A stretch of 64,000 nt of DNA, taken from positions 62,001 through 126,000 of the forward strand of contig JAHJQV010000004.1 in NCBI GenBank assembly GCA_018819105.1, given 5' to 3'. Below the pieces are notes generated by a model. The model was not told the DNA's origin, did not search any database, and was given only the letters and a program-made list of their open reading frames with translations. Positions 1 to 64,000 of the stretch are shown piece by piece (the stretch's first letter is position 1; every line of letters starts with the position of its first letter). Position numbers and translations under genes: made by a program. Origin of the DNA: Gammaproteobacteria bacterium. GTDB lineage: Bacteria > Pseudomonadota > Gammaproteobacteria > Xanthomonadales > Wenzhouxiangellaceae.

Positions 1-159
1 TTTCAAACCTGTGTTAGGCTGATCGCAACAATGAAATATCAAGTTAATTCATTGTTAAATCAATGCTTTGCATTGGTTTTACTGTCACCATCGCGATTCC
101 GTGATGGATCAGAGTTGTTCAACTCGTTCTATCAATCATTCATATCACAAGGAGCAAGC

Positions 160-519
160 ATGACATATTTCAACAAACTTATTGCAATGTTCGCCACCCT
201 GCTGTTGCTGCTGTCGAGCAGCCTTTCAGCTCAGCAGTCCATGCCCCAGGATGCTGCGCCGCCTGCGGAAGTGCCAGTGGAAAAACTGGAAAAATTTGTC
301 GACGCGCAGAAGTCCATTCTGGACATCCAGAAAAAATACAGCAACAAGATGGAAAACACCGACGACCAGAAGCAATCCGAGCAGTTGCGGCAACAGGCCA
401 ATCAGGAAATGGTGGTGGCGGTGGAAGAGGCCGGGCTGGATGTCGATTCCTACAATCAGATTGCCATGGCCGTGCGGGCTGATCCGGAACTGCAAAAACA
501 GCTTGAAGACATGAACTGA
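160..519 (+). CDS. DUF4168-domain exported protein
   Basis: A 119-residue protein. The ATG at 160 is preceded by a good ribosome site (AAGGAG, 6 bases away); an upstream in-frame ATG at 31 gives a non-signal-like extension, so I prefer 160. Residues 1-23 form a signal peptide ending SLSAQQ. The rest is charged and helical, with the acidic/amphipathic spacing of DUF4168, a family of small periplasmic proteins with no assigned biochemistry. Family assignment is from memory of its pattern (a KFVDAQ-like helix, then an AVRADPELQ-like C-terminal segment). It stands alone: the next genes are on the other strand. No function can be inferred beyond the envelope location. Confidence 0.8.
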   Translation: MTYFNKLIAMFATLLLLLSSSLSAQQSMPQDAAPPAEVPVEKLEKFVDAQKSILDIQKKYSNKMENTDDQKQSEQLRQQANQEMVVAVEEAGLDVDSYNQIAMAVRADPELQKQLEDMN

Positions 520-649
520 GTGCCTGGAATTCGTGCTCAGGCCCAAGGCATAAGCTGACTCAAGCTGGCATGAGCCACGAAAGCCAGCATCGGCAGCCGT
601 CGGGTCTCCCGGCGGCTCGTCGCGCATCATAGCACAGCGCGACCCGGCA

Positions 650-1462
650 TCATTGTGAGGTTGCAGAATCACTGAACTGGTCTGCCAGGCGATCAATCTG
701 TCCGCCCAGCACCGCATCCACCACCGGTGCCAGCGCCAGCAGATCTGCATCAGAGACACCGGCAACGAAATACTTCCAGTGCACCACCGTCTCACGTTCG
801 CTACTGGCAGCCAGCGACCAGATCATGGTGCCATGCAGACCGAGCTCTTGCAATGGACCCAGTCCGCCCTGCATGATTACTTTGTCGCCCTTACTAATAC
901 CTGCACAAGTATTGCCTCACTCAGGGCTACGGACGGATTCGCCTGCCAGGCAAAGTGGCGAAGGCATAGTCATTCTACGTCGAGCCGCTTTAACACCGCA
1001 GGCGGATGCGTCCGTCGCCCCCAGCGGGCTTGCCTCACGGCATGCGTGGTCTGCGTTCTCGCTGCTTGCAGTAGTCCTGCTACAGCTGCGCAGCGACGCC
1101 TTGCCACACACGACGTGAGACAAGCTGAATGTGGTAATACTTGTGCAGGTATTAGTAAGCCAACTCTTGACATCCAGATGGCGCACCAGGTTGTCGCCCC
1201 ATGCCTCGCACAGACAGTCGCGGTCCAGCCGGAGATTGCCGGCATCGCCGGAAAAACTGTGATCGGCATCCCACCATGATGACAGCCCCGCAGTCATCCG
1301 ACTGAACACCGCAGTGGTGTTGGCAGGCAGCGTGCGTTGCTGAGCGATGATGAAGCCGTCGCTGCGGCTGACCAGCAACTCGGCACTGGCGACCTGTGCA
1401 GCAAACAGCATGGTCGCGCCCAAACCGGCATATGTACGCAGCCCTGCCTGGTGGCTGATCAT
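650..1462 (-). pseudogene. SRPBCC-family protein gene split by an inverted-repeat element
   Basis: The 5' part (1462 to 1160) encodes a signal peptide and the first half of an SRPBCC fold (AELLVSRSDGF..., then GLSSWWDADHSFSGDAGN and CEAWGDNLVRHLDVKSW). The 3' part (889 to 650) continues in the same frame with GDKVIMQGGLGPLQELGLHG and the C-terminal helix. Both halves match the usual order of this START-like ligand-binding family, in which an LxGxLGPLQ segment follows the mid-domain strand. Between them lies a 270-bp element bringing an in-frame TGA at 917-919, so no full product is expected. The ATG at 1462 overlaps the TGA of the upstream DUF302 gene (ATGA), indicating translational coupling. 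Without the element the protein would be about 180 residues. Function unknown. Confidence 0.8.
890..1159. mobile_element. MITE-like element with 24-bp perfect terminal inverted repeats
   Basis: The ends, 890-913 and 1136-1159, are perfect 24-bp inverted repeats; the outer end reads CTTACTAATACCTGCACAAG inwards. The 222-bp interior has no credible gene. It interrupts the SRPBCC gene. The flanks are GG on both sides (minus-strand reading), but removing exactly the 270 bp restores the reading frame while removing 272 bp does not, so the target duplication is unclear. No transposase lies in the window. It is unlike the other two inverted-repeat elements here in both ends and flanking bases. Confidence 0.75.
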
Positions 1463-1992
1463 GGCAGTGGTGCCGAGGACACTGCCGCGCGAGCGAAGGC
1501 GGACAGTGCAGCCGTCACCTTTTCCAGCACCTCGTCGCAGCCTTCGATGCCGTGCCGCCAACGCAGGAATTCCGGGTCGTTGTAGGCAAGCCAGACATCG
1601 CCCTGCGCATCCTCCCAGACCAGCATTTTCTGCGGCAGATCGATCGCCACCGACTGACTGCACTGCATCAGCGGCGTGCCCACGGCCGGATTGCCAAACA
1701 TGACCACATGGGTGGGACGCAGCGACAGATCGACACTGTCGGCACCGGCGGCGTGATCGATCTCGGCAAACAGACGCATGCCTTTGGCCTGCAGATGCTG
1801 CTGCAATCGCGCCACCGTGGTGGCCACATCGTGTGCACTGCGCAGACTGACCAGACCGCTGTCATGCGCCGTGGCGATGCCAGCAAACGGCAGCAGAGAC
1901 AACCACAGCAGGCAGCGCATTGCCAGGCGAGACCAGACTGATGACCCTCCTGGTGAAGTGGAATGTTGACCTATGCATTGATTCTTGATCAT
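1459..1992 (-). CDS. DUF302-domain exported protein
   Basis: A 177-residue protein starting at the ATG at 1992, which sits 5 bases after a strong AGGAGG-type ribosome site (GAGGAGGTAAGC); a longer in-frame start at 2031 lacks one. A long N-terminal region with a hydrophobic stretch ending FAGIATAHDSG marks export. The remaining ~130 residues match DUF302: a 'TVARLQQHLQAKGMRLFAEI' helix, a DH(AAGA) turn, then MFGNPAVGTPLMQ and LPQKMLVWEDAQGDVWLAYN. The family is a small alpha/beta domain of unknown function, often periplasmic. It is the first gene of a two-gene unit with the broken SRPBCC gene (4-base ATGA overlap). Confidence 0.85.
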   Translation of the reverse strand: MIKNQCIGQHSTSPGGSSVWSRLAMRCLLWLSLLPFAGIATAHDSGLVSLRSAHDVATTVARLQQHLQAKGMRLFAEIDHAAGADSVDLSLRPTHVVMFGNPAVGTPLMQCSQSVAIDLPQKMLVWEDAQGDVWLAYNDPEFLRWRHGIEGCDEVLEKVTAALSAFARAAVSSAPLP

Positions 1993-2179
1993 GCTTACCT
2001 CCTCAGTGAATGTTTGGCGGGACCGATGCATTCATTATATTGCCCCTGACCGTAACATGGGCCTGACCAGCTGCAGCGTCGCCTTGGCTGATTCATTGAT
2101 TTGTTATTGACAGCGACAAACCGCTAAACTGTGGCCCAAGCTCAACACAACAATCAGAGCACAGCTCCAGGACCATTTC

Positions 2180-3709
2180 ATGCACCCAATTTTTCACGTT
2201 GTCTTCCATGCTCGCCAGAAACATTTGCTGGCGATTTTTTCCCTGATCACGCTGCTTGCATACAGCCTGGCTGCGGCCAGCAGCAACAGCAAAATCGCGC
2301 CCTGGGTGCAACAGCAACTGGCCAGCAGTGGCAGTAGCGAGGCCATCCTGCGCATGCAGGCAGGCACCGATCTGGGCGACATCGACCGTGCGGCACCGCG
2401 CTTGCAGCGGCTACAGCAGATCACCGAACTGCTGCAGGCCACGGCCGCATCCAGCCAGTCTGCGGTGCGCCAGTATCTGCGCGACCACAACATTGAACAC
2501 CGCAGCTACTGGATCAACAACAGCATCTGGCTGCGCGCCGATGCTGCCACACTGCAGGCCTTGAGCCAGCGTGATGACATCGCCTATGTGCATGCCAATC
2601 CCGGCGTGGCCGGGGATTTTCCTGCCCGACAGGACTCACAGCCGCTGATCCCGCTGGGTAGCATTGAACCCAGCATCAGCCTGGTCGGCGCACCACTGGT
2701 CTGGGCTGCAGGGCACACCGGCGAGGGCATTGTCATTGGCGGCCAGGATACCGGATACGAATGGGACCACCCGGCGCTGATCAACAGCTATCGGGGCTGG
2801 AACGGCATCGCCGCCGATCACAATTACCACTGGCACGACGCCATCCACACCGGCGGCAGCGACTGTGGTGCCGACTCAACCGAGCCCTGTGACGACAACA
2901 ACCATGGCACCCACACCATGGGCACCATGGTCGGTGACGATGGCGGTAGCAATCAGATTGGCATGGCGCCTGGAGCGAAATGGATCGCCTGCCGCAACAT
3001 GGACGAGGGCAACGGCACCCCGGCCACCTACACCGAATGTTTCCAGTGGTTCATGGCACCCACCGACCTGGCTGGCAACAACCCGGATCCGGCCATGGCA
3101 CCGCACATCATCAACAATTCCTGGGGCTGTCCGCCATCGGAGGGCTGTACCGATCCCACCATCATGCAGACGGTGGTGGAAAATGTCCGTGCTGCGGGCA
3201 TTGTCGTGGTGGTCTCGGCCGGCAATTCCGGCAGCAGCTGCGGCAGTGTGTCCTCTCCGGCAGCAATCTACGACGCCGCCTTTACCGTCGCCAACACCAC
3301 CATCAACGACAGCATCGCCGGCAGCAGCAGCCGTGGACCAGTCACCGTGGACGGTTCCAATCGCATGAAACCGGACATCAGCGCACCAGGCACTTCGATT
3401 CGCTCTTCCATACGCAACGGTGGCTATGCCTCGTTCTCCGGCACCAGCATGGCCGGTCCACACGTGGCCGGGCACCTGGCGCTGCTGCTGTCGGCCAATC
3501 CCGGCCTCATCGGCCAGGTCGATTATCTGGAAAACCTCACCCGCAACACCGCACTGCAACTGACCAGCACACAGGATTGCGGCGGCACTGCAGGACTGGT
3601 GCCCAACAACGTGTTCGGTGCCGGACGCATCCAGAGCGATGTGGCACTGGATGGGCTGCTGCAGGAAGTCATTCGCAGCGACGGCTTCGAACAAGCTGGA
3701 GCACTCTGA
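2180..3709 (+). CDS. Exported S8 family (subtilisin-like) serine protease
   Basis: 509 residues. A hydrophobic signal region lies at ~20-35 (IFSLITLLAYSLAAASS), an I9-like propeptide at ~40-140 (YVHANPGV strand at its end), then the peptidase domain. The triad is visible: Asp190 in GGQDTGYEWDHP, His242 in NNHGTHTMG, Ser423 in SGTSMAGPHVAGH, with an oxyanion Asn in IINNSWG. Several cysteine pairs in the catalytic domain suit an extracellular enzyme. The last residues, IRSDGFEQAGAL, carry a DGFE tail shared with four other exported proteins here. The response-regulator gene begins 10 bp after the stop, so the two are likely co-transcribed. Substrate unknown. Confidence 0.93.
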   Translation: MHPIFHVVFHARQKHLLAIFSLITLLAYSLAAASSNSKIAPWVQQQLASSGSSEAILRMQAGTDLGDIDRAAPRLQRLQQITELLQATAASSQSAVRQYLRDHNIEHRSYWINNSIWLRADAATLQALSQRDDIAYVHANPGVAGDFPARQDSQPLIPLGSIEPSISLVGAPLVWAAGHTGEGIVIGGQDTGYEWDHPALINSYRGWNGIAADHNYHWHDAIHTGGSDCGADSTEPCDDNNHGTHTMGTMVGDDGGSNQIGMAPGAKWIACRNMDEGNGTPATYTECFQWFMAPTDLAGNNPDPAMAPHIINNSWGCPPSEGCTDPTIMQTVVENVRAAGIVVVVSAGNSGSSCGSVSSPAAIYDAAFTVANTTINDSIAGSSSRGPVTVDGSNRMKPDISAPGTSIRSSIRNGGYASFSGTSMAGPHVAGHLALLLSANPGLIGQVDYLENLTRNTALQLTSTQDCGGTAGLVPNNVFGAGRIQSDVALDGLLQEVIRSDGFEQAGAL

Positions 3710-3719
3710 AGCCACGGCG

Positions 3720-4382
3720 ATGGAGCAGATCCTGATCGCCGACGATCATCCGCTGTTTCGCACTGCCCTGCGTGGCAGCCTGCAGCAGATCTATCCGCAG
3801 GCCGGCATCCTGGAAGCGGCCGACATGCCGCAGACGCGCGAAGTGCTGGAGCAGCATCGCGATTGCGAACTGGTGCTGCTGGATCTGCACATGCCGGGCA
3901 GTTACGGTTTCGCCGGGCTGGTTTCTCTGCGCAACCAGTTTCCTGCGGTGGCGACACTGATCATCAGCGCCAACGAGAACACTCAGACCATCCAGCAGGC
4001 CCTGGACTTCGGTGCCCAGGGCTATGTGTCCAAGCGCTCCACACCGGAGGAGATTGCCACCGCGCTGCAGGCGGTTAGCCGCGGCCAGTTATGGATTCCC
4101 CCTGCCATCGCGCGCCAACTGGACGGCTCCAGAACAGCACCACCCAGCATCGCCCAACGGCTGGCACTGCTGACACCGCAGCAGCACCGGGTGCTGGAAC
4201 TGGTGGCTGAGGGCCTGCTCAACAAGCAGATCGCGGACCGGCTCAGCATTCAGGAACGCACGATCAAGGCGCATGTGTCGGCGATACTGGAAAAACTGGA
4301 AGTGCGCAACCGCACCCAGGCCGGGATGGCGCTGCGTCAGCTGGACATCGGCGACCCGGATCAGCAGCATCCGGCGGCATGA
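3720..4382 (+). CDS. crbR: NarL/LuxR-family response regulator, CrbR/ErdR-like
   Basis: 220 residues. Receiver domain ~1-120: acidic pair Asp8/Asp9 in IADDHPLF, phospho-acceptor Asp55 in LVLLDLHMPG, conserved Lys in GYVSKRSTPEE. HTH domain ~150-210: LTPQQHRVLELVAEGLLNKQ then RTIKAHVSAILEKLEVRNRT. The receiver resembles CrbR/ErdR, which in Pseudomonas and Vibrio act with a transporter-fused kinase (CrbS) to activate acetyl-CoA synthetase and ethanol/acetate genes. A CrbS-like kinase lies 4.3 kb downstream on the same strand, supporting the name. The start at 3720 is chosen because it begins at the receiver; a longer in-frame start lies inside the protease gene. The symbol is inferred from resemblance and context. 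Confidence 0.8.
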   Translation: MEQILIADDHPLFRTALRGSLQQIYPQAGILEAADMPQTREVLEQHRDCELVLLDLHMPGSYGFAGLVSLRNQFPAVATLIISANENTQTIQQALDFGAQGYVSKRSTPEEIATALQAVSRGQLWIPPAIARQLDGSRTAPPSIAQRLALLTPQQHRVLELVAEGLLNKQIADRLSIQERTIKAHVSAILEKLEVRNRTQAGMALRQLDIGDPDQQHPAA

Positions 4383-4534
4383 CAATCCAGCGCCGGCAGC
4401 CATGGCAAAAGCTGCAAGCCGAACAATCCGCGTCTGATGCGCAGGCAGTAGCCTAACCTCAGCCTGCTGCTGTGACGCGACTTGCATGCGTCCAGATCAT
4501 GCCTCGCGGCCATGACGCCGCATGGCCTGAATGT

Positions 4535-5839
4535 TCACCAGCCCAGTGAGAACAGCAGCAAGGCCAGCGCCAATCCACCCAGCGGCACGATCACCGTCAA
4601 CGCCCCCATCGGGCCATAGGCCTGGCGATGGCTTTCGCCACAGATGGCACGAATGGTGGTGACCACATAACCATTGTGCGGCAGCGAATCCAGCGCACCG
4701 GATGAAATCGCCACGACGCGATGCAGCTGCTCTGCATCGACCCCTGCCTGCAGATAACCCGGAGCCAGTTCCGGCAGGGCAATGGCCTGCCCCCCGGACG
4801 CCGAACCGGTCAGCGCGGCGATGGCACTGACCGCCACGGCCGCGCCGACCAGCGGATCACCGGGAATACCCGTCATGCTTTCCACCGCCACGGCAAACGC
4901 TGGCGACGCCTTGGCCACGGCACCAAACCCGACCACTGCAGAAGTGTTGCCGATGGCCACCAGTGCGCCCACCGTGCCCTGATGAACGGCCTGGTTCAGC
5001 TGCATGAAATGACGCCAGCTGATCACCAGCGTGGTCAGGCAACCGGCCAGCAACGCCACCAGCAGGGCCGATTCCTGCAACCGGTCATGCAGCGCATAGG
5101 AGGTCGCCAGCACCACCAGCAGGGGCAGCACACCGGCCAGCGGATGCGGCAGCTTCCGCTGCACCAATTGTGGATCGTCATAGCGGGCGCTGAAATGCTC
5201 ACCGCGCTGCTGCGCCCGGCGCAGCATGCTTTGCATCCACCAGTAGCCGGTCACCGCCATCGCCAGCGCAACCACAGCGCTGACCTCCCAGGCAGCATAC
5301 GGCGTGGTGCCGAGGTATTTGATCGGTATCCAGTTCTGAATTTCCGGCGAGCCGGCCGATGTCATGGTGAAGGTGACCGAGCCGAAGCCGATCACACCGG
5401 GGATGAAGCGGCGCGGCAGATCGGCCTGGCGGAACAGCATCAGCGCCAGCGGATAGACCGAAAATGCCACCACAAACAGGCTCACGCCACCATAGGTGAG
5501 CACGGCACAGGCAATGACGATGGCCAGTGGCGCACGCTGGGTGCCGAAGCGCTGCACAATCCAGTTGGCCACACTCTCGGCAGCACCGCAATCTTCCATC
5601 AGCTTGCCGAACAGGGCACCGAGCAGAAAGATGAAGAACCAGGCGGCAACAAACCCGGTGAAGCCATCCATGTAACTGTTCAGAAAATTGCTCTCTGCCG
5701 CCTGCGGGAACACCGCCATGCCGGCACTGAGCGCGACCAGCAAGGCACACAAGGGTGCCGCCAGCAGCAGGTTCATGCCGCGGATGGTCAGCACGATCAG
5801 CAGCGCCAGACCGCCAATCAGCCCCAGCGCGCTCAGCAC
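4535..5839 (-). CDS. GntP-family permease (candidate 3-hydroxybutyrate or related organic acid transporter)
   Basis: 434 residues, almost entirely hydrophobic with ~12 membrane segments. The start is a GTG at 5839 with GGAG five bases upstream. The YGGVSLFVVAFSVYPLALML and FTMTSAGSPEIQNWIP segments are typical of the GntP/COG2610 symporters, a family that includes gluconate carriers and permeases paired with bdhA (as at PA2003-PA2004 in P. aeruginosa, from memory). Here a 3-hydroxybutyrate dehydrogenase gene lies in the same 10-kb island, and the promoter has a palindrome at 5913-5926 that recurs in front of that gene. I therefore infer uptake of 3-hydroxybutyrate or a similar short acid; gluconate or another substrate remains possible. 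Confidence 0.85.
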   Translation of the reverse strand: MLSALGLIGGLALLIVLTIRGMNLLLAAPLCALLVALSAGMAVFPQAAESNFLNSYMDGFTGFVAAWFFIFLLGALFGKLMEDCGAAESVANWIVQRFGTQRAPLAIVIACAVLTYGGVSLFVVAFSVYPLALMLFRQADLPRRFIPGVIGFGSVTFTMTSAGSPEIQNWIPIKYLGTTPYAAWEVSAVVALAMAVTGYWWMQSMLRRAQQRGEHFSARYDDPQLVQRKLPHPLAGVLPLLVVLATSYALHDRLQESALLVALLAGCLTTLVISWRHFMQLNQAVHQGTVGALVAIGNTSAVVGFGAVAKASPAFAVAVESMTGIPGDPLVGAAVAVSAIAALTGSASGGQAIALPELAPGYLQAGVDAEQLHRVVAISSGALDSLPHNGYVVTTIRAICGESHRQAYGPMGALTVIVPLGGLALALLLFSLGW

Positions 5840-5912
5840 AGCAACTCCATTTTCATGTCAGTGGTCCATTGGATTCGCGTTCATCCTGCACCCACAGCGG
5901 CAGTGCTGGAAC

Positions 5913-5926
5913 TGTACCAAGGTACA
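5913..5926. promoter_or_regulatory. Palindromic operator candidate upstream of the GntP permease
   Basis: TGTACCAAGGTACA is a perfect palindrome of 6-bp arms around AA, 74 bp before the permease GTG start. Thirteen bases fit the same pattern (TGTACSAASGTAC) as the site at 14091-14103 between the 3-hydroxybutyrate-oligomer hydrolase and dehydrogenase genes. A common regulator is inferred; its identity is unknown. Confidence 0.5.
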
Positions 5927-5986
5927 AGTTACGCCAGCCATGGCATGACGTACGCTTGCGCTCAACAAAAATTTAACCGTGCCTAG

Positions 5987-6146
5987 GAGCCTGTCGGATT
6001 TGACCGATCGTAGCGAAGGAAAGCTGGTTGGAGTCAGCTTTTTCGATCTTTTGAGGCGAATAGTGAGCCTATTCAACGATGAAGATAGGAGAATCTGGCC
6101 CAATCCGGGTTTTCTGCAGTAGATCAGTGTTAAGTCCGACAGGCTC
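5987..6146. mobile_element. 160-bp MITE-like element with CTAG target duplication
   Basis: Ends read GAGCCTGTCGGATTT at 5987 and its near-perfect complement at 6132-6146 (one mismatch in 15). CTAG occurs immediately outside each end (5983-5986 and 6147-6150), as expected of a 4-bp target duplication. There is no open gene inside. It carries a 7-bp hairpin (6020-6041, AAAGCTG...CAGCTTT) running into five T, which could act as a terminator for rightward transcription. It fills most of the 347-bp gap between the divergent permease and TonB-receptor genes, leaving 40 bp before the receptor start at 6187; apart from the palindrome at 5913 I see nothing else in the gap. Confidence 0.8.
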
Positions 6147-6186
6147 CTAGAGCCCGGCCTGATAGCGTCAAACCATGGAGCCGATC

Positions 6187-8601
6187 ATGATCCGTCCGCG
6201 CAACCTCATCATCACTGGCCTGTTGAGCCTGTCATTGGCCCTTGGCTGTCTGCTGGCGACGCCAGTGCTGGCACAATCCACTGCAGAGGAAGAGACCTCC
6301 AGCGGGGAAACCGACAACGCAGAGGAAGAAGAAAGCGCCTCGCTGGAAGGTCTCACTGTCACCGCGCGCCGGCGTGAGGAAGCGCTGCAGGATGTGCCGA
6401 TCGCGGTCAGCGTGTTCTCCGGCGAGGATCTCAAGGAACTGGGCGCCCAGGACATCACCTATCTGTCGCAGGCGGTGCCCAACACCACACTGGAAATTTC
6501 CCGTGGCACCAACAACACGCTGACGGCTTTCATCCGTGGTGTGGGCCAGCAGGATCCGGTGGCTGGCTTCGAGGCTGGGGTCGGCATTTATCTGGACGAC
6601 GTCTACCTGAACCGCCCCCAGGGCGTGGTGCTGGACATTTATGACGTGCAGCAGATCGAGGTCCTGCGCGGCCCGCAGGGAACACTGTATGGTCGCAACA
6701 CCATCGGTGGCGCGGTCAAATACGTCACCAAACGCCTGGACAACGAAGCCAATGGCCGGTTGCGCACCTCGGTCGGCAGCTTTGGCCAGATTGATGCCAT
6801 CCTCAGTGGTGAACTGCCGCTGAGTGACACCCTGGCCGTGGGTGGCTCGTTCGCCACCTTCAACCGCTCCGGATTTGGCGACAACCTGACCACCGGCAAG
6901 GAAAACTACAACAAGCAGATCATTGCCACTCGCGGCAGCATTGAGTGGACGCCCAGTTCCGAGCTGTTTGTGCGCCTGTCTGGTGACTACCTGCGCGACG
7001 ACTCCAACCCGGTCGGCGGCCACCGCTTTATTCCCGGTCTGCTGTCCGGCGCGCCGGTTCTGGACGATGTGTTTGACACCCGTGGCGGCATCACCGGACC
7101 CAACAATGCCGAATCCTACGGTGCCGCACTGCTGGTGGAATACGACGTCAACCCGAACTGGCTGTTCAAGAGCATCACCTCGTATCGTGCCGACAACAAC
7201 ATCCAGCAGATTGATTTTGACGGCCTGCCGGCGGTGGATGTGGATGTGCCGGTGATTTACGACAACCGTCAGAGCAGCCAGGAATTCCAGCTGCAATACT
7301 CCGGCGATGTGGTCACCGGACTGCTCGGGTTTTATTATCTGGATGCCAACGCCTTCAACGTGTTTGACGTCGTCCTGGGCACCACCGGCGACCTGCTGGG
7401 TCTGCCCGGCCTGAATGCCTTGACGCTGGGTGACGTTGACACCAAGACCTGGGCGCTGTTCAGTGACCTGACCTTTGATCTGGGCCGGCTGTTTGATCTG
7501 GACACGGAGCTGGAACTGGGTGTGGGTGGCCGCTTCACCAGCGACAAGCGTTCGTCCACGGTGTTGCGACAGACGCTGGTCGGCGGCAACTCCTCGTTTT
7601 TCGGCGGCAACGCCGTGCCGATTGCCACCACTTCGGACTTCGCCGGCTCCGAGCGCTTTGAGGATTTCACTCCGCGCGTGACGCTGGCCTGGTCACCGGT
7701 GCGCGAGCACAACCTGTATGGCTCGTTCAGTCAGGGCTTCAAGGGCGGCGGCTTTGATCCGCGCGGTGCGACCACGGCGGCACCGGATTTCAACGGTGAT
7801 GGCGTGGTCGATGACAGCGAGGTATTCGAATTCATGCGCTTTCTGCCGGAGAAGGTGGACACCTATGAAATCGGCCTGAAATCGGTGTTTGCCCAGGGTC
7901 GCATCAGCTCCAACGTGGCACTCTTCTACAGCGATTACAGCAACGTGCAGATTCCCGGCTCGATCGGTGTAGATGGCGACGGCGATGGCATCGCCGAGAC
8001 ATTTGCCGGGGTCACCACCAATGCCGGCGCGGCCGACATCTTCGGGCTGGAATGGGAAGGCAGCGCGCAGTTGGGCACCGACCTGTTTACTGCCGGCGAT
8101 GCGGTGACTGCGGCCTGGGCGCTGGGCTGGATTGATGCCGACTTCAACGAGTTCATCGCCCTGGTGGCCGATCCCGCCACCGGCACCTCGGCACTGGAGG
8201 ATGTGTCCGATCAGCGCGTGTTCCAGAACACCCCGGAATGGACTGCACAGCTGCGTCTGCGCTACGACTCGCAACTGCAGCTGTTTGGCGTGCCCGGCTA
8301 TTTCAGCGCGATTGCCGCCTGGGCCTATCGCAGCAAGACCAACCAGTTCGAAATTCCCTCGCAGTTTCTTGATCAGCCGGCCTACTCGCTGTTCGATCTC
8401 AACCTGCGCTGGGTGACCATGAGCGGCAAATACGAATTCAGCATCCACGGCCGCAACCTGGCGGACAAGGAATACATCGCTTCCGGCCACATCTTCGTCA
8501 CCCCGGATGGCTCTGCCGCAACCCTGGGCCTGGAAGGCGTCGCCAATGGCTTCTTCGGCCCACCACGCACCGTCACCGGCACATTCCAGGTCAACTTCTG
8601 A
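6187..8601 (+). CDS. TonB-dependent outer-membrane receptor
   Basis: 804 residues from the ATG at 6187, chosen because GGAG lies six bases upstream; an in-frame ATG at 6175 overlaps that site. Signal peptide to ~30 (GCLLATPVLAQ), a charged linker, then a TonB box-like LEGLTVTARRREE, plug domain (~60-170, with YLDDVYLNRPQG and EVLRGPQGTLYGRNTIGGAV) and a 22-strand barrel ending ...TVTGTFQVNF with the terminal Phe typical of outer-membrane proteins. It belongs to the large group of iron-complex-type receptors whose substrates are often not siderophores. A MITE sits right upstream, a strong terminator follows, and its neighbours suggest organic acid or polymer scavenging, but the ligand cannot be read from sequence. 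Confidence 0.92.
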   Translation: MIRPRNLIITGLLSLSLALGCLLATPVLAQSTAEEETSSGETDNAEEEESASLEGLTVTARRREEALQDVPIAVSVFSGEDLKELGAQDITYLSQAVPNTTLEISRGTNNTLTAFIRGVGQQDPVAGFEAGVGIYLDDVYLNRPQGVVLDIYDVQQIEVLRGPQGTLYGRNTIGGAVKYVTKRLDNEANGRLRTSVGSFGQIDAILSGELPLSDTLAVGGSFATFNRSGFGDNLTTGKENYNKQIIATRGSIEWTPSSELFVRLSGDYLRDDSNPVGGHRFIPGLLSGAPVLDDVFDTRGGITGPNNAESYGAALLVEYDVNPNWLFKSITSYRADNNIQQIDFDGLPAVDVDVPVIYDNRQSSQEFQLQYSGDVVTGLLGFYYLDANAFNVFDVVLGTTGDLLGLPGLNALTLGDVDTKTWALFSDLTFDLGRLFDLDTELELGVGGRFTSDKRSSTVLRQTLVGGNSSFFGGNAVPIATTSDFAGSERFEDFTPRVTLAWSPVREHNLYGSFSQGFKGGGFDPRGATTAAPDFNGDGVVDDSEVFEFMRFLPEKVDTYEIGLKSVFAQGRISSNVALFYSDYSNVQIPGSIGVDGDGDGIAETFAGVTTNAGAADIFGLEWEGSAQLGTDLFTAGDAVTAAWALGWIDADFNEFIALVADPATGTSALEDVSDQRVFQNTPEWTAQLRLRYDSQLQLFGVPGYFSAIAAWAYRSKTNQFEIPSQFLDQPAYSLFDLNLRWVTMSGKYEFSIHGRNLADKEYIASGHIFVTPDGSAATLGLEGVANGFFGPPRTVTGTFQVNF

Positions 8602-8651
8602 ACCAACGCCAGCAAGTCCGGCAGCAAATCTGGCAAAGCATATGGCAACGA

Positions 8652-8675
8652 GGCATCCACTGGATGCCTTTTTTT
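8652..8675 (+). terminator. Rho-independent terminator of the TonB receptor gene
   Basis: GGCATCC-ACT-GGATGCC forms a perfect 7-bp stem with a 3-base loop, followed by seven T (8669-8675), 50 bp after the receptor stop. It separates the receptor from the kinase gene that starts at 8712. Confidence 0.85.
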
Positions 8676-8711
8676 ATCTGCTACAACAGCGGTAGACGCT
8701 AAACTGAGCCG

Positions 8712-11700
8712 ATGTTGTCGCCTTATCTGGTTCTGCTCGCCGGTCTGATCTGGCTGGGTCTGCTGTTTGCCGTGGCGCTGTGGGGCGAGCGTCGCTTTCA
8801 CCTGCTGCATCGGCACTGGCACTGGATCTATGCACTGTCGCTGGCGGTGTACTGCACCAGCTGGACCTTTTACGGCACCGTTACCCAGGCAGCGCGCTCG
8901 GGCTGGCCGGTGCCTCCGACCTTCATCGGCACCATTCTTTTGTATCTGTTCGGGCTGGAGCTGCTGCGCCGGCTGATCAGCCTGGCACGCGCCCAGCACA
9001 GCTCCTCGCTGGCCGATCTGATCGCCACACGGCTGGGCAAGGATGCGCGGCTGGCGGCGGTGGTCACGGCTGTTGCGGTGTTCGGCATGCTGCCCTACAT
9101 GGCGCTGCAGCTGAAGGCGGTGGCGATGAGCTACAGCATGCTGACGCGCTCGGATGGCGTGCTGGCGGCACCCTGGCAGGACAGTGCGCTGTACGTGGCG
9201 CTGGGCATGGCGGTGTTTGCCATGCTGTTCGGAACCCGCCGCGCTGCCGCCACTGAGCACAACCATGGCCTGGTGCTGGCGATGGCATTCGAGTCGCTGC
9301 TGAAGCTTGCCGTGATGCTGTTGCTCGGTGCCTTTGTGGCCTTTGGCCTGCCCCCGCTGGCGGACATTGCGGCACCGCTCAACCATGACAGCAGCGGGTT
9401 TCTGCCGCTGATCGTGCTCGGTGTGCTGGCCATGTTCACGCTGCCGCATCAGTTTCATGTCGGCGTGGTCGAGTGCCGCGACGCACAGCATCTGCGCACT
9501 GCACGCTGGCTGTTTCCGCTGTACATGCTGCTGATCGCCCTGCCGCTGCTGCCGCTGGCGCGGGCCGGCAGCGCCATGTTTGCCGGTCAGCCGGTGCCGT
9601 CGGATCTTTATGTGCTGGCGTTGCCGTTGGCACAGGGACATGAGACACTGGCCCTGCTCGCTTTTCTCGGCGGCCTGAGTGCCGCGACCGGCATGATCAT
9701 ACTGGCCACGCTGGCACTCGGTGTCATGATCGGCAACCACTGGCTGGCACCGTTGCTGGTGCGCACCACCTGGGCCAACCAGAGCGGCAGCGACCTGCGT
9801 GGACTGGTGCTGGCACAGCGCCGTCTCGCCATCCTTGTTTTGCTGCTGCTGGCCTGGCTGTACAGTCGGGCGCTGGCCGGCAACGATGCCCTGGCCGACA
9901 TCGGCGCGGTGTCGTTTTCCGCACTGGCCACATTGGCCCCGGCGCTGGCCTATGCCATCTGGCGACCGCACACCTCGGCCACCGCCGTGCTCATCGGTTT
10001 GCTGGCTGCGGCGCTGATCTGGTGCTGGATTCTGCTGCTACCGATGTTGGCCGGCAGTGACGGCGCACAGTGGCAGTGGCTGCAGCAGGGGCCATGGCAG
10101 ATCGGCTGGCTGGCGCCGGAGCAGATGCTGGGACTGGGCAACTGGAGCCGGGTCGGTCGCGCCGTGCTGTTGAGTCTGACCTGCGGGGTCATGCTGCCGC
10201 TGCTGCTGGACTGGGTCATCGAGCGTCGCGGTGGGCAACTTGTCAGCAACGAGAGCCGGCCGCTGCGCGCACCGGTGCTGCGCAAACTCGCGGCGCGGTT
10301 TCTGCCGGCGGAGCAGCTCAGCAGCCTGTTCGTCAATGCCAGTGCCGCGCACATCGAGGAGCAGGTGGAAACGGCACTGGCGCAGATTCTCGGTGCTGCC
10401 TCGGCGCGGCTGTTGCTGAAAACAGCGCGCGACCGTCACGACAAGCTGGATGAGGTGGTGGAACTGGTGGATGAAACCTCCGCCGCACTGCGCTTCAACC
10501 AGCAGTTGCTGGAAGCGGCGCTGGAGAACATGAGTCAGGGCATCAGCGTGGTCAACAGCGACCTGCAACTGATGGCCTGGAACCGCCGTTACGCAGAAAT
10601 GTTCGGCTTTCCCGATGACTTGCTTCAAATTGGCCGACCGATCATCGATCTGCAGCGCTGGGCCATTGAGCACGGCTTTGCCGGCCGCATCGAGGAGGAC
10701 ATCGAGGCCATGTTGCAGCGCCGTCTGCGGCATATGCGTGCCGGCACCGGCAACGTCGTTGAACGCCATTTCCCGGACGGCAGCATGGTGGAGATACGCG
10801 GCAACCCCATGCCCGCCGGCGGCTATGTGGCCACTTTTACCGACGTCACCGAATTTCGCCGCAGCGAACAGCGGCTGAAAGACCTGGCCGGGTCACTGGA
10901 GCGACGGGTGTCCGAACGCACCGCCGAACTGAGTTCGGCAAAAAGCGAGGCCGAGCGCGCCAACCGCGCCAAGAGCCGATTTCTTGCCGCCATCAGCCAT
11001 GATGTGTTCCAGCCACTGGGGGCCGCACAACTGTTCACCCACAATCTGGCCCAGCAACTGGAAAACACCGCGCAGATCGATACCGTGCGGCACATCCACA
11101 GCGCCCTGCAATCGATGGAGAATCTGCTCGGCAGCTGTCTGGATCTGTCGAAGCTGGAATCCGGACGCCTGCAGCCGGTGCTGGAAGAGTTTGCACTGGC
11201 GGAACTGCTGGATGGCCTGGTGCTGGAGTACACCGCGCTGGCGCGCGAGAAAGGCCTGCGGCTGCGCCATGTGCCGACCAGACTGTGGGTGCGCAGCGAC
11301 CGCCAGTTGCTGCGCCGCATTTTGCAGAACTATCTGGCCAATGCCATCCGCTACACCGCCAGCGGCGAGGTGTTGCTGGGTTGCCGCCGCCACGGCGATG
11401 CGGTCAGTGTGCAGGTAGTGGACACCGGGCCGGGCATCGCGCCGGAAGACCAGACGCTGGTGTTTGACGAGTTTCAGCGCTTGCCACACGGCAAGAACAG
11501 CGCAGAGGGACTGGGGCTGGGGCTGGCGATTGTGCGCGGCATCGCCGAGTTGCTGGGCTATCCGCTGCAGTTCCGCTCGACACCCGATGCCGGCACCCTG
11601 TTTGGTGTGCAGGTTCCGCTGGCACAGCCCGGCCAGACCGACACGACAGCCAGCGCCGACCAGCCGGCCTTGCAGCTGCGTGTCCTGTGTGTGGACGACG

Positions 11701-12071
11701 ATGCCGCCACGCTGCAGTCATCCAGCGAGCTGCTGCAAAGCTGGGGCTGTCACACCATGACCGCAGATGGCTGGCACAGCGCCCTGCAGCAGCTAAGTGC
11801 GTTTCAGCCGCAACTGCTGCTGGTGGATTATCATCTGGACAGCACCCAGCGAGATGCCACGCAGCTGCGCAGTGGCCTGGATCTGATTGCCCTGATGCGC
11901 AAACTGCTGGATCGTGACGTTCCGGCAATCATGCTCACCGGAGACCGCAGCGACAGCATCCGCACGGCCGTCGCCGCCGCCGGCGTGCAGTATCTGAACA
12001 AACCGCTGCGCCCGATGGCCCTGCGCGCCATGCTGCAGCAAGCACAATGGCAGCAGCCCCGCACAGAATAA
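8712..12071 (+). CDS. crbS: Hybrid sensor kinase with SSS-transporter-like membrane domain, CrbS-like
   Basis: 1119 residues. Residues ~1-510 are a sodium/solute-symporter-like module of ~13 membrane helices (begins PYLVLLAGLIWLG; AVYCTSWTFYGTV). A linker resembling the STAC region follows at ~540-610, a PAS_7-like domain at ~600-725 (MSQGISVVNSDLQLMAWNRR), a coiled coil, then the kinase: His763 in AISHDVFQPL, N box in LANAIRYT, G boxes DTGPGIAP and GLGLGLAIV. A C-terminal receiver (~990-1110) has DDD near its start and Asp1039 in LLLVDYHLD. This order is that of CrbS/MxtR-type kinases, which partner a LuxR-type regulator to switch on acetate use. The partner-type gene is at 3720. The phosphorelay from internal receiver to CrbR is inferred. 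Confidence 0.88.
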   Translation: MLSPYLVLLAGLIWLGLLFAVALWGERRFHLLHRHWHWIYALSLAVYCTSWTFYGTVTQAARSGWPVPPTFIGTILLYLFGLELLRRLISLARAQHSSSLADLIATRLGKDARLAAVVTAVAVFGMLPYMALQLKAVAMSYSMLTRSDGVLAAPWQDSALYVALGMAVFAMLFGTRRAAATEHNHGLVLAMAFESLLKLAVMLLLGAFVAFGLPPLADIAAPLNHDSSGFLPLIVLGVLAMFTLPHQFHVGVVECRDAQHLRTARWLFPLYMLLIALPLLPLARAGSAMFAGQPVPSDLYVLALPLAQGHETLALLAFLGGLSAATGMIILATLALGVMIGNHWLAPLLVRTTWANQSGSDLRGLVLAQRRLAILVLLLLAWLYSRALAGNDALADIGAVSFSALATLAPALAYAIWRPHTSATAVLIGLLAAALIWCWILLLPMLAGSDGAQWQWLQQGPWQIGWLAPEQMLGLGNWSRVGRAVLLSLTCGVMLPLLLDWVIERRGGQLVSNESRPLRAPVLRKLAARFLPAEQLSSLFVNASAAHIEEQVETALAQILGAASARLLLKTARDRHDKLDEVVELVDETSAALRFNQQLLEAALENMSQGISVVNSDLQLMAWNRRYAEMFGFPDDLLQIGRPIIDLQRWAIEHGFAGRIEEDIEAMLQRRLRHMRAGTGNVVERHFPDGSMVEIRGNPMPAGGYVATFTDVTEFRRSEQRLKDLAGSLERRVSERTAELSSAKSEAERANRAKSRFLAAISHDVFQPLGAAQLFTHNLAQQLENTAQIDTVRHIHSALQSMENLLGSCLDLSKLESGRLQPVLEEFALAELLDGLVLEYTALAREKGLRLRHVPTRLWVRSDRQLLRRILQNYLANAIRYTASGEVLLGCRRHGDAVSVQVVDTGPGIAPEDQTLVFDEFQRLPHGKNSAEGLGLGLAIVRGIAELLGYPLQFRSTPDAGTLFGVQVPLAQPGQTDTTASADQPALQLRVLCVDDDAATLQSSSELLQSWGCHTMTADGWHSALQQLSAFQPQLLLVDYHLDSTQRDATQLRSGLDLIALMRKLLDRDVPAIMLTGDRSDSIRTAVAAAGVQYLNKPLRPMALRAMLQQAQWQQPRTE

Positions 12072-12110
12072 CCTGAGCAGACTGACCCACAAGCCATCAC
12101 TGCCGGTGAT

Positions 12111-14012
12111 TTACTCCGGCACACTCAGACTGCCATCAGCAAACACAATCCCGTCCGCGCCCGGATCCGCGCTGAAACCTGGCGCAGACATCGCTGTGCC
12201 GGGCTGCTGCCTGACCACCTGGCTGGGTGGCAGCTCGGCTGCTGTGCGCAGATGCGCCCAGGCCTGCTCCAGCGCAGCGAGAAAATACGGGTGGATGGCA
12301 ACGATGTGCGCGCGCATGCCGGGCACACCGAGCAGGGCATCGAAATGCTGCGCGTGCTCAATTTCATAGTAGCGCAGCTTGCCGCCCTGCTGCAGCGCCG
12401 CCGCCACATAAGGACGCGAACTGTGATTGACCGCGATCAGCGCATCGGCACGGCCGTGCACGATCAAGACGGGAATGTCGGCGATGCGAGCGCTGGCACG
12501 GGTGGCGGCAATCGATTCTCGCAGTCTGGCATCTGCGTTCTGCCACAGGTCTCGCCAGCAGCGCGTGCTGGCAACCACCTGGTCCGCGCCGGCCAGCTTG
12601 CTGTCGCGGCCATCGACGAGCTCGATCCCGGCCGTGGGGGCGATGCCGCTGCTGCTGGCAAACCACAGCCCACGCTCTCCGCGCGTGGATGCACGCACCT
12701 GCCCGGTCTCGTCAACCACCGCATAGCCCACTCCGCATACCGGCACGCTGGCATCGTAACGACTGTAGGCCTGGGCATAGCCGGCATTGATCGCCGGCCA
12801 CAGGCCCAGTGCAATGTTGACCATGCCCAGTTCACGCGCGGCAGCGGTCAGTTGCAAGGCATCCAGCCTGGCAGCAGCAGCGGCGGGTGCGTCGGCACCA
12901 TCAGGCAGCAGGTCGGCCGCCTGCAGGGCCGTACAGTGCTGCTGCAACAGACCCTGTTGCATAACCCGCAGCAGGCCGAACGGCGACTCAGCGCTGACAT
13001 CATGCAGCACCGCACAGGGCTGATACAGCCCCAGTTGCGTGGCATAGGCATACATGGGCAAAACCTGATCTGCAGCGATGCGCTGGCTGCCACTGCTTAG
13101 CGTTACCGCTGCCGCGGGCGGATAAATGTTGGGTTCGGCGGCGACCACGGCATCAATCAGGCGCTGCCGGTCCTGCTCGGCGGCCCGTAGCACCGCCGCA
13201 CCACCGTTGGAGATGCCGGCAGCGATGGTCAGCGGCCTGGGCATGGCGGGGTAACGCTGCCGCAATGTCGAGATGGCGAACCTCGCAGCATCAAGCACCA
13301 TCACGCCCCAGTGCGCTTCCGGGTTGTCGCCGCTGTGGGCATGCTTGATGGCCACCCGCTGTGCTGCAGCCAGGCGATCGCCGCTTGCTGGCAAATAGCC
13401 GTGCACGTTGTTACTGGCAGCCGTCACCGGGGTACCATCCAGTGCAATGCCTTCGCCGCTGGCAAAATCAAAGAAACCGGTGCCGGCACCCTTGTCGGTG
13501 TACACCACCGCGCAAGCGCGCAGCAATGCCCAGTCACCGGTGACCGCAGCGGCACCATAGACACCGCGCGACCCGGACGCGGCGCTGACCACCAGACAGG
13601 GTTGTGCGGGATCAAAGCTGTCCGGCAGCTGCAGCGCCACGGCGTGCGGATACTGCAGCAGAGGTGACTGACGCCAGGCCAGGATTTCTGTGCCCGGCAC
13701 TGCGCGCAATGGGCCGTGCCAATCGCCAAAACCACTGCCGCTGACATCCTGCAGCGCACGGTAGTTGTTGTAGATGGCCAGCCGCCGCAGCTGCAGCGGA
13801 TCGGGCTGCTCGGGCGCATCCACTGCCGGTGCCGACCCCTGTATGCCGGCCACTCCGAGACCGCTGCTGACCAGGTCATCAATGCTTCGCTCGATCTGCT
13901 GCACCGTGCGAAACGCGCCCGACGCAGCATCAGCCGGCCTGGTCTGGATCTGTTGGCAGGCGCTGAGGCTCAGCAGCACAGCCAGTGACATGATGATTGT
14001 TGTGGACTGCAT
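12111..14012 (-). CDS. D-(-)-3-hydroxybutyrate oligomer hydrolase, lipoprotein form
   Basis: 633 residues from the ATG at 14012, which begins a lipoprotein signal (SLAVLLSLSAC, Cys19 as the lipidation site); an in-frame start 26 codons upstream would spoil it. No Asp follows Cys19, so outer-membrane anchoring is likely. The body matches the 3HB-oligomer hydrolase family (EC 3.1.1.22): IYNNYRALQDVS near the N-terminus, a GSRGVYGAAAVTGDWALL block, and the nucleophile serine in AAGISNGGAA. Length and order suit the family. It cleaves oligomers released from poly(3-hydroxybutyrate) to monomers, here apparently outside the cytoplasm. It is divergent from bdhA, 152 bp apart, sharing a promoter with a palindromic motif. 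Confidence 0.88.
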   Translation of the reverse strand: MQSTTIIMSLAVLLSLSACQQIQTRPADAASGAFRTVQQIERSIDDLVSSGLGVAGIQGSAPAVDAPEQPDPLQLRRLAIYNNYRALQDVSGSGFGDWHGPLRAVPGTEILAWRQSPLLQYPHAVALQLPDSFDPAQPCLVVSAASGSRGVYGAAAVTGDWALLRACAVVYTDKGAGTGFFDFASGEGIALDGTPVTAASNNVHGYLPASGDRLAAAQRVAIKHAHSGDNPEAHWGVMVLDAARFAISTLRQRYPAMPRPLTIAAGISNGGAAVLRAAEQDRQRLIDAVVAAEPNIYPPAAAVTLSSGSQRIAADQVLPMYAYATQLGLYQPCAVLHDVSAESPFGLLRVMQQGLLQQHCTALQAADLLPDGADAPAAAAARLDALQLTAAARELGMVNIALGLWPAINAGYAQAYSRYDASVPVCGVGYAVVDETGQVRASTRGERGLWFASSSGIAPTAGIELVDGRDSKLAGADQVVASTRCWRDLWQNADARLRESIAATRASARIADIPVLIVHGRADALIAVNHSSRPYVAAALQQGGKLRYYEIEHAQHFDALLGVPGMRAHIVAIHPYFLAALEQAWAHLRTAAELPPSQVVRQQPGTAMSAPGFSADPGADGIVFADGSLSVPE

Positions 14013-14090
14013 GGTGGAACTGGCTGGCCTGGGTAGACTCCGTAAAACGTGGACAGTGCATCTTCCGGCATGGCAGCCCGCGGCCACCAT

Positions 14091-14103
14091 TGTACGAACG
14101 TAC
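14091..14103. promoter_or_regulatory. Operator candidate in the hydrolase-bdhA divergent promoter
   Basis: TGTACGAACGTAC lies 79 bp from the hydrolase start and 61 bp from the bdhA start. It matches TGTACCAAGGTAC upstream of the GntP permease at 11 of 13 positions, with the differences at symmetric C/G positions. Shared control of uptake and breakdown genes is inferred. Confidence 0.5.
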
Positions 14104-14164
14104 CACGACGCTGAAGCACAAGCTTGCTAAGATCGTCAGCACCATCACTGCACAGGCACCCAAC

Positions 14165-14932
14165 ATGCTCAAAACCGTGCCCCGCAAGATTCTCATCACC
14201 GGTGCTGCCAGCGGCATCGGTGCCGGCATGGCGCGGCTGCTGGCGGCCAGCGGTCATCACATTGTGGTCAGCGATCTGGACGCTGCGGCAGCACAGGCAA
14301 TGGCGCAGGAGATTGCCGCCGCCGGTGGAGCGGCGTCTGCGCTGGCGCTGGATGTCGGCGACCTGGCGGCCATTGCAGCTGCCGAGGCGTTGCAGCAGGT
14401 GGACGTACTGATCAACAACGCCGGCCTGCAGCATGTGTCAAGACTGGAACAGTTTCCCATGGAAAAATGGCAGTTGCTGGTGCAGGTCATGCTCACCGGG
14501 GTGGCCGCCCTGACCCAGCAGGTGCTGCCGGGAATGCGCGCGCGCGGTTTTGGCCGCATCATCAACATCGGTTCGGTGCATTCGCTGGTGGGCTCGCCCT
14601 ACAAAAGCGCCTATGTGGCCGCCAAACACGGCCTGATCGGTTTTGCCAGGGTAATGGCGCTGGAAACCGGCGACACCGACATCACGGTCAACACCATCTG
14701 TCCATCTTATGTGAAAACCGCGCTGGTGGAAAAACAGATCGCCGCCCAGGCCCGGGAGCACGGCATCAGCGAGCAGCAGGTGATCGACGAAATCATGCTC
14801 AAACCAATGCCCAAGGGCTGTTTCATCGACCACGATGAGCTCGCCGGCAGCGCCGAATTCCTCATCAGCCATGCCGCCCGCAACATCAGCGGCCAGACTC
14901 TGGTCATCGACGGCGGCTGGACGGCGCGCTGA
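14165..14932 (+). CDS. bdhA: 3-hydroxybutyrate dehydrogenase (short-chain dehydrogenase)
   Basis: 255 residues. Rossmann motif TGAASGIG at 13-20, NNAG at 84-87, catalytic Ser at ~137 (INIGSVHS), Tyr150 and Lys154 in the YxxxK of SAYVAAKHG. The C-terminal half has TICPSYVKTALVEKQI and the QQVIDEIMLKPMPKG stretch, typical of BdhA (EC 1.1.1.30), which oxidises D-3-hydroxybutyrate to acetoacetate with NAD. Length is that of the family. The ATG at 14165 directly precedes the fold; earlier in-frame starts run into the promoter. The divergent oligomer hydrolase makes its substrate, and the GntP permease may import it. Confidence 0.93.
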   Translation: MLKTVPRKILITGAASGIGAGMARLLAASGHHIVVSDLDAAAAQAMAQEIAAAGGAASALALDVGDLAAIAAAEALQQVDVLINNAGLQHVSRLEQFPMEKWQLLVQVMLTGVAALTQQVLPGMRARGFGRIINIGSVHSLVGSPYKSAYVAAKHGLIGFARVMALETGDTDITVNTICPSYVKTALVEKQIAAQAREHGISEQQVIDEIMLKPMPKGCFIDHDELAGSAEFLISHAARNISGQTLVIDGGWTAR

Positions 14933-15038
14933 ATCGACTCAGTGTCAGGGAAGCTCTGCAAAACTCTGCACCGGTGCGACGGCGTCCCATATGGATTTCG
15001 CACCGGCCATGCCGCGTATCTCTGCAAAGCTCAGCGAT

Positions 15039-16067
15039 TCAGTCGCGCGCGAGCAGCTGCAGTGCCGTGGCCAGCGCCTGCTCGCCCGGCACGGCCACAT
15101 CCGGCTGCACGCCGACCAGATCCAGCCGCGTGCCGTCAGGTGCGACATAATCGGCCACCGGCAGAAACAGCAGCAGATCGTCATCCACCGGCACGCGGTC
15201 GCCGCTGAGCATGGCACCGTCGGTAACCTCACCGACAATGGTCACGCCTTGTTGCTGCAGCAGATAGACGAACGGCTCGGCGGCGCTGCCGGTGTCGCCA
15301 TCGGTGAGGATCAGCAGTTTGCCATTAAACACCGGATCGTTGTGCGCCGGCAGCTCCAGTTGCAGGGCACCGTCACGCTGCAGCATGTCGGCGAACGCCT
15401 GCAGGTCGAGAGTTTGCAGTGCGGCGATGTTTTGCCGTTGCGCCTGATCGGGATAATCACCGTGTTGCATGAACCAGCGCCGGGTGAGGAAATAGCCGGC
15501 GTTGAGTGACTCCGAGCGCAGATAGCGGCTGAGCGCGACCACCGATGGAAACGAGCCGCCGGTGTTGCCGCGCAGATCGATGATCAGGGCAGACAGATTC
15601 TGCTGATGAATCTCCGCCAGCTGCGCCGACACCAGTTGCGGATCAAGATCAAACCGCGCCACCCGCAACACGCCGACACCGGCCGCTGGCTGGGTAAATG
15701 TCAGTTCGGGCTCAGCGGCCAGCGGCTGTGCAGCACTGCTGCTTGCTGCCTCAACCTTGCCGGACGGTTTGCGTGGCAGCAGATGAAAATGGGTAAACGG
15801 CAGTGCGTCGGCACGCCGATTGAAGTGTCTGACAAACTGCTCCAGGGGCAACGACAGCATCGCTTCACTGCGCAGCTCGGCGAGGAATGACCGCCATGCG
15901 GCAGTTTCCAGCCAGGCCGGATTGGGCAGCATCTGCTGGCTGATCTGCTCGATGATATCGATCTGCTGTTGCCGCTGCTGACGTAATTCTGAGTCTGTCC
16001 CGCTGATCACGCTGCCAGCGCACAGCAATAGGCCCAGGAACAATAGGGCTAGTGTGATCTTGAACAT
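15039..16067 (-). CDS. Exported S41-family (tail-specific) peptidase-like protein
   Basis: 342 residues with an N-terminal hydrophobic signal (LALLFLGLLLCAGSVISG; the Cys could be a lipidation site). The ATG at 16067 has GAGGA nearby. The S41 core is visible: LIIDLRGNTGGSFPSVVAL (substrate strand) and ILTDGDTGSAAEPFVYLL, where the Ser of SAAEPF is in the nucleophile position. The segment before the core (~1-130) has no PDZ domain that I recognise, so the enzyme is shorter than classical C-terminal processing proteases. It probably acts in the periplasm. Flanking genes are unrelated. The substrate is unknown. Confidence 0.85.
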   Translation of the reverse strand: MFKITLALLFLGLLLCAGSVISGTDSELRQQRQQQIDIIEQISQQMLPNPAWLETAAWRSFLAELRSEAMLSLPLEQFVRHFNRRADALPFTHFHLLPRKPSGKVEAASSSAAQPLAAEPELTFTQPAAGVGVLRVARFDLDPQLVSAQLAEIHQQNLSALIIDLRGNTGGSFPSVVALSRYLRSESLNAGYFLTRRWFMQHGDYPDQAQRQNIAALQTLDLQAFADMLQRDGALQLELPAHNDPVFNGKLLILTDGDTGSAAEPFVYLLQQQGVTIVGEVTDGAMLSGDRVPVDDDLLLFLPVADYVAPDGTRLDLVGVQPDVAVPGEQALATALQLLARD

Positions 16068-16158
16068 GTCGTCCTCGCTTGTGGGGAATCAGCAGCAGAT
16101 CATGTCAGCTGATTTTCTCGACGACCAGCATCGTGGGACGAATGTGCGAATTTTGTGA

Positions 16159-17064
16159 TCAGGATGTCAGTTTCTGATCCAGCGCTGAGGAATCCGGAGG
16201 TGTAAGCCGGCGCAGATCAAAGCGGGCAGATACCGGAATGGTAGTCTGCACGTGCTGCAACTGCAGGCGACGCCGGCGAGCATTGCCAGCGACACCCTGC
16301 ACCTGCGAAGGGTTGACCAGATAGGAGCGATGCACCCGCTGCAGTTGCGGCAGTTGCTGCTGCAATTCCACCAGCGTAAGTCGCAGCATGCGCTGTTTTA
16401 CCGTGCTGCCCTGAACATGGCAGAGGGTGACGTAGTTCTGCTGGGCCTGGGCGTAGAGCACATCGTCAACTGCCAGCCGCAGGCGTTCGTTGCGGTTGTG
16501 ACCGCACACACTGACCAGCCCGGTGCTTTCTGCCTGACGCAATGCCAGCGCGCGCAGGCGACGCTGTAGCAGCACGCCCGGCACCACCAGCAGCGGCAGA
16601 TACGGCAGGCCGATGCGCAGCATCCATATCAGCGCGTCGTCCCAGACCGGTTGCCGCGCATTGACCGCGTAAACGTTGTACAGATAACTGGACAACAGTA
16701 TCAGCAGCAACAGCAGCAACGTCGATTGCAGTGACTGCAGCATGGTCCAGTGACCATGTCTGCGCCGCGCCCGCCAGCGATTGAGTGCATGCACCAGCAG
16801 CATGGGCAGCAGAATGCAAAGCCCGTAGCCGCACAGGCGCAAGGTGCGCCATGGTGCCTGGTAACGATCGGTACCGGAAGGTTCCAGAAACACGATGATG
16901 AAGGCCAGCAGAGCACCGAGGGCAAGGCCATTGAGCAACGGCGCTCGCCAGCCCGGCAAAAACGCATACGGCTGCTGCCACCAGCCGCGCATGGCCGTTA
17001 TTGTTGACAGCGTTGTGACCGTCCTGAAACCAGCATTCTGGCTCGACAGGAATTGGCGCCACAT
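16159..17064 (-). CDS. LytTR-family transcriptional regulator with membrane N-terminus
   Basis: 301 residues. Residues ~35-170 hold four hydrophobic segments (GLALGALLAFIIVFLEPSG, LCILLPMLLVHAL, LLLLLLILLSSYLYNVY, IGLPYLPLLVVPGVLL). The last ~95 residues are a LytTR DNA-binding domain: VDDVLYAQAQQNYVTLCHV, LTLVELQQQLPQLQRVHRSY and the LVNPSQVQ loop. There is no receiver domain, so this is a membrane-bound one-component regulator. No Shine-Dalgarno is evident before the ATG at 17064, and a start further in (MRGWWQQ) is possible. The small stress-protein gene upstream ends 18 bp before it on the same strand, suggesting co-transcription. Confidence 0.85.
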   Translation of the reverse strand: MWRQFLSSQNAGFRTVTTLSTITAMRGWWQQPYAFLPGWRAPLLNGLALGALLAFIIVFLEPSGTDRYQAPWRTLRLCGYGLCILLPMLLVHALNRWRARRRHGHWTMLQSLQSTLLLLLLILLSSYLYNVYAVNARQPVWDDALIWMLRIGLPYLPLLVVPGVLLQRRLRALALRQAESTGLVSVCGHNRNERLRLAVDDVLYAQAQQNYVTLCHVQGSTVKQRMLRLTLVELQQQLPQLQRVHRSYLVNPSQVQGVAGNARRRRLQLQHVQTTIPVSARFDLRRLTPPDSSALDQKLTS

Positions 17065-17082
17065 GTCAGTCGCTGGCTGCGA

Positions 17083-17337
17083 TCAGCGACCTTTGCGCAT
17101 GACAAATCCAATGATCAGCAGCAGCAGCACGGCACCGACCACGGCGGTGACAATGCTGTTGATCAGGCCGGTGCCAACGGCGACGCCAAGTTGCGCGAAC
17201 AACCAGCCACCGATCACCGCGCCGACGATGCCGACGATGATGTTGACTACGATGCCCTGACCACCACCCTTGACGATCAGACCAGCCAGCCAGCCGGCGA
17301 TGCCGCCGACAATCAACCAGATCAGGATACCTTCCAT
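17083..17337 (-). CDS. GlsB/YeaQ/YmgE-family membrane protein
   Basis: 84 residues with three hydrophobic glycine-rich helices (IWLIVGGIAGWLAGLIVKG, IVGIVGAVIGGWLFAQ, VTAVVGAVLLLLIIGFVMRK). This is the transglycosylase-associated / GlsB family of small inner-membrane stress proteins, molecular role unknown. The ATG at 17337 follows GAGGTG at a suitable distance. It lies just upstream of the LytTR gene on the same strand. Confidence 0.88.
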   Translation of the reverse strand: MEGILIWLIVGGIAGWLAGLIVKGGGQGIVVNIIVGIVGAVIGGWLFAQLGVAVGTGLINSIVTAVVGAVLLLLIIGFVMRKGR

Positions 17338-17432
17338 AATGAACACCTCATGACTGTGAAAATTAATGTCGACACAGTATCGCACAGCCACGTGCACGAT
17401 TCATGTCAGACCTAAGACCATGTTGCGGATGA

Positions 17433-17461
17433 TTGACGGTCGAGCAGATTTGCTATATAAA
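17433..17461 (+). promoter_or_regulatory. Sigma-70-type promoter of the DUF2306/PadR unit
   Basis: TTGACG (17433-17438), 17 bp, TATAAA (17456-17461), with the ribosome site GGAG at 17480 and the ATG at 17492. CTAT-ATAA-ATAG, a short dyad, overlaps the -10 and continues into TTACATAGCTAG; it is a plausible operator for the PadR protein encoded second in the unit, but this is a guess. Confidence 0.5.
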
Positions 17462-17491
17462 TAGTTACATAGCTAGCTGGAGTGCATCATC

Positions 17492-18223
17492 ATGTCATTG
17501 CTGCTCGATCTCAATCGCTGGATCCACGTGATCTTTGGCTTTCTGGGCCTGGCCGCGTTCTGGGTGCCGATCCTCACCCGCAAGGGCAGTCAGCCGCATC
17601 GCCGTTTCGGTCGCCTGTTTCGCTACTCGGCCATGGTGGTGATCACCGCCGCTGTGATCTCGGTGGTTCTGACGCTGCTGCGCTTGTCACAGGTGGGCCA
17701 GGGACCGGCGGAGAACCCGGTAGGCTGGGCGTTTCTGGTGTTTCTGGGCTATCTGGCGCTGGCCACCGGAGTAATGCTGTCGCACGGCATAGCCGTGCTC
17801 GGTCACAAACGCGATCTGCGTCAGTTGCGCACCCCTTATCGCCGGCTGCTGGCCTGGCTGTCCATTGCCGGCAGTGCGTTCGTGATCGGCTGGGCGCTGT
17901 ACTGGCAGCCACCCAACGCCATGCTGCTGTATGCGCTGTCACCGCTGGGCATCGCCAATGGGGTGGGCATGCTGAAGCTCTATCGGATGCCGGCGGATGA
18001 TGCAAAAACCTGGCTGTATGAGCACATCGGGGCCATGCTCGGCACCGGCATCGCCTTCCACACCGCTTTTGCCGTGTTCGGGGTCAATCAGTTGCTGCAG
18101 TTCGAACTGCCAGGCCTGCTGTCGCTGGTGCCGTGGCTGCTGCCAGCTGCCGTGGGGATTCCAGCCTCGGTGTTGTGGCAACGTTACTATCGCCGGCAAG
18201 CGCATGCGCCTGCAGCACACTGA
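17492..18223 (+). CDS. DUF2306-like multipass membrane protein
   Basis: 243 residues with seven to eight hydrophobic helices. The opening RWIHVIFGFLGLAAFWVPIL, the HRRFGRLFRYSAMVVITAAV segment and an AMLGTGIAFHTAFAVFG helix match a family of uncharacterised membrane proteins (DUF2306-like) with conserved His residues in helices. No enzymatic motif is visible. It is the first gene after a recognisable promoter and is followed 11 bp later by a PadR-type regulator, a common pairing in which PadR controls a membrane or transport gene. Confidence 0.7.
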   Translation: MSLLLDLNRWIHVIFGFLGLAAFWVPILTRKGSQPHRRFGRLFRYSAMVVITAAVISVVLTLLRLSQVGQGPAENPVGWAFLVFLGYLALATGVMLSHGIAVLGHKRDLRQLRTPYRRLLAWLSIAGSAFVIGWALYWQPPNAMLLYALSPLGIANGVGMLKLYRMPADDAKTWLYEHIGAMLGTGIAFHTAFAVFGVNQLLQFELPGLLSLVPWLLPAAVGIPASVLWQRYYRRQAHAPAAH

Positions 18224-18234
18224 GCGGTGCGAGC

Positions 18235-18819
18235 ATGAGCCTGCAGCACATACTGCTTGGCCTGCTGGCGCAGCCGGCCAGCGGCTATGATCTGAAGCAG
18301 GCGTTTCAGCAGCGGCTGAGCCATTACTGGGCTGCCGAACTGGCGCAGATCTACCCTGCCCTCAAACGCATGCAGCGCGATGGCCTGTTGACCAGCAGGC
18401 AACAGGCCTCGGACAAAGGCCCACGCAAACGCATCTATCGCCGTACCGCTGCCGGGCAGCGGTGTCTGCAGCAATGGCTGCAATCCGGACCGGAAGTGCA
18501 CAGCGACCGCCTCAGCTGGCTGGCCCAGGTGGCTTTTCTGGACACCGTGCCGGTCGCCGAACAGCTGGATTTTTTCCGTCTGTTGCAGGCCGAGTTCGAG
18601 CGCCATCGGGCGCAGTTGCAGACAATCGCAGCCGACTGGTCGGCACAGGATCCGGACTGCCCTGAGCATTTAGGGGGCAACGACCTGTTTGCTCACATGA
18701 CCTTGCGCCTGGGCGTGACAAAATACACCACCATCATTGACTGGTGCAGCGAATGCCTGCAGCGACTGGAACATGCCGATGCCAAGCAAGCCGGTTCTGA
18801 TCATCCAACTGCGTCCTGA
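18235..18819 (+). CDS. PadR-family transcriptional regulator
   Basis: 194 residues. Winged helix at ~1-80: HILLGLLAQPASGYDLKQAF, LAQIYPALKRMQRDGLL, then the wing GPRKRIYRRTAAGQ. The C-terminal half (~95-190) is helical, as in the Vir_act_alpha_C dimerisation domain of PadR subfamily 2. The ATG at 18235 was chosen because it begins the winged helix. The stop at 18819 lies inside the next gene, which starts 46 bp earlier in another frame. It probably autoregulates the unit and responds to an unknown ligand. Confidence 0.85.
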   Translation: MSLQHILLGLLAQPASGYDLKQAFQQRLSHYWAAELAQIYPALKRMQRDGLLTSRQQASDKGPRKRIYRRTAAGQRCLQQWLQSGPEVHSDRLSWLAQVAFLDTVPVAEQLDFFRLLQAEFERHRAQLQTIAADWSAQDPDCPEHLGGNDLFAHMTLRLGVTKYTTIIDWCSECLQRLEHADAKQAGSDHPTAS

Positions 18820-19537
18820 AGACATCACCGCCGACAGCGAGCTGCGGGCGATACTGCGCTATGGTCAGCTGCAGGCCGGTGATGTGGTGCGGCTGCGCGC
18901 CGAACAGCAGGGCCTGCCGGAGCTCGATCTGGCTTACTACAGCGCGATCATCGTCGGCGGCAGCCCGTTTGACATCAGCACGCCTGAGGCGCAAAAGTCG
19001 GCCATCCAGCGCAGCGTCGAATCAGGCTTTATGCGCCTGCTGGATGAGGTGACCCGGCTGGATTTTCCTTTTCTCGGCTGCTGCTCGGGCAACGGCCTGC
19101 TGGCGAAGTACTGCGGTTCATCCATCTCCAGACGCTACGCCGAGGCAGTCGGCGGGGTCGACATCACGCTCACCGCTGCGGCGCAGCAGGACCCGCTGTT
19201 GCAGCACATGCCGGCCAGCTTCCGGGTCATGGTCGGGCACAAGGAAGCCTGTGATGAGACGCCGGCACAGGCCACGCTGCTGGCCACCTCGCCCGGCTGT
19301 CCGGTGCAGATGTTTCGCCTGCAGCAGAACATCTACGCCACCCAGTTTCATCCCGAAGGGGATGCCGGGGAGTTCATCACCCGCATCAACACCTATCGCC
19401 ACAACGGCTATTTCGAGCCCACCGAAGCCGATGCACTGATCGCTGACGTCAGTCACGAACGCACACCGTGGTCGCACGAGATTCTGCGTCGCTTTGTACA
19501 ACGTTATGTGTGGTGCAGTGCAGCGGATCGATGCTAA
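18773..19537 (+). CDS. Class I glutamine amidotransferase-like protein
   Basis: 254 residues. A GATase1 fold: YYSAIIVGGSPFDIS, the nucleophile elbow LGCCSGNGLL (Cys104) and the catalytic dyad partner in YATQFHPEGD (His193, Glu195). It resembles stand-alone GMP-synthase-like amidotransferases that pair with no synthetase domain, so the ammonia acceptor is unknown. The start lies inside the PadR gene; an ATG at 18779, two codons on, is equally possible. The overlap implies translational coupling to the regulator. No Shine-Dalgarno is strong. Confidence 0.82.
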   Translation: MPMPSKPVLIIQLRPEDITADSELRAILRYGQLQAGDVVRLRAEQQGLPELDLAYYSAIIVGGSPFDISTPEAQKSAIQRSVESGFMRLLDEVTRLDFPFLGCCSGNGLLAKYCGSSISRRYAEAVGGVDITLTAAAQQDPLLQHMPASFRVMVGHKEACDETPAQATLLATSPGCPVQMFRLQQNIYATQFHPEGDAGEFITRINTYRHNGYFEPTEADALIADVSHERTPWSHEILRRFVQRYVWCSAADRC

Positions 19538-19626
19538 GATGTTGGTCGTCGGGCATCACTGCAAACGGCTCATTGCCTGATGTCATCGGCTTGACCTTCT
19601 CCCAGTTTCAGTAACCAGGCAACAGC

Positions 19627-19917
19627 ATGTCCAAGCAACTCCGTCACGAAGATTTCCAGGCACTACTGCACGAGCCGGTGACGCTGACCATCGGTGAGAT
19701 CTCTTTGCCTGCCACCATTGCCGAGGTGAATGTCAGCCAGCGACACGGCGATGCCGAGCGGGAGCCGTTTTCGGTGATACTGATTACCGAAACCGAACAC
19801 AGCCACGGCCAGGCCATCTATGCCTTGCAGCACGAGCGACTGGGCAGCGTGGAACTGTTTCTGGTGCCGCTGGGGCCGAAATCAGGCGGCATGAGCTACG
19901 AGGCCATTTTTACCTGA
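19627..19917 (+). CDS. DUF6916-family protein
   Basis: 96 residues: an N-terminal LRHEDFQALLHEPVTL, a middle EPFSVILITE strand, QAIYALQHERLGSVELFLVP and a terminal GGMSYEAIF. This is the pattern of DUF6916, small beta-rich cytoplasmic proteins commonly next to tail-collar genes. It has no signal peptide. It converges on the GNAT gene, and a second DUF6916-like protein lies on the far side of that gene, so the pair flanks the end of the tail-collar cluster. Function unknown. Confidence 0.75.
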   Translation: MSKQLRHEDFQALLHEPVTLTIGEISLPATIAEVNVSQRHGDAEREPFSVILITETEHSHGQAIYALQHERLGSVELFLVPLGPKSGGMSYEAIFT

Positions 19918-19938
19918 AGCACAGCACCCCGGTCGCAA

Positions 19939-20466
19939 TCAGTGCGTCGGGGTGTCAACCGGTGCCACCCACTGCATCAGATCATAAACGCCTTTGTCTT
20001 CGAGTCTGACGAAGCCCAGTCGATGATACAGACGCATCGCCGGGTTCTGTTTTTCCACGTGAATGCGCACCGGCAGTTGCCGTTGCTGCGCCAGAATCAG
20101 CACACAATGCAGCAGGGCACTGCCCAGCCCGTTGCCGCGCTGTGACGGCAACAGGGCAATGTCGATCAGGCGGATTTCATCACTGCGCTGTTCCAGATAA
20201 AGCCGTCCAGCTGATTCGCCATGGTGGCAGATCAGGCCGAAATCGGCGGCCGGAAACTGGTCCTGATAATAACTGTGCTGGGCGCTGAACTGCTGCTGCA
20301 GAAAAGCCTGTCGCTGTGCCTCGCTCCACTGCGTTAGCTGTGCCACCTCCTCCGCGCGAGTGCTGGCATACACCGCGAACAGCAGCGCCTGGTCTTGCTC
20401 CGAGATGGCGCGCAGCGTCACCGCTGCGGGCCAGTCCGGCAACTGTTGCAAGGCCTGCAACAGCAC
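19939..20466 (-). CDS. GNAT-family N-acetyltransferase
   Basis: 175 residues. Acetyl-CoA-binding motif A is clear (IDIALLPSQRGNGLGSALLH, with R-G-N-G-L-G), followed by IHVEKQNPAMRLYHRLGFVR typical of the C-terminal GNAT half. The start is a GTG at 20466, four bases after the stop of the upstream DUF6916-like gene, so translation is probably coupled. GNAT genes recur beside MdpB-like tail-collar genes; modification of one of those proteins is an inference. A weak CACCCCG/CGGGGTG hairpin (19925-19954) spans its 3' end, between convergent genes. Confidence 0.85.
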   Translation of the reverse strand: MLLQALQQLPDWPAAVTLRAISEQDQALLFAVYASTRAEEVAQLTQWSEAQRQAFLQQQFSAQHSYYQDQFPAADFGLICHHGESAGRLYLEQRSDEIRLIDIALLPSQRGNGLGSALLHCVLILAQQRQLPVRIHVEKQNPAMRLYHRLGFVRLEDKGVYDLMQWVAPVDTPTH

Positions 20467-20470
20467 AGTT

Positions 20471-20854
20471 TCAGCCCAGCTGGTTGATCACCGCTGTCAG
20501 CCGTTGTGGCTGCTGCAGCGATGGCTGCAGAAACAGGCTCATGGCCGTGCCATCGGCAGTGCTGAGCTGATAAATGCCTTCCGGCATATCGCTGGCGGTG
20601 TGGTGCTGAAACTGCAGGAAATACTGCTGTTCACAACCGGCAGATTCGACCTGCTGCAAAACCAGTTCAACAACTGCCCCATGCTCCGGCAGGCGGGCCT
20701 GAAATGCGCTGGTCAGCATACTGCTGAAATAGCCCTGGCTCATCGGCGCGGCAGAGCATTGCGCTGGTGTTTGCATGGCTGCCGCAGCCAGCGTGGGAAT
20801 CCCGGCACAGCCCAGCAGCAGGCAGCCGGCGGTGGTAAAGTCTCTGCGTTTCAT
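20471..20854 (-). CDS. Exported DUF6916-like protein with Tat-type signal
   Basis: 127 residues. The second of two in-frame ATGs (20860, 20854) is preferred because GGAG lies 7 bases before it. The N-terminus MKRRDFTTAGCLLLGCAGI has the twin-arginine pattern RRDF followed by a mild hydrophobic stretch; its Cys could also be a lipidation site. The mature part (FQARLPEHGAVVELVLQQVE, then an FLQFQHHTASDMPEGIYQL block and LFLQP) looks like DUF6916, the same family as the 96-residue protein at 19627, but exported. It sits 13 bp after a tail-collar gene and 4 bp before the GNAT gene. Function unknown. Confidence 0.72.
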   Translation of the reverse strand: MKRRDFTTAGCLLLGCAGIPTLAAAAMQTPAQCSAAPMSQGYFSSMLTSAFQARLPEHGAVVELVLQQVESAGCEQQYFLQFQHHTASDMPEGIYQLSTADGTAMSLFLQPSLQQPQRLTAVINQLG

Positions 20855-20867
20855 GGTCATGCTCCGG

Positions 20868-21380
20868 TCAACTGCGGGAAGGATACAGACCCACCAGAGC
20901 AATAATGAAATTGATCGTGAGATAGGGCTGCATGTTGTTGTGTGGCTGACTGCCACCGGTGTTGGGCAGAGACTGCGCCGCCATCGGTGCGAGGTTGTCC
21001 GGGGCGGCATACAAGGCTGTGCCGCGACCGAAATAGCCACCCGCTGGACTGCGCCGGTCTCCGTCTTCCACCGACACCTCCATGCTGTGATTGTGCTGCG
21101 GCATCTGTGCTTCGGTGAGCGCAATCGACTCTGCGCCGCCACGCTGCCCCAGGCGACGGTCGGTCAGACCCGGCCCGCGGCCTGGGTGCATGGGCGCACG
21201 CCCTTCCATGTTGGGCAGCGCCGTGGTGGAGCGGCCATCACCGCCATAGGTGGTTCCGATCAGTGAAAACAGCGCTGTGTTCTGAGAAATCGGCAGCAAC
21301 TGGCCATTGCAGAAGGCCCATCCCCTGGGGGCAAAGTTGCCTGCAAAAATACGAATTTCGGCGACAAACGGTTCAGACAT
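20868..21380 (-). CDS. Tail-collar (MdpB-like) protein, paralogue 3
   Basis: 170 residues. Begins MSEPFVAEIRIFAGNFAPRG, then WAFCNGQLLPISQNTALFSL and IGTTYGGDGRSTTALPN, the phage tail Collar domain (~8-60), and ends NNMQPYLTINFIIALVGLYP. This is the microcystin-dependent-protein (MdpB) type of stand-alone collar protein found in many bacteria outside prophages. No signal peptide is visible. It is the last of three tandem paralogues (gaps 11 and 46 bp) that share the ends but differ in the middle (~95-130), suggesting variable outer loops on a common trimer fold. Confidence 0.9.
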   Translation of the reverse strand: MSEPFVAEIRIFAGNFAPRGWAFCNGQLLPISQNTALFSLIGTTYGGDGRSTTALPNMEGRAPMHPGRGPGLTDRRLGQRGGAESIALTEAQMPQHNHSMEVSVEDGDRRSPAGGYFGRGTALYAAPDNLAPMAAQSLPNTGGSQPHNNMQPYLTINFIIALVGLYPSRS

Positions 21381-21426
21381 GACGTGGTCCTCTTGTTATT
21401 GTTCATGAACAGGTTAATTGGCGCGA

Positions 21427-21942
21427 TCAGTGGCGGGACGGGTAGATGCCGAACAGCGCAATGATGAAGTGAACGCACAGATAAGGCATCAGATTGCTGT
21501 GTGACCGACTGCCGCCCACCTGGCTGATGGCCTGTGAGGACAGCGGGATCGGGGACAGATCCTGCACATACACATCGGCCTGTGCCTCAGCCGGTGAATT
21601 GCCGACGGCATCACGCGTTGTCGCGGTGCCAGCTGTACCCTGAAACGGGTGACCGTGACTGGGCAGCTGATTGACCGTCAGGGTCTCCTGCTCACTGCCA
21701 CCCTTGCTGCCCAGACGTCGCTCGGACAGACCAGGCCCCTGACCTGCATGCAATGGCAGGCGCCCGCGCATATCGGGCAAGCCGAAGGTGGTGCGGCCAT
21801 CGCCGCCATACACGGTACCGAGCAGACTGAACAGGGCATCGTTCTGCGATACAGCCAACAGTTGGCCGTCACAGAAAGCCCAGCCTCTGGGTGCGAAATT
21901 GCCCGCGAACATGCGGATTTCTCCTACGAATGGTTCTGACAT
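21427..21942 (-). CDS. Tail-collar (MdpB-like) protein, paralogue 2
   Basis: 171 residues with the same plan as its neighbours: opening MSEPFVGEIRMFAGNFAPRG, collar core WAFCDGQLLAVSQNDALFSL and LGTVYGGDGRTTFGLPDMRG, and closing NLMPYLCVHFIIALFGIYPS. Its middle (~95-135) has an inserted GTATTRDAVGNSPAEAQADV stretch not shared by the others, so the paralogues have diverged mainly there. No prophage genes are near. A role as a surface or fibre-tip subunit is suggested only by the fold and by the giant exported proteins encoded upstream. Confidence 0.9.
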   Translation of the reverse strand: MSEPFVGEIRMFAGNFAPRGWAFCDGQLLAVSQNDALFSLLGTVYGGDGRTTFGLPDMRGRLPLHAGQGPGLSERRLGSKGGSEQETLTVNQLPSHGHPFQGTAGTATTRDAVGNSPAEAQADVYVQDLSPIPLSSQAISQVGGSRSHSNLMPYLCVHFIIALFGIYPSRH

Positions 21943-21953
21943 GATCGCGCTCC

Positions 21954-22454
21954 TCAGTTACGGGATGGAAACAGGCCCTGCAGGGCAATACAAAAATTCA
22001 CGGCGAGATAAGGCTGCATGTTGTTGTGCGCCTGACTGCCACCCGCATTGGTCACCATGTTCGCACCCATGCCGGTGCTGGTGGAGTGGCCGGCATAAAC
22101 ATTGCTGGCAGCCTGGCCGAGCACGCGTCCGGTCGGATCATCACCCGCAGAAGGGTTGTTGGTGGCCATGGCGATGTGCGTGTGCTGTGGCATCTCGTTG
22201 ACTGACAGCGTGTGAGTTTCCTCGCCGCTTTTCTGCCCCTCACGATGCCCGTTGCCGACATGGATCGGGGTACGACCACGCAGATCCGGCAGCGCAAACG
22301 AGGTTCTGCCGTCACCACCATAGGTGGTGCCCAGCAAGGAATACAGCGACTGATTCTGATTGATGGGCAGAATCTGCCCGTCACAGAAAGCCCATCCGCG
22401 CGGGGCAAAATTGAAGCCGACCATGCGTATTTCGGCCAAGAAAGGTTCTGACAT
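21954..22454 (-). CDS. Tail-collar (MdpB-like) protein, paralogue 1
   Basis: 166 residues, first of the three collar genes in transcription order. Opening MSEPFLAEIRMVGFNFAPRG, core WAFCDGQILPINQNQSLYSL and LGTTYGGDGRTSFALPDLRG, closing NNMQPYLAVNFCIALQGLFP. The middle has HTHIAMATNNPSAGDDPTG, where His residues resemble the metal-binding repeats of phage fibre tips. The ribosome site AAGGAGAAC precedes the ATG. It begins 95 bp after the stop of the 1777-residue exported protein on the same strand, and no clear terminator separates them. Confidence 0.9.
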   Translation of the reverse strand: MSEPFLAEIRMVGFNFAPRGWAFCDGQILPINQNQSLYSLLGTTYGGDGRTSFALPDLRGRTPIHVGNGHREGQKSGEETHTLSVNEMPQHTHIAMATNNPSAGDDPTGRVLGQAASNVYAGHSTSTGMGANMVTNAGGSQAHNNMQPYLAVNFCIALQGLFPSRN

Positions 22455-22549
22455 TGTTGTTCTCCTTATGGTCCAGACTGATTCGGTTTTATGCTTGTTG
22501 TCCCAACGTCACTTCGACATGCACAGTGACGCCAGCCAATGCGGCCGGA

Positions 22550-25500
22550 TTAGAAATCCGGCTGCTGACAGGTGCCTGCTCCAACGTCCGTGACGCCAGC
22601 GCCATCGAGGAAATTGCTCACACCCGGGTTGTTTGCCACTCTGCTGGCAAAGTTTTCAATGCGATGCCCCGACGGACTGGCATTGACATCAAACTCGACA
22701 TCGACCGCAGTGTTGCCGGTGAACACCATGCAGTGCGTGGAGGTGCCGTTTTCGGTGTCCACGACCACTTCCACGCCGCCGGCAGGCTGGGCGTTGGTCA
22801 CTGTGTTGTCGACAAAACGCATGTCCATGAAGGAGGTGTTCTCGATGTCGATGTCGACGACCTGGTCCAGCACACTGGTGTTGCCTGCGATCAGGTTGTT
22901 GGTCACGATGGCCTCCATGTCGGAGCTGTCCTCGGACAGCATCTCGATGGCTTCGCGGTTGGTGGAGCCAATCGGCACCACCTGGCCCAGTTCGTTGTTG
23001 GTCAGACTGATGTCGAAGTCCTGAGAGGCACCGCGGCTGGAGACAAAGAAAGCCTCGCGCGAGGTGTCGTCGATCATGTTGCCGGTACTCTCATGATCCA
23101 GTCGGGTGATGTCGTTTTCGGTGACGATGTCGATCACCCGGTGCCCCACCGCCGAGGTGCCGGTGGCCGTCGCTGCAGTCGGATAGCCGATGCGGTCGAT
23201 AAAGTTGTTGTCGAAGCGGCCATCCAGCAGCTTGTTGTTGCCGCCGATGCCTTGCAGGGTGATCACACCAGCGTTGGCCAGCGGACGACCGATGTCACGC
23301 AAGGTGTTGTTGCTGATGTTGTAGTTCAGCGTGGCATCGGCACTCGCGGCGGCAATGATGCCACCCAGGCCACCCGTCGCACCCAGACCAACGGTGCCGT
23401 CGACGGCATCACGGAAGGTCGAGTTGTCCACCGTTACATTGACAGTACCGGTGCCGTTCGCATTGGCCTGGAAGCCGTTTCCGAACAGCTGCTCAAACAA
23501 ACTTCCCAATATGACCTCGACTTCCATGTTGGAGCTACCAAAACTCTGCAGCAGCACATAGCTGCTGCCATTGGTGGCATCCTGGTTGGCGAACCGGGTA
23601 GCGTCGATGGTGAAGCGGGTCATGTCAGTGTTGGTGTTGCGCACTTCCAGTGCCTGCATGTTGGACACGTCGACGTTCTCGATCAGACTGTCGAGGCGAA
23701 TGCCGTTGATGCCGCCCAGATCAACCGCTTCCCAGCCGCCGGCAGCCGGGTTGTTGATGTGCACGGCGTCGAGGAAGATCTGCGCACCACCCTGGCTCTC
23801 CACCGCATGGTCATTGGTTGCCAGATTGTTGCCGCCGGCGCTGGAGTCAACCGTATCACCGACGTTGAACAGATTCATCGAATGCAGCGAGACGTTGTTG
23901 GCATTGATCAGCAGCACGCCGTCGCCGGTGGTGTTCTGGATGGTGCCGCCGGAGCCGTTGCGACTCATTGAGCCATCACCAACGACGGAAAACAGACCAC
24001 CGCTGGGGAAGTTGTTCAGGGCAATGCCGTTGAGGCCGCCGTTGGCATCCACCCGATCGATGAAAAACAGTCCATTCAAGCCGTTCAGGTTGACCGCCGT
24101 TGCATTGACCGTGGCCACATTCAGCTGCCGCACGTCGATGCCGGTGAAAGCGCCGCTGCCGAACAGGCCCTGGACGCCGGATGCAGGCGCAATGTTGAAG
24201 CCGCGCGCCAGCGCGCCATTGGCCAGTGTGACCTGACCCTGTACCACCGGGCGGGTGCCGGCCACGGCCGGCCGCGCGTCCAGCGTGCCGTTGCCGGGCA
24301 CCTGCACGCCGAGGAAGCCGTCAAAGCTGTTGCCACTGGCGCCCTGCCCGATCAGTTGCTCATTGGTCACGAAGTTGTGGCCACCGGGGTTGTTGCCCGA
24401 GGCCAGGAAGATTCTGGCGCCCGCAGCACGTCCGCCGGGCAGGTTCGACAATGCCTGCAGAGGACGATTGAGGCTGCCATCACCACCTGGTGCCGCGCCT
24501 GAGTTGACCACCCACAGCGCCGGACCGGTGACAGTGACATTGACCGTGCCGGTGGCGCATTGCACCGGCCCTGCCGTGGTGGCGCTGTCACAAACTTCAT
24601 AGCTGAAGCTGTCGTTGCCAGCGAATCCGCCGGGCGGATCGTAGCGGTAGGTGCCGGTGGCGGCATCGGTCAGCGTCAGCAAGGCGCCGTTGGCCGAGCT
24701 TGCCGCCAGCGGCGATACGCTGAGTGCTGTGTTGGGGTCGTCCACATCGGCCGCGCCGTCCTTGAGCAGTTCGCTGTCGCCGCCACCCAGGGTGATGCGG
24801 ACTGCCGAATGCGTGGTCAGCGTGTGGTTGACCACGGTCGGCGGATCATTGACCGGGGTCAGCGTGATGGTCAGGTTCTGCGCCGGACTGCTGTCGACAC
24901 CACCGTCGGCGGTGCCTCCATCGTCCATCAGCACGACACTGAAGCTGGCGCTGCCGAATGCGTTTGGTGCGGGGGTATAGCTGAGGTTGCCGGTGGCGGC
25001 ATCCATCGTGGGCGCAACCGTGAAGCCCATGGTGCTGTCGCTGGCGGTCGGGGTCAGATTGAAGCTGAGGCCCTGAGCGGCTTCATCAGCCGGGCCGGCG
25101 CTGATGTTGAGGGCACCGCCGGTGATCACGCTGCCGGGGTCTTCATTGACCGCAGGCGGTGCGCCAATCACGGTAAAGCTCGGTGGGTCATTGACCGCAG
25201 CAATGGTGATGGTGAAGTTTTGCGGCGGTGAGGTGTCGACGCCACCATTGGCGGTGCCACCGTCGTCCATCAGCTCCAGGGTGATGGTGGCGCTGCCGTT
25301 GGCATCCGCGGCCGGAGTGAAGCTCAGGGTACCGTCAGGCGTTACCACAGGTGGCGCGCTGAACAGGGCAGGAGCGGTGTTGCCGGTGATGTTGAACATC
25401 AGCGTCTGGCCGACATCGGCTGGCCCGCCCGGACTGATGTTGCTGGCCCAGCCGACGATGCTTTGTGCGCCCGCATCTTCCAGCAGGTTCTGGTCGGCAC

Positions 25501-27883
25501 CGACGGTGAAGCTGGGCGCGCTGTTGACCGGCACAATGGTGATGGTGAAGCTTTGCGGTGGTGAGGTGTCGACGCCACCATTGGCGGTACCGCCGTCGTC
25601 CATCAGTGCCAGCGAGACATTCGCCGAGCCGGTCTGACCGGCCGCCGGGGTAAAGCTCAGCGTGCCATCGGCGGCCACCGCCGGCTGTGCACTGAACAGG
25701 CTCTGGTTGTCGTTGCCGGTGATGTTGAAGGTCAGCATCTGACCGGACTCGTCCGGCGGCCCGACGCTGATGCCGGTGGCCCAGCCATTGATGACCTGGG
25801 CACCGCTATCCTGACCGGCGCTGGGGTTGGCACCAGCGGTAAACGATGGCGCGTCATTGACGGCATTGATGGTGAGGCTGACCGTGGCCATCGCACATGC
25901 GGCCGGCGGTGGTGAGCCATCGTCGCAGACTTCATAGACAAAACTGTCGTTACCGTTGAAGTCCGCATCGGGTGTGTAGCTGATCAGGCCGGTGGTGGGG
26001 TTGACCGACGTCATGCCGTTGGCGGCAGGAGTGGTCACGCTGACCGAAGCCGGATCAATGTTGCCATCGATGTCGCTGTCGTTTGCCAGCACATCGATAT
26101 CGATGCCAACGTCTTCGTTGCCGGTGGCGCTGTCATTGCCGGTCGACGGAGGATCATTGACCGGGTTGACCGTGATTGTGAAGCTGGCCGGAGTCGATGT
26201 GTCGGCGCCGCCGTTGGCGGTGCCGCCGTCGTCGCTCAATGTCAATGTGATGGTGGCTGCACCGTTGGCATCGTCGGCCGGGGTGAAGCTGAGGTCACCA
26301 GTGATCGCATCGACAACCGGGCCGGCGGCAAACAGACCGACATTGTCGTTGCCGGTAATGTTGAAGGTCAGCACCTGACCGGACTCATCGGGTGGCCCGG
26401 CGCTGATGCCGGTGGCCCATCCGTTGATGGTCTGCAGGCCGGCGTCTTCGTTGACGACCTGGTCGGGCCCGGCGGTAAATGTGGGCGCATCGTTAACATC
26501 GTTGATGGTGATGTTTACGGTCGCTGTGGCGCACTGCGCCGGCAACGGCGTGCCATCGTCGCAGACTTCGTAGACGAAGCTGTCGGCGCCGTTGAAATCG
26601 CCGGACTTGGTGTAGGTGATCACACCATTGGCGGGGTTGACGCTGGTGCCACCGTCAGCGGGTGGCGTGGTGACCGTCACCGAGGCCGGGTCAAGGTTGC
26701 CGTCGATGTCCGAATCGTTGGCCAGCACATCGATGTCGACCTGGATGTCCTCGTCGGTCGTCGCGCTGTCTTCCACGGCGACCGGCGCATCGTTGATTGC
26801 ATTCACGGTGATTGTCACCGTCGCTGCCGCCGAGTTGGTCTGGCCATCGTTGGCAAAGTAGCTGAAGCTGTCGCTGCCGTTGAAATCTGCATTCGGGGTG
26901 TAGTCGAAGCTGCCGTCGGCGTTCAGGGTAAAGCTTTGCGCATTGGCCGGGCCGGCAGCAAGCACCGCGGTGATCGGGTCCGTCTCGGGATCGCTGTCGT
27001 TGGCCAGCACGCCCGGAGCGGCCACGTTCAATGCGGTGTCTTCATCGACACTGAAAGCGTCAGCGTTGGCCACCGGGGCCAGGTTCTCCAGATCAGCCGC
27101 GTCCACGCGCAGGAACAGACGGTTGTTCTCCACCGCCGCAAAGGCGCTCAGCAGTTCTACGTTGGCGGCACCGTCACTGGCATCGTCCGCCGGATCGGTC
27201 GCCAGCGGGGCAATGCCAGCCCAGTCGCTGACATCACCATCGCTGACGAAATTCATCGCCCACGCTGCCACACTGACCAGCAGCAGCGCACTCAGCGTGC
27301 CCAGCCGACCCCAACGACGCTGCATCAGCCAGCCGGCCAGCAGCAGCATGGCGATCAGCACAGCCAGTCCGAGCACACCCAGGGTCGGCACTTCCACCGG
27401 CTCCACCGGCAAACCAATGAGTATGTCTGCGCCACCGGTGCTGCCGTCGGTGCTCGCCAGCACGTCCGAACCGGTGCCGTTGTCGGCCACATAGACCAGT
27501 CGGATCTGATTGACGATGCCAGGATCCAGTTCCGCCAGACCCACGCTCAATTCGATCACATCGCTGGCAGCAGTGCCCACATCCAGACCCACCGGATAAC
27601 CGCCACCGACACTGCCCAGCGACTGCAGGCTGCTGCCGACGCATTCGGCCAGTTCGACATCGGTCACCTGCAGGCTGGCAAGCTCCACGCTGGCGCGCAG
27701 ACGACGTTCAAAACCCGCTTCGGCCACGCCGCCAGCAGGGGTGACCACACAGCCGGTGGCGGGGTCACGGTCAAGATCGATCAGCACGTCATAGCTGACA
27801 GACTGTCCCACTGCAGTCAGTGGCAGGCCGAGCAGGACCAGCACGGCAGCGATCGATTTGACTAAGAATGAATTGCACTGCAT
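22550..27883 (-). CDS. Giant exported protein: cadherin-like repeats and beta-helix, internal IPTL-like signal
   Basis: 1777 residues. Signal peptide 1-26. Domain A (27-160) is beta-rich (YDVLIDLDRDPATGC). At ~165-190 comes VPTLGVLGLAVLIAMLLLAG followed by WLMQRR, the plan of an IPTL-CTERM sorting signal, but internal; a second hydrophobic stretch (~195-210) follows. From ~268 to ~1150 run tandem cadherin-like/VCBS-type repeats (NDAPVAVEDSATTDEDIQVD; DFNGADSFVYEVCDD; PPQSFTITIVPVNSAPSFTV). From ~1160 to the end is a right-handed beta-helix-like region rich in N and G (LWVVNSGAAPGGDGSLNRPL, then NNL/NNTL ladders). It probably projects from the cell surface. Third from last of the giant genes in a same-strand run; it precedes the tail-collar genes. 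Confidence 0.85.
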   Translation of the reverse strand: MQCNSFLVKSIAAVLVLLGLPLTAVGQSVSYDVLIDLDRDPATGCVVTPAGGVAEAGFERRLRASVELASLQVTDVELAECVGSSLQSLGSVGGGYPVGLDVGTAASDVIELSVGLAELDPGIVNQIRLVYVADNGTGSDVLASTDGSTGGADILIGLPVEPVEVPTLGVLGLAVLIAMLLLAGWLMQRRWGRLGTLSALLLVSVAAWAMNFVSDGDVSDWAGIAPLATDPADDASDGAANVELLSAFAAVENNRLFLRVDAADLENLAPVANADAFSVDEDTALNVAAPGVLANDSDPETDPITAVLAAGPANAQSFTLNADGSFDYTPNADFNGSDSFSYFANDGQTNSAAATVTITVNAINDAPVAVEDSATTDEDIQVDIDVLANDSDIDGNLDPASVTVTTPPADGGTSVNPANGVITYTKSGDFNGADSFVYEVCDDGTPLPAQCATATVNITINDVNDAPTFTAGPDQVVNEDAGLQTINGWATGISAGPPDESGQVLTFNITGNDNVGLFAAGPVVDAITGDLSFTPADDANGAATITLTLSDDGGTANGGADTSTPASFTITVNPVNDPPSTGNDSATGNEDVGIDIDVLANDSDIDGNIDPASVSVTTPAANGMTSVNPTTGLISYTPDADFNGNDSFVYEVCDDGSPPPAACAMATVSLTINAVNDAPSFTAGANPSAGQDSGAQVINGWATGISVGPPDESGQMLTFNITGNDNQSLFSAQPAVAADGTLSFTPAAGQTGSANVSLALMDDGGTANGGVDTSPPQSFTITIVPVNSAPSFTVGADQNLLEDAGAQSIVGWASNISPGGPADVGQTLMFNITGNTAPALFSAPPVVTPDGTLSFTPAADANGSATITLELMDDGGTANGGVDTSPPQNFTITIAAVNDPPSFTVIGAPPAVNEDPGSVITGGALNISAGPADEAAQGLSFNLTPTASDSTMGFTVAPTMDAATGNLSYTPAPNAFGSASFSVVLMDDGGTADGGVDSSPAQNLTITLTPVNDPPTVVNHTLTTHSAVRITLGGGDSELLKDGAADVDDPNTALSVSPLAASSANGALLTLTDAATGTYRYDPPGGFAGNDSFSYEVCDSATTAGPVQCATGTVNVTVTGPALWVVNSGAAPGGDGSLNRPLQALSNLPGGRAAGARIFLASGNNPGGHNFVTNEQLIGQGASGNSFDGFLGVQVPGNGTLDARPAVAGTRPVVQGQVTLANGALARGFNIAPASGVQGLFGSGAFTGIDVRQLNVATVNATAVNLNGLNGLFFIDRVDANGGLNGIALNNFPSGGLFSVVGDGSMSRNGSGGTIQNTTGDGVLLINANNVSLHSMNLFNVGDTVDSSAGGNNLATNDHAVESQGGAQIFLDAVHINNPAAGGWEAVDLGGINGIRLDSLIENVDVSNMQALEVRNTNTDMTRFTIDATRFANQDATNGSSYVLLQSFGSSNMEVEVILGSLFEQLFGNGFQANANGTGTVNVTVDNSTFRDAVDGTVGLGATGGLGGIIAAASADATLNYNISNNTLRDIGRPLANAGVITLQGIGGNNKLLDGRFDNNFIDRIGYPTAATATGTSAVGHRVIDIVTENDITRLDHESTGNMIDDTSREAFFVSSRGASQDFDISLTNNELGQVVPIGSTNREAIEMLSEDSSDMEAIVTNNLIAGNTSVLDQVVDIDIENTSFMDMRFVDNTVTNAQPAGGVEVVVDTENGTSTHCMVFTGNTAVDVEFDVNASPSGHRIENFASRVANNPGVSNFLDGAGVTDVGAGTCQQPDF

Positions 27884-28027
27884 GAATTACCCCGGTTGTA
27901 TTGACAACAAACTGTCCTGATGCACGAAGGCACAAACGCAGAGCACCTGTTCGCGCTACTTATCACCTATGCAAGTGACTTTGCGGGGGCAAATCTCGCA
28001 CCCGCAGGTAAAATAATGCCACCGTCA
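27884..28027 (-). other. Structured leader between two giant exported-protein genes
   Basis: On the minus strand this 144-bp gap can form two hairpins: GCGGG...CCCGC (about 27992-28014) and GTCACTT-GCAT-AGGTGAT (about 27964-27981), with A-rich joins, before a GGGGTAATTC ribosome site. There is no T-tract, so it is not a standard terminator. It may be a regulatory leader or processing site. It resembles no riboswitch class closely enough to name. Confidence 0.35.
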
Positions 28028-30397
28028 TCAATCCGGCTCGCCCGATTCCATGCCGTCGGCAAACTGAGCCACGATGTCGGTGTCGGAATCGCTGTTGTTG
28101 CCGGGGTCGGTGTCGGTCACACCGGCGGAGGCGGCTACCGTTGCTGTGTTGGTGATCGGAATTTCATCCTGATCCAGCAGTTCTGCCTGCAATGCAATCA
28201 CAATGCTGTCGGCGGCACCAATGTCGACCAGTTCATCGATGTCACCGACTCCGCTGGCGGCACAGGCCGAAGCCGGGCCAGGGCTGCAGCTCCAGCTGGC
28301 ATTGCCCAGTCGCATCGGCAGCAGGTCTACGATGTTGGCACCCAGAGCGGCGCTGGGACCGAGGTTGCTGACCGTCAGCACATAGTTGATGGTGCCACCG
28401 GTCGGCGCCCAGATGCTGTTGGAAACCTTGTCCATGACCAGATCAACCACGGCCACCAGCGTGGTCAATTCGCTGTCGCTGTTGTTGCCGGGTTGCGGAT
28501 CCTGGGTGCTGCTGGCGACCGTCGCGCTGGTGCTGAGCTGACCGCTGCCGTCGGGATCAGCGTTGACACTGACAACAACCGTGCTGCTGGCACCACTGCT
28601 CAGACTGCCCAGACTGCAGGACGGCGTGCCGGACGGATCTTCGCTGCAGCCGCTGGTTGCAACCGGCGTCAATCCGCTGGGAAAATTGAAACTGATGACA
28701 ACATCATCGGCCGTAAAGCTGCCATTGTTGGTCACTTCAGCGCTGATCAGCAGCGTACCGCCGGCCACCACAGGATCGACACTGTCTGACAGTGAGATGC
28801 TCAGATCAGCGCTGGGTGTCACCCCACCCAGATCCTCGAACTGCATGCGCACGCCGGAGGCGTCGTTTTCCGGCGTCCAGGCTTTCACGAAGCGGTTGTT
28901 CGAGGTGATGATCAGCATGGTGGTGTCGGGATCGGCGGCCGGATGGCCAAACGTCTGCAGGTCATACGCTGCGGCCTGGGCATCGGCCAGCACCACGTCC
29001 GGGTAGAACTTGTTGACCGAGCTGCGCTGCGAACCATTCTGCAGGATGAACTGGTGACTGAGACCCAAGCCGCTGAGCTCGGTCAGCAGATCCACCAGGC
29101 TGTCACCGTCAAGATCGATCCCGGCTCCGCTGGCGATGGTGGTGGAGGGCACTTCGGCCACTGTCACGTCCTCACAGGAAGGTGCGCTGGCACCGCCGGC
29201 GTTGGCGACGGTAAGGCATACGGTGAAGGTGCCGGCATTCGCATACACATGCGAGACATCGGGTGAGGTTGCACTGCCGCCGTCGCCGAAGTCCCACAAC
29301 CATGAGGTTACCACTCCGGCGGACTGATCAGAGAATTCAGCAACCAGATCAAAACTGCTAAAGCTGAAATCGGCCACCGGCGGTGGCGGCGGTGTGCCCA
29401 GCAGTTCGAACACGAAGCGCACGCCTGAGGCATCGTTTTCCGGGGTCCACAGCTTGTAGAAGAAACCGTTGCTGCTGCTGACGATCATGGTGGTGTCGAA
29501 GTCGGCTTCCGGATGACAGAACAGCTGGGTGGAAGTGGCGGCAGCCTGGGCATCGGCCAGCACCACGTTGCGGTAATCCTTGAGCACGGCACCGGCCTCG
29601 GCGTTGTTCTGCGGCGCAAAGCGATTGGGACTGTCAACACCACAGCCGGTGTCCGCTTCGACCAGAATGTCGTCGAGTCCGTCGCTGTCCAGGTCCAGGC
29701 CCAATCCCGATGCAACCGTTGTCGATGGCTCTTCGGTGATGGTCACGTTCTGACAGACCTGCGCTGAATCACCACCGGCGTTGCTGGCAATCAAACAGAC
29801 GTTGAAGCTGCCCGCACTGGCATACACATGGCTTGTGTTCTGGCTGTTGCTGCTGTTGCCGTCGCCAAAATCCCAGTCCCACGAGGCCGGCGATCCGGTC
29901 GAGGTATCGGTGAAGTCGGCGACGATGTCGAAGCTGGAGAAGGTGAAGCTGGCGGTTGGTGGCGGTGGCGCACCAGAGCCGACGAATTCCCATTCCACGG
30001 TGATGCCGGAACCCGTGTTGGGGCCCTGATCGCGCAGTTTGTAGAACTGCTGATCGGGCGTTTTGTAGATGAAGATATCCTGGAACACGCCAGGAAACGA
30101 CTGCGGGACCTGGCTGCCCTTAGGATCAGTATATTTCAGCCCCTGGACCAGCCCCAGCGTGACGTTTTCCCACGCCGTACCTGGTATCTGTTCGGCCAGC
30201 TTGGCAAGCAGGGTCCCGTTGATTTGTCGGATGGCGGTGATACTGCCACCAGACACTGCTTCCAGGTCGGCGGTTGAATCAGTATTGAAATCCAGCGTGC
30301 TGCCGGGTGCCAGCAGCACAATCACCGCTGCAGCCGGTGTACAGGCCAAACCCAGCAGCGCTGCAATCAACAAATGTTTCAGCTTTTGCATGGTCAT
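28028..30397 (-). CDS. Exported PKD- and DUF11-domain protein
   Basis: 789 residues. Signal peptide to ~24 (AALLGLACTPAAA). The N-terminal third contains a first copy of a module with an FYKLRDQGPNTGSGITVEWE strand; then PKD domain 1 (~150-225, WDWDFGDGNSSNSQNTSHVY), a second module copy (FYKLWTPENDASGVRFVFEL), PKD domain 2 (~345-420, WLWDFGDGGSATSPDVSHVY) and a third copy (VKAWTPENDASGVRMQFEDL). Two DUF11-like domains follow (~530-760; PDPGNNSDSD-type ends). The alternation of PKD with the WTPENDASG module three times is a clear internal duplication. The last residues VAQFADGMESGEPD are a variant of the DGFE tail. Likely cell-surface or released; ligand unknown. Confidence 0.85.
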   Translation of the reverse strand: MTMQKLKHLLIAALLGLACTPAAAVIVLLAPGSTLDFNTDSTADLEAVSGGSITAIRQINGTLLAKLAEQIPGTAWENVTLGLVQGLKYTDPKGSQVPQSFPGVFQDIFIYKTPDQQFYKLRDQGPNTGSGITVEWEFVGSGAPPPPTASFTFSSFDIVADFTDTSTGSPASWDWDFGDGNSSNSQNTSHVYASAGSFNVCLIASNAGGDSAQVCQNVTITEEPSTTVASGLGLDLDSDGLDDILVEADTGCGVDSPNRFAPQNNAEAGAVLKDYRNVVLADAQAAATSTQLFCHPEADFDTTMIVSSSNGFFYKLWTPENDASGVRFVFELLGTPPPPPVADFSFSSFDLVAEFSDQSAGVVTSWLWDFGDGGSATSPDVSHVYANAGTFTVCLTVANAGGASAPSCEDVTVAEVPSTTIASGAGIDLDGDSLVDLLTELSGLGLSHQFILQNGSQRSSVNKFYPDVVLADAQAAAYDLQTFGHPAADPDTTMLIITSNNRFVKAWTPENDASGVRMQFEDLGGVTPSADLSISLSDSVDPVVAGGTLLISAEVTNNGSFTADDVVISFNFPSGLTPVATSGCSEDPSGTPSCSLGSLSSGASSTVVVSVNADPDGSGQLSTSATVASSTQDPQPGNNSDSELTTLVAVVDLVMDKVSNSIWAPTGGTINYVLTVSNLGPSAALGANIVDLLPMRLGNASWSCSPGPASACAASGVGDIDELVDIGAADSIVIALQAELLDQDEIPITNTATVAASAGVTDTDPGNNSDSDTDIVAQFADGMESGEPD

Positions 30398-30480
30398 GTG
30401 TTTATCCCCCGGGGGTCAATGTCTGGTGAATGTTGCCGGCACGGCCATGGCAGTGCCGGCAACAGCATGGCAGCATGGCA

Positions 30481-32292
30481 TCAATGTTCTGCCCGCACCT
30501 GTTCCATGGCCGGGCGGAACATGGCATCGTCCTGCACCCGCTCTACCGTGGTCACACGTGCGCTCAATGCCTCGATGTGCCTGACCAGTTCGCTCTGTGC
30601 GGCGGCGAACTCATTCAGGCGCTCAATTTCTGTGCGCAGCCTGTCGATCTCCTGGTCCTTGCGATCCAGCTCCTGTTTCAGCCCCTGAATTGCCGCCAAC
30701 GCCACACCACTGGTGTCGATGGTGGCAATGCTGCGGTCGCTGCTGCCGAGTCCGAACTGGCGGAAGAAATCCTGCGCCATCGGACCCAGATGCAGCACCT
30801 GCTCGTCCTCCTTGTAAGCCCAGGTGCTGATCGGCAGTTCGCTGACCCGTTCCAGCACATAGGCCGGATCGACCGGGGTGATGTTGGTCTTGCGGTTGAC
30901 ATCCGAATTCTGCGTCAAGGTACCACTGATGGTCAGATTTCCGGTGCCGCGCGACAGGCTGAATTCCGTGGTGCCGGAATCCTCTTCGGTGATGAAAAAG
31001 CCAAACCGGGTGGAGCTGATCTGCCAATCGTGCAGATCGCCCGAGGTGTCATCGAACTGGATCGTGCTGGCACCATTGTTGGCCAGCAGCAGCAGCTCAC
31101 GGGCCAGATTGATGCTGTTGACCTCCTCGATCCTGACCGTCGTCGCGCTGCCGTCACCGCGCACCTGCAAAGGATGATCGGCGGTGGTCAGGCCCATCCC
31201 CATGCCGACATTGGCAGAAAACGTGGTGAGGTTGTTCAGCCGCGTACCGGCCTGTTCCAGCACCAGCGCGTCGGTGGGCGAATTCGGCCTGATCTTGAAC
31301 GGCAAACGACTGCCGTTGGTGACATCGCGCACAAAGAAATTGGTCTCGTTGCCGGCCAGGTCCCAGACCTGCGGCGTGAAGCCGGAGCTACCGTTCTGAT
31401 CCAGGCGAACCGTGGGCGAATCGCCGTCAACAATGTGCTGTTCGACCACTGGCGTGCTGGTGCCAAGACCCACGTTACCGGCATCATCGACATACAGGGC
31501 ATTGCTGGGCGCGGTGGCCTCAATGGTGAACGGAACACGCGCGTTGCTGATGTCCTCGATGGCAAACTTGTTGGCCCCGCCATTGGTGGAGTCGTTGGCG
31601 GTCAGTTGCCAATCCACATTGGGAAAACTGCCGCTGTTAGAGGTGTCGTCAAACTTGATGCGCAGATTGTTTTCCTTCAGCCGGATGGTATCGAATCCGA
31701 AGACCTCGCCGTTGGTGCAATCCTGACCAACGCACTGACTGCCGATCACGATCTGGTTGTCAGCAATAACCTGGTCACGGGTGGCATCGTCATCGTCAAC
31801 AAATCCGACATCATCCATGCCGGCTGCGCCAGGGCGCGACGCCTCACCAGGTCCGGTTTCGCCTTCACTTGCGCTGGCCTCAACCAGCCTGGGATCGGCA
31901 GCACGGCCATTGACGATGGTGAAATTGCCAGCGGCTCCGATGACGGTGGCTTCATCAATCTGACTGAGACTGTCACGAAACGCCAGCGGCCCGGCCTTGT
32001 CCATCACCTGCAGTTCATAACGATAGCTGCCATCGGCCAGGCCGCGCAAACTGATTTCGATCGCCCGACCAGCGCGAAAACGGCTGCGCTGCAGATAACC
32101 GGAAGGCCCTTTGACGATCACATCCACCGCGCTGTCCAGGGCGGCTCGATCCAGTGGCTCGATCACCAGTATCTCCGGTAGCACGTGGCTCTCATAATTC
32201 AATGTCTGTGCCAGCACAGTGGTGCTAAAAGCCAGTCCCAATCCGATCAGGGCGAGGCTGATGTTGCTGCGCAGATTGTCCAGATTTCTCAT
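30481..32292 (-). CDS. Exported fibre protein with S74 (endosialidase-type) intramolecular chaperone
   Basis: 603 residues with signal peptide to ~28. Residues ~30-130 are a beta-sandwich-like domain; ~170-460 contains repeated beta-strand segments with GNVGLGTSTP-type motifs, as in bacterial fibre shafts (VDDAGNVGLGTSTPVVEQHI). At Ser463 begins SDVNRKTNITPVDPAYVLER, the start of the S74/ICD domain, in which the protein cleaves itself before the Ser after helping a trimer fold; WAYKEDEQVLHLGPMAQDFF and a C-terminal coiled coil (~540-585) complete it. Best known from phage tail spikes, it also occurs in bacterial exported proteins. The ATG at 32292 has an AGAGGTAG ribosome site and follows the 1703-residue gene by 15 bp. 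Confidence 0.88.
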   Translation of the reverse strand: MRNLDNLRSNISLALIGLGLAFSTTVLAQTLNYESHVLPEILVIEPLDRAALDSAVDVIVKGPSGYLQRSRFRAGRAIEISLRGLADGSYRYELQVMDKAGPLAFRDSLSQIDEATVIGAAGNFTIVNGRAADPRLVEASASEGETGPGEASRPGAAGMDDVGFVDDDDATRDQVIADNQIVIGSQCVGQDCTNGEVFGFDTIRLKENNLRIKFDDTSNSGSFPNVDWQLTANDSTNGGANKFAIEDISNARVPFTIEATAPSNALYVDDAGNVGLGTSTPVVEQHIVDGDSPTVRLDQNGSSGFTPQVWDLAGNETNFFVRDVTNGSRLPFKIRPNSPTDALVLEQAGTRLNNLTTFSANVGMGMGLTTADHPLQVRGDGSATTVRIEEVNSINLARELLLLANNGASTIQFDDTSGDLHDWQISSTRFGFFITEEDSGTTEFSLSRGTGNLTISGTLTQNSDVNRKTNITPVDPAYVLERVSELPISTWAYKEDEQVLHLGPMAQDFFRQFGLGSSDRSIATIDTSGVALAAIQGLKQELDRKDQEIDRLRTEIERLNEFAAAQSELVRHIEALSARVTTVERVQDDAMFRPAMEQVRAEH

Positions 32293-32307
32293 GTTCTCTA
32301 CCTCTTG

Positions 32308-35300
32308 CTATGCGGACGATCTTGCCCGCTGATTGTTATTAAAGTGTTGCCAATGCAGGCCCGCGATCAGCAACAGCAATGCCAGCAGCAGTGCCAGCAT
32401 GCCGGTACCGAGCGCAGGCACCGGCTCTGGTTCGGCAAGCGCCTGCGACACCGGCCCACCCGGGTCGTTGATGATGCCATCGTCGCCGCTGCTGTCGCCA
32501 AGCGCGTTGTCGGCCAGCAGCAGGGTCCAGACGTTGCCGTTCACAGTGGCACCGGTGGGCGCGCCAGCGGTGAAATCAAACCACTCACTGGTGGTCGGAT
32601 CACCGGGCGTGGTCGGACCGAATTTGAAATAGCTCTGGCTGAAGCCGCTGTCTGCGGCATGGAAGATGATGTCGACGCTAGCGTTCTCACACGGCAGCGC
32701 AAAGCCGATCAGGCCGAATGGAAAGCTCACAGCTGGCGGCGGTGGGCTGGACTGACTGGACGCCGCCAGGGCCTCGACATCGTTGATCGTGCTACACCCG
32801 CCGCCGGCAACAACGGTGACGAATGCGCCGCCATCGAAAGAGGGCAGCGATGCGACGTCGTCCTGAATGCCGTCCGGAATCCCGTCGTCATTGCCATCAC
32901 CATTGTTGGGTGCCAGGTCCTCGACCGCAGCCGGCACACCATCACTGTCCTCGTTGACCACCAGCGTGGCGCTGGCCGGGGGACTGGTGCCGAGACTGGA
33001 ATCCAGCGGACTGCTGGTGTTGAGCCAGGTGCCCGGCTGCGCGCCGACGATGTCGACGCTGATGCTGCAGGCTGCGGCGGCGGCAACGCTGCCACCGCTG
33101 TAGTCAATCTGGGTACCACCGACGGGCGCGGTCAGCGTGCCTCCGGTACAGCTGGTGGAGTCATTGGCCGGGCTGGCGATGCGCAACCCTGCAGGCAGCG
33201 GATCTACAAAGCTCAGGCCGTTGGCGGCAACGCTTTCAGCGCTGTTGTCGATGCTGAAGGTCAACTGACTGACACCGCCGGCGGCCACCGGGGTTGGCGC
33301 AAAGGACTTGCTGAACCCAGGTGCGGTGCGCACGGTCAGCGTGGCAGTTGCCACCGGACTGCTGCCCAGGCTGGAGCTTAGCGCCGAAGTGGTGTTGACC
33401 AGCATGCCGGCGGCGGTGGTTACCACGTTGACGCGAATCTGACAGCTGGCGCCGGCGGCAACCAAACCGCCGCTGAGCTGCACATTGCTGCCGCCGTCGG
33501 GCGCAGTCAGTGTGCAGCCACAGCCGTTGCTTGCGTTCGCGGGGCTGGCCAGCTGCATGCCGGCTGGCAAGGGATCATTGAAGCTCAGTCCAGAGGCGTC
33601 CAGCAGCGCTGCGCTGTTGTCGATGATCAGCGTCAGTTCGCTGATGTCGCCCTGCGGCACGCTGTCCGGATTGAAGCTCTTGCTGAACCCGGGCACGGGC
33701 GCAGGCGTGACGGTGAGGTTGGCACTGGCCGGTGCGCTGCTGCCGGAGCTTGAACTGAGCGTACCGGTGACGTTGTTGAACACACCGTCGAGCAGCGCGC
33801 GCACACCCACCGACAGCGTGCAGCTTGCTCCGGCGTCAACGTTGCCACCACTGAAGGCAATCGAATCCGACCCCGGCGCCGCGCTGATGCTGCCGGCGCA
33901 GCTGGAGCTGGGGTTGGCCGGATCGGCAAGCACCAGACCTGCCGGCAGTGGATCGGTAAAGCCCAGCGCGGTGGCAGGCAGCGCGCTGGCGCTGTTGTCA
34001 ATGGTAAAGGTCAAAGCGGTGCTCGCGCCAGCGACAATCGTGCTGGCAGCGAAGGCTTTGGCAAACAGCGGTGGCGGCTCCACCGTCAAAGTTGCGGTGG
34101 CAGGCGGGGCAACCACCAGTCCGCCGCTGGTCAGCGCGGAACTCGCACTCGGAAAACTGCCCGGCACCGCAGTGGCGGGAAGCTGCAGCGTGACACTGAA
34201 CGAGCAGCTCGCGCCCGGCGCAATGCTGGCGTTGTTGAGCGTGATCAGGCTGCTGCCAGCGAGCGTGGAACCGGTGCCGCAAAGGTCGGACTGGGGCAAG
34301 CCTACCGCGACCAGCCCCGGGATCACGCTGCCAAGGTTGTCGGTGAATGCCAGACCGCCGGCCGGATTGACCGGATCCGGGTTGCTGATCGTGTAATCAA
34401 GATTCACCATGCCGCCAGCCACCGCCTGGCTGCTGAAAGCCTTGCTGAACAGGAGATTCTGCAGCAGCAGATCGGCACTGGCCGGGTCGCCACGCACCGC
34501 CAGGCCGCCCAGCGTACCGCTGACCTCGCTGGTGACATTGGTCACGCTGCCGGTGGACGGCAGGCTGGCGGGGAGTTGCAGCGTGACATCGAACACACAC
34601 TGGTCGCCAGCGGCCAGACTGCCGCCGGCAAGCGTCAGCACTGAAGTGCCACTGAGCTGCGATCCGGCACCACAAATGTCGTTGACCGGCAAGCCCGTGG
34701 CCAAAAGACCGCTGAGCGCGGCATCCAGATCGTCGGTGAAGCTGATGTCGGAAACCACCGAAACGGCATCCAGATTGTCCAACGTGAATTGCAGCGTCAC
34801 GGAGTCGCCGGGACCGGCCGGATCGTCGGTGAATGCCTTGGTCAACTGCAGCCGCAGATCATCAACCATCAGTACATCGGTCGCCGGCGGCAGCGTAATG
34901 GTCGATCCGGCGACCGTCGCGGTCAGATCGGAAGTTGCGCTCTGGTAATCGTTGGGCACGGCAGCGGCGGGCACATTCAGGTCGATTGTGAACGTGCACG
35001 ACCCACCGGGCGCGAGGCTGCCACCGGTGAATAACAGAAAGCTGTTGCTGGAGAGCCCCGTCACCTGCGAGCCCATACCACAGGGATCGGCCAGCGGCAG
35101 GCCGGTGGCGGCCAGGCCGGCCAGGGTGTCGACGAGATTGTCGGTGAACTGGATCGCGCTCGCCGCCTCGGTGGTGCTGTCGTTGCGCAGCGTGAAGCTC
35201 AGCGTCACGGTGCCCCCCGGAAGCACCGGATCATCGATGAACGACTTATCGAAACTCAGGCTGGCAATGTCCAGCGTATCGGACGCGGCCAGGCCGATGG

Positions 35301-37419
35301 CGGTTTCGCCCAGCACCGTTGCCGCGGGCGCCGAAGTCGTGTTTGGATACGGACCAGGGGCGGCGCCGGCCGGTACCTGCAGGGTCGCCACGAAAGTGCA
35401 CGTTTGCCCCGGCAGCAGGCTGGCCCCGGTCAAGATCAGGGTTGTGGTGCCGCTCAATTGTGAACCCGCGCCGCAGACATCGTTGGCTGGCAGACCGATC
35501 GCGGCGAGGCCGGACAGCGTGGCGGCAAGATCATCGGTGAAGGTGATGCCGGTCGCGCCGGCCTGTGCGTTCTCGCTGTACTGCAGGCTAAATTGCAGGT
35601 CTACTGTCTCGCCGGGTTGCACCGGATCGGCGAGGAAGGTCTTGGCCAGTGTCGGTGCCCCCAGAATCTGCAACTGGGCGGCGGCGGCATTGCCGGTCAG
35701 TGCTACAGCGTCCACCATGCCACTGATCGGGCCGGTGAGATTGGTAATGACACCAGGCGGCAGACCGGTCGGCAAATTGACACCGACCTGGAACGTGCAG
35801 GACGCGCCCGGTGCGAGTTCGCCGCCCTGAATCAGAAGGCCCTGTGCCCCGGCATCGAGGGGGGCGACGTTGATTGTCGAAGACGCGCCGCAGAATCCTG
35901 CCGCCGGCAGCGTCACCGGAAGCGGTGTGGGCAGGAAGTTGGTCAATTCATCGGTAAAGGACAGGTCGGTTGCAGTTGCGGTCGTGCTGGTGTTCTCAAT
36001 GGTGAATTCAATTGTGGTGGTGCCACCGGACGGTGCCGGATTTACGGTGAAGGTTTTGCTCAGCCGCGGCGCGGCGAACACAAACAGATCGTCGCGTGCG
36101 ATATTGCCCAGCAGCGGCTCCGCGCCACCGAAATCGGCTTCGATGGCCGAGCTGGCATTGGCATAAATTCCTGGCGTGGCATCAGCCGGCACCTGCAGAG
36201 TCACAACAAAACTGCACTGGCTGCGTGCGTCCAGCTGGCCGCCGGTAAAACTGAGCAGGGAGCTGCCGGTCAATTGCGAACCGGCACCGCAACTGTCGGT
36301 GGCTGGCAGCACGCTGGCCACCAATCCGCTGAGCGTGGCATCCAGATCGTCATCGAAGCGGATGTCACTGGCGGCTACGAGCCCGTCGCGATTGAGGATG
36401 GTAAAGCGCAGCTCAACGCTGTCGCCCGGTGGTACGGGGTCGGCCAGAAACTCCTTGATCAGCAGGATGCGGCCACCCTGTGAATCCAGCGATGCGACCG
36501 CACGACCATTTTCGAGCACAAAGCCCAGCGGCGGAGCCGAAACCATGGTTCCACTAATGTTGTCCAGCACACCGATTGAGGCGGATACCACGTCGACGCC
36601 GATTTCACAGGTTCCGCCAGCGGCCACCGCTGCCTGGTTGGGAAAGGCTGCCGGGGGCAGGCTGATGACGCCGGTTCCCGGCTCCGCAATTACGTCGCCG
36701 CCAGTGAAGTCGAGCGGAAACGGCTGGGTGATTGATGCGTTGCAAGTATTGGTGAGGTTCGCCGGATCGGCAATCACCAGTCCGGTGGGCAAGGTGTCGC
36801 TGAACTGGATATTGGTCGCCGCAGATGTATTCAGTGAGTTGTCGAAAGTGAAGGTCAGGCGCTCACGCTGACCGATGACGGTGGTGGAGGTGGAAAAACT
36901 TTTACTGAATCCGGGCCGGTCGGCGGCAATCACCAGATCGGCGCTGGCGGAACCGCTGTTGCCGGCACTGGAGGTGAGGTCGCCACTCACATTCATGAAG
37001 GTGCCGGGCATCACGCCGGTGACCAGCACCTCGATTTCACAGCTCGCGAAGGCAGTGACCGAACCGGCAACAAAAGAGATGTTCGCGCCGGCCAGAACAT
37101 CGAAGGTCCCGGCACCGCAGCTTGACATGGCGCCGTCGGGCGAAGCAAGTATCAGACCGGCCGGCAACATATTCACAAATGCCAGATCGCTGACCGGTGC
37201 CCCACTGGTTTCAGTGATGGTGTAGCGCAGCACGGCGGTGCTTCCCGGGCCGATGGTTCCGGGATCAAAACGCATGGAAAATGCCGGCACCGAAACACCA
37301 TTGATCTGGGCTGTGGCATCGGACACAGCGCCTGTGCCCAGCAGCAGCAACATCACCATGGCCGCATTGATCATGCCGTGCATGCGCTGGGTGACGACAT
37401 GCAAGCTTGTTGTGCTCAC
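32308..37419 (-). CDS. Giant exported repeat protein (DUF7933-type repeats, choice-of-anchor U, VPALG tail)
   Basis: 1703 residues. Starts at a GTG at 37419 or ATGs at 37383/37374, all before a signal peptide (AAMVMLLLLGTGAVSDATAQ). Eleven tandem ~115-130-residue repeats follow (to ~1420), each with a (S/A/T)F-x-D/A-P-x-x-P/A-G start, a LTFTIDNS strand, a GLSFVDPLPAGLRIASPAN segment, CGAGSQL-type cysteines, and a SLAPGGSCTF-type end. They match the DUF11/DUF7933 family of surface Ig-like domains. Then EDSDGVPAAVEDLAPNNGDG begins a choice-of-anchor-U-like domain (~1440-1640), and the end has PVPALGTGMLALLLALLLLI plus basic residues, a VPALG/IPTL-type sorting and anchoring signal. It heads the nine-gene same-strand run. 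Role as a surface stalk or matrix protein is inferred. Confidence 0.88.
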   Translation of the reverse strand: MSTTSLHVVTQRMHGMINAAMVMLLLLGTGAVSDATAQINGVSVPAFSMRFDPGTIGPGSTAVLRYTITETSGAPVSDLAFVNMLPAGLILASPDGAMSSCGAGTFDVLAGANISFVAGSVTAFASCEIEVLVTGVMPGTFMNVSGDLTSSAGNSGSASADLVIAADRPGFSKSFSTSTTVIGQRERLTFTFDNSLNTSAATNIQFSDTLPTGLVIADPANLTNTCNASITQPFPLDFTGGDVIAEPGTGVISLPPAAFPNQAAVAAGGTCEIGVDVVSASIGVLDNISGTMVSAPPLGFVLENGRAVASLDSQGGRILLIKEFLADPVPPGDSVELRFTILNRDGLVAASDIRFDDDLDATLSGLVASVLPATDSCGAGSQLTGSSLLSFTGGQLDARSQCSFVVTLQVPADATPGIYANASSAIEADFGGAEPLLGNIARDDLFVFAAPRLSKTFTVNPAPSGGTTTIEFTIENTSTTATATDLSFTDELTNFLPTPLPVTLPAAGFCGASSTINVAPLDAGAQGLLIQGGELAPGASCTFQVGVNLPTGLPPGVITNLTGPISGMVDAVALTGNAAAAQLQILGAPTLAKTFLADPVQPGETVDLQFSLQYSENAQAGATGITFTDDLAATLSGLAAIGLPANDVCGAGSQLSGTTTLILTGASLLPGQTCTFVATLQVPAGAAPGPYPNTTSAPAATVLGETAIGLAASDTLDIASLSFDKSFIDDPVLPGGTVTLSFTLRNDSTTEAASAIQFTDNLVDTLAGLAATGLPLADPCGMGSQVTGLSSNSFLLFTGGSLAPGGSCTFTIDLNVPAAAVPNDYQSATSDLTATVAGSTITLPPATDVLMVDDLRLQLTKAFTDDPAGPGDSVTLQFTLDNLDAVSVVSDISFTDDLDAALSGLLATGLPVNDICGAGSQLSGTSVLTLAGGSLAAGDQCVFDVTLQLPASLPSTGSVTNVTSEVSGTLGGLAVRGDPASADLLLQNLLFSKAFSSQAVAGGMVNLDYTISNPDPVNPAGGLAFTDNLGSVIPGLVAVGLPQSDLCGTGSTLAGSSLITLNNASIAPGASCSFSVTLQLPATAVPGSFPSASSALTSGGLVVAPPATATLTVEPPPLFAKAFAASTIVAGASTALTFTIDNSASALPATALGFTDPLPAGLVLADPANPSSSCAGSISAAPGSDSIAFSGGNVDAGASCTLSVGVRALLDGVFNNVTGTLSSSSGSSAPASANLTVTPAPVPGFSKSFNPDSVPQGDISELTLIIDNSAALLDASGLSFNDPLPAGMQLASPANASNGCGCTLTAPDGGSNVQLSGGLVAAGASCQIRVNVVTTAAGMLVNTTSALSSSLGSSPVATATLTVRTAPGFSKSFAPTPVAAGGVSQLTFSIDNSAESVAANGLSFVDPLPAGLRIASPANDSTSCTGGTLTAPVGGTQIDYSGGSVAAAAACSISVDIVGAQPGTWLNTSSPLDSSLGTSPPASATLVVNEDSDGVPAAVEDLAPNNGDGNDDGIPDGIQDDVASLPSFDGGAFVTVVAGGGCSTINDVEALAASSQSSPPPPAVSFPFGLIGFALPCENASVDIIFHAADSGFSQSYFKFGPTTPGDPTTSEWFDFTAGAPTGATVNGNVWTLLLADNALGDSSGDDGIINDPGGPVSQALAEPEPVPALGTGMLALLLALLLLIAGLHWQHFNNNQRARSSA

Positions 37420-37899
37420 GCTGCCAACCTGCTGACTGGCACCGCTGCAGGCGACGGCGTCTGCCGCTCAGCCTGCGCCATGGACACGTGGCAGCTGGTC
37501 AGCGCGAGGCTTAACCCATGGGAAATAACCTGTTGACGATGATCAAGCAGGGCTGGCGGACTGGTCATGTTCATGATCACCCCTCAAGAAGTGACTTCCA
37601 TGTTGTGTCAGTGCTCGACATCATGTCTGCCATGACTGGCAGCAGGCTCTCACCCGCCTTGGCACAATGCGATACTGACGTGACTCTGGTTTGATTATTT
37701 TGTTTTTCTATTGCCGCCAGCATAGCAGTATGGGGCCCTGCTGAACAGCCCTTGTTGATGTATTCTTCACATTTTTCCTGCCTGACACATGCTGCACCAG
37801 CAAGCCGACCATGGACTGCCTGAGCAGTCTCTGACTGTCACAGGAATTCCGGTGGTGTAAACTAGGCAGCCTCCCTGTCCACTCAGAAGAGAAGCGCTT
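37420..37899. other. 480-bp divergent intergenic region
   Basis: Separates the minus-strand giant-protein run from the plus-strand FG-GAP gene, so it must hold both promoters. An AT-rich patch (TTTGATTATTTTGTTTTTCT, ~37689-37709) stands out from the GC-rich surround. Short open frames here on either strand lack ribosome sites and family features, so I annotate none. GAAGAG at 37885 is the likely ribosome site for the gene at 37900. Confidence 0.6.
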
Positions 37900-39732
37900 A
37901 TGGCCTGTCGCCAATCGACCACAGCAGAGCTTCCAGGCATCAGAGTGTTCTTGGTGTGGACCCTGCTCGGCCTGGTCTGTGCTACAGCCGACATCGCCGG
38001 TGAAGATGCCCACGCAACAAACCCGGCACAACGCAGTGGTCAACCTGAGTTCAGCTTTCAGGCTGTAACTCTGGCAAGCTATCTGCCCTCCCCCGGCATG
38101 GGCAGCGGCATTGCCGTGGCCGATTTTGATGCTGACGGCGATCCGGACATCTTTCTGCCGACCGGTGCCGGCGTGCCCAATCAGCTGTGGCGAAACCGTG
38201 GTGACGGCAGTTTCGATGAAGTGGCATCAAGCTTCGGGCTGGACGATCTGCGCCAGGCGCGCGCTGCTCTGTGGCTGGATTACGACGGCGATGGCGATCT
38301 TGACCTGTTCATCGCGCGCGATTGCTTTGCCAGCGGTCAGAACGTCCCAGCCACCGGCAGTTGCGGCGAAGCTGTGCTGTCCCTGTTCGAGCAACGCGCT
38401 TCGGGCTTTGTTGACATTTCGGCACAACGGGGACTCATTACGCAGGCGGGTCAGCTGGCAGACGGCTTTCATTCCGGTGGCCTGAGCGCCGCCGATGTCA
38501 GCGGTGATGGCTTGCCGGACATCTACGCAGCCCGCTGGCAAACCCGGCCCGAACTTTATCTCAGCGACACGCTGTTTATCACCGGCAAGGGTGCCGGGTA
38601 TTCGCTGGGCAGCGGACTGACCACCATCGCCGGACAACAGGCCGGCTACTGGCAGGGTCTGATGCATGATTTTGATCGTGATGGCAGCATGGATCTGTTC
38701 GTCAATGTGGACTTCAGTGCCAATCAGCTGTGGCTGAACCGGGGTCTGCTGGAGTTCGACGACATTGCGGTGCCGGCCGGTGTGGCCTCGGCATGGAACG
38801 AAATGGGCGTTGCCGCTGGTGACTATGACAACGACGGCGATGTTGACCTGTTCGCCAGCAACATCTTTGACTGGATCGGGCCATCTGCCGGCAGCCACAA
38901 CCTGCTGCTGCGCAATGACAGCCACAGCGGTCAGGTGCTGTTCACCGAGCACGCCCAGGCACTGGGCGTGGACGATGCCGGCTGGGGCTGGGGCGCGACC
39001 TGGCTGGACGCGGACAACGATGGCGATCTGGATCTGGCAGTCACCAACGGTTACTGTCAGCCGCCGCCAGACGTCTGTCCGGCGGAGTTTGCCAACGACC
39101 GCTCTCGCCTGTTTGTGCAAACCGGCCCGGGCAATGCCCTGGTTGAAGCGGGTGAGAGCGTTGGTTTTGCTGATCGACTGACAGGCGGCGGGTTGATCGC
39201 TGCGGACTTCAATGGCGATGGCCGCATGGATCTGCTGCAAACCGCAATCGACCCGGATACCTCAGCCAATCCACTGCTGCGCAGTGAGCGTCTCACGCTG
39301 TATCTGAACACGGCAAGCGGCGCTGGAGACAATCACGGCTGGCTGGCGGTGCAGCCACGCCTGCGCGCCGCCAACTCGCATGCACTGGGCACCGAACTGC
39401 GTCTGTATCTGGACGATGGCCGCATGCTGACACGCTGGATTCATGCCGGTGAAAGCTGGCTGAGTCAGGCACCGGCCAGGGCCCACTTCGGCATTGGCAA
39501 TGCCGGCATTGAGCGGCTGGAAGTCGACTGGCCCGAGCTGGGGCAAAACCCCGGTGGCGCCTGTCCCACTGGTGGCCTGCCCGACAGTGGCCACTGCACC
39601 GGCACAGGCGATGCACAAGATGCGAGCGGCGGCACCAGCGTTTTCCTGTCACCAGCGACCGGCACGGTCCTGCACATCACCGGACCTGAGACCCTGCTGC
39701 GCACAGGATTTGAAGACCCGCTCAGTCGCTAG
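37900..39732 (+). CDS. Exported CRTAC1-like FG-GAP/VCBS repeat protein with ASPIC/UnbV domain
   Basis: 610 residues. An N-terminal hydrophobic segment (VFLVWTLLGLVCATADIA) serves as the signal. From ~65 to ~460 there are seven or so FG-GAP repeats with calcium-loop motifs (VADFDADGDPDIFLP, LDYDGDGDLDLF, GDYDNDGDVDLF, LDADNDGDLDLAV, ADFNGDGRMDLL), predicting a beta-propeller. Residues ~470-560 are an ASPIC/UnbV domain (WLAVQPRLRAANSHALGTEL, then FGIGNAGIERLEVDWP). The end, LLRTGFEDPLSR, is a DGFE-type tail. This family is exported; roles are mostly unknown. Its TAG stop (39730-39732) is part of the CTAG that borders the MITE at 39733. Confidence 0.88.
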   Translation: MACRQSTTAELPGIRVFLVWTLLGLVCATADIAGEDAHATNPAQRSGQPEFSFQAVTLASYLPSPGMGSGIAVADFDADGDPDIFLPTGAGVPNQLWRNRGDGSFDEVASSFGLDDLRQARAALWLDYDGDGDLDLFIARDCFASGQNVPATGSCGEAVLSLFEQRASGFVDISAQRGLITQAGQLADGFHSGGLSAADVSGDGLPDIYAARWQTRPELYLSDTLFITGKGAGYSLGSGLTTIAGQQAGYWQGLMHDFDRDGSMDLFVNVDFSANQLWLNRGLLEFDDIAVPAGVASAWNEMGVAAGDYDNDGDVDLFASNIFDWIGPSAGSHNLLLRNDSHSGQVLFTEHAQALGVDDAGWGWGATWLDADNDGDLDLAVTNGYCQPPPDVCPAEFANDRSRLFVQTGPGNALVEAGESVGFADRLTGGGLIAADFNGDGRMDLLQTAIDPDTSANPLLRSERLTLYLNTASGAGDNHGWLAVQPRLRAANSHALGTELRLYLDDGRMLTRWIHAGESWLSQAPARAHFGIGNAGIERLEVDWPELGQNPGGACPTGGLPDSGHCTGTGDAQDASGGTSVFLSPATGTVLHITGPETLLRTGFEDPLSR

Positions 39733-39910
39733 CCCGCATTATTCATGAGTCGACGTCGCGAGATGCTGCCAGTGCCTGTAGCTGTGGCGTTTCACGACCG
39801 AACGAACCGCAGGCGTACTTGACAGTACGTTGAGGATTCGTGACCGAGCGAAACGCCGCAGATGCGGGTATTGGCGGCATCGCAGTAGTCGGTTTCATGA
39901 ATAATGCGGG
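39733..39910. mobile_element. 178-bp MITE-like element with CTAG target duplication
   Basis: Terminal inverted repeats CCCGCATTATTCATGA (39733-39748) and its perfect complement (39895-39910), flanked by CTAG on both sides (39729-39732 and 39911-39914). The interior has a large imperfect dyad (GGCGTTTCACG... and ...GAGCGAAACGCC) and no gene. The two CTAG copies contain the TAG stops of the convergent CRTAC1-like and TonB-receptor genes. It differs in sequence from the element at 5987 but shares the CTAG target. Confidence 0.85.
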
Positions 39911-42739
39911 CTAGAACAGTCGCTGGGTCAGGCGCAGCCAGAACGTGGTACCCAGCAAGCGATAGGTGGAGACGTCAGTGTTGCCCTCGTCGGCGTTGAC
40001 CAGCAGCGGCGGCTGATCGTCAAACAGGTTGTCCACGCCCAGCATCAATGCGGTGCGGCTGCGCCATTCATGACCCACGTAAACATCGTGGTACAGGGTG
40101 TGTCCGACCCGGTTCACGGTGCCGGGAAACACCTCGCCTCCGCGCTCCGCGATGGCACCGATCCATTGCAGGGCATAGCCTGCGGTCCAGCCGCCACGGC
40201 GCCAGTCCAGCCGGTAATTGCCCTGCCACTCGGGGATGGCACCGAAATTGTCCTGGTCAAACCCGCCGGCACCGACAAACGGCTCGGCACCGGGAAAGGC
40301 GACCAGATCTCGCTCCAGCACGTGGCTGATCAGCGCGCGGTGGCTGAAGCTGCCCAGGCTGCTGTCATGCCGGTAGCGCAGATCAAGATCCAGGCCTTGT
40401 GCGGTTTCAGCCGCCAGGTTCTGCAGTTGCGCCTGCACACTGGTGATGCGGCCATCATCGGCACGGTTGATGCGATCACAGAACGCCGCCGCACCGGTGG
40501 CCAGACACTGTTCCAGTATGGTGTTGGCACCGAGACTGGCAATGCCATCGTCGATGTCGATGTTGTAGTAGTCCAGACTCAGCTCCAGCGCCGGCAATGA
40601 CGTTGGCAGCCAGGTGAAGCCGGCGGTGATCACTTCCGCCTGTTCCGCGTTTAGGTTGATGTTGCCGCCGGACAATTCCGGCGTCTCCTCGCCGTTCTGG
40701 CTGAAGCTGCCGTCGGCCGGTACGCCCTGGGCCACGCAGCGCTCGATTTCGGTGCCCGTCAGCGTGCTGAAATCGGCGCAGGGGTCGGTGACGATGGGGT
40801 TGGCCTGGGTAAAGCCGCCAAACAGCTCACCAACGTTGGGGGCACGGAACGCCTCCGACCAGGCCGCGCGCAGCCGCAATGATTCCACCGGTGTCCAGTA
40901 CATGCCGGCCTCGAACACGGTCTTGCTGCCAAAATTGGAAAAATCCACCAGCCGCGTGCCCAGATCCAGAGTCAGCGACTGTGCCCACGGCAGATCGCGC
41001 AGCAAGGGCACGCCCAGCTCCAGATAGGCCTCCTTGCTGTCAAACTGCCCGGCGGTGATCGCCCTGGCACTGCCGCTGGTGTTGCCAAGCACGGTTTGTG
41101 CATCCGGCACGTCGGCGGCCTGCTCTTCGCGATACTCAAACCCCAGCGCCATCTGCATGCTGCCGGCCGGCAATGACAGCAGACTGCCACTGAGGTTGGC
41201 ACTGGCCACGGTCTGTTCATTGAAGCCACGATCCTGCAGATCGGTGTCGACAAAGTCCAGCATGTCCTGGCTGATGCTGCCGGCACCACCAAACAGGTTC
41301 AGCGGCACGCAATCGGGCAATGGCGCGGCCGGCGTGCCGCACACCGCATTGCCATCGGTGTCCAGAAACGACGGGCCCAATGCCACTCGCAAGCGCGAAT
41401 CCAGCAGGTCACCGGTCTGCAGCTGATCCACCGTGTTGCGGCCACGGGTGATGCTGGCGTCCCAGAACCAGCCAGCCAGCAGGCCATCGGCACCGACCAC
41501 AAAGCGCCAGGCTTCGTTGTCCTGAACAAAGTCACGCGGCCCGGCTTCGATCAGCCGTCGTCGTACATCGGTGAGTGTCTCGCCGAAAGGGTTGAACAGA
41601 TTGTCGGCGCTCACCGCCACATCCTGCTCGCGATTGGTGAAAAACGGCAGTGGCGCAAGCCGGGTGCGTGAATCGCGATCATGATAGAACGCCTCGGCAA
41701 ACAGATTCAGCGCCGTGCTGAAGCGATATCGGCTCTGGGCAAACAGCGACAGGCGCTCCGACGGCTGCTGCAGATCCTCGAACGGGTTGAAGTTGAAACG
41801 GTCGGTGTCCGGGTCACTGTTGTCGCCAATCCAGGGTCGGAAATCGCTGAGATCACGGCCATCTTCTCCGTCAATCAGCGTCAGGCGCCCCAGCGAAGTG
41901 CGGAAATTGCCCTGCGGCGGTGCCGAACTGCCATCGAACACCGGTGTGTTGTCCGGTCCGGTAAAACTCAATCGGCGTTCGGCAAAGGCGCGTTCGCCCT
42001 TGCCCACCGAGGTCTGATCCACATACTCGGCGCCGAGAAAATACTGCCAGCGCTCACGCTGCTGGCCGAATACCAGGCTGACCTGTAGCGACTCTGCATC
42101 ACCGCGACTGCTGCTCAGGCCCTGGGCATTCAGTTCCAGGCCGTCGGTCTGCTGGCGGGTGATGATGTTCACCACTCCGGCCACGGCATCGGCACCGTAT
42201 TCCACCGAAGCCCCCGACTTGAAAATTTCCACCCGATCCACCGACGCCATCGGCAGCATGTTCAGATCGACTATGCCGCTGGCACCGTTGCCGCCGGGCA
42301 CAAAACGCCGCCCGTTGACCAGCACCAGCGTGCGTTGCGCCCCCAACCCACGCAACTCAATCGAGGCAATGCCACGTGACAGACCACCGCCCTCACCACG
42401 CGCACCGGTGCTGGTGTTGAGCGGAGACCCGGCCATGAACGGCAGCTGCTGCAGGAACGCACCGAGAAACTGCTGACCGGAGGTTTCCAGCTGCTGACGA
42501 TCGATCACGGTCAGCGGGTAAGCGCCGTCGGGCATGTCCATGCGCAGCCGCGTGCCGGTGACAGTGATGTTGTCCAGCGCTCGCTCATCGGCATCATCAC
42601 CAGCCGGCGTAGTTTGCGCCGGCAGCGCCAGCGCCAGCAGCAAACCCGGCAGACACAGCAGACTGACAGCAATACGTGGACAGATCGAAGGGCGATCGCA
42701 ATCGGTAAACGGCTGACTGCAGGAGGTTGTGAGGCGCAT
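39911..42739 (-). CDS. TonB-dependent outer-membrane receptor (PmrA-box controlled)
   Basis: 942 residues from the ATG at 42739; a TTG 8 codons earlier (42763) is less likely. The N-terminus is unusually long, with the hydrophobic signal at ~25-48 (IAVSLLCLPGLLLALALPAQ). Plug: LDNITVTGTRLRMDMPDGAY, AQRTLVLVNGRRFVPGG, and EIFKSGASVEYGADAVAGVV with NIITRQ. The barrel ends WLRLTQRLF with a terminal Phe. It belongs to the group with VNGRR-type plugs, often peptide- or polymer-related, but the ligand is unknown. A perfect PmrA-type box sits 47 bp upstream, and a PmrAB/QseBC-like two-component system is next. Its TAG stop is in the CTAG copy next to the MITE. Confidence 0.92.
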   Translation of the reverse strand: MRLTTSCSQPFTDCDRPSICPRIAVSLLCLPGLLLALALPAQTTPAGDDADERALDNITVTGTRLRMDMPDGAYPLTVIDRQQLETSGQQFLGAFLQQLPFMAGSPLNTSTGARGEGGGLSRGIASIELRGLGAQRTLVLVNGRRFVPGGNGASGIVDLNMLPMASVDRVEIFKSGASVEYGADAVAGVVNIITRQQTDGLELNAQGLSSSRGDAESLQVSLVFGQQRERWQYFLGAEYVDQTSVGKGERAFAERRLSFTGPDNTPVFDGSSAPPQGNFRTSLGRLTLIDGEDGRDLSDFRPWIGDNSDPDTDRFNFNPFEDLQQPSERLSLFAQSRYRFSTALNLFAEAFYHDRDSRTRLAPLPFFTNREQDVAVSADNLFNPFGETLTDVRRRLIEAGPRDFVQDNEAWRFVVGADGLLAGWFWDASITRGRNTVDQLQTGDLLDSRLRVALGPSFLDTDGNAVCGTPAAPLPDCVPLNLFGGAGSISQDMLDFVDTDLQDRGFNEQTVASANLSGSLLSLPAGSMQMALGFEYREEQAADVPDAQTVLGNTSGSARAITAGQFDSKEAYLELGVPLLRDLPWAQSLTLDLGTRLVDFSNFGSKTVFEAGMYWTPVESLRLRAAWSEAFRAPNVGELFGGFTQANPIVTDPCADFSTLTGTEIERCVAQGVPADGSFSQNGEETPELSGGNINLNAEQAEVITAGFTWLPTSLPALELSLDYYNIDIDDGIASLGANTILEQCLATGAAAFCDRINRADDGRITSVQAQLQNLAAETAQGLDLDLRYRHDSSLGSFSHRALISHVLERDLVAFPGAEPFVGAGGFDQDNFGAIPEWQGNYRLDWRRGGWTAGYALQWIGAIAERGGEVFPGTVNRVGHTLYHDVYVGHEWRSRTALMLGVDNLFDDQPPLLVNADEGNTDVSTYRLLGTTFWLRLTQRLF

Positions 42740-42785
42740 AGGGCGATACTGATAACGATTCAACGCGCCATTATGGCCAGCCTGG

Positions 42786-42802
42786 CTTAAGTGAAACTTA
42801 AG
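42786..42802 (-). promoter_or_regulatory. PmrA/QseB-type box in the TonB-receptor promoter
   Basis: CTTAAG-N5-CTTAAG (spacer TGAAA in plus-strand reading) fits the PmrA consensus YTTAAK-N5-YTTAAK exactly. On the minus strand it ends 10 bp before a CATAAT -10 candidate, the normal spacing for an OmpR-family activator replacing a -35. The rest of the gap to 43093 (about 290 bp) shows nothing further that I can name. Confidence 0.7.
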
Positions 42803-43093
42803 CGATGCGGATCAATGCGACAGTCCACAGATGAATGCGATGAAGAATTGTCACAAGCCTCTTCTCCAAGCAATGAAATGGCTGTGCGATCTGCTAAATC
42901 TGTGGCTTCATTGTGTTCCCAACAATGAAAATCATACCTGCCCACTCTGCAACCGACAGCTGATCATATTGTATTGCATCGGCAGATTACGCCGAAGTTA
43001 CGGCATGCCTGCAAACTGATCACAGCGCATTCCGGAGCCACAGTCGTTGCGACGCGTTTCTTGAACCGACTGCGCGACGCAGCATGCCAACGC

Positions 43094-44554
43094 TCACGCC
43101 GCGTGACCAGGAAAGCTGACCTGTACGCACAAACCAGCGCCCTGCCCGAGCGTCAACAGCTCCACCTCGGCGGCATGCAGCGCAGCGATGCGCTGTACGA
43201 TGCGCAGTCCCAGGCCGTAGCCGGACTGATCCGAGCGCAGTTCCGGCGGCACGTTCACCGATTCCTCTGCCTGCACGAAGCGCTGCAGCTGGTCGTGTTG
43301 CTGCGGGCTGAGTCCAGTCCCCTGATCGGTCACCGAGAGCAGCAGCCGCTGACCCTGCGGCCGGATGTCTACACTGACCTCACCCCCGTGATGACTGTGG
43401 CGAATGGCATTGTCCAGCAGATTGCGCAACAGGATGGACAGACTGACCGCCTCTCCCGGCAGGCTGCAGCTGTGCGCGGTGGCCTCCAACACCAGCTCGA
43501 CACCACGCGCCTGTGCCGGTGCCGACAGGTCGGCCATCACCTCACGCGCCAGTGCCGCCAGATCCACCGTCTGCCAGTGCTGCCGCGACATCCCCGCAAT
43601 GCGGGCGAGCTGCAGCAGCTGATCGAGAACGCGTGCAGCACGCTGGCACTGGCGGGCAATTTCGCTGCAGGCGCTGGCCGTGTTCGCATCGTCACTACGG
43701 GCTGCGGTCAGCTCGGCGCGGGTCTTGATCACACTCAAAGGCGTGCGCAATTCATGTGCCACGTCGGCGCTGAAACGGCGTTCGCGATCGAATGCTGCAG
43801 CCAGCCTGAGCAACAGCTGATTAAGCGCATCGACCAGCGCGCTGACCTCGTCCGGCGCCGTGGTCGCCACCGGTTCCAGCAGGTCTTCGCTGCGGGCGTT
43901 GATCTGCGCCGACAGCTGCCGCAGTGGCCGCAGCCCGTGGCCGATCACCCACCAGCACAGCAGTCCGGCCAGCGGAATCAGGCTGAGCATGATGCCGTAT
44001 TGTCGCCACACCATGCTGCCGATGAGCTGACGACGCACATCGTCACGCTCGGCCACACGCACGGTGAAACCGCGCTCGGCATCGCGCAGGGTGTAGATGT
44101 GCCACAAGGTGGCCGCAGCGTCGTCCTGGCGCTGTTCGGCAAACCCCGGTGCGGCGCTGGTCTGCAGCAATGGCGGCGCATTCGGTGACGCCACCGCCAG
44201 GCAGTCGCTCTGCTGTGCCGGCGGCGGCTCATCGCAGAGGATGGTGTAGGCCAGTTCACGACGGTCAGCGTCATCGGTAGCGACCGTCTGGCGGCGCAGA
44301 TAAACGCCGGTCATCAGTGGCAGCAGGCTTTGCAGTTCGGCACGGAACTTGTCGGCATCCAGCTGTTCGCCGGCGCGTGGTTCGGTCTGGCTCCATAACA
44401 GCATGATCGCAGCGCTCTGCTGCAGATGGGCGTCAAACACCGATGCCAATTCGGCTTTAGCCGCCTGCCAGCTGACGATAAACACCAGCACCAGCGCCAG
44501 CAGCAAAGCCAGCATCAGCCCGAGCAGCAAACGCGTGCGCAATGAGCTGATCAC
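43094..44554 (-). CDS. Sensor histidine kinase, QseC/PmrB-like
   Basis: 486 residues. Starts at GTG 44554 overlapping the regulator's TGA (GTGA). TM1 ~9-29, a periplasmic domain ~30-185 (DUF2CSK-like, with an AELASVFDAHLQQSA start), TM2 ~188-205, a HAMP-like segment, then the HisKA box with His267 in FSADVAHELRTPLSV, N box LLRNLLDNAIRHSHHGG, and G boxes TDQGTGLSP and GYGLGLRIVQ. This arrangement is that of QseC/PmrB-type kinases. The pairing with an OmpR-type regulator and a PmrA-like box nearby supports it. The signal (iron, pH or peptide in relatives) is not determined. Confidence 0.9.
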   Translation of the reverse strand: MISSLRTRLLLGLMLALLLALVLVFIVSWQAAKAELASVFDAHLQQSAAIMLLWSQTEPRAGEQLDADKFRAELQSLLPLMTGVYLRRQTVATDDADRRELAYTILCDEPPPAQQSDCLAVASPNAPPLLQTSAAPGFAEQRQDDAAATLWHIYTLRDAERGFTVRVAERDDVRRQLIGSMVWRQYGIMLSLIPLAGLLCWWVIGHGLRPLRQLSAQINARSEDLLEPVATTAPDEVSALVDALNQLLLRLAAAFDRERRFSADVAHELRTPLSVIKTRAELTAARSDDANTASACSEIARQCQRAARVLDQLLQLARIAGMSRQHWQTVDLAALAREVMADLSAPAQARGVELVLEATAHSCSLPGEAVSLSILLRNLLDNAIRHSHHGGEVSVDIRPQGQRLLLSVTDQGTGLSPQQHDQLQRFVQAEESVNVPPELRSDQSGYGLGLRIVQRIAALHAAEVELLTLGQGAGLCVQVSFPGHAA

Positions 44555-45225
44555 GGCAGGCTGGCATCAGGATTGACCAGCAGGTAGCCAACCCCGCGCA
44601 TGGTGCGGATGGTTTCGGCACCGAGTTTTTTGCGCAGATGGTGCACATGCACTTCCAGCGCGTTGCTGGCAACCGGATCCAGCCAGCCGTACAGGGCCGT
44701 CTCCAGCCGATCCCGGGTGACCACGCGGCCGGCGTTTTCCAGCAGCAGTTGCAGCAGGGCGAACTCACGTCGACTCAGATCAATCTTGCGATCTGCCTGC
44801 ATGACCTGCCGCGTCTCAAGATCCAGCCGCAGCGCACCAGATTGCAGCACACTGGCCACGGTGCCGGAAACGCGCCGATGAATGGCGCGCAGCCGGGCCA
44901 GCAACTCATTGAAATCAAAAGGTTTGACCAGATAGTCGTCGGCCCCGGCATCGAGTCCTGAGATGCGGTCCTGGGTGGCGTCTCGGGCAGTCAGCATCAG
45001 CACCGGCAGTGTGCTGCCGGACTGGCGCAGACGCTGCACCAGATCCATGCCGGACAAACCCGGCAGGCCAAGATCGACAATGGCCAGATCGAACGCACCA
45101 GTCTGCAGCATGTGCAGGCCGGCATCACCCCGCGTGACCTGCTGCACACGATAATCCGCTGCCGTCAGGCCGTCACTCAGCGCCTGTGCCAGCGCCAGAT
45201 CGTCTTCAATCAGACAAAGGTGCAT
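44551..45225 (-). CDS. OmpR-family response regulator, QseB/PmrA-like
   Basis: 224 residues. Receiver ~1-118: acidic pair in LIEDDLALAQ (Asp8, Asp9), Asp51 in AIVDLGLPGLSG, Lys in DDYLVKPFDF. Winged helix ~125-222: LRLDLETRQVMQADRKIDLS, RREFALLQLLLENAGRVVTR, then NALEVHVHHLRKKLGAETIR and TMRGVGYLL. Length and motifs are those of QseB/PmrA. The kinase gene overlaps its stop by 4 bases. A single palindromic CTTAAG half-site at 45303-45308, 78 bp upstream, could be a remnant or weak autoregulatory site. It likely activates the TonB receptor gene downstream. Confidence 0.92.
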   Translation of the reverse strand: MHLCLIEDDLALAQALSDGLTAADYRVQQVTRGDAGLHMLQTGAFDLAIVDLGLPGLSGMDLVQRLRQSGSTLPVLMLTARDATQDRISGLDAGADDYLVKPFDFNELLARLRAIHRRVSGTVASVLQSGALRLDLETRQVMQADRKIDLSRREFALLQLLLENAGRVVTRDRLETALYGWLDPVASNALEVHVHHLRKKLGAETIRTMRGVGYLLVNPDASLP

Positions 45226-45752
45226 GGCGAGCGTGCTGGCGGGACTGAAGGCATGATCCGATTATAAGAGATTGCTGCGGCCTTGAATTGCGCATCCTGT
45301 CGCTTAAGGCGTGACTGCCGTATTACTGACAGCACCGCTTATCATCCGACCGCGCAACTTCGATGGAGGAGGCCGTAAACAAGCGTCGGCATTTTCGAGA
45401 AAAATGCGCTTAGCACTGGATTATTCTATAGGTTCCTCACTTTCCGGTATTGTTCTGCTGAACGAAAAAATCAGTATCGATCCAGTTTCCGGCGCCTTCC
45501 AGCGCACGTGTCACCGATCAGATGGTGTTGTAAGCGCGACCGGGCAGCAACACAGCAGCTGATCGAATCAGCAATCCGGAATTGGCATTCGGTGGCGATG
45601 CCGGTGCGGCAGCAAACAGCCCGTATGTCTTTGAGATCAGCTTATCGGATGATGATGCCTGACCCACTTCGCCGATAGGTTTGCCATCATATTCGCATGC
45701 ATCAAATTCGACTGGACTATATTGAGGCGTCTGAGTCATTTACGAGCAGGTC
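45226..45752. other. Intergenic region between the two-component system and a giant exported-protein gene
   Basis: Holds the regulator promoter near 45303 (CTTAAG half-site) and an AT-richer stretch (45400-45480). A 73-codon frame on the minus strand (45518-45739) is listed separately. Otherwise nothing recognisable. Confidence 0.5.
45518..45739 (-). CDS. Small hypothetical ORF, doubtful
   Basis: 73 codons from an ATG at 45739 (MTQTPQYSPVEFDACEYDGK...). The amino-acid mix is protein-like with no repeats, but no ribosome site precedes the ATG and the frame starts 14 bp after a terminator hairpin on the same strand. It could be a gene remnant. I do not recognise it. Confidence 0.25.
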   Translation of the reverse strand: MTQTPQYSPVEFDACEYDGKPIGEVGQASSSDKLISKTYGLFAAAPASPPNANSGLLIRSAAVLLPGRAYNTI

Positions 45753-45778
45753 AAAAAAGCCGCCAGTGGCCGCTTTTT
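45753..45778 (-). terminator. Terminator downstream of the 1779-residue protein gene
   Basis: AAAAAAGC[C]GCC-AGT-GGC[C]GCTTTTT: the arms pair except one C-C mismatch, and the minus-strand reading ends in six T. It lies 71 bp past the stop at 45850 and could work in both directions. Confidence 0.6.
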
Positions 45779-45849
45779 CTGGTTAGTGCAGGGTTTCACT
45801 GCTCACTGCCGAAGTATCCCGGCAGCAATGCAGAGTTGCATCTCGCTGC

Positions 45850-48800
45850 TCAACGCAATTCCACAGGATTTTCGAATCCATCTGCAAACACGCCTGATTG
45901 CGTGGTCGTTTCATCACTATTGTTAGCTGGATCCGGGTCAACAGGTGACGCAGGTGACACGACCAGTGCACTGCTGGTCAACGTTTCTGATGCGTTCGCT
46001 GTTACCGTGCCGGTAATGCTGAACAACACGGTCGTGCCACTGGCAAGATCAACTGCCACATCAATGTCACCACTGCCGGAAGCAGGGCAGCTTGCCCCGG
46101 CATCCGCCTGGCAAGTCCATTCCAGATCCGACAGCGCAGCATCCACAGAAGAAGTAACATCGGCCGCACTCACGGTAAGCGGCCCGAGATTGCTGACCAT
46201 CAGCAGATAAGTAAAGCTTTCACCGACCGCCGCAAAGTCATTCAGCGGCATCAGTATCAACTCAAGATCAGCTTCATTGTCCAGGCCGGTACCGCTGAGC
46301 ATCACATTCAATTCGCCGTTGCTGGCATTGGACTGAACCGACAACACCGCCTCGAATGTCTGCGCTGTCAATGGCGCAAAGTCGAGATTGACCGTACAGG
46401 ATTCTCCGGCCAGCAGAGTGGTTCCAATACAGCCTTCAAACGAGATGGAAAATGGATCCGGATTGCTGCCAGTCAGCGCCAGCCCGGTGATATTGAGCCC
46501 ACCGGCACCGGTATTGCTGAGATTGACCGTCGCGCTGGCCGTGTCATTGAGCGCGGTCGCCGGGAACGTCAGGGCGGCTGGATCGGCCGTGATCACCGGG
46601 GCGCTGCCGATGCCGGTCACGGCAATCAGGGTCGGGCTGGCTTCCAGATCCGACGGCACTTCCAGCGTTGCACTAAAGCTTCCAGCCACCAGGGGTGCGA
46701 ACTGAAGTTGCAGCTGGCATTGCGCACCCGGTGTCAGCGTGACGCCACTGCAGCTGTCGGCGATGATGGAAAACACACCATCGACATCATCCAGCAGCTG
46801 CAAGGCACCCAGTGCCAGTGGCGCTTCCCCGACATTCTGCACGATCAGGTTGCGGGTTGCCGTCGTATTGATCAAGACACCGGCAAAGTTCACCGCAGAC
46901 GGTGTAAAGCTCAATTCAAGAGCACCATCGCAGGGTCCGGCCGGACTGGTGTTCCAGGGCTCGAAGACGACATTGCCGTTGACTCTGGCACCATCACCGT
47001 TGCCGGCACCGGATGGACCGCTGGCATCACCCCACCAGTTGCAGGTCGCAGCAATGACGCCTCCAGAGCTGGCACCACCTGAAGTGGCGGCGCCAAATCC
47101 TGATGGATTGCCGTTGTCCAGGATCTGATTGTCGGTAGCGCTGATGGTGCCTCCATCCCTGGTCGACAACGCAGTGGAGGATCCGGCGCTGCTGGCTGGC
47201 AGTGTGATCAGTGAGTTGGTGATGGTGACATCGGCGCTGCCATCCCCAATCGTGGTGGGTCGCAGTGCCACCACACTGAAACCGGTGCCCTCTGAGCCAT
47301 TGGCGGTGAAGGTGGAGTTGTCGATGGTTGCGACAACCCGGCCTGCCGCATGGACGCCACGCGGGTTGTTGTTGCTCAACGTGACGTTGCTGATCGCCGC
47401 TGTCTGCAGCGGGCCTGTCAATCCCACGCTGAAATCTGACAGTGATATGCCGGCCGAATTGGTGGTCAGATTCTGCACGCCGTCAATCGCAACATTGTCG
47501 ATGACCAGATCAATGCTGTCGGTAGCGCTGGAGTCGGATCCGGTAAAGGCATAGATGCCAGCCTGAAAACTGCCGCTGCCGGAGAAATCACTGATACTCA
47601 AGTCGCGGATATCCAGTGCAGACGCACTGAAATCGACACCATCCAGAGTGTTGACCACAGCGATGCCCTGCATGCTGCCGGTGATGCTGCCGGCCTCTAC
47701 CACAGGCCTGCTCACAGTGTTGACGGCATGTGCCAGCACGCCAAAGAAACCATCGGCCAGCACATTGTTCTGCAACAACAGAGCGCCGTTGCCATTGATG
47801 CTGTCAACAAAGATGCCGGCACTGGGCTGACCGGCAAAGGACTGACCGGACAGTGTGATGCAATTGTCGGCCAGGCTGATGCTGGTGCCGGTTGCCACGG
47901 TGGCATTTTGTACCAGCACACCGGCCTGCTGTGCGGCAATCAGGTTGTTGCTCACCGCAAGTGGTGCAAATCCACCGCTATTGTCGACGCCGGCGACGGC
48001 ATTCAGAGCAAATCCGTTGATGCTGACATCGGCCGCTGCAATGGTGATGGCGGCACCCGCCGGGTTATTGATCTGCGTCTCCGCCACGCGCGTTGTGCAG
48101 CTCATGGCATCGGCATTTTCGCCGATCAGCTGCACCGGCTGGCTCAGGCTGACCGGTGCATAATCTCCGGTGGCAACGAACACTTCGGCATTGACTGCGC
48201 TCACCGCCAGCGCCTCGGCCAGCGTGGCGAAGGCATCCACACCGACATTCGCAGTAACCGGGCCGCTCAGGGCATTGTGTTCGAAACTGACTTCATCACC
48301 AAAGCTGTTGCTGGCGAAGTCGTCATCGACGAACACGGTGGCACCGCCTATCGGCGTGTCGATCAACACTGTGGTGGTGGCGGTCTGACCATTGTTGACG
48401 GTCGCCGTAATGTCGTTGGCAATGCCCTGGTTGTTGCCGGTGAAGACACTGCCGGCCAGGCCTGCAGTCAGCATGTCACTCGCTGGTGCTGCGCTGCCGA
48501 AGGCACCGCCGGCAAAGTCGACGTCCAGCACATCGGGAACCGTGCAACCGGCAAGCGCGGCAGCGTTATCACCATTCACTGTGTTTTGCAGTGACGCCGA
48601 AAGCGTACTGCTGTCACCGACGCCGATGCTGACCGGATCTGCCTGCAGCGCAAACAGCAGCCAGTTGCCACCATCGACTGTCGCGCCGCTGATCTGATCA
48701 CAACTGCCTGCCCCGGGCCCGTCATTACAACCCCACCAGTTGACGCTGGCGTCCGAGGGCACGGCCTGATCGGCATTGATGTTTTCAATCCCGGCAATGG

Positions 48801-51189
48801 TGTTGCCGCTGATAATGTTGCATTTGAAATCCCCTGACCCATTGGAATCCAGGCGCACTCCGACAGCATTGTCGATGGCACTGTTGCCGATGAAGGCGAG
48901 CGGCCCGCGCGCACTCCAGTCGGCACCAAAGCGGCCCGGCAGCCACTCATAACCCACGTTGGCACCGCTGATCTGGTTGCCGCTCCAGACCGAACCATCG
49001 TCGCTGGTCGCGGATGACTGCGCCGTGATGCGATAGCCGGCCTGCAGATTGTTGAGCGGATCATTGGCGGGATCAAGATTGATAAAGCGGTTGTTGCGCA
49101 CGATGATGTTGCGCTCGACGGCATTGCTGTTTTCCCAGATACCCAGTATCGACTGCGGGTTCGCCGCAGGGGCGTTCAGCACCCTGACCAGATTGTCTTC
49201 GATGACCAGGCCCTCGTACGCACCGCTGCTGGTATTGGACTGCATGGCCACATTGGAGGAGGTGGTGGAGGCAGTCGATGAGCCATCACCGGGAATGTCA
49301 ATGATATTGCCGGCGATAAGCTGATTGTCGCCGAACGAAAAGTGAATGCCGATGTTCTGGAAAGCCTCACCTGCGACCGTACTGCCGGCGATGTCGGTGG
49401 GCATGATGATGTGATTGTTGATGATGCGGGTGTTGTCGTAGGCGTTCACGGTGCTGCCGGCAAAAAAGATGCCCAGCGACAGATCAAAGCCTTCAATTTG
49501 CAGATTGGAGAATTCCAGATTGCGATTTTCCGCGCTGAACACCACCAGAAATGCCTCCAGATCTTCACCCGCCAGATCACCAGGCCCGACGATCACGGCA
49601 TCGCCCTGACTGGATGCAGTCATTGTGATGCTGTCACGGCCAGCCGGATAGGTGATGCTGAAATCGTCACCGGTCTCAGCCGTTGCATCGGAACCATCAG
49701 CCCAGCTGGCAAAAGCATTCGGCTCCACCCAGTCGAAGGTACCGGACAAGACGATGACGTCGTCATCCAGTGCCATCTGCACGGCGTTGTTGATGCGGGT
49801 GTAATCGTTGTCGGTGGCTGTGGGCGTGTCCCCGGTCTGAGCTACCGACTCGATCAGCCCGGGACGCATCTGGGCGGCAGCCCAGGCCACCATGGATTCG
49901 CCATGCACCTCGACGCCACCGGTATCATCCGCAGCTGCGGTCGGATACGGCAGAATCTGCCCATTTGCCTGCTGCTGATCAATCAGATACTGTCCGGCAC
50001 TGGCAATCTGTGCGGCAAAACCGTCACGATCCAGCAGATCCAATGCCAGCAAAGTGAATGCCGTAACCTGACTGTCCTGATTGCTGGCATCCAGAGGATC
50101 CGCCGAAGAATTGAACAGGACGCCACCGCTGGCCTGCTGGAAACCCAACAGCAGATTGGCCAGTTCCATGGTGTTGTCCGCTGCCGCCCATTTGCCAGTG
50201 GCCGGATCCAGTTCAGCACCGACTCTGGCTGCGGCCCACACCGCACCAGACAGACCCACGAGATCGTTGTCAGCACCAGCCTGGGGTACACTTTCAAGGG
50301 ATTGCAATATGCCATCGATAAACGCTTGGGCGATCTGTGTGCGGCCTTCAATGTGTGCAGCCACCACTCCCCAGCTCAGATCCCAGGCCACCACTTCAGG
50401 AATGCTGGCGCGACGCACAAACTCGGCGGCGACAAAATCAGCCGCATCCCAGTTGTTGTCGGGGCCATAGGTGCCGGCCTGCAGCCGGTTCCAGAAATCG
50501 CTCACCACCAGATTGCGATATTGCTGGTCACCGGTGGCGCGGGTCAGTTCGACCAGAAACAGAGTGTCGGCTCCGGTGAACCGCTTGATTGATGTGGCAG
50601 GAAAGTTGTTTGGGTTGGCCAGCAGGTAATCGCCGGCTGCAGTGGCGGCAGCAATGTACGCGGGATTGCCGGTGCGGCGAAACGCCTGGATAAGGCCATA
50701 AGCCGTTGGTGCCTGGGTGTTGGTGAATACGCTGGTGCTGCCCGCTGTCCAGGGGAAGCCTCCACCTGGCTGTTGCTCGGTCAACAGCCAGGCAGCGGCG
50801 TTGTTGATGAAATCCAGCGCGGGTGATGTGCGTGTGGCTGCAGCCGATCGAGCCAGACCATGACTGGCCGGACTGCGCAGTGTGCCACCGGCAGTGCGGG
50901 CCGGAGCTGCCAATTGCTGCGCAGAGGAATGATGGGCAACCAGACCGGATGCGGATTGGAAGCCCGAATCAGGCAACCGTTCCTGTTGCATCTGCGCCAG
51001 TGCCGGATGTACCTGCATGATAAAGCAGAACATCAGGCCTGCAGTCATGCCGTAGCACGACCTGGTTGCCCATAGGGCTGCCCCCCGAACTCGTTTGGCA
51101 GTGGCAGTTGCGCCAATGCCAGATGGTGATGATGCAATGGTTGTCTGGTGTGGTGTTCTGTCGATGTCTCGTACTGAACTATGAAGCAT
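45850..51189 (-). CDS. Giant exported chimeric protein: alpha-toroid, beta-helix, Ig-like and DUF11 domains
   Basis: 1779 residues. An alternative start (ATG at 51048) would drop a 47-residue basic extension before the signal MTAGLMFCFIMQVHPALAQ. Residues ~125-455 look like an alpha/alpha toroid of the terpenoid-cyclase/prenyltransferase type (AAAWLLTEQQPGGGFPW, AGDYLLANPNNFP, AGQYLIDQQQANGQILPYP). Residues ~470-1370 are a long parallel beta-helix-like region (repeated N-x-I/V-x-N-N, e.g. NRNLEFSNLQIEGFDL). Two choice-of-anchor-D-like Ig domains (~1380-1610) and a DUF11 domain (~1620-1765, ending DPDPANNSDETTT) follow. The tail is SGVFADGFENPVELR, the clearest DGFE tail in the window. A LuxR-type regulator gene lies directly upstream on the same strand. 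Function unknown; surface or secreted. Confidence 0.85.
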   Translation of the reverse strand: MLHSSVRDIDRTPHQTTIASSPSGIGATATAKRVRGAALWATRSCYGMTAGLMFCFIMQVHPALAQMQQERLPDSGFQSASGLVAHHSSAQQLAAPARTAGGTLRSPASHGLARSAAATRTSPALDFINNAAAWLLTEQQPGGGFPWTAGSTSVFTNTQAPTAYGLIQAFRRTGNPAYIAAATAAGDYLLANPNNFPATSIKRFTGADTLFLVELTRATGDQQYRNLVVSDFWNRLQAGTYGPDNNWDAADFVAAEFVRRASIPEVVAWDLSWGVVAAHIEGRTQIAQAFIDGILQSLESVPQAGADNDLVGLSGAVWAAARVGAELDPATGKWAAADNTMELANLLLGFQQASGGVLFNSSADPLDASNQDSQVTAFTLLALDLLDRDGFAAQIASAGQYLIDQQQANGQILPYPTAAADDTGGVEVHGESMVAWAAAQMRPGLIESVAQTGDTPTATDNDYTRINNAVQMALDDDVIVLSGTFDWVEPNAFASWADGSDATAETGDDFSITYPAGRDSITMTASSQGDAVIVGPGDLAGEDLEAFLVVFSAENRNLEFSNLQIEGFDLSLGIFFAGSTVNAYDNTRIINNHIIMPTDIAGSTVAGEAFQNIGIHFSFGDNQLIAGNIIDIPGDGSSTASTTSSNVAMQSNTSSGAYEGLVIEDNLVRVLNAPAANPQSILGIWENSNAVERNIIVRNNRFINLDPANDPLNNLQAGYRITAQSSATSDDGSVWSGNQISGANVGYEWLPGRFGADWSARGPLAFIGNSAIDNAVGVRLDSNGSGDFKCNIISGNTIAGIENINADQAVPSDASVNWWGCNDGPGAGSCDQISGATVDGGNWLLFALQADPVSIGVGDSSTLSASLQNTVNGDNAAALAGCTVPDVLDVDFAGGAFGSAAPASDMLTAGLAGSVFTGNNQGIANDITATVNNGQTATTTVLIDTPIGGATVFVDDDFASNSFGDEVSFEHNALSGPVTANVGVDAFATLAEALAVSAVNAEVFVATGDYAPVSLSQPVQLIGENADAMSCTTRVAETQINNPAGAAITIAAADVSINGFALNAVAGVDNSGGFAPLAVSNNLIAAQQAGVLVQNATVATGTSISLADNCITLSGQSFAGQPSAGIFVDSINGNGALLLQNNVLADGFFGVLAHAVNTVSRPVVEAGSITGSMQGIAVVNTLDGVDFSASALDIRDLSISDFSGSGSFQAGIYAFTGSDSSATDSIDLVIDNVAIDGVQNLTTNSAGISLSDFSVGLTGPLQTAAISNVTLSNNNPRGVHAAGRVVATIDNSTFTANGSEGTGFSVVALRPTTIGDGSADVTITNSLITLPASSAGSSTALSTRDGGTISATDNQILDNGNPSGFGAATSGGASSGGVIAATCNWWGDASGPSGAGNGDGARVNGNVVFEPWNTSPAGPCDGALELSFTPSAVNFAGVLINTTATRNLIVQNVGEAPLALGALQLLDDVDGVFSIIADSCSGVTLTPGAQCQLQLQFAPLVAGSFSATLEVPSDLEASPTLIAVTGIGSAPVITADPAALTFPATALNDTASATVNLSNTGAGGLNITGLALTGSNPDPFSISFEGCIGTTLLAGESCTVNLDFAPLTAQTFEAVLSVQSNASNGELNVMLSGTGLDNEADLELILMPLNDFAAVGESFTYLLMVSNLGPLTVSAADVTSSVDAALSDLEWTCQADAGASCPASGSGDIDVAVDLASGTTVLFSITGTVTANASETLTSSALVVSPASPVDPDPANNSDETTTQSGVFADGFENPVELR

Positions 51190-51319
51190 GAATGATTTTC
51201 CCTAAGTGTATTGATTCAGGAACATCCATGTTGTCAACCACAGCAACGGTATGTCGTATGCTGCATGCCACGATCCATTGGCCTGAGCTAATGTACCGGG
51301 CGAAGCTCGACCATTCATC

Positions 51320-51331
51320 CCCCAAATGGGG
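51320..51331. promoter_or_regulatory. CCCCA-AA-TGGGG dyad upstream of the giant protein gene
   Basis: 5-bp arms around AA, 131 bp before the ATG at 51189, between the LuxR-type regulator's stop and the giant gene. It is a candidate operator for that regulator, unsupported by any second copy in the window. Confidence 0.3.
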
Positions 51332-51343
51332 TATGCGAGCGGA

Positions 51344-52492
51344 TCAGCGGAAGGGAATCAGCAACTGACTGATGCGCCGCACCAGTTCCAGCTGCGAGTG
51401 ACACTGCGCCTTGGCCATGATGGATTTCAGCTGCGCCCGGACGGTGGCCACGCTGACCCCCCTTGCGGCGGCAATTTCGACCGGTTTGCTGCCGTTAAAC
51501 AGACAGGCGGCGACCTGCCCTTCCGCCTCGGTGAGCCCGAACAGCCTGGCCAGCAGCTCAGCCGTTTTCGCATCGGCCACAGCGGCATCGGCCACCGTGA
51601 CCACAATCTGAAAGCACAGCAGGTAACCGTCAAATGACGGCAGCAGATAGATGTTGTGTGCTGGCAACGACCTGCCGCCATTGCAGCCCGGAATGGCCTC
51701 GGGCTGCAGACCTTCAGCACTGGTATTGATGCTAGCATAGGCCTTGAGCTTGTGCAGCAACTGCTCCTGCACACCGGCATGGTGATAGCTCAGACAGCCC
51801 TGCTGCTCGCTGAACATGGTCGCATCGTCCAGCAAGGCGGCGGCGAGCGAATTGTGATCCAGCAGCCGCAAGCTCTGATCCACCAGGAAAATGGCCACCG
51901 GCAGCTGCTCGGTCAGTGGGTTGTGAATCTGCGCCTTGCGTTTCTGCTGTTCCAGCTCCAGCGTCAGTGCAACGGCGTTGTGCAGATGTGCACGCACCGG
52001 TTCCAGCATCTGCTTGTGCCGGGCTGTGTATTTGCCATGCAGACGCAGTCTGGGCAGACCAAACGTGTAGGCATGCGAGCCGCCTACCCGACCGAATACA
52101 CCAATGGCATCGCCAAAATCCAGCTGTTTCCAGTAATCCTGATACAACTCGGTGGCCTCGAAAGTGTCGCGCCGGATGACATCGTCGGAGAAGTTCACAC
52201 CCGTACTGATCTGATTGCGCACAAAGCGCGCCTGCCACGGGTCAATGCTGCCGAAATGCTCGGTGTAGGCCTTGCGTGCATGCTCCGGATAGTCGTTGAT
52301 GGCCAGTGGAATCATTTCGCCGCTGCGGACGTTGCGCAATTGTGCCAGACCACCGGCTGCCCCCAGTTCCTGCTGCAGACAACCGAGTGCACGCGAAAAC
52401 GCCTGCTCCGGCCGGCTGAGGAGATCATGGTATAAATGAAGAGTGAATTTTTCCTGATCAATCAACGTGGACAACTGTCGCCCCTGACGCAT
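51344..52492 (-). CDS. LuxR-type HTH transcriptional regulator with sensor domain
   Basis: 382 residues. Residues ~1-310 form a sensory region of PAS/GAF type (ALGCLQQELGAAGGLAQLRN; IFLVDQSLRLLDHNSLAAALL). The last ~65 residues are a LuxR HTH: FGLTEAEGQVAACLFNGSKP, VEIAAARGVSVATVRAQLKS. There is no receiver domain. It resembles LuxR regulators with PAS-like sensors that control exported products. Gene order (regulator, 154-bp gap, giant exported protein on the same strand) suggests it controls the latter. Two ATCTCTATG repeats lie over its own start. Confidence 0.85.
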   Translation of the reverse strand: MRQGRQLSTLIDQEKFTLHLYHDLLSRPEQAFSRALGCLQQELGAAGGLAQLRNVRSGEMIPLAINDYPEHARKAYTEHFGSIDPWQARFVRNQISTGVNFSDDVIRRDTFEATELYQDYWKQLDFGDAIGVFGRVGGSHAYTFGLPRLRLHGKYTARHKQMLEPVRAHLHNAVALTLELEQQKRKAQIHNPLTEQLPVAIFLVDQSLRLLDHNSLAAALLDDATMFSEQQGCLSYHHAGVQEQLLHKLKAYASINTSAEGLQPEAIPGCNGGRSLPAHNIYLLPSFDGYLLCFQIVVTVADAAVADAKTAELLARLFGLTEAEGQVAACLFNGSKPVEIAAARGVSVATVRAQLKSIMAKAQCHSQLELVRRISQLLIPFR

Positions 52493-52494
52493 AC

Positions 52495-52527
52495 ATCTCT
52501 ATGAATTATGGCATAAAAATCTCTATG
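52495..52527. repeat. Direct repeats ATCTCTATG at the LuxR-type regulator start
   Basis: ATCTCTATG(A/C)ATT occurs at 52495-52507 and 52519-52531, 24 bp apart, immediately upstream of the regulator's ATG (52490-52492 complement), with a CATAAT -10-like hexamer between them on the minus strand. Autoregulatory binding is possible. Confidence 0.35.
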
Positions 52528-52671
52528 CATTCATACAGAATATCAATTACATTGTTACGGAAAACTGATTCAGCCAGCATAACTCAAGCCTCTGGTGAAT
52601 GAATTTGGGAAAGCGGTGTGGCCAGGCGATGCTTAACATAGCACCACAGGGATTGACCAGACACCGGTGAC

Positions 52672-54729
<2,058 letters not shown>

Positions 54730-54863
54730 CAGACTCCGGAAGATTGCTGTGATTGGCTGAACTGCGTCGCTGTTGCCGCTGCTGTCGCGGTGTATTCAGA
54801 TCGGTCGACTTGCTATTATACTCACACCATTTCGTTAAACCTTTGTCTCGCCAACCGCTGTGG

Positions 54864-56069
<1,206 letters not shown>

Positions 56070-56090
56070 AGCCGGCTGCTCAACCCGGCT
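56070..56090. terminator. Weak bidirectional hairpin between convergent genes
   Basis: AGCCGG (56070-56075) pairs with CCGGCT (56085-56090) across a 9-base loop, directly after the aminotransferase stop. No T-tract follows, so terminator action is uncertain. Confidence 0.35.
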
Positions 56091-56099
56091 GGTTACCGC

Positions 56100-56630
56100 T
56101 CAACTCTCACCCCCGCCTCGGCTGGCAGCGCGCAACTGCTGCAACAACTGCGCATGGCGCTGCTGGCCGTTCACATCCACATTGCGCGGGTGCCGGGCAA
56201 TCCAGTCCAGATAGGCCGCTGGCACCCCGGCATGCCGGGCACCGTGCTCGATCAGTTCGGCATACCAGTCATGCGGCAACAGTGAGTCATCGGTCCAGTC
56301 GGGCATGGCCAGATAGGCGAAGCAATCCAGTGTCTGCGGCTGCGGCTGCGCCAGCGTCACCTGCACGGTGACACAGTTATAGCCGTCACCCTCGAACTCG
56401 TCCAGCCGGGTTTTCATGCCGGCATCCAGCCGATACACCACACCCCAGGCATGGCTGTCGGCGCAGCGCAGCAGATTGCCTTTGCCGGAGCCGTCCTCGC
56501 CGCGTTTGTGCAGGGCCAGACGCCAACCGGGCAAGGCCACGGTAGCAACGCGCTCGATCACGCCCAGTCGCGCGCCGATGCGCAACGGGTGCAGGTTGGA
56601 ACCGTAGGCCAGGTAATGCAGCTCAGTCAT
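56100..56630 (-). CDS. Gamma-glutamylcyclotransferase-like protein
   Basis: 176 residues from the ATG at 56630, just before the family's YGSNL signature (LAYGSNLHPLRIGARLG). The fold's HKRGEDGSGKGNL and WGVVYRLDAG strands are present, and the catalytic acid position is in RLDEFEGDGY (Glu80 of EG). The GGCT fold releases 5-oxoproline from gamma-glutamyl compounds or acts on related substrates. The gene overlaps the stop of the upstream thioesterase by 8 bp and is probably co-translated. Substrate not determined. Confidence 0.85.
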   Translation of the reverse strand: MTELHYLAYGSNLHPLRIGARLGVIERVATVALPGWRLALHKRGEDGSGKGNLLRCADSHAWGVVYRLDAGMKTRLDEFEGDGYNCVTVQVTLAQPQPQTLDCFAYLAMPDWTDDSLLPHDWYAELIEHGARHAGVPAAYLDWIARHPRNVDVNGQQRHAQLLQQLRAASRGGGES

Positions 56631-57021
56631 CGTGCAGGCTGAGCGGTACCGGGCGGTTGTCGTCGCCGACAGCCACAAACACCATTTCTGCGCTCACCGC
56701 CAGATCCTGACCGCCCAGGTACATGTCCTCGCGGAACAACTGCACGCGGATGGTCATGCTGGTGGTGCCGACCCGGGTGACTTTGCCGACCAGCTCGACA
56801 ATGCTGCCTTCGGGAATCGGCACCTTGAAATCGACCCGGTCCATGGATACCGTCACCGCCTTCTGTCGTGAAAATCGCGTGGCCACCAGAAAACCGACCT
56901 CATCCATCCACTGCAAGGCTGTTCCTCCATACAGGGTGTGGATGTGGTTGGTGTCCTGAGGAAACACCAGTTTGGTAATGCGCGTGGTGGAAGCCTCAAC
57001 CCGCTTGCTGAAATTGCTCAT
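56623..57021 (-). CDS. Acyl-CoA thioesterase, hotdog fold (YciA/BACH type)
   Basis: 132 residues. A single hotdog domain: NHIHTLYGGTALQWMDEVGF (helix with the Asp of the catalytic region), FKVPIPEGSIVELVGKVTRV and LAVSAEMVFVAVG. It resembles YciA-type thioesterases that hydrolyse acyl-CoA esters in the cytoplasm. ATG at 57021. It overlaps the next gene by 8 bp and follows ahpD by 54 bp on the same strand. Confidence 0.88.
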   Translation of the reverse strand: MSNFSKRVEASTTRITKLVFPQDTNHIHTLYGGTALQWMDEVGFLVATRFSRQKAVTVSMDRVDFKVPIPEGSIVELVGKVTRVGTTSMTIRVQLFREDMYLGGQDLAVSAEMVFVAVGDDNRPVPLSLHDD

Positions 57022-57075
57022 CGTGGTTTCCCGTTGGCAAAGTTGCCGGCATTATACCAAGCGCGCTCATATGCC

Positions 57076-57603
57076 TTACTGTGAGCGCAGCACCTGTGCG
57101 GCGGCATGCAGCACTGCGGCAACGCGCACGGCATCCTGAATGGCACTGGCGGAAATGCCGGCCTGCTGCAGCACTTTCTCATGCGCGGTAATGCACATGC
57201 CGCAGCCGTTGATGGCAGAAACCGCCAGTGAGTAGAGCTCAAAGTCCGCCTTGTCGATGCCGGGATTGCCGATGACCGTCATGCGCAGACGCGCCGGTAG
57301 CTGCTGGTATTCGTCGTTGCCGGCCAGATGCAGAAAGCGATAGTAGATGTTGTTCATCCCCATCAGCGCGGCGGCCGCCAGCGCGGCATTGCTGTGCGCC
57401 TCGTCCAGATGTGCCGAGGCATCGGCCTGCACCGCCTCCAGCAAAGGCTTGTGACCACAGGCTGCAGCGCAGGCCAGTGCCGTGCCCCACAGTTGCTGTG
57501 CATTGAGATTCGGACTGCCATCCTCACTGATGACGCTGCCCAGATTGACGCGAATGTCCTTGGCATAATCGGGAATGGTCGCTTTGATATCGCTGATCGA
57601 CAT
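57076..57603 (-). CDS. ahpD: Alkyl hydroperoxide reductase AhpD-like
   Basis: 175 residues from the ATG at 57603 (GAGG five bases upstream). The AhpD core is helical, with the redox pair Cys134-Gly-Met-Cys137 in AINGCGMCITAHEKVL and His141 after it, plus a conserved Glu. AhpD reduces AhpC via lipoamide or similar donors, or acts as a peroxidase by itself. It lies 98 bp downstream of ahpC on the same strand with a terminator hairpin in between, so ahpD is likely expressed at a lower level by read-through. Confidence 0.93.
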   Translation of the reverse strand: MSISDIKATIPDYAKDIRVNLGSVISEDGSPNLNAQQLWGTALACAAACGHKPLLEAVQADASAHLDEAHSNAALAAAALMGMNNIYYRFLHLAGNDEYQQLPARLRMTVIGNPGIDKADFELYSLAVSAINGCGMCITAHEKVLQQAGISASAIQDAVRVAAVLHAAAQVLRSQ

Positions 57604-57647
57604 ATCTACCTCGTGCATGATCAATTTGCATCTAACAATTTGCAGCT

Positions 57648-57673
57648 AAAAAGAGGCCGCCCGGTGGGCGGCC
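57648..57673 (-). terminator. Terminator-attenuator between ahpC and ahpD
   Basis: GGCCGCCC-GGT-GGGCGGCC is a perfect 8-bp stem (57655-57673), followed on the minus strand by CTCTTTTTAG. Since ahpD follows, partial read-through is likely. Confidence 0.65.
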
Positions 57674-57701
57674 AGAAAACCGGAGCAAAATCGGTGTGGG
57701 A

Positions 57702-58241
57702 TCAGGCCACTTTGAGTGTTTCTTCACCCTTGGTCCAGTTGCACGGACACAACTCGTCACTCTGCAGCGCATCCAGAATGCGCAGGGTTTCCTTCGGATT
57801 GCGGCCCACGTTCATGTCGGTCACGGAGACATGACGGATAATGCCTTCGGGATCGACCAGGAAGGTGGCGCGCATGGAAACACCTTCTTCCGGGTGCAGA
57901 ATGCCCAGCGCAGAGGACAGCTCACGCTTGATGTCTGCCAGCATCGGGAACGGCAGATCGCGCAGATCGTCATGATCACGGCGCCAGGCCATGTGCACGA
58001 ACTCGGAATCGGTGGAGCCGGAAAGAATCTGGCAGTCACGGTCGTCGAATTCGGACTTCAGGTCACCGAATGCCTTGATCTCGGTCGGGCAGACGAAGGT
58101 GAAGTCTTTCGGGTAGAAGAACACCAGCAGCCATTTGCCGGGGAAACTGTCGTTGCTGATGTCGGTGAAAGCATTCTGGATGTCGGTGGACACAGTTGCT
58201 TTGAGATTGAACTGGGGGAACTTGTCGCCAATGGTTAACAT
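57702..58241 (-). CDS. ahpC: Peroxiredoxin, AhpC
   Basis: 179 residues. Peroxidatic Cys51 in KDFTFVCPTEIKAFGD with the PxxxTxxC setting; resolving Cys near the C-terminus in ELCPCNW (Cys165 or Cys167). SDSEFVHMAWRRDHDDLRD and GVSMRATFLVDPEG are typical 2-Cys AhpC. It reduces H2O2, organic peroxides and peroxynitrite, and here is expected to be recycled by AhpD rather than AhpF. An AAGGAG ribosome site precedes the ATG. OxyR is divergent with a shared regulatory region. Confidence 0.96.
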   Translation of the reverse strand: MLTIGDKFPQFNLKATVSTDIQNAFTDISNDSFPGKWLLVFFYPKDFTFVCPTEIKAFGDLKSEFDDRDCQILSGSTDSEFVHMAWRRDHDDLRDLPFPMLADIKRELSSALGILHPEEGVSMRATFLVDPEGIIRHVSVTDMNVGRNPKETLRILDALQSDELCPCNWTKGEETLKVA

Positions 58242-58285
58242 GTCATACTCCTTTGTGCTAGTGGGTTTAGAGCCAATGTGGTGTC

Positions 58286-58354
58286 ATTATCTGTCAGCCT
58301 GAACTATAGATCAAATTGAATGATTTGATTGTATCAATAGTCACAGGCTATAAT
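58286..58354. promoter_or_regulatory. Divergent ahpC/oxyR promoters with an OxyR-type site
   Basis: For ahpC (minus): TTGATC (58314-58309), 17 bp, GATAAT (58291-58286). For oxyR (plus): TTGATT (58325-58330), 18 bp, TATAAT (58349-58354). Between them ATAG-N7-CTAT (58337-58351) matches two OxyR tetranucleotides exactly; on the minus strand the next two positions are ATCA and CAAT, partial matches. ATCAAAT/ATTTGAT (58310-58329) is a further dyad. Confidence 0.65.
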
Positions 58355-58361
58355 TTATTGC

Positions 58362-59267
58362 ATGAACCTGCGCGCGTTACAATATCTGGTCACTCTGGCA
58401 GAATTAAAGCACTTCAGCCGCGCCGCCGAAGCCTGTTTTGTCAGCCAGCCCACTTTGAGCACGCAGATCCAGAAACTGGAGCAGGAGCTGGGCGTGCAAT
58501 TGCTGGAACGCAGCCCACGCAAACTGATGCTGACGCCGATCGGTGAGGACATCGTCGCCCGTGCCCGCAACATCATTGCCGAGGTGGCGGCCATGAAACA
58601 GCAGGCGCGGATGAGCCTGGATCCGGGTTCCGCCAGCCTGCGGCTGGGCATATTCCCAACCCTGGCACCATACCTGCTGCCGCACGTGGTGCCGGTGATC
58701 CGCCAGCACTACCCGCAGCTGTCACTACAGTTGTTCGAAGAGAAAACCGACAACATCATTCGCCTGCTGGGCGAAGGCAAGCTGGATGCCGGTCTGCTGG
58801 CGTTGCCGGTCGATGATCATCGACTGGATCACATCGAGCTGTTCACCGAACCGTTCGTGCTGGTGACGCCGATCGATCATGAACTGGCACATCACGACAG
58901 CGTCACCATCGCTGATCTGCAGGATCATTCGCTGCTGTTGCTGGAAGAAGGCCACTGTCTGCGTGATCAGGCACTGGAAGTGTGCAAGCTCGGCGGCGTC
59001 ACCGAGCGGCTCGATTTTCACGCCACCAGCATGGAAACACTGCGCCAGATGGTCGCCGCCGGCACCTGCATCACGCTGATGCCAAACATGGCGGTGCAGC
59101 CGCCGGTGCCACCGAACCGCGACATCAAAGTGATCCCGTTCACCGAACCGGCCCCCAGCCGCAGCATTGCCCTGTTCTGGCGCAAAAGCAGCGCACTGGC
59201 GGATTTTCTGCGCGAACTGGCACCATTGTTTGCGCAACTGGACAAACAGCTGCTTACCACCACCTGA
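58362..59267 (+). CDS. oxyR: Hydrogen-peroxide-inducible LysR-type activator
   Basis: 301 residues. LysR winged HTH at 1-60 (FSRAAEACFVSQPTLSTQIQ, then KLEQELGVQLLERS). The two redox cysteines are at 199 and 208 (LLLLEEGHCLRDQALEVC), as in E. coli, supporting H2O2 sensing by disulfide formation. It activates ahpC, divergent from it. The ATG at 58362 is 8 bp after a TATAAT hexamer and has no ribosome site, so the transcript is probably leaderless. Confidence 0.96.
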   Translation: MNLRALQYLVTLAELKHFSRAAEACFVSQPTLSTQIQKLEQELGVQLLERSPRKLMLTPIGEDIVARARNIIAEVAAMKQQARMSLDPGSASLRLGIFPTLAPYLLPHVVPVIRQHYPQLSLQLFEEKTDNIIRLLGEGKLDAGLLALPVDDHRLDHIELFTEPFVLVTPIDHELAHHDSVTIADLQDHSLLLLEEGHCLRDQALEVCKLGGVTERLDFHATSMETLRQMVAAGTCITLMPNMAVQPPVPPNRDIKVIPFTEPAPSRSIALFWRKSSALADFLRELAPLFAQLDKQLLTTT

Positions 59268-59276
59268 CTGCCACAG

Positions 59277-59981
59277 TCAGATCGGTGGTGCCTGCACCTG
59301 CGCCGGCAGCTGCCAGTCAATCGCCGCCTGGCCATGGCTTTGCAGCCAGGCATTGCTCTGTGAGAAATGCCGGCAACCGAGAAAACCGCGATGCGCTGAC
59401 AACGGCGAGGGATGCGGTGCCTGCAGCACCAGGTGTTTCTGCCGGTCAACGATGCTGCCCTTGCGCTGAGCGTAGCTGCCCCAGAGCATGAACACCAGAC
59501 CATCCCGCTGTGCATTGAGCGCGGCAATGGCGGCATCGGTAAAGCGCTCCCAGCCACGGTTCTGATGCGCCCCGGCCTGGCCGCGCTCCACCGTCAGCAC
59601 GGCATTCAGCAGCAGCACGCCCTGCGCTGCCCAGGGCAGCAGGCAACCGTGCTGCGGTGGTGCAAAGCCCACATCGCTGTGCAGTTCGCGATAGATGTTG
59701 TGCAGGGAGGGTGGCACTTTGGTGCCCGGCAGCACGGAAAAGCACAGCCCATGCGCCTGACCCGGCCCGTGGTAGGGATCCTGGCCGATGATCACCACTC
59801 GCACCTGGGCAAAAGGTGTGTGGTCGAAGGCGGCAAAAATGTTTTTTGCGACAGGGTAAATTTGCGCACCTGCCTCAATGCGGGCACGCAGGAATGCGCG
59901 CAGCTGCTGCATGTAGTCCTGTTCGAACTCGGGCTGCAGCTGCGCCAGCCAGCCTGGCTCCAGCTTGATGTGTTGGCTCAT
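59277..59981 (-). CDS. ung: Uracil-DNA glycosylase, family 1
   Basis: 234 residues from the ATG at 59981; a TTG four codons upstream is less likely. Catalytic motifs: [16 protein letters not shown] (Asp activates water), [13 protein letters not shown], and [18 protein letters not shown] (His loop). Removes uracil from DNA in base excision repair. It converges on oxyR, with 9 bp between the stops. Length is that of the family. Confidence 0.96.
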
Positions 59982-60089
59982 GTTCGGGAGCAATCGGTCA
60001 TGGATCCGGTTAGAATAATGTCACGAATGCATGCTCTCAAACATTTGCAGACAGCATGCAGCGATCCAGCTTAAACCAACGGACCATCC

Positions 60090-61112
60090 ATGACCATCCA
60101 GACTGACGCATTGATCATAGGCGCCGGCCCCTGTGGCCTGTTTCAGGTGTTTGAACTCGGCCTGCTCAACATTCACGCCCACATCGTCGACAGCCTGCCG
60201 CAACCGGGCGGCCAATGTGCCGAGTTGTATCCGGAAAAACCGATCTATGACATTCCCGCTCTGCCGGTGGTCGGTGCCCAGGAACTCATTGATCGGCTCA
60301 TGCAGCAGATCAAGCCGTTTGACCCGCAGTTCCATCTTGGTCAGCAGGTCACCGAACTGCAACCGCAGGAAGATGGCCGCTTCCGCGTCAAAACCAGTAC
60401 CGGCACCGGGTTTGACGCCGGCAGTGTCATCATCGCCGCCGGTCTCGGTGCGTTTTCACCGCGCCAGCTCAAGGCTCCGGGTGCCGCCGAATTCATTGAC
60501 ACCAGCATCCACAACAAGGTCATAGACCCGACCCGCCTGCACGGCCAGAAACTGGCCATACTCGGCGGCGGCGACTCGGCGCTGGACTGGGCACTGGCGC
60601 TGTGCGAGCAGGCTGCGTCGCTGGCGCTGATCCATCGCCGCGAGGACTTCCGCGCCCAGCCGGCCTCGGTCAGCAAGATGCAGGAACTGGTGGCGGCAGA
60701 CAAAATGTCACTGCATGTCGGCAATGTCATCAATGTGCTGTCCAGCGATGGTCGCCTGCACGGCCTGGAACTGATCAACCGCGGCGGTGAAAAAAGCCGG
60801 GTCGAGTGTGATCAGGTGCTGGTGTTCTGGGGCCTGGCGCCGAATCTCGGTCCGATCGCGGATTGGCACCTGGAACTGGACAAGCGCGCGCTGCAGGTGG
60901 ACACGGAAAAATTCCAGACCAGCATACCCGGCATTTTCGCGGTCGGCGACATCAACACCTATCCAGGCAAGAAAAAGCTGATCCTGTCCGGCTTTCATGA
61001 GGCCGCGCTGGCCGCATTCGGTGTGCAACAGCACCTGCACCCGGAGCAGAAAGTGCGACTGCAGTACACCACCACCAGCCCGATCATGCACGAGCGTCTG
61101 GGTGTGGCCTGA
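60090..61112 (+). CDS. Ferredoxin-NADP reductase, thioredoxin-reductase-like type
   Basis: 340 residues. FAD-binding LIIGAGPCGLFQVFELGL, the PGGQCAELYPEKPIYDIPAL segment typical of TrxR-like FNRs (no CxxC redox site between domains), an NAD(P) site LAILGGGDSALDWALAL, HRREDFRAQPASV and the second FAD motif FAVGDINTYPGKKKLI. It transfers electrons between NADPH and ferredoxin/flavodoxin in the cytoplasm. ATG at 60090. It stands alone between ung (divergent) and the M36 protease. Confidence 0.92.
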   Translation: MTIQTDALIIGAGPCGLFQVFELGLLNIHAHIVDSLPQPGGQCAELYPEKPIYDIPALPVVGAQELIDRLMQQIKPFDPQFHLGQQVTELQPQEDGRFRVKTSTGTGFDAGSVIIAAGLGAFSPRQLKAPGAAEFIDTSIHNKVIDPTRLHGQKLAILGGGDSALDWALALCEQAASLALIHRREDFRAQPASVSKMQELVAADKMSLHVGNVINVLSSDGRLHGLELINRGGEKSRVECDQVLVFWGLAPNLGPIADWHLELDKRALQVDTEKFQTSIPGIFAVGDINTYPGKKKLILSGFHEAALAAFGVQQHLHPEQKVRLQYTTTSPIMHERLGVA

Positions 61113-61253
61113 AATCATCCAGCAACATTGCGGGTTTATTGCTATATTGAATCGCCCCGCCCATCGCCACAGCATCTCATGCCGACAGGCATGTAAAATC
61201 ATGCTGCGCTGCACAGGGATGAATGATTCATCAACTCACGGAAGATCACCATT

Positions 61254-63554
61254 ATGAACAGAACCATCCCTGTCTTGCTGCTGGTCTGCAGCAGTCTCCT
61301 GCTGATGCCCACATCCGCGCATGCCAGCAACGCCAGCAACAGCGACCGTCAGCTTGCCCTGCAAACCATCGGCAGCGCCCTGTCGCTGGACGCTGCGGAG
61401 CTGGAACAGATTGAAATCACCGACATTTACCGTAGCCGCCACAACGGTGTGCTGCATGTGTATTACCGCCAGCGGCTTGACGGCATTCCGATCATCAACG
61501 CCCCTGGCAACCTCAACCTGACCAGCGATGGCCGCCTGCTCAGCAATCACTCCAGACTGCTGACCGCGCTGGACCAGCGCAACCCCGCCCGCACCCCGCT
61601 GCTGGCCGCCGACCAGGCCGTGCTGGCACTGGCTGCAGATCGCAATCTGCCAGCGGTGAGCGCACTGCAAAGCCTCGACAGCGCAGGTGAGGCACGCCGA
61701 TTCCTGCAGCCACTGCTGTCGCAGGAGCCGATCAAGGCGAACCTGGTCTACCGTGTGGAAGACGATCAGCTGCGGCTGGCCTGGGCGGTTGAGATCAACA
61801 GCATGCATGTGGACAACAACTGGTGGCATGGTTGGGTCGACAGCCAGAGCGGACGCGTGCTGGCAGTGGAGAACTGGGTCAATGATGCCAGCTACCGCGT
61901 GTTTGAAATCCCCAAGGAAGCGCCGATGGATGGCCCGGAAACGCTTGCCGTTGATCCAGAGAACGCGGTCGCCTCGCCATTGGGCTGGCACGACGACGGC
62001 AGCACCCAGTTCACCGACACCCGCGGCAACAACGTGCTGGCGCAGGAAGACACCGACGCCAACAATGGTGGCGGACGACGCCCGGATGGTGGCGCCGGAT
62101 TGCTGTTTGACTTCCCGCTGGATCTGGCCACGCAGAACCCGCCGCAGTATGAGGATTTTGCCATCAGCAACCTGTTCTACTGGAACAACATCGTGCACGA
62201 TGTGCTGTATCAGTATGGCTTTGATGAAGTCTCCGGCAACTTCCAGACCAACAATTTCGGCCTTGGCGGCAACGGCAATGACGCCGTGCGTGCCGATGCG
62301 CAGGACGGCTCCAGCACCAACAATGCCAATTTCGGGACTCCTCCGGATGGCTCGGCACCGCGCATGCAGATGTTTGTCTGGACCGGTGCCAGCCCTGCCG
62401 TGCTGGCGATTGACAGTCCACCAGCGATTGCCGGTGACTACACCGCAGCACCGGCCGGTTTCGGCACACCGATAGATGCCACCGGCATTGCTGGCACGCT
62501 GGAACTGGTCAGCGACGGCAGCGGCAACCCGACCGAAGGCTGTGCCGCGCTGGTCGATTTTACCGCCGGCAACATCGCCGTGGTTGATCGCGGCAGCTGT
62601 GAGTTCGGTGCCAAGGGTGTGAACGCGCAGAATGCAGGTGCCATCGGCATGATTGTGATCAACAATGCCGCCGGCAATGGCACGATCAGCATGGGTGCCG
62701 GTGCCCAGGGCGGGAATGTCAGCATTCCGGCCGCCATGATCGGCAACGACGATGGCCAGATCATTCGCGCGGAACTGGGCGGCGTGATCAGCGGCAGTCT
62801 GTCCAACCCCAATGGCCCGGGACTGGATCGTGACAGCGATCTGGATGCCGGCGTGATCGCGCATGAATATGGCCATGGTCTGTCTAACCGACTGACCGGC
62901 GGCCCGGCCAGCACCAGCTGCCTGTTTGGCGCTGAACAGCAGGGCGAAGGCTGGAGTGACTATCTGGCGCTGGTGTTCACCCACGAAGCCGGTGACACCG
63001 CCGACACCCCGCGCGGAGTCGGCCGCTATCTGATCTTCCAGGAGAACAACCCCGTCGCTGGCATCCGGCCGTTCCCGTATACCCGCGACATGTCGGTGAA
63101 TCCGCTGACCTACGGCGACATTGTCTCCGCCGGTCAGGCCGGCAGTCCGATTTCCATTCCGCATGGCGTCGGCACGGTGTGGAACACCATGCTGTGGGAT
63201 ATGTACTGGAACCTGATCGACAAACATGGCTATGACCCTGACATCTACAACGGCACCGGCGGCAATAACATCGCCACTCAGACGGTGGTGGATGGCCTTA
63301 AGCTGCAGCCATGTGGTCCGACGTTCGTCACCAGTCGCAACGCCCTGCTGGATGCCGACCTGGCCAACAACGGCGGTGCCAACGAGTGTGAAATCTGGGA
63401 AGCGTTTGCCCGTCGCGGTGTTGGCTTCAGTGCCTCCGACGGTGGCAGTCCGAACACGCTGGCGGTGACAGAGTCGTTTGATCTGCCGCCTCAGTGTGCG
63501 CCACTGCAGGAAGTTTTCCTGGTTGACGGCTTTGAAGATCTGCCGCCGCAGTAA
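61254..63554 (+). CDS. Secreted M36 (fungalysin-type) metalloprotease
   Basis: 766 residues. Signal peptide to ~23 (LLMPTSAHA), FTP-like propeptide (~40-190; HVYYRQRLDGIPIINAPGNL), then the peptidase. Zinc site HEYGH at His537/Glu538/His541, with the third ligand Glu565 in EGWSDYLALVF. A PA domain is inserted before the zinc site (~405-500; VVDRGSCEFGAKGVNAQNAG). The C-terminal residues VFLVDGFEDLPPQ show the DGFE tail. Bacterial M36 enzymes are secreted, broad-specificity proteases. ATG at 61254. The tail suggests the same export or anchoring route as the S8 protease at 2180. Confidence 0.94.
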   Translation: MNRTIPVLLLVCSSLLLMPTSAHASNASNSDRQLALQTIGSALSLDAAELEQIEITDIYRSRHNGVLHVYYRQRLDGIPIINAPGNLNLTSDGRLLSNHSRLLTALDQRNPARTPLLAADQAVLALAADRNLPAVSALQSLDSAGEARRFLQPLLSQEPIKANLVYRVEDDQLRLAWAVEINSMHVDNNWWHGWVDSQSGRVLAVENWVNDASYRVFEIPKEAPMDGPETLAVDPENAVASPLGWHDDGSTQFTDTRGNNVLAQEDTDANNGGGRRPDGGAGLLFDFPLDLATQNPPQYEDFAISNLFYWNNIVHDVLYQYGFDEVSGNFQTNNFGLGGNGNDAVRADAQDGSSTNNANFGTPPDGSAPRMQMFVWTGASPAVLAIDSPPAIAGDYTAAPAGFGTPIDATGIAGTLELVSDGSGNPTEGCAALVDFTAGNIAVVDRGSCEFGAKGVNAQNAGAIGMIVINNAAGNGTISMGAGAQGGNVSIPAAMIGNDDGQIIRAELGGVISGSLSNPNGPGLDRDSDLDAGVIAHEYGHGLSNRLTGGPASTSCLFGAEQQGEGWSDYLALVFTHEAGDTADTPRGVGRYLIFQENNPVAGIRPFPYTRDMSVNPLTYGDIVSAGQAGSPISIPHGVGTVWNTMLWDMYWNLIDKHGYDPDIYNGTGGNNIATQTVVDGLKLQPCGPTFVTSRNALLDADLANNGGANECEIWEAFARRGVGFSASDGGSPNTLAVTESFDLPPQCAPLQEVFLVDGFEDLPPQ

Positions 63555-63572
63555 GCGGACTGCCAGGTTGCC

Positions 63573-64000
63573 ATGAAACAAACTGCGCAATCACCCGGCG
63601 GTCACTGGCTGGCAGGCACACTGCCAGCCGCATTGCTCGGTCTGGCCCTGATCGTTGCCGCCGCCATCGGCGGCAACGCCCTGCTCGACTTCAAGCGGCT
63701 GGACCGCTACGTCACCGTCAAGGGGCTGGCTGAACAGGAGGTGCAGGCCGACCTGACGATATGGCCGATCAGCTATACCGTCACCGCCGATTCGCTTAAC
63801 GAGTTGCAGGCGCAGCTGGAAGCCGCTGCCGACACCATCACTGCCTATCTCAAGCTGCATGCATTCAGCGACCAGGACCTGACCCGGTCACCACCGCGGA
63901 TCACCGATTTCTATGCCCAGTCTTACAGCAACACCCGACCACCGGAACGCTACCAGGCGGTCGGCAACATCACCGTACAGAGCCAGCAAATCACCGCAGT
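63573..64000 (+). CDS. SIMPL-domain (DUF541) protein, truncated by the window edge
   Basis: First 142 codons only. Starts MKQTAQSPGGHWLAGTLPAA with a hydrophobic anchor at ~15-35 (LLGLALIVAAAIGGNAL), then a SIMPL/DUF541 start (YVTVKGLAEQEVQADLTIWP). The family is periplasmic or membrane-tethered (BP26-like), role unclear. It begins 18 bp after the protease stop on the same strand. Confidence 0.85.
   Translation, partial: MKQTAQSPGGHWLAGTLPAALLGLALIVAAAIGGNALLDFKRLDRYVTVKGLAEQEVQADLTIWPISYTVTADSLNELQAQLEAAADTITAYLKLHAFSDQDLTRSPPRITDFYAQSYSNTRPPERYQAVGNITVQSQQITA

Follow-up and report, generated by a model that had tools for sequence, protein, structure and literature searches.

The DNA analysed here, a stretch of 64,000 nucleotides from a gammaproteobacterium of the Wenzhouxiangellaceae (the window), contains two convergent genes, one CRTAC1-like and one encoding a TonB-dependent receptor, that end on the two borders of a single palindromic repeat. 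This raises the question of how a mobile element can come to lie between two genes and provide each with a stop codon. An interpretation made earlier from the letters alone (the sequence-only reading) proposed a MITE whose insertion duplicated one CTAG word in which both genes ended. The genome of the window, G000, consists of 3.14 Mb in 68 contigs. G001 is its only same-genus relative, and G022, from another genus, is a complete genome.

The element and its flanking genes

Read directly, the window copy (...AGTCGCTAGCCCGCATTATTCATGA...TCATGAATAATGCGGGCTAGAACAG...) is a near-perfect hairpin of 186 nt with CTAG at each flank, at 39729–39732 and 39911–39914 (Table 1). The predicted fold, −118.1 kcal/mol, pairs almost end to end (z = −13.2, with 0 of 200 shuffles as good). 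Copies of the element are short (163–204 bp) and noncoding, and most have a perfect 17-base terminal inverted repeat. Reading inward, two of the three frames meet their first stops at positions 1 and 17.

The CRTAC1-like gene stops at the TAG of 39730–39732, the left border of the element, and the TonB receptor gene at the TAG of 39913–39911 on the minus strand, the right border. That each convergent gene takes its stop from a flanking CTAG, as had been proposed, can therefore be read in the sequence itself. The receptor ends in ...LTQRLF-stop and its same-genus orthologue in G001 in ...LTQHLF-stop. The C-terminal Phe is common to both, and thus the receptor frame is intact up to its native C terminus; on this side the proposal that the last sense codon was retained agrees with the orthologue. 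The CRTAC1-like protein carries five additional C-terminal residues, DPLSR, relative to the G001 and G015 orthologues, which end in ...(G/S)FE.

Table 1. Features at the CRTAC1–MITE–TonB junction (window positions)
Feature	Position	Strand	Basis or remark
CRTAC1-like gene, 610 aa, FG-GAP repeats and UnbV/ASPIC (UnbV_ASPIC)	37900–39732	+	start may be 37945
Palindromic MITE, CTAG included at either end	39729–39914		sequence, repeat matches, fold
Left target TA, to which the element's initial G adds the last base of the CRTAC1-like gene's TAG stop	39730–39731		sequence
Element core (GCCCGC...GCGGGC), 180 bp on the assumption of a TA duplication	39732–39911		inferred, flanks of 68 copies
Left terminal inverted repeat, GCCCGCATTATTCATGA	39732–39748	+	sequence, terminal-repeat matches, copy flanks
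Right terminal inverted repeat, reverse complement of the left 17 bases	39895–39911	−	sequence, repeat matches, flanks
Right target TA; read on the minus strand together with the element's final C, it is the TonB receptor gene's TAG stop	39912–39913		sequence
TonB-dependent receptor gene, 950 aa, TonB plug and barrel	39911–42763	−	start may be 42739

Copies and spread

The element has many dispersed copies: 70 scored matches in G000 lie at about 40 places. Terminal-repeat matches with up to three mismatches number 99, versus 0 for a reversed control pattern, and repetition in this genome is far above chance. The element is also found in further genera of this family: related copies, 167 bp including both TAs, are present in G022 and G005, with one in G012. 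They have the ends and the full-length palindrome in common with G000 copies, and differ from them in the arms. In a class-wide sample of 369 genomes, only two have the exact 20-base element end, one of them G000. Searches of plasmids, E. coli genomes and Rfam gave nothing convincing, a search of IMG/VR gave one contig, and a literature search for the terminal sequence found none.

Copy number, terminal repeats and hairpin bear out the identification as a MITE, and the window copy is far from alone in having CTAG at its flanks, as many of the copies do. The element belongs to a known kind, the palindromic CTAG-targeting MITE.

Target site and duplicated unit

In most of 68 two-ended copies the element is preceded by CTA and followed by TAG, and CTAG or near-CTAG is present at almost every border in three genomes. 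The word is otherwise rare, with 76 occurrences in 400 kb of G022 and 102–104 in 464 kb of G000. CTAG as the target is thus borne out by the borders. The proposal that CTAG is also what is duplicated stands in part: CTAG is found on each side, and the unit is ambiguous, since a duplication of TA within CTAG and one of the 4-bp CTAG yield the identical product and joined flanks cannot separate the two.

The exceptional borders are informative. L013 has CTAG/CTAA, and L020 and L022 have TTAG/CTAG; TA is thus found on both sides where the four-base words are unequal, which favours TA as the unit. In addition, the outer border bases of G000 copies vary more than the inner ones (about 8 vs 1). From such border comparisons, the duplicated unit is probably TA within CTAG, rather than the 4-bp word. 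A true 4-bp CTAG/YTAR duplication by an IS5-type element has a precedent in MITEPsy1, which duplicates 4-bp CTAG or YTAA (PMC3189936), and would account for the CTAG on both sides of most copies and for L179, with CTAA on both sides. The unequal borders of the three copies and the variable outer bases speak against it, as does the GCCCGC end of the element, which is not the GGAAGG-type end of MITEPsy1. We consider this explanation rather unlikely.

In the mechanism proposed, a non-autonomous palindromic MITE would enter the TA of CTAG, mobilized most likely by a transposase of the IS630/Tc1-mariner type. The element starts with G and ends with C, and each border would again read C-TA-G. Because these terminal bases rebuild TAG at each border, a gene that ends on the TAG of a target CTAG would retain its stop, whichever unit is duplicated. 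This mechanism of stop preservation is sound.

Empty sites are found for sister copies. The empty site of L164 (G022) in the congener G054 (L316) is a single CTAG, ...GGTTCCCTAGAAGATC..., on which the orthologous gene ends at the same residue as at L164. The joined flanks of L172 (G022) match G045 (L285) at 220 of 220 positions, ungapped. For these sister copies, therefore, the CTAG-type site predates the insertion, as does the stop. An empty site of this kind had been predicted for the window copy as well; target duplication is seen by this route in the G022 sisters, and searches with the flank DNA and the CRTAC1 protein found neither the window copy's own empty site nor a syntenic relative.

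Relation to known elements and transposases

According to its title, as cited in PMC2170065, the work of Tenzen and Ohtsubo (1991) reports that IS630 prefers the TA in 5′-CTAG-3′. For the IS630 family, which includes ISY100 and the IS630 of Shigella sonnei, the target is TA, preferably within CTAG, as is probably the case here. The IS630-derived MITE RUP resembles the window element as a short noncoding derivative that has terminal repeats and carries TA at each end (PMC2229807). The window element differs from IS630 and RUP in being palindromic along its whole length, and no IS630 transposase with its terminal repeats was found in the genomes searched. MITEPsy1 of Pseudomonas syringae, about 100 bp, is similar in target, entering CTAG or YTAA (PMC3189936), but its ends are GGAAGGTCTGAAAAAGCC in contrast to GCCCGCATTATTCATGA, and the 4-bp duplication is a feature of MITEPsy1. 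QMITE2 of Coxiella burnetii is likewise a stable stem-loop MITE that alters or supplies a gene 3′ end (enhC; PMC5896051); it extends the gene, whereas the window element leaves the last codon in place. REP/REPIN sequences are also multicopy palindromes in gene spacers. REPs are palindromes of 20–40 bp (PMC3733652), and membership in this group is ruled out by the 163–204 bp length of the element copies, which have CTAG-duplicated borders.

In G000, G022 and the relatives searched, no copy with ends 1–2 kb apart carries a transposase. Transposases of the DDE_3 (IS630) and DDE_Tnp_1_4 (IS1380) families from several relatives were considered as partners and rejected, as the ends do not match. The IS630 transposase elements of G000 and G022 end in TTAACCCGG, unlike the MITE ends, and an IS630 element in G005 ends near TGTACCTCG and resembles a neighbouring MITE family. 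One-sided terminal-repeat matches in G000 and G022 were discarded as autonomous copies; they are truncated or chimeric, and no transposase was seen. The sole 2.08-kb copy, in G022, proved to be a MITE with a group II intron within it.

Copies at gene ends

Gene ends were called with a simple coding-score caller written for the analysis, not a standard annotator, and copies were compared with every remaining noncoding CTAG site in samples of 400–464 kb. The sequence-only reading had raised the question of whether other copies lie at gene ends, and they do: in the three genomes together, 20 of 67 two-sided copies supply the stop to at least one flanking gene. Exact border stops are seen at 2/24 copies in G000, 12/20 in G022 and 6/23 in G005, and background noncoding CTAG sites lie at stops in 4/68, 10/52 and 10/35 cases, respectively. 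Enrichment is confined to G022 (12/20 vs 10/52; Fisher p = 0.0014). The recurrence of copies at gene ends is real, and the counts do not amount to a general preference.

One further copy, L167 of G022, supplies stops on both sides, to a convergent pair made up of an asparagine-synthase-like gene and one for an ABC transporter. At this locus a group II intron lies in one MITE arm (L167:2230–4145), with a reverse transcriptase open reading frame at 2330–3655 on the minus strand.

G022 copies lie between convergent genes more often than other noncoding CTAG sites do (12/20 vs 9/46, p = 0.003) and never between divergent genes (0/20 vs 13/46, p = 0.006). Such a distribution would result if the hairpin were retained as a transcription terminator at convergent gene pairs, and equally from the loss of copies that damage promoters. 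In G000 and G005 neither a convergent bias nor an avoidance of divergent pairs was found, and a T-tract intrinsic terminator was looked for at the element and not found. A terminator role thus appears improbable.

Origin of the junction

The sequence-only reading held that, before insertion, both genes must have ended in a single common CTAG. Comparison with relatives goes against this necessity. CRTAC1 adjoins TonB in no relative examined, G001 and G015 included. The TonB orthologue of G001 (82% amino acid identity over 919 residues) ends in TTC TGA TAG, thus with a TGA stop, and faces a 2-hydroxyacid dehydrogenase gene. Upstream of CRTAC1 the gene order is kept in G001 and G015, and the downstream neighbours differ. 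In G000, 76 bp separate the end of the dehydrogenase orthologue (87% amino acid identity) from another MITE copy, which lies at the terminus of contig C48. By estimate, for some 3000 genes and about 45 copies, the probability of such an adjacency by chance is a few per cent. As both genes have other partners in relatives, and the dehydrogenase adjoins another copy, the new adjacency breaks at the element.

We therefore prefer, with a probability of about 0.6, the reading in which a non-autonomous MITE, moved into the TA of CTAG by an IS630-type transposase, forms a junction composed of the left border of one insertion and the right border of another. The left border would stem from an insertion at the CRTAC1 stop and the right from one at the TonB stop, and either recombination of near-identical copies or the assembler would have brought them together. 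In the window copy, and in no other, C60, common to L012, L013 and L015, occurs with T143/C147 of another copy group. This mixed haplotype fits a joint of two copies, the three single-base sites being weak evidence. Against a two-copy history, gene order is fluid in the family, and loss of synteny by itself proves little. The copy beside the dehydrogenase gene, a long-arm variant, may have its true partner in another contig end (L036 or L047) and not in TonB. Border stops are rare in G000 (2/24), and two independent ones are therefore a demand on this history. The G001/G015 downstream genes, expected at the reciprocal product of a MITE–MITE exchange, were not found within 694 kb of G000.

The competing history, a single insertion that duplicated a CTAG in which CRTAC1 and TonB overlapped with both stops, predicts that an element-free site would read ...CAGTCGCTAGAACAGTCG... 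between the facing genes, and the joined flanks of the window copy read ...CGCTAGAACAG.... Uninserted CTAGs that carry shared stops do exist in relatives, at L227:9747 in G022 and L269:8524 in G005, and L167 is another double-stop copy. With one such site among 52 noncoding CTAGs, about 0.4 double-stop copies are expected by chance among the 20 of G022, and one need not be strange. In G000, 464 kb contain no shared-stop CTAG; the absent adjacency in G001 and G015, and the MITE beside the dehydrogenase, TonB's neighbour in G001, also weigh against this history. A single shared CTAG is, on these comparisons, unproven and somewhat disfavoured; it is a serious possibility, with perhaps a third of the weight.

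The two-insertion junction could also be the work of the assembler, the true orders being dehydrogenase–MITE–TonB and CRTAC1–MITE–other, with CRTAC1 joined to TonB via the repeat. About 14 contig ends of G000 lie inside copies, including one beside the dehydrogenase gene, and the mixed haplotype would be explained. Since about 24 copies are assembled whole, reads evidently spanned many of them, and the dehydrogenase-side copy is a long-arm variant whereas the window copy is short. An artefact seems doubtful. The contig ends within copies are L011, L016, L031, L032, L036, L038 and L040–L047, and gene order across copies in this assembly should be treated cautiously.

Neighbouring MITE families and significance

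Other palindromic MITE families, with ends TGTACCCCGCC, TGGGCCATGCGG and GAGCCTGTCGGATTT, abut the element with one CTAG in common, at L014, L019, L027, L028 and L047 in G000 and at L156, L158, L160, L168, L175, L177 and L178 in G022. Several loci among L181–L204 in G005 are similar, and the joint TA is often altered there (CTCG, CTGG, CGAG, CCAG). From these arrangements it looks as if the rebuilt CTAG acts as a landing site for other MITE families. Next to the element at L178:2206–2250 (G022), CTAGTGGGCCATGCGGCTAATTAGCCGGATGGCCCACTAG forms a palindrome of 40 bp that looks like a minimal MITE bordered by CTAG. L165:2056 and L174:2073, also in G022, are chimeras with one end from this MITE and the other from another CTAG-bordered family. 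L150:1340–2520 in G005 encodes a transposase of the IS630 type (DDE_3, 361 aa). Its ends, near TGTACCTCG, are similar to those of the neighbouring TGTACCCCG MITE family and make it a candidate partner for that family.

A tentative extension, which we regard as speculative, concerns genomes in which CTAG is scarce and many of the remaining noncoding CTAGs are at TAG stops. There the MITE would be 'stop-codon-safe', its chemistry restoring the stop at either border, with gene ends a harmless niche, and recombining copies may reshuffle gene order with stops kept. A repeat that has stops at both borders need not reflect a single insertion, and the joint may derive from two copies. The element shows in simple form how an insertion at a stop codon can do no harm when target choice, duplication and element ends act together, and how often this happens has here been counted in three genomes.
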